From positions 1 through 38,792 of IMG/VR virus record IMGVR_UViG_3300025684_000030: a stretch of 38,792 bases of DNA, one strand, 5' to 3'. This DNA comes from a virus. Below, one piece after another: positions 1 through 38,792 of the stretch. A program made the translations under genes and the position numbers. The notes below the pieces were generated by a model. It did not search any database, was not told where the DNA came from, and worked only from the letters and a program-made list of their open reading frames with translations. Within the stretch, counting starts at the first letter, position 1, and each line of letters starts with the position of its first letter.

Positions 1-1
1 T

Positions 2-1672
2 ATTGCGCGGCAGGTCCATGAGGCCAGCGGGAAGCGTGTTTTGTGTCTGGCCCCGTCAGCAGAGTTGGTCGTTCAAAACCGAGAGAAGTACATCGCAACA
101 GGAAACCCGGCATCAATCTTTTCCGCGTCAGCAGGTGGCATAAGCCTGCGCCATCCAGTCGTGTTCGGATCTCCATTGACCGTCAAGAACAAGATCAACC
201 GGTTCGGTTCTGATTTTGCTATAATCATCGTGGATGAGGCGCACGGCATGACGCCAACCGTCAGGACGATCATCGACAGGATTCGTGAAAAGAACCCCAA
301 CCTGCGCATCGTTGGGATGACAGCAACACCGTATCGTCTTGGCGATGGATACATCTACAAGATCGGACCTGACGATAAACCTGTCCCCGACTTCTCTGCA
401 AAAGATCCATACTTCACCAAGCTGGTCTACCAGATCGGTGCAAGGATGCTGATCGAGCAAGGATACCTGACGCCACCAGTGATGGGTCGCCTCGGGGCAG
501 GTGGATACGAGACAAGACACATGGCACTCAACAGCCGTGGACAGTTTGACAAGGATGACATCGACCAAGCGTTTCACGGCCACGGCAGGAAGACATCATC
601 CATCATTGCCGATGTCGTGGCGCAGGCGCGTGGACGGAGTGGCGTGATGATATTTGCGGCCACCATCCAACATGCACAGGAATGCATGGCGAGCCTGCCA
701 CCAGCCCTGTCGGCCATTGTTACTGGAACCACACCAGCAGAGGAGCGCAGGAGGATACTTGAACGGTTCAAGGCTCAGGAACTCAAGTACCTAGTCAACG
801 TGTCGGTGCTAACCACCGGGTTCGACGCGCCTCACGTTGATCTCATTGCGCTTCTGCGAGCCACTGAAAGTGTAGGACTGTTGCAGCAGATCATAGGTCG
901 CGGTCTTCGGATCTCTGACGGTAAGGATGACTGCCTGATCTTGGACTACGCCGAGAACATTGACAGGCATTGCCCAGATGGTGACATCTTCGACCCGATG
1001 ATCAAGGCTGGCCGTCCGAGTGGCGAGGTTGTCACTATGAAGGCATCGTGCGAATTGTGCGGGACGGAAAACGAGTTCAAAGCCCGTAAGAACGAGGATG
1101 GGTTTGACGTTGATCTGAATGGTTATTTCCTCGATCTGGACGGCGTTCGGATTGAAACAGAGCATGGCTCAATGCCAGCGCATTACGGCAGAAAGTGCCA
1201 AGGGCTGCATAGATCAACCGGAGGCGTGTACGTACAATGTACGTACAGATGGACCCACAAAGAATGCCCCCACTGTGGGGCTGAGAATGACATTGCTGCA
1301 AGGTACTGCATTGACTGTCGTGGAGAGATTGTTGACCCAGGCGAGAAGTTGCGCATCGAGTTCAAGGCGCTAAAGAAAGACCCAACAAGAAAACAAACTG
1401 ACGAGGTTCTTGATTGGAACGTATCCGAAAACATCAGCATGAGCGGAAATGCTACTTGGCGCATTGATTGGACAACACCGTATAGGTCTTTCTCGACTTG
1501 GACAATGAAGGCACCAAAGAACCAATACGCTATAGCCGACAAGCAGAAACTTTTTTGGGGAACGCAGGATCTAACCAAGATGCCAAACACGATCACTTAC
1601 CAAAAAGACCCCAACACTAAGTTCTATCGCATCAGTGACTACAACAGAGAGGCTGACCGTGAACCTGAATGA
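2..1672 (+). CDS. SF2 DEAD/DEAH-box helicase, 5' end missing
   Basis: The reading frame is open from the left edge, so the true start and the Walker A motif lie outside the window. Visible helicase motifs in order are DEAH (motif II), GMTATPYR (motif III region), a second RecA-like domain with an LTTGFDAP segment, and QIIGRGLRI (motif VI). The C-terminal part carries several CxxC pairs (CELCG, CPHCG, CIDC), which suggests zinc ribbons for nucleic acid binding. Proteins of this type unwind or remodel DNA during phage replication or recombination. The nuclease gene starts inside its 3' end, so the two are probably co-translated and may act together. A helicase is nearly certain; the exact substrate cannot be told from sequence. 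Confidence 0.93.
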   Translation: MARQVHEASGKRVLCLAPSAELVVQNREKYIATGNPASIFSASAGGISLRHPVVFGSPLTVKNKINRFGSDFAIIIVDEAHGMTPTVRTIIDRIREKNPNLRIVGMTATPYRLGDGYIYKIGPDDKPVPDFSAKDPYFTKLVYQIGARMLIEQGYLTPPVMGRLGAGGYETRHMALNSRGQFDKDDIDQAFHGHGRKTSSIIADVVAQARGRSGVMIFAATIQHAQECMASLPPALSAIVTGTTPAEERRRILERFKAQELKYLVNVSVLTTGFDAPHVDLIALLRATESVGLLQQIIGRGLRISDGKDDCLILDYAENIDRHCPDGDIFDPMIKAGRPSGEVVTMKASCELCGTENEFKARKNEDGFDVDLNGYFLDLDGVRIETEHGSMPAHYGRKCQGLHRSTGGVYVQCTYRWTHKECPHCGAENDIAARYCIDCRGEIVDPGEKLRIEFKALKKDPTRKQTDEVLDWNVSENISMSGNATWRIDWTTPYRSFSTWTMKAPKNQYAIADKQKLFWGTQDLTKMPNTITYQKDPNTKFYRISDYNREADREPE

Positions 1673-2069
1673 TTGCCCAGTACCCGTTTACGGGGACCAG
1701 TCGTGGCGTGGAAAGTGCCCATCAGAATCTTTGGAGCAGATCACCTTCTTCAACAGAATTAGGAAGATACCGATCTACGGTTTGATTGCCGTACACCCGA
1801 GGAACGAGGGGAAGCGACACTATAAACAGGTGACGAAGGAACGGGCCGAAGGCATGACAAAGGGTGCGTCGGACATCATCATCCCCGGAAATCCGGCGTT
1901 CGTTTGTGAATTGAAGAGGCGTGACAGAACGCAATCTTCGTGGCAGGATGGACAGGTTGAATACCTTGAGGCGGCGCAGAAAGCTGGTGCTTTTGTTTGC
2001 GTTGCTCTTGGCGCAGATGCAGCAACCGAGGCTTTTGAAGAATGGTTATCCCTCCAAGCAAGAGGATGA
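1659..2069 (+). CDS. VRR-NUC-type nuclease (PD-(D/E)XK fold)
   Basis: 136 residues. It shows the small VRR-NUC pattern: an N-terminal helix with a Glu (SESLEQITFF), an HPRNEG segment, then GASDIII, CELKR and a Gln-containing WQDGQVEYL helix. The Asp of GASD and the Glu and Lys of ELK match the metal-binding catalytic residues of this superfamily. Such proteins are stand-alone phage nucleases, often next to helicases, proposed to cut branched DNA. The GTG at 1659 is chosen because GAGAGG lies 6 bases upstream; a GTG at 1635 lacks this. It overlaps the helicase end by 14 bases and is followed by an ATGA overlap with the next gene. Confidence 0.85.
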   Translation: MNLNDCPVPVYGDQSWRGKCPSESLEQITFFNRIRKIPIYGLIAVHPRNEGKRHYKQVTKERAEGMTKGASDIIIPGNPAFVCELKRRDRTQSSWQDGQVEYLEAAQKAGAFVCVALGADAATEAFEEWLSLQARG

Positions 2070-2278
2070 GTCTCGTGCTTTCTGGCAAGGTGCGCATGGA
2101 GGACGAGGATGCATCCATACAGTCGGCCTGTCAGTTTCCTATCTACCAAGGAGCCAAGGCGATCTTGTCTTTGCCGACAAAAGATAAGAGAAGAGAGGCG
2201 CTGGCCAAAATACCAGAGAGCATCAGGCCATACGTTGAGAAAGAGGCAATACGCCTGCACAACATAAAGGAAGTATAG
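2066..2278 (+). CDS. small hypothetical protein, 70 residues
   Basis: I do not recognise this family. The start is the ATG that overlaps the stop of the nuclease gene (ATGA), which implies translational coupling; an internal ATG at 2096 is an alternative. The C-terminal half is charged and helical (KDKRREALAKIPESIRPYVEKEA), which suggests a small helical protein. The stop codon overlaps the GTG start of the next gene by one base. Its place between a nuclease and another small gene in a replication-type cluster suggests an accessory early protein; nothing more specific can be said. Confidence 0.7.
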   Translation: MSLVLSGKVRMEDEDASIQSACQFPIYQGAKAILSLPTKDKRREALAKIPESIRPYVEKEAIRLHNIKEV

Positions 2279-2487
2279 TGGACGAAGAAACCAGAGATGC
2301 CATTATCGCGGCGTTGCAAAACTTACCCGATGTCATGCACGAGTCCGAAATGGTGACTGCTTTTATCATGATGCTGGATGCCTATGACTTCACTTTGATC
2401 GAAGCCATAGACGCCCTTGGTAAAGTCACATCTATTTACGCGGAGCATTGGCTGACTGAGGGATACAATCCTCTTCGACCAAACTGA
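2278..2487 (+). CDS. small hypothetical protein, 69 residues
   Basis: It starts with GTG overlapping the previous stop (TAGTG), with AAGGAAG five bases upstream. The protein is acidic and probably all helical (DEETRDAIIAAL, then MVTAFIMMLDAYDFTLIEAIDALGKV). No known motif is seen. It is the last gene of the plus-strand helicase-nuclease group; a strong terminator follows 39 bases downstream. The minus-strand gene at 2432-2614 overlaps its 3' end by 56 bases. Confidence 0.65.
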   Translation: MDEETRDAIIAALQNLPDVMHESEMVTAFIMMLDAYDFTLIEAIDALGKVTSIYAEHWLTEGYNPLRPN

Positions 2488-2614
2488 CGTTACGGACTCT
2501 TGGCCCCTGGCCTTCAGCGGTCTTGATCCGCCCATTCGCAATGATGGGCGGATTTTCTGTTACCACTTTGCACCAGCGACCAAGCGGGTTCATTTGTTCG
2601 TAGCTGTACTTCAT
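2432..2614 (-). CDS. small hypothetical protein, 60 residues
   Basis: This frame begins with an ATG that overlaps the stop of the HD nucleotidase gene (ATGA) and has GAGGAG eight bases upstream, as expected for a real coupled gene. The product (MKYSYEQMNPLGRW at the start, then GRIKTAEGQGPRVRN) looks protein-like rather than random, but I cannot name the family. Its coding sequence contains the hairpin that serves as terminator for the opposite strand, and its 3' end overlaps the converging gene 2278-2487 by 56 bases. It could be spurious; the start-site context is the main argument in favour. Confidence 0.5.
   Translation of the reverse strand: MKYSYEQMNPLGRWCKVVTENPPIIANGRIKTAEGQGPRVRNVSLVEEDCIPQSANAPRK
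2526..2558 (+). terminator. rho-independent terminator of the helicase operon
   Basis: A perfect 10-bp stem (ATCCGCCCAT at 2526-2535, ATGGGCGGAT at 2544-2553) with an 8-base loop is followed by TTTTCT. The T-rich tail is on the plus strand only, so it ends the plus operon. It lies within the minus-strand 60-residue reading frame at 2432-2614. Confidence 0.85.
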
Positions 2615-3087
2615 TCCAGCAACTCCTCAATAACGTCGTAAACTCCAAGATCCTCTGCGATCTCGAATATTCCCTCAAGGCAGTTTTTCCAATCCTGATC
2701 TTCCAGCAGGTGCGGTGCTACGGTCTTGACGTATAGGTATGCCTCCAGCCGATCACACAGGTACAGCCAATCAGCCTCTTCATCATGAAGTTGGATGAGC
2801 CTGCTTTGCGTGATCCTAATGGCTGCTCGGCGCTCAGACTTTTGAGATTCATAGGCAAGCGCCGAGTTCCAAGCCTTCGACATGTAGGGTATGTCGCCTG
2901 TCTCAAACTCACCCACATCATGCCACAAAGCGGCCATCAGGAGAGACGCTGACGGGTTGTCGTGCAACTGAGCGATCAGCGTGGCCACGCCCCACTGATG
3001 ATGCCCCAGCGTCTGCCCAAGCCGCGCTAGAGTGGGGTGCGTGTGCCAACGCTGCACAAAGCCGGATTCATAAAGTTCGGGGTTCAT
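2611..3087 (-). CDS. HD-domain 5'-deoxynucleotidase (YfbR-like)
   Basis: 158 residues. The HD superfamily pattern is visible: an early His (LGHHQWGVA), the paired ALWHDVGE, and a late Asp (CDRLEAYLY). The closest well-known relatives are YfbR-type nucleotidases, which remove the phosphate from deoxynucleoside monophosphates in a metal-dependent reaction. The start at 3087 has GGAG seven bases upstream; a longer frame to 3237 would overlap the dCTP deaminase gene heavily and lacks such a site. It begins one base after the dCTP deaminase stop, so the two form one unit for nucleotide pool management. Substrate preference cannot be read from sequence. Confidence 0.8.
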   Translation of the reverse strand: MNPELYESGFVQRWHTHPTLARLGQTLGHHQWGVATLIAQLHDNPSASLLMAALWHDVGEFETGDIPYMSKAWNSALAYESQKSERRAAIRITQSRLIQLHDEEADWLYLCDRLEAYLYVKTVAPHLLEDQDWKNCLEGIFEIAEDLGVYDVIEELLE

Positions 3088-3088
3088 C

Positions 3089-3538
3089 TCAATACTCCAA
3101 AATTGCCGACACAGGCTTGTTGGCTTGGTTCTGGTACTTGCCATCGTAGGCAACAGGTGACGTGGTCTGATGAAAGATGACCTGTGCAATACCAGCGCCA
3201 GACGGAATGCGCATTGGTTTCCAGCCGTGGTAGACAAGTTCGATTGTCAGAAAGCCTTTCCAACCAGGTTCTAACACCGTGTTGAAGACCGACAGCCCAC
3301 GCCTAGCCCATGTGGACTTATCGTGTACGATCCCGACTAAGTTGTCCGGCATCTGGAAATGTTCGAAGGAACTGGCGAGGCGGAAACGACGCAGTGGGTG
3401 CAACCAAAGGCTCTGATTGATGCGGATGTCATATCCGGCCTCCGACATTCCGTGGCTTACACCGTGCTGACGCACCTTCATGGACATCATCGGAAGAACG
3501 GGCTTTGCGTCGAGTAGTTCTGCTTGGTTCACGATCAT
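3089..3538 (-). CDS. dcd: dCTP deaminase family protein
   Basis: 149 residues. It carries the dCTP deaminase/dUTPase signature: SEAGYDIRI, then HDKSTWARRGL, VLEPGWKGFLTIEL (the Glu in IEL aligns with the catalytic Glu of dCTP deaminases) and IPSGAGIAQVIF. The reaction is dCTP to dUTP, feeding dTTP synthesis; some family members also cleave dUTP, and this cannot be excluded. The start is an ATG with a GGGGGA block upstream. It is the first gene of a short minus-strand operon that continues with the HD nucleotidase, and is divergent from the gene at 3611. Confidence 0.85.
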   Translation of the reverse strand: MIVNQAELLDAKPVLPMMSMKVRQHGVSHGMSEAGYDIRINQSLWLHPLRRFRLASSFEHFQMPDNLVGIVHDKSTWARRGLSVFNTVLEPGWKGFLTIELVYHGWKPMRIPSGAGIAQVIFHQTTSPVAYDGKYQNQANKPVSAILEY

Positions 3539-3562
3539 GGAATATCCCCCTTGACGGTTTCA

Positions 3563-3591
3563 TTGACCTGTGGTTAACGTAATGGCATAGC
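3563..3591 (+). promoter_or_regulatory. possible promoter of the 3.6-6.8 kb plus operon
   Basis: TTGACC (3563-3568) is followed after 17 bases by CATAGC (3586-3591). The -35 box is good and the -10 box poor. The same ATTGACC sequence and the same AGGAGAATCAC ribosome-binding region recur before the gene at 7499, which supports a shared type of start signal. Confidence 0.35.
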
Positions 3592-3610
3592 AAACGCAAG
3601 GAGAATCACT

Positions 3611-3886
3611 ATGGCCACATACACATACACTCTGATCGACGTTGATACAGAGAACTGCCCCGACAACCTTAAGCACCTCTGCAACGACGATGGCCTCATC
3701 ATCGAATGTGTGGCCACAGCACGTATGGTCCGCAGCGACTATGGTGTTCCTGGTTCGCCCGTTTGGTACGAGCCTGAAGTCGAGGGTATCGAGTTTGAGA
3801 TCAACGGTGAGGTCGTGTCAAAAGTCAGTGATGAAGTTTACGAAATGGCTCACGACGAGGCAGTGGAAATAGGGGAATGGGAATGA
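3611..3886 (+). CDS. hypothetical acidic protein, 91 residues
   Basis: It is the first gene of the plus-strand small-gene operon, with AAGGAG nine bases before the ATG. The product is acidic, with likely beta strands (YTYTLIDVD, LIIECVATARMVR, VEGIEFEINGEVV). No known family is recognised. The stop overlaps the ATG of the next gene (ATGA). Confidence 0.75.
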   Translation: MATYTYTLIDVDTENCPDNLKHLCNDDGLIIECVATARMVRSDYGVPGSPVWYEPEVEGIEFEINGEVVSKVSDEVYEMAHDEAVEIGEWE

Positions 3887-4029
3887 GCGATAAAGAGGCG
3901 ATCATGAAGCGCATACGCCGCAAGGTCGAGATTATGCGTATGGACTTCAAGGCGGCTGGAAACACTCGCTACTATGACTGCAACGAGATCCTGACACTTC
4001 TGGACATGCTGGAGAAGAAAGATGCCTAA
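3883..4029 (+). CDS. small hypothetical protein, 48 residues
   Basis: The ATG overlaps the stop of the preceding gene (ATGA), and the frame runs 48 codons to TAA at 4027-4029, overlapping the next start. The product begins MSDKEAIMKRIRRKVEIM and ends in LDMLEKKDA, so it is a short basic-then-acidic helical protein. Coupling on both sides is the evidence that it is real. No family is recognised. Confidence 0.65.
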   Translation: MSDKEAIMKRIRRKVEIMRMDFKAAGNTRYYDCNEILTLLDMLEKKDA

Positions 4030-4291
4030 AGTAATTTACCTTGAGCCGATGCCTTGGACTGATGAAAACGCGCAGATCGAGGATGCCATAGACAAATACC
4101 AAGACGACGGTACGACCTACGTTGATTGGGTGCCGGACCAGAGTTCTGGTCCCTATGAGATGTACCCGAGAGATGTCAGCAACATCGACGACATCGACGA
4201 CGCGACAGCCGCACTGTTTCTTGGTATGTTGTTTATAGTCGCCGTACTAATCATTGCGCTGATCTTCATCAGTGTCATGTTCTTTGCTTAG
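4022..4291 (+). CDS. tail-anchored membrane protein, 89 residues
   Basis: GGAG lies seven bases before the ATG, inside the end of the preceding gene. The first 65 residues are acidic and soluble; the last 24 (LFLGMLFIVAVLIIALIFISVMFF) form one strongly hydrophobic segment at the very C-terminus. This predicts a tail-anchored inner membrane protein with its N-terminus in the cytoplasm. The role is unknown; a holin is conceivable but the long acidic N-terminal part argues against it. Confidence 0.7.
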   Translation: MPKVIYLEPMPWTDENAQIEDAIDKYQDDGTTYVDWVPDQSSGPYEMYPRDVSNIDDIDDATAALFLGMLFIVAVLIIALIFISVMFFA

Positions 4292-4300
4292 GAGGCTGAC

Positions 4301-4648
4301 ATGACCTTTGACCCGACAACGAACCGCGTTCCGTTTGGGCTGCTGACTGACGAAGAACTGAACATACTCAAAGCTGCAAAACATGGTTGGCAGCGTTACA
4401 GCTATGGGGAGTGGGTTGATGCTGGATCTCCCGATGCCACTATTTGGTATGGCAGCAGCATCTATCGCGCCAAGCCCGCACCTGTAGTCCAAACTTGGTG
4501 GGTCAACATTAACCCGGATGACCTCTGGAGCGCCCGCAAATATGCCGACGCTTTTGCCCTCAATTGCCGCATCGGCGTTGTCCGCGTTGATCTCATAGAT
4601 GGCAAAATGACTGTGACGGCGGAACAGTTGGAGGGGGAAAAGGAATGA
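4301..4648 (+). CDS. hypothetical protein with PFGLLT N-terminal motif
   Basis: 115 residues, with AGGAGG upstream of the ATG. It begins with a module RVPFGLLTDEELNILKAA followed by Trp- and Tyr-rich strands (WQRYSYGEWVDAG, IWYGSSIYRAKP). A similar PLGLLTEKQRAEL stretch opens the gene at 4998. I know this kind of small protein from phages of Alphaproteobacteria but no function is established. The stop overlaps the next start (ATGA). Confidence 0.72.
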   Translation: MTFDPTTNRVPFGLLTDEELNILKAAKHGWQRYSYGEWVDAGSPDATIWYGSSIYRAKPAPVVQTWWVNINPDDLWSARKYADAFALNCRIGVVRVDLIDGKMTVTAEQLEGEKE

Positions 4649-5001
4649 CAAATGCTAGGCTAGGAGGCAATGGTAAGTGGCGCTGCACTACAAGGGCCTA
4701 TGTTTCAGGGACATTTAACAGCGGCGGCTGCTCAAACACTGCAAAGCACGACCCAGACGAAAACGGCAACCCCACCAAATGCGGTGTTCACTCAAGCGCG
4801 GCAAAGGCAAGGCGCGACGCAAAGAGCAAAGCCAATCACGAAAAGTGGCGTGCAGAACATCGCCACAAAAACGCAATTTGGAACGCCAAGAACGAACTGA
4901 TCCCATTGGTCCGCTCCATTGCCGATGGCCACAATGACCCGCGCCAAGCCTGCAAGGAATGGCTGGATCGGTGGGAACAGTTGAAGGAGGAAAAGCCATG
5001 A
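4645..5001 (+). CDS. hypothetical basic Cys/His-containing protein
   Basis: 118 residues, starting in the stop of the preceding gene (ATGA). The N-terminal half has spaced Cys and His residues (CTTRAY, GGCSNTAKHD, CGVHS) that could bind a metal, followed by a strongly basic helix (KARRDAKSKANHEKWRAEHRHK). This suggests nucleic acid contact, but it is only inference. The stop overlaps the next start. Confidence 0.68.
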   Translation: MTNARLGGNGKWRCTTRAYVSGTFNSGGCSNTAKHDPDENGNPTKCGVHSSAAKARRDAKSKANHEKWRAEHRHKNAIWNAKNELIPLVRSIADGHNDPRQACKEWLDRWEQLKEEKP

Positions 5002-5213
5002 CAGATTACGACACCTGCTCCACTCCACTTGGGCTTCTAACCGAAAAGCAGAGGGCCGAGTTACATTACAAAGAACGCATTGCCGCGCTCCAATCTGAGC
5101 TTGATTGCGCTGTGCAACTTATGGAGCTTTCTGTCAATTTGGGGTCTTTCCCGAGAAGCTTGTTTGACGATTTGATTGGCTTCATTTCAGAAAATGGAAG
5201 GCAGCGGCCATGA
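4998..5213 (+). CDS. hypothetical protein with PLGLLT motif, 71 residues
   Basis: The ATG at 4998 overlaps the previous stop and has GGAGG in the preceding coding end, so it is preferred over an upstream in-frame ATG at 4959. The PLGLLTEKQRAEL motif resembles the N-terminus of the gene at 4301, and a helical segment follows (ERIAALQSELDCAVQLMEL). The first 16 bases of this gene are repeated at the start of the next gene, giving the same MTDYD N-terminus. Function unknown. Confidence 0.65.
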   Translation: MTDYDTCSTPLGLLTEKQRAELHYKERIAALQSELDCAVQLMELSVNLGSFPRSLFDDLIGFISENGRQRP

Positions 5214-5632
5214 CAGATTACGACATCCACCCCGCCGAAATGGCAGACAGGATCAAAGAACTTGAGGCGGCGCTAAAGCTGAACCAAGACCTCGACGAAA
5301 TCAGTGTCGGTGTGGTGGCAGAGCAAGCCAAACGCATAGAAGAACTTGAGGCGCAGTTAACCAAATGGCGAGAGGCGCAACACTATGCATATATTGGGAA
5401 AGATGGGAAAACGGTTCTGGCCCGTGATCTAGAAGACCAATTAGATGAACTTGAGGGCAAGCTGGAACTGGCGGAGCATGGACTGCAACAGTGTGAGGCT
5501 GAAATCGACAATTACATCCGCCAAGAATACCCCGGCGATCATCCGGTTCAGGCGCGATATAGAAAGCGCGATTTTGACGCCAATCCTGCGCGGATCACCC
5601 TCGCAGCACTGAAAGGACAGGATGATGAGTGA
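5210..5632 (+). CDS. hypothetical coiled-coil protein, 140 residues
   Basis: It starts by ATGA overlap with the previous gene. Heptad-rich segments (MADRIKELEAALKLN, QAKRIEELEAQL, LEDQLDELEGKLELAEHG) predict a coiled coil. Similar Glu-rich coiled-coil proteins are common in the accessory early regions of phages and have no settled function. It ends in LKGQDDE, encoded by a sequence that also holds the ribosome-binding site of the next gene. Confidence 0.7.
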   Translation: MTDYDIHPAEMADRIKELEAALKLNQDLDEISVGVVAEQAKRIEELEAQLTKWREAQHYAYIGKDGKTVLARDLEDQLDELEGKLELAEHGLQQCEAEIDNYIRQEYPGDHPVQARYRKRDFDANPARITLAALKGQDDE

Positions 5633-5912
5633 CGATCTTGTAGGACGACTGCTTGATACCTCGCATGGTGTTCGTTTGGCCCGAGAAGCAGCCGCCCGCA
5701 TTGAGGAACTTGAGATGCAGGTGGCAGAACTGAATGGGCTGAGTGATGGCAGGCCATGCAACACTGACGTATTCCTAGCCGCTGCGACTGAACAACTTGA
5801 TGATGCTTGGGATTTGTTCGAGGCGGTCAATGATTGGGTGCATGGGGAATGGGAAAGCGCAACAGCGGGTTTGGCCATTTGCTTAAAACTGAAAGGACAA
5901 GACGATGAGTGA
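5625..5912 (+). CDS. hypothetical protein, 95 residues
   Basis: The start at 5625 lies seven bases after AAAGGA; an ATG three bases earlier is possible. It overlaps the previous gene by eight bases. The N-terminal part (DDLVGRLLDTSHGVRLAREAAARIEELEMQVAEL) is a helical pattern seen in many small phage proteins. It ends in LKGQDDE like the preceding gene, from the same coupling cassette. Function unknown. Confidence 0.66.
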   Translation: MSDDLVGRLLDTSHGVRLAREAAARIEELEMQVAELNGLSDGRPCNTDVFLAAATEQLDDAWDLFEAVNDWVHGEWESATAGLAICLKLKGQDDE

Positions 5913-6183
5913 CTGGGCACTGGCAGGAGTCCTTTTTCTAGGCGTAGGGGGCGTCGTAACGCTCAACGTCCTGCACGTTTTGGAGAAGGTGGAGGCAGCG
6001 GACACGATCACAATTGGTCCAGAACAATACCCGCAATGTCAGGTCATTGTGAGTTCAGTCGTCGTAACGGAACTCGGAGAAATGGGTATGTGGGACTGGA
6101 TGGCACACTGCATCGTAAATGAAGAACTGAAAGGACAGAATCATGACCCCACTAACCTGCCTAGCGTTAGCGATCCACTTTGA
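5905..6183 (+). CDS. small membrane protein, 92 residues
   Basis: It starts by an eight-base overlap with the previous gene behind the same AAAGGACA cassette. Residues 4 to about 26 (WALAGVLFLGVGGVVTLNVLHVL) form one membrane segment; the rest is soluble. It overlaps the start of the SleB-type hydrolase by 41 bases. The pairing of a small membrane protein with a cell-wall hydrolase raises the possibility of a holin or pinholin-like role, but this is only context. Confidence 0.6.
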   Translation: MSDWALAGVLFLGVGGVVTLNVLHVLEKVEAADTITIGPEQYPQCQVIVSSVVVTELGEMGMWDWMAHCIVNEELKGQNHDPTNLPSVSDPL

Positions 6184-6517
6184 AGCCAGGTCTGAGCCGC
6201 TGGATGGGCAGGCGGCGGTTGCGTCTGTTGTTCTGGAGCGTGTAGCTATGGAGCGGTATCCTGACACCATTTGCGAAGTTGTGTTTCAGCGCAAGCAATT
6301 CAGCGCCTTCAACAACGGCATACCAGCAATCCGTGACCAACGCGCATGGGAAACGTCAAGGCACGTTGCACAAATGGCTATGGATGATATACGAGGTGTG
6401 TCTCCCATACAGGGCGCAACCATGTACCATGCGGATCACATCACGCCATACTGGGCAGACCACTATGAATACTTGGGCCAAGTAGGGAGCCACGTCTTTT
6501 ATGGCGCAAATGACTGA
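6143..6517 (+). CDS. SleB-type cell wall hydrolase
   Basis: 124 residues, matching the Hydrolase_2/SleB family: LALAIHFEARSEPLDGQAAVASVVLERV at the start with the Glu expected to be catalytic, then VVFQRKQFSAFN and the GATMYHADHITPYWA segment. These enzymes cleave the glycan backbone of peptidoglycan. There is no signal peptide, so it would act after membrane opening, as an endolysin, or from the virion. It uses the AAAGGACAG site that ends the previous coupling cassette. A second wall enzyme, an amidase, lies in the lysis cassette at 11913-12413. Confidence 0.85.
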   Translation: MTPLTCLALAIHFEARSEPLDGQAAVASVVLERVAMERYPDTICEVVFQRKQFSAFNNGIPAIRDQRAWETSRHVAQMAMDDIRGVSPIQGATMYHADHITPYWADHYEYLGQVGSHVFYGAND

Positions 6518-6779
6518 TGACGAAAAGAAAGCGGTAGAGACGTGGCTGACATCAAACAAGCCCGTACACTACCCTACCGGACATAGCGCGATCTACGACG
6601 AGTTCGGCAACAAGATGGCGGGACGCAAGTTTCGTCTGACTGCACTGGCAAAAAGGATACGGCAGGTTCGCGGATACAGCGAAATGACATACCATCAAAT
6701 TGCAAAGCGCCTTGCGTCAAACGCTGATGAAGTTAAAGCCGCTTGCAGGAAGCACAATATCGTCACGAACGACCGATGA
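6501..6779 (+). CDS. hypothetical protein with possible HTH, 92 residues
   Basis: It overlaps the end of the SleB gene by 17 bases. The start at 6501 has GGGAG eleven bases upstream; an ATG at 6510 is an alternative. The C-terminal half (MTYHQIAKRLASNADEVKAACRKHNI) resembles a helix-turn-helix, which suggests DNA binding. It is the last gene of the plus operon and meets the methyltransferase gene tail to tail with a 17-base overlap. Confidence 0.6.
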   Translation: MAQMTDDEKKAVETWLTSNKPVHYPTGHSAIYDEFGNKMAGRKFRLTALAKRIRQVRGYSEMTYHQIAKRLASNADEVKAACRKHNIVTNDR

Positions 6780-7278
6780 AGATCGTGTCTGTCGGCTCAT
6801 TTCCAAACAGGAACCACGAGCAGTCTTCCTTGCCGCTCATCTTGCTGTCAGGAAACCACTTCACACGACCCACAGCAACGATCTTGGCGCAGTAGCACAG
6901 ATACGGCGCGGCCTGCTTGGTGTTTGCCCAATTGCTGTCGAACAGGAGCCACGTCGGAGCCATCTGGCGGAAGTGGTCGATCATCGGGTGCAGTATGTTC
7001 CTGGTCCAAGGCGGATTGGTGATGATGTAGTCAGCCGCACAAACATTGATGTCAAAGGCATCACGCTTGTAGACCTTTGGCTCCAGAGGCTCGATGTCAC
7101 ATGCGTAGTGGCAACGGTGCCCATACCGGTCCAAGTGGCGCACAAGAGCGCCATCGCCAGCACAAGGCTCCAGGAACGAAGAGTTGGGTTTCAAATGTGC
7201 TAGTAGGGGTAGAACCGCCGGTTCTGGCGTGACATAAAAGTCACGGTCCTTCCTGTCGAAGTCGGAGTATTTCCCCAT
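6763..7278 (-). CDS. DNA adenine-type methyltransferase
   Basis: 171 residues. It shows the class I methyltransferase motifs of N6-adenine enzymes: FLEPCAGDGALVRHL (motif I, S-adenosylmethionine binding) and DYIITNPPW (motif IV, catalytic NPPW). There is no obvious target recognition domain and no restriction enzyme nearby, so it is an orphan. Roles could be protection against host restriction or marking phage DNA. The ATG at 7278 has AGAGGA eight bases upstream. It overlaps the HTH gene before it by 38 bases, which indicates coupled translation. Confidence 0.8.
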   Translation of the reverse strand: MGKYSDFDRKDRDFYVTPEPAVLPLLAHLKPNSSFLEPCAGDGALVRHLDRYGHRCHYACDIEPLEPKVYKRDAFDINVCAADYIITNPPWTRNILHPMIDHFRQMAPTWLLFDSNWANTKQAAPYLCYCAKIVAVGRVKWFPDSKMSGKEDCSWFLFGNEPTDTIFIGRS

Positions 7279-7441
7279 CAACCCAATCCTCTATGTCCCG
7301 TGTGTCCATAAACTTGATACCGGCTTTGCTGGCCGTGACCGACACAACACGAGGAGATGTGCCGACTTCCTCTGCAATGCGCTTCGGACCCCAGTGAGGG
7401 TGGGCTGTTAGTATGGATTTTATGTTCTGAGCCAGTTTCAT
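7241..7441 (-). CDS. helix-turn-helix DNA-binding protein, 66 residues
   Basis: A clear helix-turn-helix pattern is visible (PKRIAEEVGTSPRVVSVTASKAGI). AAGG lies five bases before the ATG. It is the first gene of a short minus operon with the methyltransferase and is divergent from the gene at 7499, so it may regulate this promoter region, but that is inference. The long overlap with the downstream gene leaves some doubt about the C-terminal end. Confidence 0.6.
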   Translation of the reverse strand: MKLAQNIKSILTAHPHWGPKRIAEEVGTSPRVVSVTASKAGIKFMDTRDIEDWVDGEILRLRQEGP

Positions 7442-7442
7442 A

Positions 7443-7471
7443 TTGACCTTATATCAATGTGCGCTTAAACA
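7443..7471 (+). promoter_or_regulatory. possible promoter for the 7.5-8.1 kb genes
   Basis: TTGACC (7443-7448) lies 17 bases before TAAACA (7466-7471), in the 57-base gap between divergent genes. It shares ATTGACC and the following AGGAGAATCAC leader with the site before 3611. Confidence 0.4.
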
Positions 7472-7498
7472 CACAAGAGTAGCATCTAGGAGAATCAC

Positions 7499-7795
7499 AT
7501 GCCAAAAATCGTTGACATTTACATCACAAGGGTCGTCAACAATGACGAGAAGAAGTACGGGTTCGGCATCACGCTGGAAAACGACACAGTGTATATCCCT
7601 GGGCGCGTGGTCGAGGACTTTGATCTGAACGAGGACGATCTTGGCACCTGCAACAAGTGCGTCATCATTCAAGATGAAAATACAGAAGGGTGGCATGTCG
7701 CAACAATCGTCATCGACGATAATCTGCTTCAGAACAGAATCAACATGTTGAAAGATGAGATTGATCGCTTGAAGCAGCTTGCTGGTGAGCAATAA
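7499..7795 (+). CDS. hypothetical acidic protein, 98 residues
   Basis: AGGAG precedes the ATG. The protein starts with probable beta strands (IVDIYITRVV, YGFGITLENDTVYIPGRVVEDF), contains CNKC, and ends in a short coiled-coil-like helix (LLQNRINMLKDEIDRLKQLAGEQ). No family is recognised. The stop overlaps the next start (TAATG). Confidence 0.72.
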   Translation: MPKIVDIYITRVVNNDEKKYGFGITLENDTVYIPGRVVEDFDLNEDDLGTCNKCVIIQDENTEGWHVATIVIDDNLLQNRINMLKDEIDRLKQLAGEQ

Positions 7796-8118
7796 TGCAC
7801 ATGAGCGAGGATCGTAAGTGGGCGCTTGACCTATACAGGGAGGGCTACAGTTATGATGAGATTCAATACAGGACTGGAGTTCCAAAAAAGATAGCGTATC
7901 AACTTGTCTGGCGTGAGACGCAGAAGGGCAAACTGCAACCGGCTAGGAAACCACCCGAATCAATAAAGCGAAAGGTTATTGATACAGTAAAGATAGGCTA
8001 TCTTGGTCGCACGTTCAGAGATCTTGATCTTGATGATGTTATGAAAATAACCAACAAGATAAAACCTAACGAAACCTTGACCGACACCTTGATACGCATC
8101 GCTCTACGAGGCAAGTAG
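7795..8118 (+). CDS. HTH-containing hypothetical protein, 107 residues
   Basis: It starts in the stop of the preceding gene; an ATG six bases later is also possible. The N-terminal part (WALDLYREGYSYDEIQYRTGVPKKIAYQLVWRE) fits a homeodomain-like helix-turn-helix as in resolvase or transposase DNA-binding ends, and the rest is basic. A DNA-binding role is likely, the target unknown. A strong terminator follows 22 bases after the stop. Confidence 0.68.
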   Translation: MHMSEDRKWALDLYREGYSYDEIQYRTGVPKKIAYQLVWRETQKGKLQPARKPPESIKRKVIDTVKIGYLGRTFRDLDLDDVMKITNKIKPNETLTDTLIRIALRGK

Positions 8119-8119
8119 A

Positions 8120-9241
8120 TCAGTCATCGAAAATATGAACGGAGGTGGCTTTGCGGCCACCTCCTTTTTCGTATGTCACGCATCGAATATCGCTCTTTCC
8201 TGTGAACAGGTTTGTGTTGGCATACCTGCCCGGCGGGCAGATGGCGTTCACTTGGTGAACATACGCACCGGCCACGCTGACCGAAAACTCTTCATGCAAG
8301 TGACCTCGATAAATCTCTCTCAGCTTTGCACCAGCCCATTCAGTCTCGAATCTCGCCTGTATAGCCAAGGCTAACTTCTCAGGCTTTGATGTCTTCTGGT
8401 CTCCGTGGATAGCTGCAAGAAAGACGCTCTCCCATCTGAGCGTAAATATCTCCAGCCCGTCTTTCATCTCAAAGCGTGGATTGTCGCGGTATCGTTGGCG
8501 CAAGCCCTGTCGGATGGCAACCGCTGTTGCCGGGTCGTGGTTGCCCTTGAGGGCTTGGTAGATGACCTTATCAGATCTTCGTAGACCATGCTCGATCAGG
8601 TCTATCGTCACGTCCACAGCAACGTCTGAGAGGTCATCGAAGTCCATATCGACCGACAACGGGTGCTTGCTTTGTGGTGTGACCGCGTTGTTGTCGTTGG
8701 CTTCGGTGAAGTCACCACCGTTGACGATCACGAGGGTCTCCGCCGGTGGGGCGCGATCCACCACGTCTTTGAACCCCTGCATAAGGCGCTCAACTGATTT
8801 GGCTGTGCCGAAGTCGCCAACGCGCATTCCAAGATGGACATCGAAGAGCGGCACGAAGTTCAGCCCGTCCGACTGGATTTCTTGTGGCCTGATGATTTCC
8901 GGGATTGGCACGACGCGGGACATGCGTTCGGCAATGCGGTCCAGAACATCCTCTGGAGCCTCTTTCTCTGGCCTCAAGAGCGTTGAGTAGGATGTGCCGT
9001 CAGGGTTCTTGGTCTTGGCCCATACAAGGGCTGGTACAAGCCCTGTGCCGACCGCTGACATGCTATCTTGTATGGCGGGGTCAATGTGCATCCCAAGCGC
9101 CTTGGCCTTGTCTACGCGGTGCTTGAAGGTGTGCGGGTTCATTCCGAGAGATTCAGCGCCGCGCTTGTAGCTATTGCCAGTCGCCCTCCACGCATTTACG
9201 GCCTCAAGAAGTTCGTCATGCGTATTTGGGGGAGTTGGCAT
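8120..9241 (-). CDS. metallophosphoesterase with N-terminal HTH
   Basis: 373 residues. The N-terminus (about 10-50) looks like a helix-turn-helix (NSYKRGAESLGMNPHTFKHRV). The main part has calcineurin-like phosphoesterase motifs: FDVHLG, NGGDFTEANDNN, LKGNHDP, and a late GHLHEE. Such metal-dependent enzymes act on phosphodiester or phosphomonoester bonds in nucleic acids or nucleotides. The HTH plus phosphoesterase layout is common in phages of Proteobacteria but its role is not settled; DNA processing is likely. AAGGA is ten bases before the ATG. Its last codons form the plus-strand terminator. Confidence 0.85.
   Translation of the reverse strand: MPTPPNTHDELLEAVNAWRATGNSYKRGAESLGMNPHTFKHRVDKAKALGMHIDPAIQDSMSAVGTGLVPALVWAKTKNPDGTSYSTLLRPEKEAPEDVLDRIAERMSRVVPIPEIIRPQEIQSDGLNFVPLFDVHLGMRVGDFGTAKSVERLMQGFKDVVDRAPPAETLVIVNGGDFTEANDNNAVTPQSKHPLSVDMDFDDLSDVAVDVTIDLIEHGLRRSDKVIYQALKGNHDPATAVAIRQGLRQRYRDNPRFEMKDGLEIFTLRWESVFLAAIHGDQKTSKPEKLALAIQARFETEWAGAKLREIYRGHLHEEFSVSVAGAYVHQVNAICPPGRYANTNLFTGKSDIRCVTYEKGGGRKATSVHIFDD
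8141..8169 (+). terminator. rho-independent terminator
   Basis: A perfect 9-bp stem (GGAGGTGGC at 8141-8149, GCCACCTCC at 8156-8164) with a 6-base loop is followed by TTTTT. It ends the plus genes and lies inside the 3' end of the opposite metallophosphoesterase gene, where it encodes GGGRKATS. Confidence 0.88.
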
Positions 9242-9269
9242 GGATCAAGCGTCCTTTTTGTTCGCCTGA

Positions 9270-9298
9270 ACAATACCTTCTGGCTAGTTGTGGGTCAA
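9270..9298 (-). promoter_or_regulatory. promoter of the metallophosphoesterase gene
   Basis: On the minus strand TTGACC (9298-9293) is followed after 17 bases by TATTGT (9275-9270), about 28 bases before the ATG at 9241. The -35 box matches five of six consensus bases and the -10 box four. Confidence 0.55.
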
Positions 9299-9326
9299 TT
9301 AGGGGGTATCACTGGCTGCTTGTTGA

Positions 9327-9617
9327 CTACACGCTGACATAGACCCACCAGTTTGGGTCGGTAAGAATTTCCTCCAGTTGCCGCCACCGGCTTGAGTTAT
9401 CCCCTTGATTTAGCCGATCCAATTCCGCTCTCATTTTAGCGGGGTCTTCCGGCCTTCCCCAAAACTCAAAATCATACGGATGACCAAATTGCCGGTTCAC
9501 TGTTAGAAGGCTTGGGATGTCTCGATCCCCGCCCATGCGCAGGGAATCCCACTGTGGGTGCTCAATACGCTCGCCGTTCTGCCCTTCTCGAACGATACAT
9601 ATATTCAGTCCCATCAT
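9327..9617 (-). CDS. hypothetical protein, 96 residues
   Basis: The start overlaps the preceding stop (ATGA), with AAAGGAG five bases upstream; a second ATG three bases later is equally possible. A long upstream extension of the frame to 9752 lacks support. The product has NICIVREGQNGERI, HPQWDSL and HPYDFEFWGRP segments and ends in DPNWWVYVSV. I do not recognise it. It is the last of a coupled set of minus-strand genes running from 10153. Confidence 0.65.
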   Translation of the reverse strand: MMGLNICIVREGQNGERIEHPQWDSLRMGGDRDIPSLLTVNRQFGHPYDFEFWGRPEDPAKMRAELDRLNQGDNSSRWRQLEEILTDPNWWVYVSV

Positions 9618-9799
9618 TCCGGCTCCTTTGCCGCTAGCAGTATCTCTTCTTCCGACAGAATTGTTGGCCGCCCATCTAGAAGCGACTCCGCATCGAAAAT
9701 CAAGTCCCACAGTGAGTGTTGCGGACCCGCGCCTGCTGCGATAGATCTCCATTTGGACACGCTTTCGCGTAGCTTATCCATCTCCGCACTAGTCATCAT
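9614..9799 (-). CDS. hypothetical protein, 61 residues
   Basis: It is preceded by the same 19-base cassette (AAAGGAGCCGGAATGATG region) as the next gene and, like the gene before it, ends in KEPE. The start is at 9799 or three bases later. The product is helical and amphipathic (MDKLRESVSKWRSIAAGAG, then SLWDLIFDAESLL). No family is recognised. Confidence 0.6.
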   Translation of the reverse strand: MMTSAEMDKLRESVSKWRSIAAGAGPQHSLWDLIFDAESLLDGRPTILSEEEILLAAKEPE

Positions 9800-9990
9800 T
9801 CCGGCTCCTTTGTGGCTTCATCAATCATGCGTTTCGCCTCTGCTTTTGCCTTGCCTCGCGTCTCATGACGGTTGCCGTGAGGAAGCCGCCTGGGTCTGCC
9901 AAACGCGCAAGTGACTGCCGGATAATACCACTCAGCGCCCCTGTCTTTTGTAGCCGTTGGTTTGCCGGGAACCGCACCAAACTTACTCAT
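9796..9990 (-). CDS. hypothetical basic protein, 64 residues
   Basis: The ATG at 9990 has GGGGGTG six bases upstream and lies inside the end of the preceding gene; an ATG at 10008 has no suitable spacing. The product starts MSKFGAVPGKPTATKDRGAEWYY and has a basic GRPRRLPHGNRHETRGKAKAEAKR stretch, split here between two segments, which suggests nucleic acid contact. It ends in TKEPE. Function unknown. Confidence 0.62.
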   Translation of the reverse strand: MSKFGAVPGKPTATKDRGAEWYYPAVTCAFGRPRRLPHGNRHETRGKAKAEAKRMIDEATKEPE

Positions 9991-10153
9991 CACTTGCACC
10001 CCCTTCATCCTTTGACCGCCGCATCCTTTGTTCGCAACGGCTTTTCAGCTTCTTGGACGTCGCGTTGTAGACCTTGCGGGCCGCGTCTCGCATTTGCTCT
10101 GCGCGCCTTAGCTCATCTTGTTCGCCCTGGCGCATATGTTCTTTCCAGCTCAT
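9983..10153 (-). CDS. small charged helical protein, 56 residues
   Basis: The frame runs from the ATG at 10153 to TAA at 9985-9983, overlapping the next start. The product is almost all charged helix (MSWKEHMRQGEQDELRRAEQ, then KKLKSRCEQRMRRSKDE). An in-frame stop just upstream of the ATG limits the start. There is no Shine-Dalgarno sequence, but a good promoter ends five bases before the ATG, so the message is probably leaderless. It is the first gene of the coupled set 10153-9327. Function unknown. Confidence 0.6.
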   Translation of the reverse strand: MSWKEHMRQGEQDELRRAEQMRDAARKVYNATSKKLKSRCEQRMRRSKDEGGASDE

Positions 10154-10158
10154 GCGGC

Positions 10159-10188
10159 ATCATACGCAGATATGCGGCCCAGCGTCAA
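10159..10188 (-). promoter_or_regulatory. strong sigma-70-like promoter, probably leaderless
   Basis: On the minus strand TTGACG (10188-10183), an 18-base spacer and TATGAT (10164-10159) match five of six consensus bases in each box. The -10 box ends five bases before the ATG at 10153, so the predicted transcript start falls on or next to the start codon. A-rich tracts lie upstream of the -35 box, as in UP elements. Confidence 0.65.
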
Positions 10189-10204
10189 GCGATGGTGTGT
10201 GCTG

Positions 10205-10252
10205 TTTTCTTGCGTACAATGTGGGTTTTTTTCTTGCGTTGTGTGTTTTTTG
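10205..10252 (+). repeat. two 24-base tandem repeats in a divergent promoter region
   Basis: TTTTCTTGCGT occurs at 10205-10215 and again at 10229-10239, each followed by a G/T-rich part ending in a T tract. The units lie between the divergent genes at 10153 and 10294 and may be binding sites for a regulator. No clear plus-strand promoter was found among them. Confidence 0.5.
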
Positions 10253-10293
10253 GTGTAATGTGTAATCAATGAAACGCAGATAGGACCAAGACA

Positions 10294-10482
10294 ATGGAAA
10301 CGCTGACCGCCACCAAGACGCCCGCAAATGTTTGGAAAGTTGCGTATGATGGTCTCATCCTCGGTGATGACAGAGGATTCGCCACCGAAGAACTTTGCAA
10401 TCAAGAGATTGCAAAGCGGTTGAAGAAAGATGCCCGCGAATCCGTCATTTACGCCCGCCCGCTTCTCTACCGGGCTGCGTAA
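10294..10482 (+). CDS. hypothetical protein, 62 residues
   Basis: AGGA lies eight bases before the ATG. The product (METLTATKTPANVWKVAYDG, then LGDDRGFATEELCNQEIAKRLKKDAR) looks like a small alpha-beta protein with one strand pair and a charged helix. No family is recognised. It is the first gene of a short plus operon. Confidence 0.66.
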   Translation: METLTATKTPANVWKVAYDGLILGDDRGFATEELCNQEIAKRLKKDARESVIYARPLLYRAA

Positions 10483-10493
10483 GCCCCACCCAC

Positions 10494-10573
10494 CGGGGGA
10501 AGGCCACGTGGAAGTGGTGGTGTCAGGGTCCATACCTGACGCCGGGTTCGGTTCAAATCCGATGCCCCCGCCA
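10494..10573 (+). other. tRNA-like element, probably not a functional tRNA
   Basis: In an untranslated gap, an 80-base segment has a GGTTCAAATCC T-loop signature and ends in GCCCCCGCCA. CGGGGG at its 5' end can pair with CCCCCG. A stem-loop in the middle (TCAGG, loop GTCCATA, CCTGA) would place CCA as anticodon (Trp). The fit is poor: no separate discriminator base, a mismatch at the acceptor base, G32 and T37 in the anticodon loop, and a mid-stem that can extend to nine pairs. It may be a decayed or atypical tRNA, or simply two hairpins. Confidence 0.3.
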
Positions 10574-10587
10574 AACAACTAAGGAGA
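10566..10587 (+). repeat. 22-base gene-junction repeat (second copy 10767-10788)
   Basis: CCCCGCCAAACAACTAAGGAGA occurs twice, split here as CCCCGCCAAACAAC and TAAGGAGA. The second copy is the end of the gene 10592-10783 (codes PPNN and stop) plus the ribosome-binding site of the next gene. The first copy precedes 10592 in the same arrangement but no gene reads through it, so it may be the remnant of a lost gene end. Confidence 0.75.
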
Positions 10588-10591
10588 GACA

Positions 10592-10783
10592 ATGAAGCGC
10601 GATGCCAGTAACAAGAATTTTGACCTAATCTACACGGCTTCGGCTCAAATTCATGGCGTTCATGACGACATGATGCGCTGCCTCCATAGAGGTGAAGTGC
10701 CGGATATTGTTCGTGAACGAATGTGCCAGTCATTGCGCAACGCAGCGGACGATTTGGAGAAACTGACCCCGCCAAACAACTAA
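10592..10783 (+). CDS. hypothetical protein, 63 residues
   Basis: AAGGAG from the junction repeat lies just upstream of the ATG. The product is mainly helical (FDLIYTASAQIHGVHDDMMRCL, VRERMCQSLRNAADDLEKL). It could be a small DNA-modifying or regulatory accessory protein, but nothing identifies it. It ends in TPPNN. Confidence 0.66.
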   Translation: MKRDASNKNFDLIYTASAQIHGVHDDMMRCLHRGEVPDIVRERMCQSLRNAADDLEKLTPPNN

Positions 10784-10794
10784 GGAGAAAGATG

Positions 10795-11025
10795 ATGGAC
10801 GCCTTCAATGCCAATATAGATTTGCTGCCTTGGCAGATTGCAGACATGCTTTGCGATCATGAGAAACAAGCGATGTGGGTTTTGGCCCGCATGGCGGCGC
10901 AAGTCGAGGCATCTGCGCTGCAACAACACATTGACGAAATTGAAGAAGACCCTGTTGAGGTGGTCCAGTTCCTCCGCGAACTAGCCGACCTTATCGAAGC
11001 TGGCCTTGAGTCAGAAGCGGCATAG
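10795..11025 (+). CDS. hypothetical acidic helical protein, 76 residues
   Basis: GGAG is seven bases before the ATG at 10795; an ATG at 10792 is also possible. The frame is open further upstream, but those starts overlap the previous gene without a binding site. The product is helical and acidic (QQHIDEIEEDPVEVVQFLRELADLIEAGLESEAA). It is the last gene of the operon, followed by a terminator hairpin. Confidence 0.66.
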   Translation: MDAFNANIDLLPWQIADMLCDHEKQAMWVLARMAAQVEASALQQHIDEIEEDPVEVVQFLRELADLIEAGLESEAA

Positions 11026-11028
11026 CTC

Positions 11029-11063
11029 AAAAAGCCCGGCCCCAACTAAGGGACCGGGCTATT
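11029..11063. terminator. terminator hairpin between convergent genes
   Basis: AGCCCGG (11033-11039) pairs with CCGGGCT (11054-11060), and after one mismatch CCC pairs with GGG around the loop AACTAA. On the minus strand the hairpin runs into TTTTT, a full terminator for the lysis genes. On the plus strand the tail is ATTAT, weaker but probably still useful. Confidence 0.8.
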
Positions 11064-11137
11064 ATCAACAAGAGCCGAAGCCCTGTCGCATACTTACTTC
11101 ACAATAGATTTCACAATGGACTGAATATCTGGCTGAA

Positions 11138-11368
11138 TCAAGCCTGATCTGTCCAGACCGGCGGAATGTTCACCGCCCATCGGGCCTCTTCTGCCGCCTG
11201 ACTGCGAATGAATGACCGGTGGCAATGGCCGGGTGTGGTGAACTTATCGATGACCTTGGCGAACCACCAACCGCAGCGATGGCTACGGGCAGACAATGGT
11301 TCATGCGGCTCACCACCAAGAATAGCATTAAGCATGACGCTGAACGCGACGCCCAAAGATGTGTCCAT
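11138..11368 (-). CDS. hypothetical protein downstream of the spanins, 76 residues
   Basis: The ATG at 11368 has GGAG seven bases upstream and sits one base after the o-spanin stop. The product starts MDTSLGVAFSVMLNAILGG and has HRCGWWFAKVID and PGHCHRSF segments with Cys and His that could bind a metal. I recognise the general type as a small conserved phage protein near lysis genes but cannot name it. Confidence 0.6.
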   Translation of the reverse strand: MDTSLGVAFSVMLNAILGGEPHEPLSARSHRCGWWFAKVIDKFTTPGHCHRSFIRSQAAEEARWAVNIPPVWTDQA

Positions 11369-11369
11369 A

Positions 11370-11588
11370 TCAGTTCTCCGTGATCGCTTCATAAACAGAC
11401 ACAAGATCGCGCTGCCGGTTGATAATTAAGTCCATGTCCTTCGCCACTACAGCGTCCGTCAGGTTCGCTATAGGCTCGCGTAGCAGATCTAGGCCGGTCT
11501 GGTCGTCAACGCCCGCCACGCAGGCGCTCAGAAGCCCCGCGCAGCCAAATAAGATCGTCGTTCGCATCGCCCTTGCTAGTGTCGGCAT
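11370..11588 (-). CDS. o-spanin-like lipoprotein (Rz1-like)
   Basis: 72 residues. It has a lipoprotein signal peptide (MRTTILFGCAGLLSAC within the N-terminus) with the lipobox LSAC, so the mature protein would be anchored to the outer membrane. Its gene starts inside the i-spanin gene in another frame, the nested layout typical of Rz/Rz1 pairs. Together the two fuse inner and outer membranes in the last step of lysis. The ATG at 11588 has AGAGGG seven bases upstream; an ATG at 11567 is a shorter alternative. The mature part is not Pro-rich, unlike lambda Rz1. Confidence 0.72.
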   Translation of the reverse strand: MPTLARAMRTTILFGCAGLLSACVAGVDDQTGLDLLREPIANLTDAVVAKDMDLIINRQRDLVSVYEAITEN

Positions 11589-11733
11589 TGTTTGCCCTCT
11601 CTGCTGTGGCCAAGGCTCGCTCAAGCCTGTCGATCTCTGCGTTCGTCTTAGCACGCCTATCACCAGCCCAGAACAGGCCCGCAGCAACCGCCAGCAACAG
11701 GACAAGGATGCCCGCTGTGGCGTAAGCCCTCAC
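11506..11733 (-). CDS. i-spanin-like protein (Rz-like)
   Basis: 75 residues with an N-terminal membrane segment (AGILVLLLAVAAGLFWAG) followed by a helical, coiled-coil-prone part (TNAEIDRLERALATAERANN). This is the usual i-spanin layout: anchored in the inner membrane, with a periplasmic helix that meets the o-spanin. The start is GTG, overlapping the preceding stop by four bases (GTGA), with no strong ribosome-binding site, so translation is probably coupled. It is shorter than lambda Rz. Confidence 0.72.
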   Translation of the reverse strand: MRAYATAGILVLLLAVAAGLFWAGDRRAKTNAEIDRLERALATAERANNADTSKGDANDDLIWLRGASERLRGGR

Positions 11734-11909
11734 GTCGCCCAGCCATTACGCTTGGCGGCGGTGTAAGCGACCTCTACGAGTGCGCCGATAATCATTGCGG
11801 CAACAGTCACGAGTTCTGGATCACCGGCCATGATATCGGCAGCGTCAGATCCCACAACAATGCCGACACCGTAACGGATAAGGATTCGTGCGGTAGGTGC
11901 GTATTCCAT
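11730..11909 (-). CDS. holin-like small membrane protein, 59 residues
   Basis: GGAGAG lies eight bases before the ATG. The product has two moderately hydrophobic stretches (ILIRYGVGIVVGSDAADIMAG and VTVAAMIIGALVEVAYTAA) and a short charged C-terminus (KRNGWAT). With its position between the amidase and the spanins this fits a small class II holin or holin accessory protein that opens the inner membrane. The hydrophobicity is modest, so the role is inferred mainly from context. Confidence 0.6.
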   Translation of the reverse strand: MEYAPTARILIRYGVGIVVGSDAADIMAGDPELVTVAAMIIGALVEVAYTAAKRNGWAT

Positions 11910-11912
11910 ATC

Positions 11913-12413
11913 TCAGTCTCTCCTAAACAGCGGCATCAAGGCCGCGATGAAGTCTGCAAATGGGCTAGACTTCTTGGGTTGATCCTCTTTGAGCCACCCA
12001 GCGACTCTGAAGCCTGGGCAGGCTTTTGCTGCATACTCGTTGTGTCCTGTTACCGGCACAGGACCATAGGTGATTTGCAGGTCGTCGATCAAGCCATGAA
12101 GCGCAGCGTCTTGTGCCGGGGTGAAGTTGTCAAAGAACTTGTCGTCTGCACTGGACCCAAAACCACCAAAAAGGCTGATGCCGATGGTGCCTTTGTTATG
12201 CCCAGCAACGTGCGCTCCATCACGCTCGATGGAACGACCTTTTGCGACTGTACCATCACGGTCGATCAGGAAGTGGTAGCCGATGTCGGACCAACCTCGG
12301 TCGCGTGTGTGCCATTTCTTGACTTCAGCCACCTTGGCTGACGTCGGCTTCCCGTCCCACCAACCAGGCTGCGTGGCAGTGCAATGAACGATGATTCCAG
12401 TGATCTTACGCAT
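11913..12413 (-). CDS. N-acetylmuramoyl-L-alanine amidase (endolysin)
   Basis: 166 residues of the Amidase_2/PGRP family. Visible zinc-site features are IIVHCTAT near the start, the RGWSDIGYHFLIDRDG segment and VTGHNEYAAKACPG near the end, as in T7 lysozyme. It cuts the bond between MurNAc and L-alanine. There is no signal peptide, so it needs a holin to reach the wall. The ATG at 12413 has GGGAG seven bases upstream; the in-frame ATG at 12419 is too close to this site. The C-terminal 25 residues form a short amphipathic tail. Confidence 0.9.
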   Translation of the reverse strand: MRKITGIIVHCTATQPGWWDGKPTSAKVAEVKKWHTRDRGWSDIGYHFLIDRDGTVAKGRSIERDGAHVAGHNKGTIGISLFGGFGSSADDKFFDNFTPAQDAALHGLIDDLQITYGPVPVTGHNEYAAKACPGFRVAGWLKEDQPKKSSPFADFIAALMPLFRRD

Positions 12414-12415
12414 AG

Positions 12416-12688
12416 TCATTCTCCCTTTAAGAAGGCGAATGCGAAAGCTACACCCGCTGTCACGACGATCCAGAACACGCGCTCAACAAAACGTAGCATC
12501 TGACCGTTGTTCCCGACTTTGCCTTCAATAGTATTCAGCCTTTTCGACTGATCTGACTGCTCAGTGTCCAGCGTATCCATGCGCTTGAACAGCGTAATCA
12601 TCCGCTCTTCCATACGAGCCAACGCCACAATGGCCTTGCCAACATCGTCCAGCTTCTGCTCAATCCGCTCAAGGCGCTTTTCGTCCAT
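12416..12688 (-). CDS. XhlA-like coiled-coil membrane protein
   Basis: 90 residues. The N-terminal two thirds form a heptad-rich helix (RLERIEQKLDDVGKAI, DTEQSDQSKRLNTIEGKV), the C-terminus a membrane segment (FWIVVTAGVAFAFAFL) and a short KGE tail. This matches the layout of XhlA-like proteins that work with a holin at the cell membrane. It lies just upstream of the amidase with a coupled start. The GTG at 12694 is an alternative start. Confidence 0.68.
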   Translation of the reverse strand: MDEKRLERIEQKLDDVGKAIVALARMEERMITLFKRMDTLDTEQSDQSKRLNTIEGKVGNNGQMLRFVERVFWIVVTAGVAFAFAFLKGE

Positions 12689-12779
12689 AGTCACTCGCCC
12701 TTTTGCGTATCGGCACTTACTTCATTGGTAACAAAATCCAGTCTTTCGGTCAACGTCGCTACATTGGCAGGTGTCGAAA

Positions 12780-13103
12780 CTAAGCAATTTCCCCAGTAAT
12801 CTTTACTGAGATGTACCCGTCGTTGGGGAACGTCTCAATCGCTCCGCTGGAGTATGTTACCTCAAATTCCGCCTGATACGAGCCAACGGATACGGTGTCG
12901 GACGCAAGCCAGTCATACCTGACGATGCCTCCGACACCATCAACAATTACCGCAGCAGAATCTACAAGCGCCGAATCTGCTCCGACCTGACGCAGGTGAA
13001 ACCGGACCGTTCCGCCAGATATGTCTACCGCATTTCCGTCTGCGTTTTTAAGGGTTGCGAGCATTGATGGACTAGTATCATTCTGTTTGACGTAGAATGT
13101 CAT
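12780..13103 (-). CDS. BppU-like baseplate/tail fibre N-terminal domain protein
   Basis: 107 residues. FYVKQNDTSPSMLATLKNADG and VDISGGTVRFHLR match the immunoglobulin-like N-terminal domain found in phage baseplate upper proteins and similar tail fibre proteins. The whole protein is this one beta domain. The ATG at 13103 overlaps the stop of the repeat protein (TAATG), with GAGG seven bases upstream; a frame extension to 13166 is not supported. It may be a small tail-tip attachment or host-contact protein. An 85-base gap without a clear gene follows. Confidence 0.72.
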   Translation of the reverse strand: MTFYVKQNDTSPSMLATLKNADGNAVDISGGTVRFHLRQVGADSALVDSAAVIVDGVGGIVRYDWLASDTVSVGSYQAEFEVTYSSGAIETFPNDGYISVKITGEIA

Positions 13104-15085
13104 TAGGCAACCTCGTTTGGTTTGAAGACAGTCGCGCTGTTTGATGCGCCTGGCAAGACGGTACACTCGTTTGATCCAAATGTCACGACTAGCACGTTCG
13201 GGTTTCCACTTGTACCCATGAATGCCACCCTGACACCATCGCCGCTGAGATCGACTATGTTGGGTTTTCCGTCCACATCTTCTTGCCGACCACGACCCGA
13301 TAGTTTCGCCTCTTGGACTACAGGTACACCGGCCAGAATATCTACGCCGAAAAGGTTAAAGATAGTATCGAGAGTTGCAGAACCTATACGGATAGGTCCG
13401 GTTGAAATCCCATCAGGGCGAATGACGTTAACTTGATAAATGCTCACTTCACCAACTACTGGAACACCAGTTGTGGTATCGGTGGCATCAATATCCACTA
13501 TTTCTTGAGCAAGACTATCGCCTATCTCAACAGGTGCTGTTGAGATGTTTGCAGCAGTTAACACATGTCCCTGAGATATTACTGAAAGACCAATGATGGG
13601 GTCTCTCAGTGTCACATCGACGGCAGTTATTATATGTTTCTGAGATACATCTGGCTGTCCAACCACAGGTGTAGAGGTCAGTATTACTTCGCAAGATAGG
13701 ACTGAATTTTCAGATATTCCGCTGGATGATATTTGTGGCTGTCCGGTTACGATGCCATCAATGCCTATATAGTTTTGAACTGCAAGCGCAGCGTCACCGA
13801 CTGACGGCGATCCAACGGTTATTCCATCTGCAAATAGACTAAGTGAAATTGTAGAATCGAGAGAACCTATGATCGGTCGTTCAGTAACAACACTTGTTGC
13901 GTTGAGGATGTTATTTTGAGAGATAACAGACGATTGAACGTCAGGTTGACCAGAGACCAAACCGGTCGCTTGTACATCGTGTTCTTGGTTGACAGTTACG
14001 GAACCTATGACCGGAATCCCAGCAACAACAGGTTCAGCCGTAAAGCCACCAGCCTGGCCAATACTTGCGGAAAGAACGACCGGTGATGCGGTCGATATAC
14101 TTATTCCAGAAACACTGTGGTTCTGAGTAATGCTGGAAGAATCAATAACAGGTTGTCCTGTTATCAAAGGATCTGATGTAAAGGTCTCGTTCTCAACCAT
14201 CGAAATTGATGGTACTGACGATGCCTCGGTGGTAATGCCAACGGAGACTAGATCATGTTCCTGCACGATGATGCAATCATCGACAATGGGGACACCAGTT
14301 ATAATACCAACACAAACTATTTCGTTTGATTCTGCGAGGATTGGAGATCCGACCTGCGGCAAGTCTGCCAGGACACCCAGTAGGTTAAGATCGTGTTGCT
14401 GAAGAATTGTAGAGGCGCTAACGACAGCAGCGGAAGAGAAAACATCGTTAGCGACAATGGAATGTGCCTGCTCTATCGCAGGTGTGTCTAATACCGGTGC
14501 TTCTGTGACAATTTCCGTCGCAGATATATCGTGGTCTTGAGAAATCGTGACCGTTCCAATGAACGATGCACCGGAGGCAATATCAACGGCATTTATGTTG
14601 ATAGATTGAGAAATCAGGGATGAGCCAACCGTCGGATCAAATGTCGTAATGCTCAGACCAGAAAAGTCGTGTACCTGCCCGAGAGCAGGTGTACCAATGG
14701 TGGGTGTTCCAATCTCTACAGCTACGAGAGAAAGGTCGTGTGTCTGCGCAAGTGCAGTTGTCTCGACAACAGGAGACCCAGTTTGGATAGATGTTGCTGT
14801 GAGGGTGCTGCTTTGAGCCGCCGTAGCAGTCCCGACAACCGGAGAACCGGTTTGGATAGATGTTGCTGTGAGGGACTGATCCTGCGCAAGAGCAGTTGTC
14901 CCGACAACCGGAGACCCGGTCAGAACCTCTGTTGCGGTGAGGGTGTGATCCTGCGCAAGTGCAGTTGTCCCAACAGCAGGAGACCCAGTTTGGATAGATG
15001 TTGCGGTGAGGGTGTGACCGGTGCCGCCATCTACGAAACCGTCATCGCCAAGCGGGGCAGAGGCGAGAGGGGAAAAGCCAAGCAT
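13103..15085 (-). CDS. repeat adhesin-like structural protein, 25 x 23 residues
   Basis: 660 residues: a 23-residue N-terminal cap (LGFSPLASAPLGDDGF), 25 consecutive repeats of exactly 23 residues (residues 24-598) and a 62-residue C-terminal domain. The first repeats read LTATSIQTGSPVVGTTALAQ with His/Gln/Ser before them; later ones keep hydrophobic, Gly/Ser-Pro and Gln positions. Such regular repeats suggest a beta-solenoid or a stalk. It lies among tail fibre genes, so a long fibre or virion-surface adhesin is likely. GAGG lies eight bases before the ATG. Similar repeat proteins occur in phages and prophages of Alphaproteobacteria; function is not established. Confidence 0.8.
   Translation of the reverse strand: MLGFSPLASAPLGDDGFVDGGTGHTLTATSIQTGSPAVGTTALAQDHTLTATEVLTGSPVVGTTALAQDQSLTATSIQTGSPVVGTATAAQSSTLTATSIQTGSPVVETTALAQTHDLSLVAVEIGTPTIGTPALGQVHDFSGLSITTFDPTVGSSLISQSININAVDIASGASFIGTVTISQDHDISATEIVTEAPVLDTPAIEQAHSIVANDVFSSAAVVSASTILQQHDLNLLGVLADLPQVGSPILAESNEIVCVGIITGVPIVDDCIIVQEHDLVSVGITTEASSVPSISMVENETFTSDPLITGQPVIDSSSITQNHSVSGISISTASPVVLSASIGQAGGFTAEPVVAGIPVIGSVTVNQEHDVQATGLVSGQPDVQSSVISQNNILNATSVVTERPIIGSLDSTISLSLFADGITVGSPSVGDAALAVQNYIGIDGIVTGQPQISSSGISENSVLSCEVILTSTPVVGQPDVSQKHIITAVDVTLRDPIIGLSVISQGHVLTAANISTAPVEIGDSLAQEIVDIDATDTTTGVPVVGEVSIYQVNVIRPDGISTGPIRIGSATLDTIFNLFGVDILAGVPVVQEAKLSGRGRQEDVDGKPNIVDLSGDGVRVAFMGTSGNPNVLVVTFGSNECTVLPGASNSATVFKPNEVA
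13292..15016 (-). repeat. 25 tandem 69-base coding repeats
   Basis: The coding repeats are in exact phase of 69 bases. Repeats 1-4 (about 14741-15016) are still close to identical at the DNA level, repeats 5-25 have diverged strongly. This implies recent duplication at the 5' end of the gene. Confidence 0.85.
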
Positions 15086-15088
15086 CGG

Positions 15089-15508
15089 TTAGTCCTCGGG
15101 CATAGACGGCCAAGTCACAAAAAACGGGTCGGTGGTATTCTGCGGAATATCACGCATCGCTTGCCGGTATGTTACCAGATCAGGGTCGGCAGCGACACCT
15201 TGTTCATAAGCCTTCAGGATCTGGTAATCCGTCTGAGCCAGACGCAAGTCACGGGTGCGGCGAACCTCGTTCCAGCGCGCCTCGATCTCCACGGCGTTGG
15301 GCGCGCGAACAATCCAGTCGGAGCCATCCCACCCAAGTTTGTTTGGGTATGTCACCGGGGGCGGGTCTAGAACTGACACCCAGCCTGCATCTGCCAGTTC
15401 CTCTGGTGTGAAAGTAGACCTGTCTGTCCGAGACTTTCCGTTAGACAACACAATTCGGTTTGGCAGGACCGTCGGGTATGCCCCGTTGTGCGAATAAAAC
15501 TTAGACAT
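15089..15508 (-). CDS. tail fibre assembly/chaperone-like protein
   Basis: 139 residues. The C-terminal part (LVTYRQAMRDIPQNTTDPFFVTWPSMPED) matches the ending of many tail fibre assembly proteins, in which a helix, YRQALRDI and a W-P ending are typical. The middle (LGWDGSDWIVRAP) is also usual in this group. Such proteins help fold or attach fibre proteins. The ATG at 15508 has GGAG six bases upstream. A related protein is encoded at 18716-19147. Confidence 0.72.
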   Translation of the reverse strand: MSKFYSHNGAYPTVLPNRIVLSNGKSRTDRSTFTPEELADAGWVSVLDPPPVTYPNKLGWDGSDWIVRAPNAVEIEARWNEVRRTRDLRLAQTDYQILKAYEQGVAADPDLVTYRQAMRDIPQNTTDPFFVTWPSMPED

Positions 15509-15520
15509 TGCTTGCTCCAT

Positions 15521-16252
15521 TCAAACAGAAACCAATTGATTTTCGTAGTAGCGCAGCGCGGAGCCGGTAGAGCCGGGCCAAGCTGCGTCTACGAGTGCGA
15601 CGTGCAAGGAATTACTGACCAAGCCGTAGCCGCCACCGTCCGTGCCGGACCAAGTTGACCCTTCAAGTGGGCCTCCGCCGCTCGTGGCCTCATCCGCAAT
15701 CAGCGCGCCGTTCCACCAAGCCCTGACCCTGCCGGGGTTTACCCGAAACTCCCAGACAAGGGTTCCCGTTTGTCCGGCGGTGAAAGTGCTGGTGGAGATT
15801 TGGGCAATGGCAGCAGTGGCGCTGGTCGAGGTGGCGGCACCATCCCCTGCCGCAACGGTAAGGTTTGCCCCTCCAGAGGTAAGACCAACACCTGCACCTG
15901 TCCCGTTACCACCCATCTCAAACAAAACCCCGTCTGAGGTGAAGGAGGCAGGAAGCGTTACCTCACAGGCAAAGACCACGTTTGCCGACCGGTTAATGCT
16001 TCCGTTATCTATAGGCCCCGCCGGGAAGGAGTTGGTGATTAGTAGACCCTGCTCCACATCAACGGACACGGTTGTTTTCTTGGGAAACTGCGTGGTCGAT
16101 GACAAGTCCCAGATGCCCTGCACCTTGGAGTAATCAAGGTCCACCACTGTCTCTGGTGGTGTTGCCGGGGCCGTCGGGACAGACATGTCCTGCCAGTGGT
16201 TTTTCAACCTCTGCCATCCCTTAAAGTATCCACCGAAACGGCTGCGGCTCAT
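15521..16252 (-). CDS. tail fibre protein with LamG/lectin-like domain
   Basis: 243 residues. After a linker of about 40 residues, the rest looks like a concanavalin-type beta sandwich (VFACEVTLPASFTSDGVLFEMGG, LVWEFRVNPGRVRAWWNGALIAD). Such domains bind sugars, so the protein may be a receptor-binding part of the tail. It starts by ATGA overlap with the preceding gene. The family call rests on pattern, not on a search. Confidence 0.62.
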   Translation of the reverse strand: MSRSRFGGYFKGWQRLKNHWQDMSVPTAPATPPETVVDLDYSKVQGIWDLSSTTQFPKKTTVSVDVEQGLLITNSFPAGPIDNGSINRSANVVFACEVTLPASFTSDGVLFEMGGNGTGAGVGLTSGGANLTVAAGDGAATSTSATAAIAQISTSTFTAGQTGTLVWEFRVNPGRVRAWWNGALIADEATSGGGPLEGSTWSGTDGGGYGLVSNSLHVALVDAAWPGSTGSALRYYENQLVSV

Positions 16253-17562
16253 GCGATCACCTCCAGAAACACATCCAGAGTGCCGATGCCCGCGCCGTTA
16301 CGCGCCTCAAAGAATGTCAGGGTCGGAGAACTGCCCAGCACAATTTCCGGGCTGCGGAGCCAGAAGTTGTAACCGGCTTGGTCGGCAGGGGCCGAGGTCT
16401 CGGCATAGACATAATAGCTGCCGTCTGCGGCGTCAGTGCGGCCAGTGTTGTTGGACGGCGTTCCTCCTTGGTCCACCTGCCAGTAGCCGTCGAGGTTTTC
16501 GGTAACAGTGAGGGCAGACCAACTCACACCAGCGTAGGTTGCGCTGTTGTCCTGCGAACTAGTTTCGAAGCTGTGGGTCTGGTTCTCAAAGCTGTATACG
16601 TTGCCGTCCAGATCAATCTGGTCAAGCTGGATGTCGCCAATGAAGCTGTCCCCGTTCTGGTATCTGAACACAAGACGAACCGTGGCACCGGGATACCCGG
16701 AGATATCCACCGTCTGTTGCGTCCACGCATCGTTGGTGCCAGTGACGGAAAACAAGGATGGGGTCAGGCCCAGCTCATAAGACGGCGTTGAACCACCGGC
16801 GATGATCGACGCCAAGACGCCCGTCACATCCCAGATACCAGAGTTTTTGAAATTCCCAAGCTCGACCGTGACACCGGGTCGAAGGGCGATTGTCCGCGCT
16901 TCGTTTTGGTCATTCCCGCCGCCGCCGAAAACACCGGGGTCTTCCGGCCCAGCGGTTGATTGCAGAAGGTATGCTGCCATAACTGTCGCACCGTTTGTGG
17001 TGCCGCTCTGTGTGCCGCCCAAGGAATACCCGGCTGGTGCCGTCGCAGTGATGTTGTCGTCGTCCAAGTGACCGACACCGACAATCATGCAGCCATCTGT
17101 GACGGTGGTGATGGACGGCGGGTCCGGCATACCCGTTCCGGCGGTGGCGATTTCAGTGAACGGAACATCCAGCGGGTTCGTCGTGTCCACCCCCCTAAAC
17201 ACCATCGCAAGATACGGTGCGCGGGCTTCCGCGCTCAGACCCGTGACCTGCGTGTCAGGCGTAGAACCCATAAACTTGTAAGCTGCCATCGCACCAGTTG
17301 AACCTGGGCGCTCATCATAGATCGTCGTATAGCCAGTGGGGGCCATCGGGGTCAGATTGGTGTCAGACGCCGACACCACCAACACCATGTCGTCCTGCTG
17401 CAAGCCCGTGGGCAAGGTCAGGGTGGTCGAGTTGACCGTGCTGGTGGAGTCAACAAAGGTGATGTCCGCGCCCGTACTCCCACCAAGGACGTATCTGTCA
17501 GTGGTGGCGAAATCCAGCGTGACCCCGATCATTCCGCCGTTTCTGAAATACGGTGTAAGCAT
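16249..17562 (-). CDS. tail fibre/receptor-binding protein with MAM-like domain
   Basis: 437 residues, beta-rich, in two parts. The first (about 25-230) has APTGYTTIYDERPG and alternating strand patterns as in phage fibre domains. The C-terminal part (about 330-437) has SFENQTHSFETSSQDNSA, then GGTPSNNTGRTDAADGSYY and ends in a strand-rich stretch, as in MAM/LamG-like domains. A role in host surface binding is likely. It begins in the stop of the preceding gene (TGATG); an ATG at 17532 is a weaker alternative. Confidence 0.62.
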   Translation of the reverse strand: MLTPYFRNGGMIGVTLDFATTDRYVLGGSTGADITFVDSTSTVNSTTLTLPTGLQQDDMVLVVSASDTNLTPMAPTGYTTIYDERPGSTGAMAAYKFMGSTPDTQVTGLSAEARAPYLAMVFRGVDTTNPLDVPFTEIATAGTGMPDPPSITTVTDGCMIVGVGHLDDDNITATAPAGYSLGGTQSGTTNGATVMAAYLLQSTAGPEDPGVFGGGGNDQNEARTIALRPGVTVELGNFKNSGIWDVTGVLASIIAGGSTPSYELGLTPSLFSVTGTNDAWTQQTVDISGYPGATVRLVFRYQNGDSFIGDIQLDQIDLDGNVYSFENQTHSFETSSQDNSATYAGVSWSALTVTENLDGYWQVDQGGTPSNNTGRTDAADGSYYVYAETSAPADQAGYNFWLRSPEIVLGSSPTLTFFEARNGAGIGTLDVFLEVIA

Positions 17563-17927
17563 CAGGCGTCATTGATGATTTCGTAGGAACAGATGCCTTG
17601 CAGGTCGCCAGCGGCGCTGGCCGTCAGGCGCAGACTGTCGCCTTCCTCAAGGTACAGTCCAATTTCCTTGGAGATGACAACCAGCGATGCGTCGGCTGGC
17701 ACCGTGATGGTGCTGGCAACGCGGTATGCCGTAGATGCCCGAAACAGATCGACAGTGATGTCGGCGTTATTCGTTCCGTCAATGTTGGAGATGATTAGGC
17801 TGTTGATCTTGTAGACAAGGTTTGACGCCGCCGAATTGGTGACGATTGCCGTTGCCGATGTCCCGACAGACTGCACGTCCGTCTTGCCGGTGATGGTGGA
17901 AACGTTGACCACATTTGGCGCTGCCAT
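17562..17927 (-). CDS. small phage structural protein, 121 residues
   Basis: Beta-rich protein with VVNVSTITGKTDVQSVGTSA and INSLIISNIDGTNNADITVDL segments, a pattern seen in small proteins coded next to tail fibres in phages of Proteobacteria. GAGG lies seven bases before the ATG. It may be a fibre tip or a virion decoration. The exact family is not named. Confidence 0.65.
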   Translation of the reverse strand: MAAPNVVNVSTITGKTDVQSVGTSATAIVTNSAASNLVYKINSLIISNIDGTNNADITVDLFRASTAYRVASTITVPADASLVVISKEIGLYLEEGDSLRLTASAAGDLQGICSYEIINDA

Positions 17928-17936
17928 ATTCTTACC

Positions 17937-18269
17937 TCACCCAAAAATCATTGCTACCGCCACAGCGCGGCCAGTGATATCTCTATTAGTTGCAGTAAGG
18001 AAAACTACAGCAGAACCAGACAAGTTGATTGCTGAACCTGAGTTAGAACTTTCCAAAACATTCCGGGTTAGCGTAGTACCAGATGCTGTATATACACCTG
18101 TGCCTACTTCCCAGCTAGTACCATCTTCGATAACGTAGCTAACCGTGTCTCCGTCAGCTACACCAGAAGCAGCAAAAGTTTGAAAACCACTTTCAGCAGA
18201 CCCTAGTGTAATGGTCCCTGTTCCAGATGTAGCCGTAGAGACTTTAACACGATTAACTAACTTAGGCAT
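17937..18269 (-). CDS. small tail fibre-region protein, 110 residues
   Basis: The sequence [18 protein letters not shown] and [28 protein letters not shown] is a well-known pattern of small fibre-associated phage proteins. It is likely a virion protein of the tail tip or fibre. AGGTG precedes the ATG at short distance. Confidence 0.7.
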
Positions 18270-18279
18270 AAGTCACCTA

Positions 18280-18648
18280 TTATGCAGGATCGGGGATGCC
18301 GATGGTTACGCTGGAGAGCGTGAAGGTGTTTCCGTTGGTGACTGACTGAGACGCGGAGAGCGATCCAGTGGCCAGCAGTCGGCTGTTTCCACTGTCTACA
18401 ATAGCGTAGTGAGTAGCAGTCCCTGTGCCTGTAACAGACCCATCTGTAGTAGCTGCCACGGTGACTTCACGACCACCGCCAGCCCTATCGGCGGGCGCAC
18501 CAATAGAAAGGGTTGTCGAATTACCCAGTGTCACGGCTGATACGTTTGCAAAGCTAGTTGCCTCTGCTGACGTGATGTGAATCTCGTCCGCTTCAGTGTC
18601 AAGGACGGTCAAGCCGTTATCAAACACCCGATTGTCAAGAGTTGCCAT
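18280..18648 (-). CDS. small tail fibre-region protein, 122 residues
   Basis: It begins MATLDNRVFDNGLTVLDTEADEIHI and has GGGREVTVAATTDGSV, HYAIVDSGNSRLLATGSLSAS and NTFTLSSVTIGIPDP. This pattern recurs in phage tail regions as a small structural protein with beta strands. GGAGG lies five bases before the ATG. A 67-base gap upstream holds no gene. Confidence 0.7.
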   Translation of the reverse strand: MATLDNRVFDNGLTVLDTEADEIHITSAEATSFANVSAVTLGNSTTLSIGAPADRAGGGREVTVAATTDGSVTGTGTATHYAIVDSGNSRLLATGSLSASQSVTNGNTFTLSSVTIGIPDPA

Positions 18649-18715
18649 GTCGGCCTCCGTTTTGTTGAGTTCTGCAAGTATAACTGCTTTCTTAGAAGCA
18701 ATCTATAGCGTGTCG

Positions 18716-19147
18716 CTAAAACTTGTTCATCAGGTCACGCACCCCGTCAGGTTCTGCTGGAAAATCAGTAGCGTCAGCAACTGCCTGCCTCATAGCCTGC
18801 ACCCACGCCCGAAACGCAGCGGCAAGGGCCATGTCGGCGGCATCAAGTTCACCGGCTGCCAGGGCACCGTTGACGTTCGTCTGGGCCTCAAGGCTGGCAA
18901 CAGAGAGGATGATACGGTTACAAAGTTGTTTCCTGATAGTGTTTTCGGTATCCTCGTCTTTTACCCAACTTTCATTGACCCATTTACACGGGTAATCAGG
19001 TTTAGGTGGGAGGTAGAGCATTTCCCCAGATTTGAAGTATACAGTGCTTAAGTCAACATCGAAAGATGCGGTTTCAGTAGCTTCCTCAAAAGAAGAAGAC
19101 GACCACCTTGCCGGAATACCATTGTCGTCAGTTTCTATGTAAAACAT
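18716..19147 (-). CDS. tail fibre assembly-like protein
   Basis: 143 residues. The N-terminus (MFYIETDDNGIPARWSSS) is a typical small beta part of fibre assembly chaperones; the C-terminal half is helical with FRAWVQAMRQAVADATDFPAEP, comparable to the ending of the protein at 15089-15508. It directly follows the tail tip gene, three bases after it. GAGG is six bases before the ATG. Confidence 0.65.
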   Translation of the reverse strand: MFYIETDDNGIPARWSSSSFEEATETASFDVDLSTVYFKSGEMLYLPPKPDYPCKWVNESWVKDEDTENTIRKQLCNRIILSVASLEAQTNVNGALAAGELDAADMALAAAFRAWVQAMRQAVADATDFPAEPDGVRDLMNKF

Positions 19148-19150
19148 GCT

Positions 19151-22100
19151 TTACCTCATTGCCGCAACGGCTGATATATTTGAGAACTGAACACCGGACC
19201 CACCCATATTTCTCATCCTTAGTGTTACAACTATATTACCGGCTGGTGCGCCCTGTAATGTAAATGGGTTTACAACCCTTTGATTGTTGTCAGATAGGAA
19301 AGCTGCTGAACCTGATATAAATTGTGCGACAACAGTGCTATTTACTACAACTTGGATTTCAAAATTGCTTGGTAGGTTACTAGGAGCAGTACTCAAAGTA
19401 AGTGAAAATATACCTTGCAAATAAGATGTTGTTGGCATACTGCTTATAGTGAATGTTGCAATAGTTGTATACGTTGAGCTATTATTAGTTACAGCACTTG
19501 AACCAGCAACACCTTGTCTAGTGATACCGTCAGATATGATTTCGTTAGCTGTAATCGTCCCATCAACAATAAGGTTTCCCGCAAGCTTCTTTCGAATTTC
19601 AATCTCGTCAATAAGAGCGGTGCCAGCAGTGTTGTCTCGTCCTAGTGTAAAAGATAGTGATGAAACTCCACTAGGTACCGTGTAAGAAGTCTCTAGCTTT
19701 GTCCAAGTCGTCAGTGGAAGATCAGTTGTACCGTAGGGTAGCGCCGCCAGAAGCGCACCCGTAGCACCGTTTGCCAAACGTAGTTTAGAGCTACCTGAAG
19801 TTCCGTTATAAGCGGCATTTTTCCATGCCCAAAGAGACATGTAGATGACATCCCCAGGTTCAACAGATATTTGACGCTCAAGAGGGGCTGAACTAAAACT
19901 GGCACTAGGGGTTAGCGCAAGCCTTCCTAGAGTTCCATTTACACCTGTAGTTGTTGACTGAACTACGAAACCTGCTTTCCCAACCAAATCCCAAGGGATG
20001 TCAGAGTCAGGTGAGAAATCAGAGCCAGAAGCGTAGTTAGTGAAATCACCGACAGCTATGTTCTTGGCAGTTACGGCATTTGCGGCAAGCTGGTCTGTGC
20101 CAATGGCACCTGCTTTTATCTGACCAGCCTCAATAGTCCCATCAACGATTAGTTGTCCGCTTGTCTTCTTACGGATTTCGATATTATCCAAGTGTATAGT
20201 ACCAGAAGGAATATCAGCTTGGAGTCTAAATTGAAGATTGGTAACACCGGTTGGGACAGTGTATTCCTTAGATAGTTTTTGCCAAGATGATTGCGCAGGT
20301 ATGTTGGCAGCGGTGTATGACAAACTGTCTAAGATGTTGTTGTCTTGATCCCCAATACGTATTCTAGATGCGCCCTCTCCGGTATAAGGACCAAAAGCAT
20401 ATACCCACACTTCTATGTAAATCACATCCCCTTCTTGAACAGGGACTTTTCTATTAAGAACTGCAACGTCTCTTTGCACACCACCTGTGTTTTCAATGCG
20501 TAGAGACTGCAAAGATCCTTGAGCGCCTCTAATATTAGAGATATCTCCGTAAAGTGGATTTATTGTCCAAGGATTAGATGTCCCAGCCTCAAAAGTGCTA
20601 TCGCCAGCATAGTTAGTGAAATCACCGATTGCCAGTGTTTCAGCAGTAACGGCACCGGCTGCAATGCTCCCAGCGACGACTGCACCAACGTCAAGTTTTC
20701 CAGCAACAATACCGCCATTAACAATTAGACTTGCAGCATTCATTTCACGAAGCGTTATACTATCGAACCATACATCAATACCTCCGCTCCCAGCCTCGTC
20801 ACAGTTATTGTAAACACGAATTCTACAATACACGCAGTCAGATGGTGTGGTGAAGTTAAGTGAGTGTGTTGATATTGCTGTGCTACCAGCTTCGTTGCTA
20901 GCTATGTCGTAGTATGGAATAGAACACGGGGTGTCGGTGTTATCATAAAACAAAACCCTTACCCAAACACCGTTAGCAGCAGATTGTCCTGTACCAAGGC
21001 GAAATTGAGTTTCACCACGATATAATGTACTTGACTTTAACGGTATGTTCTGCTGCAAAGTTGCATCGGTGTTTACCGTGTCAGTCTTACTCAAGACAAG
21101 TAAATATTTTCCTACATTTAGTCCTAAACCAAGGCTAAGACTTCCGTTGCCAGATCCGACAAGCCAACTATCAACTGAAGTGACTTGATTGAATGTACCG
21201 TCAGGAACAAGGTTAGACCAGTCTGTAACAGCTAAGTGTTTTACTGAGATTTCATTAGCTGCAATTTGATCTGCACCGATAGCGCCTGCTTCAATTTTAC
21301 CGCCGGTGATAGACGTGGCTTTGATGTCAGCACCATCTGTCTCGACAGTGAAGCCTGATGCGTTAGTCGGTGAACCTGTGTGTCGATATAGCTTGTTGTC
21401 TGTTGTCAGATAAACCTGACGCCCCTCAAAGTTTCCGGTAGAAGGTAGTGCTCCAAGAACTTCAACAGGTGTTAGACCGGTGGCAAACTTGGCTGTATTG
21501 ACAGAGCCATCAATAATAGCGTCTGCGTTGACACTATCCGCAGCAAGTTGGGCCTCAACCAATTGCCCGGTAATATCCGAAGCCAGTGTTGACCTATCAT
21601 ATGATGTCCCATTCCAACGGTACAGATTCCCATCAAAGAATACTGTCTCAGTAGACTTTACAGTTGGCAGGCTTCCCGTCGCAATAGTTACAGGCTCAAT
21701 GCCAGCAGCAAAAGAGGCGACATCAACTGCGCCAGCCAAGACTTCATCAATATCAACATCTGCTTGGACGACAAATTGCGAGGTCGCACTTCCGCTTGCG
21801 CTTGGTCCACTCTCGTTACCAGAGTAATCGACCGCAGTGACCCAATAGTATCGAGTTTCACCAGCAACCACTTGATGAATGGTTCGTGTTCCACCAATAG
21901 ACGCAAAATTTGTGGCTGTAGCAAAGTTATCTACAATATTTCTGTAAACATTAGCATATGAAAAGTCGGCATCGGAGGGGTTGGTCCACCGAATCTCTAT
22001 CTGACCAATCTGTCCAAACGCACCAATCATAGTAGGAGCACTAGGAGCAGTAGTGTCAGCAGCAATGGTGAGCGTCGTTGATGCCCACGCGCCGACATAC

Positions 22101-23944
22101 CCTGCACCAGTCCTTGCGCGGACCTCAAAGTAATATGTTTGACCATCTGAAAGGTCGTTGATCGTCACGCTGTTTTGGTTTGCAGATGTATAACGGAACA
22201 GAGTGTCCGCCTCACCATTAACCTTATACCGGATGTCATAGGAATCTACAAAACCACTTGCCGATGAGTCCCAGGAAAGACGAACACGCGGCCACCACGT
22301 CCCGTCAGACGAAACCCTGCCCCCGTTATTCACAGCAGTCAGATTGGCAACAGTTACACCAACTCGGTAGTCTGGCAGATTGGAGTTGTTGGCTATGATT
22401 TGACGCTCATCCGCATCCCATGCAAATGCAGCCTCGGATGTTTCACGAAGCGAAAGGTTTACGCGAAGATCACCCTCCTCAGAGATAAAGAACTTCCAGC
22501 CGACAACCTCAAACTCTTTGTTTACCCATCCATACCGTTCGGCTGTGAACTCGATCACCTCACCAACCTGGGCCTCAAACGCAGCCACACTGAAGTCAAC
22601 CGATAACGTGATTTGCTCACGCGCCCGTAGCAGTGTCATCTTGGCAAGGCGCTGCGCCATAGATGAAGACGTGGTAAGCGGCAATTCGAGATCGAGCGGT
22701 ATCTTTACGCCGTTGTCCTCGGCAATGAATGTTGCGCTTTCAATCTCAGGGTAGTCCTGCAACAACCAGTTGATTGGGGCAGGCGATCCGTCCTCCTCGT
22801 ACAGAGGGTCATGGTTTACAAACGTACCACGCACGGTGTTGAAGTTGTCACGACGGCTTGTCTTTGTGGAAATGTTCAACGGTCCACGAACATCATCCAG
22901 GGTCAACGACAGTGTTGGAGCGATGTAGTCACCGACCTTCAACTTCCACTTTCCGCCGCCCCAGAACAAGGTTCCAGCACAAGCGGTCATCATCTTCTGC
23001 AAGTTCACGTTTGGCGTGTTTGCTGCACTGAGAACGCCGTTGATCTCATACCGCTTCTCTGTTGGTGTTGAACCTGAACCCCAATAGTCAACCAGGTCCA
23101 CGTCCTCGTCAGAGGTATTGGCAGCGACAGAGAACGAGGTGTCGTCAATATTGATCGTATCTTCGTCAAGACCGTACTGTGCGATCAGATAGTCCCGCAC
23201 GCACAGGGCAGCGTTAGCGGAATAGGCTGTTGTGGCTGTGCGCGGGTCATAGACCTTCTTACCCTCGACAACTGCTGTGAAGGTAGGAATGCCGCCGGAA
23301 AAGACTTCCGGGCTGTACTTCATGCGGACGTACAGATACGACATCGTGTTGCCGACAAAATTCGTATCAGCATCAACCACCTCAGAGTGCGACTGTAGAG
23401 GTGCGCTTGGTGTAGATTGCGTTCCGTTATACTTGAATATCTGGATCTTGTTCGGCGTACTGTCAGAAGAAACAGACCAGCGGTCATTCGTGACGAACCC
23501 ACTGCCATTGATGGTGGCAAGCTCATCGTTAATGTAGATGTCACCGATGGAGTTGACCGCGTGACCGGCCAACACAATGATCATGGATAGGTAGGAATTT
23601 GAGGCAGACGGCTCGCCCTCTAGGTATGTAATCGTCCCGCCCTTGCGGATCTTACCATATACGAAATCATGCGGAGACGCTGCATCACGGATGTTGGTCT
23701 TGAGGCCACGACCTACGCCTCCGCTCATATCCGGCTTTGGAGCGAGAGCAGATAGCGCCCATGAGGTGACGGCGCTGATGCCGATCTGGACGGCAAGACC
23801 GGTCGCATAGAGAAGAGCAAGGGAAGACGTTTGTAGCGATAGAGCGGCAAAAGCAGCATTACCAATGGCAATCATGCTCACCGGATCTTTTGGCGCACGA
23901 TCCCAGTCTTTATGGCGAAGTACGTTAAACGGACCTTCTTGCAT
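19151..23944 (-). CDS. tail tip / host specificity J-like protein
   Basis: 1597 residues, the central tail tip protein. A hydrophobic stretch (about 22-68) opens the protein, followed by the J-like core (to about 515) with GRGLKTNIRDAASPHDFVYGKIRKGG. Two fibronectin type III domains follow (about 518-625 and 630-725; LSDGQTYYFEVRA, ETRYYWVTAVD). The C-terminal half has three similar carbohydrate-binding-like modules beginning near residues 910, 1106 and 1300, each joined by linkers such as LIVDGTIEAGQIKAGAIG. The protein probably starts DNA ejection and helps recognise the host. It overlaps the stop of the preceding gene. Confidence 0.88.
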   Translation of the reverse strand: MQEGPFNVLRHKDWDRAPKDPVSMIAIGNAAFAALSLQTSSLALLYATGLAVQIGISAVTSWALSALAPKPDMSGGVGRGLKTNIRDAASPHDFVYGKIRKGGTITYLEGEPSASNSYLSMIIVLAGHAVNSIGDIYINDELATINGSGFVTNDRWSVSSDSTPNKIQIFKYNGTQSTPSAPLQSHSEVVDADTNFVGNTMSYLYVRMKYSPEVFSGGIPTFTAVVEGKKVYDPRTATTAYSANAALCVRDYLIAQYGLDEDTINIDDTSFSVAANTSDEDVDLVDYWGSGSTPTEKRYEINGVLSAANTPNVNLQKMMTACAGTLFWGGGKWKLKVGDYIAPTLSLTLDDVRGPLNISTKTSRRDNFNTVRGTFVNHDPLYEEDGSPAPINWLLQDYPEIESATFIAEDNGVKIPLDLELPLTTSSSMAQRLAKMTLLRAREQITLSVDFSVAAFEAQVGEVIEFTAERYGWVNKEFEVVGWKFFISEEGDLRVNLSLRETSEAAFAWDADERQIIANNSNLPDYRVGVTVANLTAVNNGGRVSSDGTWWPRVRLSWDSSASGFVDSYDIRYKVNGEADTLFRYTSANQNSVTINDLSDGQTYYFEVRARTGAGYVGAWASTTLTIAADTTAPSAPTMIGAFGQIGQIEIRWTNPSDADFSYANVYRNIVDNFATATNFASIGGTRTIHQVVAGETRYYWVTAVDYSGNESGPSASGSATSQFVVQADVDIDEVLAGAVDVASFAAGIEPVTIATGSLPTVKSTETVFFDGNLYRWNGTSYDRSTLASDITGQLVEAQLAADSVNADAIIDGSVNTAKFATGLTPVEVLGALPSTGNFEGRQVYLTTDNKLYRHTGSPTNASGFTVETDGADIKATSITGGKIEAGAIGADQIAANEISVKHLAVTDWSNLVPDGTFNQVTSVDSWLVGSGNGSLSLGLGLNVGKYLLVLSKTDTVNTDATLQQNIPLKSSTLYRGETQFRLGTGQSAANGVWVRVLFYDNTDTPCSIPYYDIASNEAGSTAISTHSLNFTTPSDCVYCRIRVYNNCDEAGSGGIDVWFDSITLREMNAASLIVNGGIVAGKLDVGAVVAGSIAAGAVTAETLAIGDFTNYAGDSTFEAGTSNPWTINPLYGDISNIRGAQGSLQSLRIENTGGVQRDVAVLNRKVPVQEGDVIYIEVWVYAFGPYTGEGASRIRIGDQDNNILDSLSYTAANIPAQSSWQKLSKEYTVPTGVTNLQFRLQADIPSGTIHLDNIEIRKKTSGQLIVDGTIEAGQIKAGAIGTDQLAANAVTAKNIAVGDFTNYASGSDFSPDSDIPWDLVGKAGFVVQSTTTGVNGTLGRLALTPSASFSSAPLERQISVEPGDVIYMSLWAWKNAAYNGTSGSSKLRLANGATGALLAALPYGTTDLPLTTWTKLETSYTVPSGVSSLSFTLGRDNTAGTALIDEIEIRKKLAGNLIVDGTITANEIISDGITRQGVAGSSAVTNNSSTYTTIATFTISSMPTTSYLQGIFSLTLSTAPSNLPSNFEIQVVVNSTVVAQFISGSAAFLSDNNQRVVNPFTLQGAPAGNIVVTLRMRNMGGSGVQFSNISAVAAMR

Positions 23945-24342
23945 TATTCAACCCAGCCCATGTGACAATCCTCAATAGGGATATTGACCATTCCAGTTTC
24001 ACTCAAGAATAACCCACTTCCGCCGACAGATATACCCATCGCCAATCCAGTGGACCAGTTCCTAGCCCTGCTCGTTACGACCAACGCGCCTTTTGGCGGA
24101 ATACCATCAACACGACGTAATTTGCTGTCGATGGCTTCCTCCAAGGTCTTAAACCCATACTCCTTTTGAAGGGCGTCCGGTCTCGTAAACGCCTTGTACC
24201 GACCAATCCAGTCTGGAGACCACATATGACCGAAGAGTATTTCCCAAACCTCGTTGGTGAATGTCAGGCAATCATGATCGCAAAAGCGAAATTTACGCCG
24301 CTTGTTTTCTCGGATGTAGGCGTTCAGGGCAGTCAGGTTCAT
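23944..24342 (-). CDS. tail tip assembly protein (DUF6950-like)
   Basis: 132 residues with FCDHDCLTFTNEVWEILFG near the start, then RYKAFTRPDALQKEYGF and a strand-rich end (PKGALVVTSRA, LAMGISVGGSGLFL). This matches the DUF6950 group found just upstream of the tail tip protein in many siphophages, a position held by NlpC/P60-like peptidases (gpK) in lambda. The Cys of HDC could be catalytic, but no clear His/Asp triad was confirmed. Confidence 0.72.
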   Translation of the reverse strand: MNLTALNAYIRENKRRKFRFCDHDCLTFTNEVWEILFGHMWSPDWIGRYKAFTRPDALQKEYGFKTLEEAIDSKLRRVDGIPPKGALVVTSRARNWSTGLAMGISVGGSGLFLSETGMVNIPIEDCHMGWVE

Positions 24343-24896
24343 AGGTTCTCATCTGTTCTTCCCCAAAGGACTTCTTTGTCAGCCAACTCAGCGACATAAT
24401 CAAAGAAGGTATCGTTAGGGTATCGGGCTTTCTGGCTTTCACTCGTATAACGTCTACCCTGCACTCTATCCAGTGCGACCAGTTTGCTTTCAATTGTGAG
24501 CGAAATTGTGGATGTGTCACTGGTGTCCTGAATGGTCATTACGTCCATGAATCCAGAGAACACCTCGACGACACCAGCAACCGACGCAACGCCAAAATAG
24601 ATCGACGCTGGGCGACCCTGATAAGGTTCACCTAGAGCAGCAGACACGATATTACTGTCCATGCCGTTCAGAGAAACAGTGGCCGACGTAGCAGCCATAT
24701 CCCCAACTTCGCCCAGTCCATCAATCTTCAGAAGATCACCTGCCCCTGTATATGTCAGGGAGTTGATGGTGCGGTTTCCGTAGCCGCTCCAGATGTTAAA
24801 GCTACCACCATCGAACTGGAGCCTTACGGCAAAGAACGGCTCTACGACATCTTGGCCTAGAGCAGTCAGCATAGCAGCCGGGATTATTCGTGACAT
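24339..24896 (-). CDS. minor tail protein
   Basis: 185 residues. The ATG at 24896 overlaps the previous stop (TAATG) with GGAGG seven bases upstream. The sequence (FFAVRLQFDGGSFNIWSGYG, LTIESKLVALDRVQGRRYT, YVAELADKEVLWG) is typical of a minor tail protein found between the distal tail and the DUF6950-like gene in phages of Alphaproteobacteria. By position it corresponds to the tail tip layer of lambda gpL/gpI. Biochemical role: structural. Confidence 0.75.
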   Translation of the reverse strand: MSRIIPAAMLTALGQDVVEPFFAVRLQFDGGSFNIWSGYGNRTINSLTYTGAGDLLKIDGLGEVGDMAATSATVSLNGMDSNIVSAALGEPYQGRPASIYFGVASVAGVVEVFSGFMDVMTIQDTSDTSTISLTIESKLVALDRVQGRRYTSESQKARYPNDTFFDYVAELADKEVLWGRTDENL

Positions 24897-25516
24897 TAGA
24901 TAGCCTCCACACAATCAAATGAAATACCGTATTTGGTTGCAGCATCAATAGACCACTCAGTCTCGTTACTAGCAAGTCTCCAGCGCCCGACAGTATTAGT
25001 GTAAGTGATCGTCGCATTGTTTGCCGGTGACGTGCGGACGTGTGGCCATATCTCCATTGTGAAATTACCAGACCCATTGGACGTAACGTCCTGCAACAAC
25101 TTGTGGAGCGTTCTCGTCGCCGCCGTAGCCCCAAGCTGAACATAGTCACCAGCCTTAAAAATCAGAGTATTATTTGCAGCGCCATCGCATACGATGGAGC
25201 CGCCTGTCTGACTTGCACCATTCACCAATAACGTCCCAGAGGCTGCGCCTTGTGGTGCAGTGGCGTTAGGGTCTCCCATCAGGAACGTGCCATACTGGCC
25301 GCGCAGGGCCGTCAGGAAGGCGATCCACGGCTCTGCGGTGTCTCTATGCACTGGCGGGATGGTGACGCTGGCTGACCATCTCTGGCCTGGATAGGCGTAG
25401 ACCTTCTGAGCGTAGGTGAATGGCGAAGATGACAATGCAACTGCATTGGTGGAGCGGAGCGTGATGCTAGCCATTCCAATGCTGGTCGGCAGTGTTAGTG
25501 GGTATGTGATGGCCAT
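24896..25516 (-). CDS. distal tail-like protein
   Basis: 206 residues, beta-rich. The segment KVYAYPGQRWSASVTIPPV, EPWIAFLTALRGQYGTFLMGDP is a strong marker of the distal tail/minor tail protein that follows the tape measure in many siphophages. It likely forms the ring that joins the tail tube to the tail tip. It begins by sharing bases with the tape measure stop. Confidence 0.78.
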   Translation of the reverse strand: MAITYPLTLPTSIGMASITLRSTNAVALSSSPFTYAQKVYAYPGQRWSASVTIPPVHRDTAEPWIAFLTALRGQYGTFLMGDPNATAPQGAASGTLLVNGASQTGGSIVCDGAANNTLIFKAGDYVQLGATAATRTLHKLLQDVTSNGSGNFTMEIWPHVRTSPANNATITYTNTVGRWRLASNETEWSIDAATKYGISFDCVEAI

Positions 25517-28449
25517 CAGAAACTTCTCCCATACGCGCCACCACGACGCTTGCTATCCAGAACAGCGGCCTTTGCGGCTTCGGCCATGCGCGGGGTTTCA
25601 GCGCGAACAATGCGCTTGACCGTTTCATCGCCGTTGGCTGCAATGTTGAAGTTCTGCACAACGGTGACATTACCACCATTCTCAGCCGCAACACCCAGCT
25701 TACCGTCTCTGCCTCTTTTTAGCGGCATGATTGCTTCTGGTCCAGCCTCACCCATCAGACCTGTGCGCCCACCGGACATCGGGAATGTTGTCGGACCACC
25801 AACCACACCACCATTGGCGAAGGGAATGACATTGCCACCGCTGAAGGCGTTGCCGTTGGCGTGGAGACCTCCGGCTATTGCTCTGGATATGAATCCGACG
25901 ATTCCGCTGCCGGTCCCACTTTTGGCGTCGAAAGACCCAACCAATCTCTGAACAACTAGAACCTTGTAGAGTTCTGAGATTATGGATGCGGCCATCTTCT
26001 TGAACGCACCTTGAACTGTATCTGTTCCATCTACGATAGACATAAACGCTTCGCTCATAGATGACTCCAGTATATCGGAAACCTGTTGCTGGCGTTCAAT
26101 TTCCTTTGTCAGTTCAGCGATAAGTTCGATCTGAGCCGAAAGATCGGCAATGGCCTCGGCACCGTAAACATTCTCATAACCAGCACCTAGAGCATTGAGA
26201 AGTCTTGCTTGCGTATCTGTTGCGCCTATCAACTCCCTTTGTAGCGCAAGTTGTTCTCTGAGTTTTTCTATATTGTCTGCCGCTTCCTCCGCTGGTGACT
26301 TACCCCCGCCGCCAGAATTTTTATTTGCGTCCCTTAAGCGCGCCTCCACAAGTTTCCTTGCTTCCAACTCATCAATGTCAGAAGATATGATAGCAGCCCT
26401 GGCCAGCACTTCTATTGGATCATTTAGCTCAGATGCCAACGAAGCTTCAGTGTTTGCTTCTAGGTCAGCCCGGTATCCGGCAATCACCCCCGCTGTTGCC
26501 ACATCAGCGCCTGTGCGTAGAGCCTCAATCCGCGCATTAGCAACAGCCAAAGCCTTCTCAATACCATCACCAAAGCTGCTCAATGACGCCATTGCCGACG
26601 CGGCGTCCCTAAGATTGTCTGCAAGTCGCTCCGCTTCATCTGCGTTAGATATGGCTTCCTCTGTTAGCTGCTGGTTCATCGCCAGCATATTTACTAGCCT
26701 GTTGCGTTCATCCTCTCCAACATTGGCCTTTCTCAGGGCGGCATCCAGAGCGTCCCTCTCAGCAGCGTTCACGGCATCCCTATACTCCAGAGATTCCTTT
26801 CCGTAATCCACCTCTGCTTGTAGAATGAGCGCCTGATCAGACAGTTCTTTATTTGTGTCAGAAATTGCCTCCCTTCTTGCATTCGCAATCTCAAGAATCT
26901 GCTGAGATATGGATGCGTTCCGTTCAGCTTGAGACTGTTGGCGTTCGTTAGACGCCTCGATAGCTTCTTGGATAAGTTCTTGATTTAGGGCTTGCGTAAG
27001 CACTCTTTCATTCAGCGCAATGATATTCTCTTTCTGACCCTGCTCAAGATCAGTCCTGTCGTTTATCTCTTTGGTCATATTCAAGATATCTTGCTGAAGA
27101 GCAAGGCGACGAACATCCTGTGAGTCTTCACCGCTGGATGCGGCCTCGTTGATCAGGGCCTGTCTCTGTTCTAATGCTGTCATCTCTTCTGTATAGTTCT
27201 TGAGACGTTCTTCAGCCAGTTTATTCTCAAGGTTATTTAGCCTCTCCAGTGCCGCCTCGTATGCTTGAGTAGCATCCTCCACGTCACCTGCTGCCATCGC
27301 CTGCAAGAAAGCATCAACCAAAGCCACAGCGCCGTACATACCGGTTGGTCTAACCTGGGACGAAACTAACAGCCCATTAAGTTTAGCCTCCGCTTCCGCA
27401 AGATTGGCGGTTGCTTGCTCAAGACTCTCAGTACCAAACATCTCATCCACTGACATGCCCGCTTCGGCGGCTTTTTTTGTATTTATCCAATCCCCAAGGG
27501 TCGAATCAATGGACTTGATGGCGTCTTCCAACTCAGTAAGAGAATCAGCCGTTTTGTCACTTTCCTGCCTCGCCCTCATAAACGCAGCACCGATGGCAGT
27601 CAGAATAGGAATAATAATACCCAAACCAGCGAAAACACCTATCATGCGTGTGGATTTTGCAAGCATACCAAACGTGCCGACAAGCTGCGTAGCCTGTTGA
27701 CCTAGTGCCACCATGACGTTCGTCCCGCCCTGTACCTGCACCGCGAAGTCACCTACCTGATAGCCCGTCTGCTGCATCAGAACGCCAAGCTGGTTGGTAC
27801 GTCGGCCCGCCATTTGACCCTGAACGCCGAACCTGTTGTTCGCCATAGCAGCGCCCTCTGCGCCCCCTGCGAACGCTTTGAACTCTGCGTTCAGCGCATC
27901 TAGCGACTGTTGCCGCTGACGGTCGTTGATCACCCCAAGACTTGAGGCTTGGTTTATGTCGCGCAACTCATTCTCGTAGAGCATTGATGCTGACCTCAAC
28001 GGGTTCAACTTTTGAATCAATCTCTCCTTCTCGCGAGCTAGTTCCGCATCAGCGGCAGCGTTCTGTCTTGTTGTTTTCTCCTGCTCCAAAAGAGCGGCTT
28101 TTGCCTTTGCCTGCTCAGAAGCTTGTGTGCGCAAACTAGTCGCCATTTTCTGAACGGCGGCTGATGCTTTTTGCGTTGACATCTCGTTTCCGCGAACACC
28201 CTCATTCAGGAATTTATATTCCCGTGTCACCTCAGTGAGCGCTGCCTTGTACGCTTTCTCTGTTATTGTTCCGCGTTGAAGTGCGGAGGTAAGTTTTCGA
28301 ATATCTCCCTCAATGCGTTGCGTGACTGAAATACCACGACGAATTGAGTTCGATACTTGATCTTGCTGATGCGAGAAGGTCTTTAGTTTTGCTGTAGCCT
28401 CACGCTCACCAGAGACAACAAACTCAAGCCCTACAACCTGATTAGCCAT
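25516..28449 (-). CDS. tape measure protein
   Basis: 977 residues with long coiled-coil regions (LRDASSLA-type helices and LEEALE-like repeats from about 300 to 800), hydrophobic stretches (IGVFAGLGIIIPILTAIGAAF near 270) and the usual C-terminal ending: GGPTTFPMSGGRTGLMGEAG followed by PEAIMPLKRGRDG. The length sets the tail length: about 977 residues at 1.5 angstrom per residue suggests a tail near 145 nm, an estimate from the general rule. It follows the chaperone genes, as expected. Confidence 0.9.
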   Translation of the reverse strand: MANQVVGLEFVVSGEREATAKLKTFSHQQDQVSNSIRRGISVTQRIEGDIRKLTSALQRGTITEKAYKAALTEVTREYKFLNEGVRGNEMSTQKASAAVQKMATSLRTQASEQAKAKAALLEQEKTTRQNAAADAELAREKERLIQKLNPLRSASMLYENELRDINQASSLGVINDRQRQQSLDALNAEFKAFAGGAEGAAMANNRFGVQGQMAGRRTNQLGVLMQQTGYQVGDFAVQVQGGTNVMVALGQQATQLVGTFGMLAKSTRMIGVFAGLGIIIPILTAIGAAFMRARQESDKTADSLTELEDAIKSIDSTLGDWINTKKAAEAGMSVDEMFGTESLEQATANLAEAEAKLNGLLVSSQVRPTGMYGAVALVDAFLQAMAAGDVEDATQAYEAALERLNNLENKLAEERLKNYTEEMTALEQRQALINEAASSGEDSQDVRRLALQQDILNMTKEINDRTDLEQGQKENIIALNERVLTQALNQELIQEAIEASNERQQSQAERNASISQQILEIANARREAISDTNKELSDQALILQAEVDYGKESLEYRDAVNAAERDALDAALRKANVGEDERNRLVNMLAMNQQLTEEAISNADEAERLADNLRDAASAMASLSSFGDGIEKALAVANARIEALRTGADVATAGVIAGYRADLEANTEASLASELNDPIEVLARAAIISSDIDELEARKLVEARLRDANKNSGGGGKSPAEEAADNIEKLREQLALQRELIGATDTQARLLNALGAGYENVYGAEAIADLSAQIELIAELTKEIERQQQVSDILESSMSEAFMSIVDGTDTVQGAFKKMAASIISELYKVLVVQRLVGSFDAKSGTGSGIVGFISRAIAGGLHANGNAFSGGNVIPFANGGVVGGPTTFPMSGGRTGLMGEAGPEAIMPLKRGRDGKLGVAAENGGNVTVVQNFNIAANGDETVKRIVRAETPRMAEAAKAAVLDSKRRGGAYGRSF

Positions 28450-28452
28450 GCG

Positions 28453-29192
28453 TCAGTCCTCGTTCACTGTCTTGATCCAAAGGCCGTCTAGCGCCTTGAC
28501 CACATCAACCTCCCAAGGCGACAACCGGATGCCGGTAAGGTCAGACCATGCGAGTATTAGCTGATAGGATAAAGGATTTGGGCCGTTTGCGCCATAGTCG
28601 CGCCCTCGGTGCAGATCGAGAAACAGATGCCACAAGTGCGCAGCAACGTCAGGAACCGTGGGACCGAGCAGCCCCACGTCTTTGCCAGTTACTTTAGCGA
28701 CCTGTTCAAGGTGATCCCTTTGCGAAACGCCGTTCTTGTCCGTCTTTGACAGACTAAAGTTGTGTTCCGCAAAGGCGATCAGATCACCCTCTATTGCTCC
28801 AAAAAAGCGCGGGTGTCCCCAAAAGCAGCATCGACCTGTTCGCGCACCCAAGGCAGCGTGTCAAAGGTGGAACGCACCTTCTCTTCGCTGAACTCTTCAA
28901 CCCCCTTGGTCAGAGTTACGTTCCAGTCAACAACGCACTTGATGAGGATCTCAAGGCTGGACGCCTCAAGTTCTTCAGCAGTCAGGTTCATCTTACCGCC
29001 AGACCGCTGCGCCTTAGCAAGTCTCCGGTTCTGCTGCTCGTGGCTGATCTGCTTGTACCGCTTTGAGTACGGGCCGTGAATGGTGATGCTCATCTGCGAA
29101 CCGTCATCGTTCAACAGGGCTTCGCCGTTTACGGGATGGTACAACATCACGTCGGTGGTGTCTTTGGTCTTACCAATAGAAAGAAGGCTCAT
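28453..29192 (-). CDS. long tail assembly chaperone, by -1 frameshift (G-T fusion)
   Basis: The second frame (28453-28851) has no proper start codon and overlaps the end of the first chaperone frame. A slip of one base backwards on T TTT TTG at 28806-28800 joins the frames in the same way as lambda gpG to gpGT. The fusion is 246 residues. Its extension starts FFGAIEGDLIAFAEHNF and ends in LDGLWIKTVNED. The fused protein would bind the tape measure while the tail forms. Position between tail tube and tape measure, the missing start and the slippery site all agree. Confidence 0.8.
28791..29192 (-). CDS. short tail assembly chaperone (G-like)
   Basis: 133 residues from the ATG at 29192, which has GGAG seven bases upstream; an extension to 29246 is not supported. 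The protein (LLSIGKTKDTTDVMLYHPVNG, RLAKAQRSGGKMNLTAEELEASSLEILIKCVVDW) is typical of tail assembly chaperones. It ends DTRAFLEQ when no frameshift occurs. Together with the long form it coats the tape measure before tube assembly; neither is expected in the virion. Confidence 0.85.
   Translation of the reverse strand: MSLLSIGKTKDTTDVMLYHPVNGEALLNDDGSQMSITIHGPYSKRYKQISHEQQNRRLAKAQRSGGKMNLTAEELEASSLEILIKCVVDWNVTLTKGVEEFSEEKVRSTFDTLPWVREQVDAAFGDTRAFLEQ
28800..28806 (-). promoter_or_regulatory. -1 ribosomal frameshift slippery site
   Basis: On the minus strand the heptamer T TTT TTG is in the proper phase (GCT TTT TTG in the zero frame; TTT TTT GGA after slipping). It lies three codons before the stop of the short chaperone. 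No Shine-Dalgarno-like stimulator was confirmed upstream. Confidence 0.75.
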
Positions 29193-29224
29193 CGGGTTTC
29201 TCCGCGCCGGGGATATGTCAAGGT

Positions 29225-29259
29225 GAGAGGTGACAGCCCCCGACAAACCGTCACCTCTC
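29225..29259 (-). other. 10-bp hairpin between tail tube and chaperone genes
   Basis: GAGAGGTGAC (29225-29234) and GTCACCTCTC (29250-29259) form a perfect stem with a 15-base loop. No T run follows, so it is not a classical terminator. It may stabilise the tail tube message or weaken reading into the chaperone gene. Confidence 0.6.
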
Positions 29260-29280
29260 TAGTTCCCCCTGGACGAGGGA

Positions 29281-30207
29281 TTAGGCCCGTGTCAGAACCA
29301 AGTTGCTGCCCTCGACGGAGTCGTAGAGGGACACAAACGGCAGTTCGATGATGCGGGATTGGGGGTTTGCCAGCGGCACGTTTGAACCGTTGATCTTGAT
29401 GCGTGGGAAGAAGAACGTGTAAGCGTCTGTGCCACCAGGCGATGCGACCGACACTTGCAACTCTGTCTCAGTCTCGTTCAAGAACTTGTTGATGAGCGTT
29501 GCGTCCTCGTAGTACACCGACATAGTGCCTTCCACGACTGCACGACCAAACTCAAGTTGCGGAGCAGAGTCGGAGCCGACAGCGAAGATCGCTGCGAGCG
29601 AGTTGGACACGCTGAACTCAAGCGAAGTGACGATGCCGAGCAGATCCGCAGTCGCAACGCCGCCCTCAAAGATCGAGCCGTTGTAGCTGTCGAAGGGAGG
29701 GTTACCGGTGATTGCAGTCGGTGCGCCGCCAGTCGAGGCGGTCGAGGCACTCTGCGTCATGTCCTTTCCAACCATCTCAAAGGTCGTGTTGACCATCTGG
29801 TTGGGCGCGATGCTGAACGAAGCCGTCGAAACAGCCATGCCTTTGAACAGGCGGAACTGGCTGATGTCCAAGGCAGCGTCTTCGATGGACAGGAACTTCG
29901 GCGTGGTGCCGATCTTCATCTCTCCGCTGGTCGGGAAAGACGAGAACATGGCAGACTCAAGGAACTCATCGTAGTCGCCTTCACGCAGGTCAACCTCGAT
30001 GGAACCAGAGGCGCTGCGGTTACCGTGGCGATCAACGCGAGGCATCCGATCAGCTTGAATGTCAGCACCCTCAAGGCGTTCTTTAGACAGGCTCAGAGAG
30101 TGTGTCTTGACCGGCAGTTCAGCGAACGTGGGTGTGGTTGGAGTGACGCCAAACGTGCTTTCAGCGATGTAACGGAGCGCGGAGCGGCTCCCCTGTGCAA
30201 ATGCCAT
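29281..30207 (-). CDS. major tail tube protein
   Basis: 308 residues from ATG at 30207, with AAAGGA eight bases upstream; the frame extension to 30246 is not supported. The start MAFAQGSRSALRYIAESTFG and the segment GVTPTTPTFAELPVKTHSLSLSKERLEGAD are typical of phage tail tube proteins of this lineage, as are DRMPRVDRHGNRSASGSIEVD and an Ig-like later half. It builds the tube that carries DNA. A promoter-like sequence and a leader of about 70 bases precede it. Confidence 0.88.
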   Translation of the reverse strand: MAFAQGSRSALRYIAESTFGVTPTTPTFAELPVKTHSLSLSKERLEGADIQADRMPRVDRHGNRSASGSIEVDLREGDYDEFLESAMFSSFPTSGEMKIGTTPKFLSIEDAALDISQFRLFKGMAVSTASFSIAPNQMVNTTFEMVGKDMTQSASTASTGGAPTAITGNPPFDSYNGSIFEGGVATADLLGIVTSLEFSVSNSLAAIFAVGSDSAPQLEFGRAVVEGTMSVYYEDATLINKFLNETETELQVSVASPGGTDAYTFFFPRIKINGSNVPLANPQSRIIELPFVSLYDSVEGSNLVLTRA

Positions 30208-30284
30208 GACCTTAGTCCTTTTCAGGTTGCTAAGGCTATGTTGCAATCATGCCCTAGCTGGTTTCCAGAAACTCAGTTTGGGCC

Positions 30285-30314
30285 ATAATACACTTGACTG
30301 TGTTATATTCGCAA
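30285..30314 (-). promoter_or_regulatory. possible promoter of the tail tube gene
   Basis: On the minus strand TTGCGA (30314-30309), an 18-base spacer and TATTAT (30290-30285) precede the tail tube gene. The -10 box matches five of six bases, the -35 four. It would give a leader of about 70 bases and extra expression of the most abundant tail protein. Confidence 0.45.
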
Positions 30315-30317
30315 TAC

Positions 30318-30722
30318 TCACTCATAGGCGTACCACGAGACTTGGACCGGCGCACAATAGAACGGGTCGTCCATGTAGGACTCCTGCATCTCGCTGTAGT
30401 CGATGGACACATTGACGGATGTGCCGACAGCGTCTGTTGAGCCGTTGAACAGGGACAGCAAGGCGTCAACGTAGTCCAGAGCAGCCCCTGCACCCTTATC
30501 CATCTCTGTACATACAGTGAGTATATACAGCCCTTGGTGGCGGTGCTGCGGGTTTGGTCCGCGATTGGCTGGGCGACGTGATGTCGGAATGAACTGAACA
30601 CGGATGTGCGGCGTTGCGGGAACCTGCTCGTAGCCTACGTTCTGGAACGCAATTACTGGTAGCCCAGAGGCACCAGCGAGTTTGGCATCCAGTGCCTGAC
30701 GTATGTCGTTAATGATGGTCAT
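30318..30722 (-). CDS. tail terminator protein (DUF4128-like)
   Basis: 134 residues. MTIINDIRQALDAKLAG, PHIRVQFIPTSRRPANRG, and YILTVCTEMDKGAGAALDYVDALLSLF match the tail terminator group that caps the tail tube and lies just before the tail tube gene. It overlaps the previous gene by four bases. A 110-base leader to the tail tube gene follows. Confidence 0.78.
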   Translation of the reverse strand: MTIINDIRQALDAKLAGASGLPVIAFQNVGYEQVPATPHIRVQFIPTSRRPANRGPNPQHRHQGLYILTVCTEMDKGAGAALDYVDALLSLFNGSTDAVGTSVNVSIDYSEMQESYMDDPFYCAPVQVSWYAYE

Positions 30723-31195
30723 CCAGATTTCATCCCAAGCCTAGCCATTGTGTCTTTCACAATGCTGTTGAACTCGTTGCGAACACTGCTGTATATTTGG
30801 CGAGGCCCAGGACCACCTTTCCATGTCCAGCCGATACTCTCAACATACTTAGCGTGTTCAGCCTCGTTTCGGAAAACGATGTTATTAGCGTCCTCTGGAA
30901 GGCTATTGATGTCTGCGAGCATCTGACCAAGGCCGATTGAGGCGGCTCTTTCCTTGCCGGGTATATTTCTAGGCTTACCGTGCGAACTCACCGTACCCTT
31001 GAACGATCCGCTGCGCTGACCAACCCTGTGTGACGAGGCGTATGTCCCAGTATCCACCGTATCAATACTAAGCGTTGCGATCCGGCTCGCCATCTCGGAA
31101 AGGACTTCTTTCTTGATGTCGTTTACGTTCGCGTTGAAAATGTCGATCAACTGCTTATCACTGAACGTCTTTGTAATCACTCGATACTGAGTCAT
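30719..31195 (-). CDS. HK97 gp10-like tail completion protein
   Basis: 158 residues. The start at 31195 has GAGG nine bases upstream; the ATG codons at 31204 and 31201 are too near this site. The protein has ASRIATLSIDTVDTGTYASSH and EHAKYVESIGWTWKGGPG, the typical pattern of HK97 gp10-like proteins, which join head and tail or complete the tail. It lies in the expected place between closure and terminator genes. It overlaps the small gene before it by 38 bases. Confidence 0.8.
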   Translation of the reverse strand: MTQYRVITKTFSDKQLIDIFNANVNDIKKEVLSEMASRIATLSIDTVDTGTYASSHRVGQRSGSFKGTVSSHGKPRNIPGKERAASIGLGQMLADINSLPEDANNIVFRNEAEHAKYVESIGWTWKGGPGPRQIYSSVRNEFNSIVKDTMARLGMKSG

Positions 31196-31325
31196 CTTCA
31201 TCATCCTCCAGTTCTTCGTCGTAGCCGATCTTACCGGAGTCGATCAGGCTCTGAACAAATGGCGCATCGTCACCTACGAAATAGGTGCGGCCTCCATAAG
31301 CGAAGTTCTCAAGCGCAACGTACAT
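31158..31325 (-). CDS. small phage protein, 55 residues
   Basis: MYVALENFAYGGRTYFVGDDAPFV at the start, then a strongly acidic tail (DEELEDDEDDSVSSD). Small proteins of this kind are common in head-tail connector clusters. The ATG at 31325 has GAGG nine bases upstream; the extension to 31349 is not supported. It ends 38 bases inside the next gene. Function unknown. Confidence 0.65.
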   Translation of the reverse strand: MYVALENFAYGGRTYFVGDDAPFVQSLIDSGKIGYDEELEDDEDDSVSSDYKDVQ

Positions 31326-31330
31326 GGTCT

Positions 31331-31675
31331 TTAGCCTCTCGTTTGGCACACATATGCAATAAGTGTTGTGCCTGACAGAATTTTCCTGACTGTAATGATC
31401 TTGACCTCATCGTCAATATCGTCGCCAGTCTCAGGGACCATTGTCGTCCCTCTTGCCTGCAAAAGCAACTTGCGGTCATCAGCCAGGACAGACGTTCCGT
31501 CGATCTCCTGCTCCATGTAATTGATGAACACACCACGCACGTCTTCCGTTAGCGTTTCGCCTCCAGAGAATTGTCCCGTTGTTGTGTTGTAAGATCCGCC
31601 GCTGTTCGTGCGCTTCAACGAAAGGACATAGCCATGCGTTGCGAGCAGTCGCTGAACGTCCCTATCAAGTCTCAT
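31331..31675 (-). CDS. head closure / head-tail joining protein
   Basis: 114 residues with GYVLSLKRTNSGGSYNTTTG, VRGVFINYMEQEIDGTSVLADDRKLLLQARG and a beta-rich end. This pattern fits head closure (stopper) proteins that seal the filled head. Position between the connector and gp10-like gene supports it. GGAG is seven bases before the ATG. The accessory island lies between this gene and the connector at 34465. Confidence 0.72.
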   Translation of the reverse strand: MRLDRDVQRLLATHGYVLSLKRTNSGGSYNTTTGQFSGGETLTEDVRGVFINYMEQEIDGTSVLADDRKLLLQARGTTMVPETGDDIDDEVKIITVRKILSGTTLIAYVCQTRG

Positions 31676-31709
31676 GGTCGCGCTCCTTGTTCAGCGCATC
31701 ATACTCTTT

Positions 31710-32285
31710 TTATACAAGATCACTCAAGGGGTAGGTCTTGAAGGCGGTTACCCTACTACCCTCTGGTCCGACAAAGTTCACGATATTAACATCGCTCTGG
31801 TCAATCGTGTCAAAAGCGCGTTGCCACGTCGCCAAATGCCGGTCAGCCTGCTTATTCTGCCAGTAGTAACCGTCGTGGAAATGGGACTGACCAGCCGACC
31901 ATTGAAAGTCGAAGCCCAACAATGCAATCTCTCTATAGCCTAGAAGATATGCAAGGTTCAGAGCAGCAAACCCTGAGTTAGATCCGCGTATTACGTTGGG
32001 GTCTTTGGAGAACCCATCGCCTCGATCATGCTCCATGATCTTAGCGCCATGATCCGGCTGGTCCTGTAGCGTGTTATGTGTGATATATTTGTCACCACTG
32101 AACGCTGCGATCTGCTCTTGGTGTTCACGCCAGAACCTCTTGTCGATGCTGACAAGAGCGTCACAGTTTGCAAGCCACGCTGACTTGTTTGAGCCGATAC
32201 GATATCCCCCTGGCAGGGCGTCAAAGTCAAAGCCAGCAAGTGATGGTCCAGATCCGATGACGTAGCAGGGGGATTTATATGTCAT
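31710..32285 (-). CDS. glycosyltransferase-fold protein (GT42/DUF115-like)
   Basis: 191 residues. CYVIGSGPSLAGFDFDALPG opens the protein, and NSGFAALNLAYLLGYREIALLG follows later, then FDFQW. The same layout occurs in GT42 sialyltransferases such as CstII (GNGPSL, later SGVYMCAVAIALGYKEI) and in DUF115/MptE-like proteins. It may transfer a sugar onto a virion protein or host surface, or have a nucleotide-sugar role. It lies in an accessory island and is not a normal head-tail gene. The ATG at 32285 lacks a Shine-Dalgarno sequence; a promoter-like sequence ends six bases before it. A longer frame to 32492 would overlap the opposite gene. Confidence 0.65.
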   Translation of the reverse strand: MTYKSPCYVIGSGPSLAGFDFDALPGGYRIGSNKSAWLANCDALVSIDKRFWREHQEQIAAFSGDKYITHNTLQDQPDHGAKIMEHDRGDGFSKDPNVIRGSNSGFAALNLAYLLGYREIALLGFDFQWSAGQSHFHDGYYWQNKQADRHLATWQRAFDTIDQSDVNIVNFVGPEGSRVTAFKTYPLSDLV

Positions 32286-32291
32286 GCCAAA

Positions 32292-32320
32292 CCAATAAAA
32301 CTGCTTGACGAATCGCGCAA
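32292..32320 (-). promoter_or_regulatory. possible leaderless promoter, shares motif with 35302-35330
   Basis: On the minus strand TTGCGC (32320-32315), a 17-base spacer beginning GATTCGTCAA, and TATTGG (32297-32292) lie just before the ATG at 32285. The same TTGCnnGATTCGTCAA sequence forms the -35 region of the site at 35302-35330. The boxes alone are weak; the shared sequence is the main support. Confidence 0.45.
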
Positions 32321-32363
32321 GGCCGTGGTTCCTATGGTCAACGGAACACAATAGGAGCAGACA

Positions 32364-32861
32364 ATGAGCATTACCAGCGAGGCAGTTAAGCAGGCATGGG
32401 AAACGGCGAGCAATGTCGATGAAGCCTGCGCCAACCTTGAGCGCATGATGAACGCAGACCACGGACTGCATCGCGCAGTCATGCTGCCGCACGTCAAGTC
32501 TGCGGTTCGCTCACTGGTGAACGGCTCTAAGAATAGTGAGCGAAAGATGATCTGGGACCGGTCCATGCCAAACAAGGCATGGCAGCGACCTGTTGCGCCG
32601 GACAACCGTGTAGCGGCTCTGGCGCAAATCAACAGCATGACAATCCTAGATATGCGCCTTCGCAGCGGAAAGCGTCTTGCTGACGCAACCATCTCTGATG
32701 TTTCTAGCGAGCGGGATTACTACTCTGAAATGGCGAGCCACATGAGCGACAAGGCAACCTTCTTTGCCAAGGTTGTGGAGCGCATGGAAGAGTTGAAGAA
32801 GAAAACGGTGGCCGAGGCGTTCAACGTGAACGACCTCGAAGCCATCAGGGTTGCGGCGTAA
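32364..32861 (+). CDS. hypothetical island protein, 165 residues
   Basis: It lies on the strand opposite to the structural genes. AGGAG is seven bases before the ATG. The product is helical: an N-terminal part with VDEACANLERMMNADHG, a basic middle (GSKNSERKMIWDRSMPNKAWQ) and a C-terminal region with MASHMSDKATFFAKVVERME. I do not recognise the family. The leader AGGAGCAGACA resembles that of the next gene (AGGAACAGACA), so the two plus-strand genes may be controlled together. Confidence 0.7.
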   Translation: MSITSEAVKQAWETASNVDEACANLERMMNADHGLHRAVMLPHVKSAVRSLVNGSKNSERKMIWDRSMPNKAWQRPVAPDNRVAALAQINSMTILDMRLRSGKRLADATISDVSSERDYYSEMASHMSDKATFFAKVVERMEELKKKTVAEAFNVNDLEAIRVAA

Positions 32862-32866
32862 GCCGT

Positions 32867-32922
32867 ATGTGTGGTTGTCCACTCCGAGCCAGATAGCCAA
32901 AGCTGCAGTTACGACCACACAT
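32867..32922 (+). ncRNA. stem-loop A of the island stem-loop family
   Basis: ATGTGTGGTTGT (32867-32878) pairs over 12 bases with ACGACCACACAT (32911-32922), with one T-G pair that is only stable as RNA from the plus strand. The 32-base loop has AGATAGCCA at loop positions 13-21, two changes from the AGAAACCCA of the other three copies. It begins six bases after the stop of the preceding gene. No T run follows, so it is not a terminator. Confidence 0.55.
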
Positions 32923-32943
32923 CTAACGCTCCGTAAAGGAGTA

Positions 32944-32989
32944 GCGGCGGCCAGTATGCCACAGAAACCCATGCATATAATGCCGTCGC
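32944..32989 (+). ncRNA. stem-loop U, upstream of the IS110-like gene
   Basis: GCGGCGGC (32944-32951) pairs over 8 bases with GCCGTCGC (32982-32989), including one G-T pair that fits plus-strand RNA. The 30-base loop starts CAGTATGCC, has two variable bases, then AGAAACCCATG, then an eight-base variable end that contains TATAAT. The loop start and centre are repeated in stem-loop D1. Confidence 0.62.
32976..32981 (+). promoter_or_regulatory. possible -10 box inside stem-loop U
   Basis: A perfect TATAAT lies in the variable part of the loop, 31 bases before the ATG at 33012. No -35 box is seen at 17 bases, so its use as promoter is uncertain. If used, the message would start near the end of the stem-loop and the stem-loop would be a DNA operator or not transcribed. 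Confidence 0.35.
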
Positions 32990-33011
32990 GCAGACAAAAA
33001 GGAACAGACAT

Positions 33012-33794
33012 ATGAAAGACGTTATAGACTACGAAGATTTTGGGGCCATCAGTCCAAGTAAGACCGTTTCCCATAAGCCCCAGACAGAGGATCTGCGATT
33101 TTCAGATCCTCTGGTTATTCAGATCGTTGAAGCATGGAGGGCGCGTCAGGACATGGTTCGAGCGCAGCAAAAACTCACGCTTCAGGTCAAAGCGATCTGC
33201 CGCAGGTTTTGTGGCGGCGACAAGGACGAAGCGGAAAAGCTGTATAAGCGAATTGAGAAAGGCGACGGAGGTGACGCTGCTCTTGCTGTTGCCCCGCTTC
33301 TCATGGCCCGCGAACCCCTCGAAGTGCAGCGCAAGTCATACGAAAAGACACTGGAGAAAATGGCAAAGAAACTCCCGATCTATTCCTACACGGAGTCGAT
33401 CAAGGGTTTCGGCGCAATGTCTTTGGCCAAGACTGTTGGCGAGTGCGGAGATCTTTCGGCATACCCTTCCGTGTCGGGCGTGTGGAAGCGGGCGGGTCTT
33501 GCCGTAATCAACGGTGGTAGGCAGCGCCGCATAGCAGGTGAGGAAGCCTTGCTGCACGGATACAGCCCTATCAGGCGCAGCGTGTTCTGGAACATCGCTG
33601 ATCCGCTATTGAAGTGCCAAGGCAAGGACGAGAACGCGCTCCTTTATAGGCAGATTTACGACAAGCGCAAAGAGTATGAGTTGTCTCGTGATATTCCGAA
33701 AGGACACGCGCACAACCGCGCCATGCGCTACATGACGAAAGAACTCCTCAAGCACCTTACGCTTGAATGGAAAAGAATCGCCCGTCAGCAATGA
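33012..33794 (+). CDS. IS110-type transposase C-terminal-domain protein
   Basis: 260 residues. Residues about 125-255 resemble the C-terminal Tnp_20 domain of IS110-family transposases: IKGFGAMSLAKTVGECGDLS with a helix-hairpin-helix, SVSGVWKRAGLAV, GGRQRRIAG, and AHNRAMRYMTKELLKHLTLEWK at the end. The N-terminal RuvC-like DEDD domain of these enzymes is absent; instead there is a helical part with LTLQVKAICRRF. The position of the catalytic Ser (usually in an SG pair) reads INGG here. Probably a domesticated nucleic-acid-binding protein rather than an active recombinase. It is flanked by four related stem-loops. AAAAGGAA precedes the ATG. Confidence 0.68.
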   Translation: MKDVIDYEDFGAISPSKTVSHKPQTEDLRFSDPLVIQIVEAWRARQDMVRAQQKLTLQVKAICRRFCGGDKDEAEKLYKRIEKGDGGDAALAVAPLLMAREPLEVQRKSYEKTLEKMAKKLPIYSYTESIKGFGAMSLAKTVGECGDLSAYPSVSGVWKRAGLAVINGGRQRRIAGEEALLHGYSPIRRSVFWNIADPLLKCQGKDENALLYRQIYDKRKEYELSRDIPKGHAHNRAMRYMTKELLKHLTLEWKRIARQQ

Positions 33795-33800
33795 CAGGTG

Positions 33801-33846
33801 GCGGCAACCAGTATGCCCTAGAAACCCATGTCCGATACGTTGCCGC
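33801..33846 (+). ncRNA. stem-loop D1, downstream of the IS110-like gene
   Basis: GCGGCAAC (33801-33808) pairs perfectly with GTTGCCGC (33839-33846). The 30-base loop starts CAGTATGCC, two variable bases, AGAAACCCATG, then a different eight-base end. The arms differ from those of stem-loop U by changes on both sides that keep pairing. It begins six bases after the stop codon at 33794. Confidence 0.62.
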
Positions 33847-33855
33847 AGAAACAAC

Positions 33856-33899
33856 GTGTGACCATGCTGGGCGAGAAACCCAACTCCACACAGTCACAC
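33856..33899 (+). ncRNA. stem-loop D2, downstream of the IS110-like gene
   Basis: GTGTGAC (33856-33862) pairs perfectly with GTCACAC (33893-33899). The loop is again 30 bases, with AGAAACCCA at loop positions 12-20 as in U and D1, but other parts differ. It lies ten bases after D1 and two bases before the terminator. Confidence 0.58.
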
Positions 33900-33901
33900 T
33901 A

Positions 33902-33927
33902 AAGGGTCATCCTCGCGGATGGCCCTT
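33902..33927. terminator. hairpin terminator between convergent genes
   Basis: AAGGGTCATCC (33902-33912) pairs over 11 bases with GGATGGCCCTT (33917-33927), with one T-G pair and a four-base loop that reads GCGA (GNRA type) on the minus strand. T-rich tails are short on both sides. It ends the minus-strand connector-methyltransferase unit and the plus-strand island genes. Confidence 0.7.
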
Positions 33928-34468
33928 ACTTTATGACCTCAAACATCTCACTGATCGAGCCGCCCATGCCATGACGAATAACATCATGGCCGAAGTGTAC
34001 AGCAAGTTCCTCGTGCCAAGCCTCGTAGGACGCACGACGATTGATGTGCAGGTCGGTGCCACGATAGATATGAGGGCCATTATGCACGGTCAGCAGAACA
34101 CGGTCTTTGGCGACACGCTTGAGTTCCTGACACACCAAACCTGTGTCTTCAGGCAGAAGATGCTCCATCACGTCGAACATGCAGACCACATCAAAGGCGT
34201 CCGGCAGGAACGGCAGATCGTGAGCCAGGGCGTGTGTGATATTATCGCCACACAGATACTCAACAGCCTCAGTTCCGCGCACAGGCTCAAATCCGAGGCT
34301 CTGGGCCACCTCAAGCACTTCGCCGCGCCCAGTGGACACATCAAGAAGACTGCCGCGTGGGGTTGCTGTGAGCCGCTCTACAATGTGAGCGCGGCGCTTA
34401 TCCCCAAGTCGATAGTCGGTGTTCTGGTAGGCGCGTTCGTATTTGGCGATCTCGTCAGCACGAGTCAA
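33926..34468 (-). CDS. class I SAM-dependent methyltransferase
   Basis: 180 residues. SLLDVSTGRGEVLEVAQSLG (motif I), AHDLPFLPDAFDVVCMFDVMEH (motif IV region) and RVLLTVHNG match small class I methyltransferases of the Methyltransf_11 type. These usually act on small molecules, sugars or proteins, not on DNA bases; no NPPY motif is present. With the nearby glycosyltransferase-like gene it may modify a sugar on virion or host surface. The start is TTG overlapping the connector stop (TTGA), with GAGG ten bases upstream. Confidence 0.75.
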   Translation of the reverse strand: MTRADEIAKYERAYQNTDYRLGDKRRAHIVERLTATPRGSLLDVSTGRGEVLEVAQSLGFEPVRGTEAVEYLCGDNITHALAHDLPFLPDAFDVVCMFDVMEHLLPEDTGLVCQELKRVAKDRVLLTVHNGPHIYRGTDLHINRRASYEAWHEELAVHFGHDVIRHGMGGSISEMFEVIK

Positions 34469-34911
34469 AACCGATCATCCTCGGTGTAGTTGGGGCTTGG
34501 CCATGCGAACTGGTCACGATTGAACTTCGGCATGACGCGATCCGTATCCTGGTTCACCGACCGCATATCGGAATTGCTGATACCACCTGCAAGCGGGATA
34601 CCAAGGCCGATGGAGCCAAACTTCTTGGCTTGCTGCTCGAGGCGTTTTGCCAAAGCGTAGTAGTTCTCGCTCAACTGGCTGTAGTTCGAACTGACGGACT
34701 CGAACTTGGTATCCACCTCGACAGCGAACTTGGCGGCAATGGATCTGGCCGACAATGCAGCAGCGCCATAGGCGTCGTTACCGGCTTGCGCTAGGAAGAA
34801 CGCAATGGCCTCGTCTGTGATCTTCTGGTCGTTTGTGTCAGTATCACCGACCAAGATACGAACAGCGTCGTTCTTGTCATTCGCTGGGTCGCCAGTGTAA
34901 GTCCATGCCAT
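34465..34911 (-). CDS. head-tail connector (gp6-like adaptor) protein
   Basis: 148 residues. MAWTYTGDPANDKNDAVRILVGDTD and DEAIAFFLAQAGNDAYGAAALSARSIA form the helical pattern of gp6-like adaptor proteins that bind below the portal. The C-terminal part (GGISNSDMRSVNQDTDRVMP) would reach the next ring. It lies downstream of the capsid gene as usual, and the expected next gene (closure) is 2.8 kb away beyond the island. Confidence 0.8.
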   Translation of the reverse strand: MAWTYTGDPANDKNDAVRILVGDTDTNDQKITDEAIAFFLAQAGNDAYGAAALSARSIAAKFAVEVDTKFESVSSNYSQLSENYYALAKRLEQQAKKFGSIGLGIPLAGGISNSDMRSVNQDTDRVMPKFNRDQFAWPSPNYTEDDRF

Positions 34912-34914
34912 AAT

Positions 34915-35274
34915 TTAGCCTCTGTTATCGCGGATAGCCTGTCGCTGATCCGCCTTGCTTACCTTGATAGCCGCGCCTTCAGCGTAGGCAATCGCACGAA
35001 GTTCCTTCATGTCCTCAAGTAAATCGAGTTCATCGGTCTTTGTCAGGGTAAGCGGCGCAGGCTCAGTCGGGGCTGGCACGGGGGTTACAACTGCCGGTGC
35101 TTGATGACCAATATGACCACTGTCGAAAAGCATCTTTGCCTTGCGCTGAGAAATAGACATCAAACGCCAATCAAACGCACCACCAGCCGCAAACCTATGA
35201 CCGTTCGCCGTAAACGCACGGCGGGCATAAGTTGGCTGTGTTGCATCAAACTCGCGGGAAATAAGTCGGGCCAT
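34915..35274 (-). CDS. head-tail region protein with SAP-like C-terminus
   Basis: 119 residues. The N-terminal half (TQPTYARRAFTANGHRFAAGGAFDW) is beta-rich, followed by a Pro/Ala linker (AVVTPVPAPTEPAPLT) and a C-terminal helix-turn-helix-like part (MKELRAIAYAEGAAIKVSKADQRQAI) resembling SAP or Rho-N-like modules. Such proteins are common after the capsid gene. It is the first gene after a promoter at 35302-35330, with GGAGAC upstream of the ATG. Confidence 0.68.
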   Translation of the reverse strand: MARLISREFDATQPTYARRAFTANGHRFAAGGAFDWRLMSISQRKAKMLFDSGHIGHQAPAVVTPVPAPTEPAPLTLTKTDELDLLEDMKELRAIAYAEGAAIKVSKADQRQAIRDNRG

Positions 35275-35301
35275 ATTTGTCTCCAGTAACAGCGTTGGGC
35301 A

Positions 35302-35330
35302 AGTATATTGCCTGTTGACGAATCAGGCAA
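35302..35330 (-). promoter_or_regulatory. promoter for the head-tail genes
   Basis: On the minus strand TTGCCT (35330-35325), a 17-base spacer starting GATTCGTCAA, and TATACT (35307-35302) precede the gene at 35274 by 27 bases. The -10 box matches five of six bases. It directly follows the capsid terminator and so restarts transcription. Confidence 0.55.
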
Positions 35331-35337
35331 GGCTCAC

Positions 35338-35365
35338 AAAAAAGGGCCACGCCGAAGCGCAGCCC
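35338..35365 (-). terminator. terminator of the capsid operon
   Basis: On the minus strand GGGCTGCGC, a TTCG tetraloop and GCGTGGCCC form a 9-pair stem (two G-T pairs), followed by TTTTTT (35343-35338). It lies 25 bases after the capsid stop. Confidence 0.85.
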
Positions 35366-35389
35366 AGTTTATCTTCAATCAGTCGCCTA

Positions 35390-36388
35390 TTAGGCGATTG
35401 TATCCCAGAAGTATCCGAGATCCGCAGAGACCAACTTATGATCGAAGGCCATTTGTGCCTCGACGCGGGTGCTTTCCAGCGTGTCGATGTAGAACCGCTT
35501 GGTGGCGGTGCCGAAAGCGTTGGTCTGACCCATGAAGCCGTTCCACGAGAAGGTGTAACCGGCAGTAGGTGTCATCAGCGACGGGGCAGGAGCCGCGTAG
35601 CAGAGCAGTGCCTTGTTTCCACCGATGAACGAGTGCGCGTTGGTTGCGCCCTGTGCAGCGGTGTTCTCAATGGCGCGGGACACAAGGATGCGATCCAGGC
35701 CAAAGAGTTGGGCAAGGGTATTCTCGTTGACATTGGCAGGGTTGCCGTTGCCGACGCCACCAGAGTACTTCACACGGTCCACGATGTCAGGATGATCCAC
35801 GAGGGCATCCATGACGGGCTGAGTGATGACCAGCGTGTTCGGGATGAACCCGGTGGACTGGAGGATGGTGGTTTTCGCGGCGCGGATGTCACCGATAGGA
35901 TCGCCCGAAGTCGTGTCCGACCACTTTACGACTTCACCAGTGCCGGGAGTTCCGACAACACCGTCAACGTCGTTGGTCCACTTACCGCCAGCGAAGAACG
36001 AGGAGACCCAGTCCTTCTCTTTGCGGATCAGCATCTGGTGCATAACCCACTCAGTCGCGGCCCGCTCAACGTCCACGGCAGGGTCGGCGTTTGCGCGAAC
36101 CTGGTCGGGAACATCCTTGTGGACAGCCCACACATCGGCGTAGTACGTCGGCGTGTTGTCGAGGCTGTAGCCGCCACCAGCGGATTCGGTGCCAGGTGCC
36201 CGCTTCTGGGCCTCTGCGCGGTTGAAGTCGCCACGGTCAAAGACGAAGTAGCGATCCGACTGCTTGCTGACGGCTACGTTCGGAAACGCACGACCGGCAA
36301 CAAAGTTGGAAGCGTTCTGGAGGAACGCAACCGAGATGTTCGTAAGCGCACTGTCAACATGGACTGCGCTGTTGGTAGGTTGGGCCAT
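35390..36388 (-). CDS. major capsid protein
   Basis: 332 residues. The sequence (VHVDSALTNISVAFLQNASNF, VAGRAFPNVAVSKQSDRYFVF, GGGYSLDNTPTYYADVWAVH and ALCYAAPAPSLMTPTAGYTF) fits an HK97-fold capsid protein of the type found with separate XkdF protease and DUF2190 cement genes. No long N-terminal delta domain is seen, in line with a separate scaffold. It ends with two consecutive stops (TAA TAG) that sit in a short palindrome. A strong terminator follows. Confidence 0.9.
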   Translation of the reverse strand: MAQPTNSAVHVDSALTNISVAFLQNASNFVAGRAFPNVAVSKQSDRYFVFDRGDFNRAEAQKRAPGTESAGGGYSLDNTPTYYADVWAVHKDVPDQVRANADPAVDVERAATEWVMHQMLIRKEKDWVSSFFAGGKWTNDVDGVVGTPGTGEVVKWSDTTSGDPIGDIRAAKTTILQSTGFIPNTLVITQPVMDALVDHPDIVDRVKYSGGVGNGNPANVNENTLAQLFGLDRILVSRAIENTAAQGATNAHSFIGGNKALLCYAAPAPSLMTPTAGYTFSWNGFMGQTNAFGTATKRFYIDTLESTRVEAQMAFDHKLVSADLGYFWDTIA

Positions 36389-36415
36389 ATCTATGACTCC
36401 TTCAGTTTACGCAGT

Positions 36416-36772
36416 TCAGCGCGGGTTAAACAGGATGGTGATGACTTCACCGTCTGCGCCGCCTGTGATGGCAGTGCCGAGGATCACGTCACCGGTGGCT
36501 GCGGTAACAGCGTTACCGGCGGCGTCGGATGCTACGGCTGCACCAGCAGCAACGGTGCCACCAGCTTCGACGCGGGTCATACCGAAGATGCAAACTTCGC
36601 CAGGCTTGCCAGCGGCATCCGGGTCGTTCAGCAGAACGCCGGTTGCCATTGCGCCGTCGCCGGTCGGATCAACCTGACCGTCAGCGGCTACCGTGACAAA
36701 GAAAAACTGCTTTGCCGACAGATCTTGACCAGCTTCAATGGAGACGCTGATCTGGGAGTTGTTGTAGGCCAT
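36416..36772 (-). CDS. head decoration (DUF2190-like cement) protein
   Basis: 118 residues, beta-rich with many Gly and Ala. SIEAGQDLSAKQFFFVTVAADGQ, ATGVLLNDPDAAGKPGEVCIFGM and a VAAGAAVASDAAGNAV stretch match the DUF2190 cement group that stabilises the head. Position between scaffold and capsid is typical. A ribosome-binding site (GGAGG type) precedes the ATG. Confidence 0.82.
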   Translation of the reverse strand: MAYNNSQISVSIEAGQDLSAKQFFFVTVAADGQVDPTGDGAMATGVLLNDPDAAGKPGEVCIFGMTRVEAGGTVAAGAAVASDAAGNAVTAATGDVILGTAITGGADGEVITILFNPR

Positions 36773-36785
36773 TTCTGCGCCCTCC

Positions 36786-37613
36786 TTATTTGCCCTCGGT
36801 GCGAGATTCGTTCATCAAACGAAGACCCTCACCGCTTTTGGTTACTTCCGCGAATGCGGACTCGAACGGAACCTTGTGTTCGTCTGCGAACTCGGTTGCC
36901 ATCTTGTTCAAACGGAACGAAGCGGAAGCCTCGTCGTTCAGCGGGTTGGACCCGATCTCTTCCATCGACTTGGCAACGGCAGCGTCAGCAGCCTTCAGCG
37001 AGCCGAGGATGTCAGCATTGTCACCAATGGCTTCGAGCAGCTTGCCCTTCGCCAGATCGGTGCCTGCAAGATGGGGCAGTTCTTCAGCGCCGCGCTTTGC
37101 GAGTGCGACCTCTGCTTCCTTGGCCTTCATCACAGCAACTTCTTCAGCCTGTGCTTCCAGAGCTTTCAGAACAGCAGCAGGAATTGCCGACTTCTCGACT
37201 TTTTCACCTGCAACTTCAACGTACTCAGGATCAGCCCGCTTCTCCAGCTTGCCTTCTAGGATGTCGAAACCGGCTTCGCCAGCAGCCTTTTCCAGATCCG
37301 CTTTCGCGGCCTCTGCGCCTTCTGCCCGCTTGGTCAGGTCAGCGACCTGTCCTTCAAGGGCTTCCAGCTTCTCAGCGAGTTCTTGAGGGTCCATGTCGCC
37401 TCCTTTCTTGGTTTCAGTCATGCACATCTTCATGGCGTCCTCTTGCGAGTAACCCTTGTCCATGTACTCTTGCATTTTGGCCTTTTGGCCGTCCGTCATG
37501 TCGTCCATGAGGTCTCCTTGGCGCTTGTAGAGCGCGATTTTTGCACCGGGATTAGCGCCGCGATCCACAACGCTGAGTTCGTCAAGCACAATGCCTTTGA
37601 GCCGGTACTTCAT
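36786..37613 (-). CDS. scaffold-like head protein
   Basis: 275 residues. A start part KYRLKGIVLDELSVVDRGANPGA is typical of phage head morphogenesis proteins next to protease. Most of the rest is charged helix and coiled coil (ELAEKLEALEGQVADLTKRAE, LEAQAEEVAVMKAKEAEVALAKRG), as in scaffolding proteins. It would shape the prohead and be removed by the protease encoded just upstream. The ATG at 37613 overlaps the protease stop (ATGA), with GGAG eight bases upstream; an extension to 37688 is not supported. Confidence 0.78.
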   Translation of the reverse strand: MKYRLKGIVLDELSVVDRGANPGAKIALYKRQGDLMDDMTDGQKAKMQEYMDKGYSQEDAMKMCMTETKKGGDMDPQELAEKLEALEGQVADLTKRAEGAEAAKADLEKAAGEAGFDILEGKLEKRADPEYVEVAGEKVEKSAIPAAVLKALEAQAEEVAVMKAKEAEVALAKRGAEELPHLAGTDLAKGKLLEAIGDNADILGSLKAADAAVAKSMEEIGSNPLNDEASASFRLNKMATEFADEHKVPFESAFAEVTKSGEGLRLMNESRTEGK

Positions 37614-38791
37614 TCCATCTTCTCCCGTGACGCAGCGCGGCCACCAATCGAGAACCCGGCGAAATCGCCGCTCTTGACAGATTCCCATGCAGTGTCGTCG
37701 TAAATCTTCATGCCGACGATCCAGCCCTCAAGGTCCGTGTGCAGGCCGAGCGCCTTCGCAAGTTCGGATGTCAGCGGCAATGAGTGGATGACTTCACCGA
37801 TCTTGTCGCCTTTGTGCATCGCCTTTGCGGTGCGCACGTCCAGCATGAAGTCGTTGGCCATCTTTTCCATTTCGGATGGGGACATAACGTCCCCCTGACT
37901 ATCCACGACCTCTTCGCCGTCCTCAGTCACAACGGAAGCCCAGCCGTAGACGATGCGTTGCTCGTCATCGACTTTGAGGATCTTGGTTTCCTCGAACGAC
38001 TTATTTACACCAGTGTGTTGCATAATGGCCCCAATAATCGCTGAAACGGCTTGAGCAATCAACCCCTCCTTGACATCATCTTCCTCGTCATCCTCTTCCG
38101 GCTCAATTCCGGCGATTCGATTGAGTGCGTTGATGTAGTCGTCGTGGGTTTTTCCGGGCATGTAGAAGGCTTGCTCACCTTCATCTCCGCTCACATGAAT
38201 TTCACCACCAAGGCCCATGTCCATGCTGCGGGCCACAGCTTCTTGAGGCATGGTGAACGTGTCATCGTCAATCTGGCGCTTGTTGATGCGATCCATGATG
38301 CCGTTGGCCCAGTTCACGCCACTGGCACCGCCCCATCCAAGCCACGCCACATAGCCACGGTCTTTCCACGGGGTGTCTTTGTGCTTGGGATCTACTTCAG
38401 CGTTCTTGCGGTGCCGTGCGAACGCAGACATCCGTGCAACGGTGTCGCGTGACAGGTTCTCATTGCTTGCGAGTTGGTTTGCGCGTGTCCAGCCGACTTG
38501 CGTCATGCCTTTCACTTCGTCGCCGTACTTCTCTTTCCAGCGCAGGACTCGGGCTGCGTTGCTGCGAGCTGCCGCAGGTGCCTTGTACGTCTCAGCCTTC
38601 TCCCAATCGGCAGACGGGACGTGGACAGAGGATGATGTCGGGGAAGCCTTCTTCACCCACTGGCCGTTGGTCTTTTTGTAGCCAGCCTCTTGTAGACCTG
38701 CCCATGCGGACGCGAACGCGACGGACTCCGCCTTGCCAGACTTCATCTGGCTGTTGAAGATGTTCATAAACAGCCGCTGCCCATGCTCTGC
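37610..38791 (-). CDS. head maturation protease with ChaB and XkdF domains, 5' end missing
   Basis: The frame is open to the right edge. The visible N-terminus (EHGQRLFMNIFNSQMKSG, AFASAWAGLQEAGYKK) is the end of a ChaB-like domain whose start lies outside; the ATG at 38767 is inside this domain and unlikely to be the true start. A middle domain has ARVLRWKEKYGDEVKGMTQVGW and PWKDRGYVAWLGWGG. The C-terminal part (about 265-390; RIVYGWASVVTEDGEEVVD, HSLPLTSELAKALG, GWIVGMKIYDDTAWESVKSG) matches the XkdF serine protease domain. It would process scaffold and capsid. Portal and terminase should lie further right. Confidence 0.85.
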   Translation of the reverse strand, partial: AEHGQRLFMNIFNSQMKSGKAESVAFASAWAGLQEAGYKKTNGQWVKKASPTSSSVHVPSADWEKAETYKAPAAARSNAARVLRWKEKYGDEVKGMTQVGWTRANQLASNENLSRDTVARMSAFARHRKNAEVDPKHKDTPWKDRGYVAWLGWGGASGVNWANGIMDRINKRQIDDDTFTMPQEAVARSMDMGLGGEIHVSGDEGEQAFYMPGKTHDDYINALNRIAGIEPEEDDEEDDVKEGLIAQAVSAIIGAIMQHTGVNKSFEETKILKVDDEQRIVYGWASVVTEDGEEVVDSQGDVMSPSEMEKMANDFMLDVRTAKAMHKGDKIGEVIHSLPLTSELAKALGLHTDLEGWIVGMKIYDDTAWESVKSGDFAGFSIGGRAASREKME

Positions 38792-38792
38792 G

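What the first reader, a model, noticed from the sequence alone, without database searches (positions are those of the whole stretch)
32867..33899. Four related stem-loops with covarying arms surround an IS110-like gene
Two stem-loops lie before the gene (32867-32922, 32944-32989) and two after it (33801-33846, 33856-33899). Loops are 32, 30, 30 and 30 bases. AGAAACCCA sits at loop positions 12-20 in three copies, and AGATAGCCA at 13-21 in the fourth. U and D1 also share CAGTATGCC at the loop start. The arms differ between copies but keep pairing (GCGGCGGC/GCCGTCGC, GCGGCAAC/GTTGCCGC, GTGTGAC/GTCACAC, ATGTGTGGTTGT/ACGACCACACAT). The G-T and T-G pairs fit only plus-strand RNA. Conserved centre, covarying arms and variable loop ends resemble a guide or recognition RNA. 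Known IS110 elements use bridge RNAs from flanking non-coding ends, so an RNA partner for this protein is a reasonable hypothesis. The link is inference; the sequence facts are direct.
Basis: partly seen in the sequence, partly recalled or inferred. Interest (0 to 1): 0.92.

Follow-up and report, generated by a model that had tools for sequence, protein, structure and literature searches.

The report
Two-gene phage guide-RNA (TIGR) cassette
The four stem-loops are guide RNAs of a recently described phage RNA-guided system (TIGR-Tas, stem-loop type); the same cassette carries a second, apparently undescribed protein gene, its guide sequences are swapped rapidly while the scaffold stays fixed, and relatives occur in cultured laboratory phages where its unknown job can be tested.

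Summary
In detail: four stem-loops with pairing arms flank the gene at the stated coordinates. They are not bridge RNAs. Each unit reads CCA - 9 variable - AG-N4-CCA - 9 variable inside a stem: the dual-spacer box C/D guide of stem-loop TIGR-Tas (Faure 2025, PMC12045711). The protein (33012-33794) is a nuclease-less TasA: it matches TasR at E=1e-13, its model folds like TasR and TasH, and it lacks the DEDD domain of IS110. Homologues carry the same arrays, on the tas strand. Three findings go beyond that paper's main text. (1) The 165-aa gene just upstream (32364-32861) is a conserved partner, upstream of 84 of 96 tas genes (eight of the other twelve are near a contig end) and in actinophages. 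(2) In phages with 97%-identical tas genes, stems are 97% identical but spacers about 47%; spacer pairs are replaced in place and shared mosaically. (3) The cassette is a swappable module: absent or relocated in relatives, and in mycobacteriophage Rich versus Baee bounded by its own stem-loops. Target searches gave nothing above chance. Function is unproven; RNA-guided, non-cutting binding of competitor DNA is most likely.

The parts
32303..32315 (+). GCTTGACGAATCG, shared with the nearest relative L002 at the same place before the upstream gene; candidate -35 region of the cassette promoter
   Evidence: read from sequence; the sigma-70 scan found no promoter, so weak
32364..32861 (+). 'p165' gene, 165 aa, conserved partner of stem-loop tas loci
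   Evidence: HMM family present once, same strand, upstream of tas in 84 of 96 loci; actinophage homologues
32867..32922 (+). stem-loop U1; spacer A CTCCGAGCC 32882-32890, centre AGATAGCCA 32891-32899, spacer B AAGCTGCAG 32900-32908; edge box D altered (TT)
   Evidence: stem matches the L002 unit at 3798
32944..32989 (+). stem-loop U2; spacer A GTATGCCAC 32954-32962, centre AGAAACCCA 32963-32971, spacer B TGCATATAA 32972-32980
   Evidence: same spacer A in a Rhizobium unit, L096 4873
33012..33794 (+). tasA gene, 260 aa, Nop-domain protein without nuclease
   Evidence: phmmer to TasR 9mty E=1e-13; AF2 pLDDT 87.9, best PDB matches TasR and TasH
33801..33846 (+). stem-loop D1; spacer A GTATGCCCT 33811-33819, centre AGAAACCCA 33820-33828, spacer B TGTCCGATA 33829-33837
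33856..33899 (+). stem-loop D2; spacer A TGCTGGGCG 33865-33873, centre AGAAACCCA 33874-33882, spacer B ACTCCACAC 33883-33891
   Evidence: inner stem identical to the L002 unit at 4761, spacers different
33904..33925 (+). 9-bp hairpin GGGTCATCC-TCGC-GGATGGCCC followed by TTACTTT: probable terminator of the cassette
   Evidence: read from sequence; L002 has AGAGGGGCGC-TTCG-GCGTCCCTCT at the same place; not picked by the pattern scan

Best explanation
The locus 32364-33925 is a phage-borne stem-loop TIGR-TasA cassette of two genes: p165, guide-RNA units, tasA, more units, terminator. The units are probably transcribed on the plus strand and cut into single hairpins, each holding two 9-nt spacers set by box C (CCA) and box D (NG) elements. 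A TasA dimer holds one hairpin, and the two spacers pair with opposite strands of an adjacent 18-bp DNA target. TasA has no nuclease, so it should bind and bend the target and so block transcription or replication, most likely of competing phages or other mobile DNA. p165 is probably a structural or adaptor partner of the complex. Spacer pairs are exchanged between phages by recombination in the conserved stems and repeats. Shown here: the homology, the array architecture, the p165 linkage, the spacer replacement and the cassette mobility. Inferred: transcription, processing, target binding, the role of p165, the recombination route and the biological purpose. The confidence below is for the identity as stem-loop TIGR-TasA with a linked p165 gene; competitor silencing as the purpose is about 0.5.
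For: Protein: TasR match E=1e-13; model closest to TasR (Z 17.6) and TasH (16.4), then IS621/ISCro4 (about 14) and Nop5/Prp31 (about 8). Array: spacer positions carry 0.00-0.06 bits in 216 distinct 30-nt-class units, with box positions far higher, although the finder itself asks for part of the boxes; strand specificity and stem test; a related tas locus in an Altiarchaeales contig has a textbook dual-repeat TIGR array with 9-nt spacers and AGAAACCCA as one of its repeats. Published rules match: UG/CCA boxes, 9-nt spacers, stem-loop arrays with TasA, processed hairpins (PMC12045711). p165 linkage: 84 of 96 loci, one copy, same strand, upstream, and one copy per host genome in 11 of 14. Spacers: tas 97.6%, stems 96.7%, repeats 90.9%, spacers 46.9% identical; replacement bimodal and mostly joint for A and B; mosaic spacer sharing in cultured mycobacteriophages. 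Module.
Against: No target found above decoy level in 2.16 Mb of carrier phages or by exact IMG/VR scans. Only four units in the window, one with an altered box, against 5 to 15 usual in dual-repeat arrays. No RNA data. No direct evidence for competitor targeting; nuclease-bearing TasR did not protect against phage or conjugation in the published tests.
Confidence: 0.85

Rival explanations
1. A decayed or minimal IS110-type element whose stem-loops are bridge-RNA remnants used for transposition.
For: Weak Transposase_20 match and PHROG label transposase; the cassette sits at different places in related phages.
Against: No room for a DEDD domain (260 aa, residues 1-23 disordered); several independent one-loop units per locus instead of one two-loop RNA; among solved structures the only significant sequence match is TasR, not IS110; hundreds of intact homologous units.
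Confidence: 0.03
2. Same stem-loop TIGR-TasA, but its guides regulate the phage's own or the host's genes (repressor-like, as for nuclease-dead TnpB repressors) rather than competitors.
For: TasA lacks a nuclease; some spacer pairs are conserved between related phages (22 fully identical homologous units).
Against: Own-genome matches are not convincing (10 at two mismatches against 3-5 for decoys; none better than decoys in Rich or Morrissey); spacers change faster than anything else in the locus, not expected for fixed own targets. Host targets were not systematically searched.
Confidence: 0.25
3. The stem-loops are DNA sites or transcription terminators/attenuators for the flanking genes, not guides.
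For: They lie between genes and at the end of the transcript.
Against: Fixed 30-nt loops with two 9-nt random stretches, no T-run directly after the units, units before and after genes, stems kept while loop stretches change completely.
Confidence: 0.03
4. p165 is not a functional partner but a passenger that travels with the array.
Against: Upstream of tas in 84 of 96 loci across very diverse phages (identity to the window copy down to 11%), moves with the cassette in G001, and lies inside the swap in Rich versus Baee.
Confidence: 0.2

Closest known systems
TIGR-TasA with stem-loop array (Peromyscus leucopus gut contig; Faure et al. 2025, PMC12045711)
   Same: Nuclease-less Nop-domain protein, tandem hairpins with variable palindromic arms, two short spacers set by box C/D motifs
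   Different: Here the loop is fixed at 30 nt, only four units, in a phage structural region, and with an upstream partner gene p165 that the main text does not mention (supplement not readable here)
Dual-repeat TIGR-TasR/TasH (PDB 9mty, 9w02-9w04)
   Same: Protein fold, CCA and NG boxes, 9-nt spacers; AGAAACCCA also occurs as a repeat in the related Altiarchaeales dual-repeat array (L104)
   Different: No RuvC or HNH nuclease; hairpins instead of edge repeats
IS110/IS621 bridge-RNA recombinases
   Same: Shared Nop/Transposase_20 C-terminal domain and dual guide logic
   Different: No DEDD domain, no two-loop bridge RNA
Archaeal/eukaryotic box C/D RNPs (Nop5)
   Same: Nop fold and box C/D guide logic
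   Different: No L7Ae or fibrillarin gene in the cassette

Membership tests
TIGR-Tas | Tas protein with Nop domain | tested here: met
   phmmer to TasR E=1e-13; AF2 model Z 17.6 to 9mty
TIGR-Tas | Adjacent array of units with two 8-12-nt spacers set by box C and box D | tested here: met
   CCA-9-NG-N4-CCA-9-NG, unit tables and logo; U1 has one altered box
TIGR-Tas, stem-loop type | Variable palindromic arms in place of edge repeats | tested here: met
   motif-selected loops pair on the tas strand only
TIGR-TasA | No nuclease domain | tested here: met
   260 aa, disordered 1-23 then coiled coil and Nop; no nuclease family in Pfam or PHROGs
TIGR-Tas | Array transcribed and processed into guide RNAs bound by Tas | not testable with these tools
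   no RNA data
TIGR-Tas | Tandem spacers direct DNA binding on both strands | tested here: inconclusive
   binding itself cannot be tested; no target above decoys
IS110 | N-terminal DEDD catalytic domain | tested here: not met
   no such domain and no room for one
IS110 | Two-loop bridge RNA at an element end | tested here: not met
   independent single-loop units on both sides of the gene
Box C/D snoRNP | Fibrillarin and L7Ae partners | tested here: inconclusive
   p165 and tas show no such family match; the rest of the window and the host were not searched for them

The most novel reading that the evidence does not exclude
Stem-loop TIGR is a two-protein, horizontally swapped phage weapon: p165 is an obligatory second component specific to hairpin arrays, and its guides form a shared, recombining pool of 9+9-nt alleles at fixed array positions, giving phages a repertoire that is updated by recombination without an adaptation machine.
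Probability: 0.4. Interest if true: 0.87.

Novelty: new variant of a known kind. Interest (0 to 1): 0.74.

Why it matters
The TIGR-Tas paper left open what TasA does, where spacers come from and what they target, and says its systems generally have a single protein. A near-universal second gene, a direct measure of spacer replacement, and versions in cultured M. smegmatis and Gordonia phages (76 Mycobacterium phage records encode a relative of this tas gene) make those questions testable in ordinary laboratory strains. The Rich/Baee pair is a natural plus/minus comparison.

Tried and rejected
Rfam: no family reached the gathering threshold in the window. DNA relatives of the locus in isolate phages: none. 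Target search, local: 396 spacer pairs against 2.16 Mb of carrier phages with gap 0-2 and up to two mismatches; 177 non-self hits (27 at one mismatch, from five independent units) against 135-152 for decoys, self hits 10 against 3-5; judged not significant. Exact IMG/VR scans for the four window pairs gave 5, 2, 4 and 1 contigs against 1 for a decoy, some of them duplicates; the exact D1 match lies in a terminase-like gene of a phage not related to the window phage, from the same metagenome as carrier L012, and is within chance. N-padded 18-mer searches of 50,697 phage records found nothing for Rich units 1-2, two BPBiebs31 units and one Morrissey unit, although an 18-mer control was found; these cover gap 0 and perfect matches only. 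Half-spacer sharing between distant loci (GTATGCCAC; ATGAAGCAT) is suggestive; 0.3 exact A-A matches are expected by chance. p165 has no reliable Pfam, PHROGs or NCBIfam match and Foldseek found no PDB match. The profile search against PDB sequences hit mainly designed TPR repeats over a helix pair, with no stretch significant on its own, taken as composition. Foldseek to BFVD gave a 172-aa viral protein at E=8e-4, the same length as Rhodococcus phage Peregrin gp186; that identity was not confirmed.

Full report
WHAT IS THERE. The window is a 38,792-base IMG/VR virus record. Its tail and head genes lie on the minus strand; the major capsid protein is 49% identical to that of Roseobacter phage RDJL Phi 1. 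A plus-strand block interrupts them at about 32300-33925: a 165-aa gene (here called p165), two stem-loops, a 260-aa gene, two stem-loops and a terminator-like hairpin. The strict finder gives 3 units against 0.0045 expected in dinucleotide shuffles. Single-unit folding energies are unremarkable and do not choose a strand, so the case rests on comparison.

THE UNITS. Read with the boxes marked, U2 is CCA GTATGCCAC AG-AAAC-CCA TGCATATAA TG, D1 is CCA GTATGCCCT AG-AAAC-CCA TGTCCGATA CG, and D2 is CCA TGCTGGGCG AG-AAAC-CCA ACTCCACAC AG. U1 has CCA CTCCGAGCC AG-ATAG-CCA AAGCTGCAG and then TT, an altered box. So each loop is two 9-nt variable stretches separated by a short repeat ending in CCA, inside a stem that starts at a second CCA.

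HOMOLOGUES. Eight loci were found with the single protein, 80 with an alignment in IMG/VR, and 14 in bacterial and archaeal genomes, including Bosea, Shinella, Rhizobium, Metarhizobium, Magnetospirillum and Methylobacterium. Across 105 sequences the unit finder gave 301 units on the tas strand, 24 on the other and 6 in shuffles. A fairer test picks loops by motif only: 51% and 72% then have stems of 6 bp or more on the tas strand, and 0% on the other strand and in shuffles. The logo of 216 distinct 30-nt units has 0.00-0.06 bits at all 18 spacer positions; box columns are partly fixed by the finder. A second class has 34-nt loops with the repeat YGCAGAAATGCCA. The Altiarchaeales locus L104 has a classic dual-repeat TIGR array, AGCGAGCCA alternating with AGAAACCCA (the window's own repeat), with 9-nt spacers.

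WHAT IT IS. The protein matches TasR (9mty) at E=1e-13. Its AF2 model (pLDDT 87.9) is closest to TasR and TasH, then IS621/ISCro4, then Nop5 and Prp31. It has no DEDD, RuvC or HNH domain. Faure et al. 2025 (PMC12045711) describe these systems: box C is CCA, box D is UG, spacers are usually 9 nt, each spacer pairs with one strand of an adjacent target, and two clades of Tas proteins have stem-loop arrays with variable palindromic arms, one shown to be expressed and processed into hairpins. The window is a member of that kind. Membership by RNA processing and DNA binding could not be tested.

A SECOND GENE. An iterated HMM from the window's p165 finds one copy in 84 of 96 tas loci, always on the same strand and upstream of tas. 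In 81 of these loci units lie between p165 and tas (419 units, against 34 before p165 and 31 after tas). Of the 12 loci without a hit, eight have tas within a few hundred bases of the locus start; the others are L100, L103, L104 (dual-repeat) and L009 (no array found). L100 and Gordonia phage Morrissey gp43 gave weak matches in the expected place. Actinophage genes in the same position match the profile weakly to clearly (E 4.7e-10 to 0.019 in a seven-sequence set; profile-profile probability 88 against under 1 for controls). In 14 whole genomes behind the loci there is one copy each in 11 and none in G059, G062 and G063, which hold L100, L103 and L104. In 397 genomes of one order both genes are rare: p165 in 1, tas in 2 (only the best first-look candidates were scored there). 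p165 has no reliable family match; its confident all-helical model (pLDDT 91.9) has no Foldseek counterpart in the PDB, and its few near-invariant residues do not look catalytic. I infer a structural or adaptor role. The paper's main text reports generally one protein per system plus an occasional ParB-like gene; I could not read its supplement.

GUIDE TURNOVER. Among carriers whose tas genes are at least 97% identical (23 pairs, 34-nt class), stems are 96.7% identical, loop repeats 90.9%, linkers 90.2%, and spacers A and B each 46.9%. Over 249 distinct homologous unit comparisons the pattern is bimodal: 22 units identical in both spacers, most differing at 5-8 of 9 positions, with A and B usually changing together. 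In five cultured mycobacteriophages (BPBiebs31, SarFire, Marsha, HarryOW, Buttons) the stems and repeats align almost without change while the spacers differ, and spacer pairs are shared in a mosaic: HarryOW with Buttons at the first unit, with BPBiebs31 at the second and last, with Marsha at the third. Exchange by recombination in the constant stems is the simplest reading; this is inference.

A SWAPPABLE MODULE. In the relative G001 the cassette sits between the homologues of window genes 30318-30722 and 29281-30246, and the genes that flank it in the window are adjacent there. Five further relatives that cover the region (L221, L226, L227, L230, L233) lack it. Mycobacteriophages Rich and Baee are filed under one species; their flanks are 95-97% identical, and a 1.65-kb segment of Rich is replaced by unrelated genes in Baee. 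That segment begins 9 bases before Rich's first stem-loop and ends 1 base after its last one, with p165 and tas inside.

TARGETS AND FUNCTION. Nothing above chance was found (see tried and rejected). TasA without a nuclease most likely acts by binding. Fast-changing guides and cassette swapping fit competition between mobile elements better than fixed self-regulation, but this is not shown. Confidence: identity as stem-loop TIGR-TasA about 0.95; p165 as functional partner about 0.75; competitor silencing as the purpose about 0.5.

Noticed in passing
L255/L259 (Mycobacterium phage Rich), L256 (Gordonia phage Morrissey), L261 (LonelyBoi), L262 (BENtherdunthat), L254 (Peregrin), L010 (Rhizobium phage RHph_X2_25): Cultured, named phages carry stem-loop TIGR arrays (about 3 to 7 clear units each) beside genes annotated only as hypothetical protein.
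   Followed up: partly
L260, L264-L267 and the 76 Mycobacterium records: Tas homologues in Mycobacterium phages (those opened are Fromanvirus) are annotated as transposase, DNA-binding or hypothetical protein; they are probably TasA.
   Followed up: partly
L104 (Altiarchaeales contig) from about 6770, and L251 (Microcystis phage Mvi-JY20) about 3547-3600: Dual-repeat TIGR array beside an archaeal tas gene, and 18-nt-spaced box motifs suggesting another in the cyanophage.
   Followed up: partly
window 32954-32962 and L096 4873 unit; L010 4948 and L098 5490 units: Identical 9-nt spacer A with different spacer B in distant hosts; may reflect half-unit recombination or a shared half-target, or chance.
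   Followed up: partly
window 31710-32285 (-): MptE-like gene, labelled alpha-2,3-sialyltransferase in PHROGs (phrog_4603, E 7e-26), next to a methyltransferase gene in the tail region.
   Followed up: no
L263 (phage Baee) genes 51-52: Unrelated genes occupy exactly the place of the TIGR cassette, so the site may be an exchange hotspot.
   Followed up: no
L210 7155-7172: Exact 18-nt match to the D1 target arrangement inside a phage terminase-like gene, from the same metagenome as carrier phage L012; within chance expectation.
   Followed up: partly
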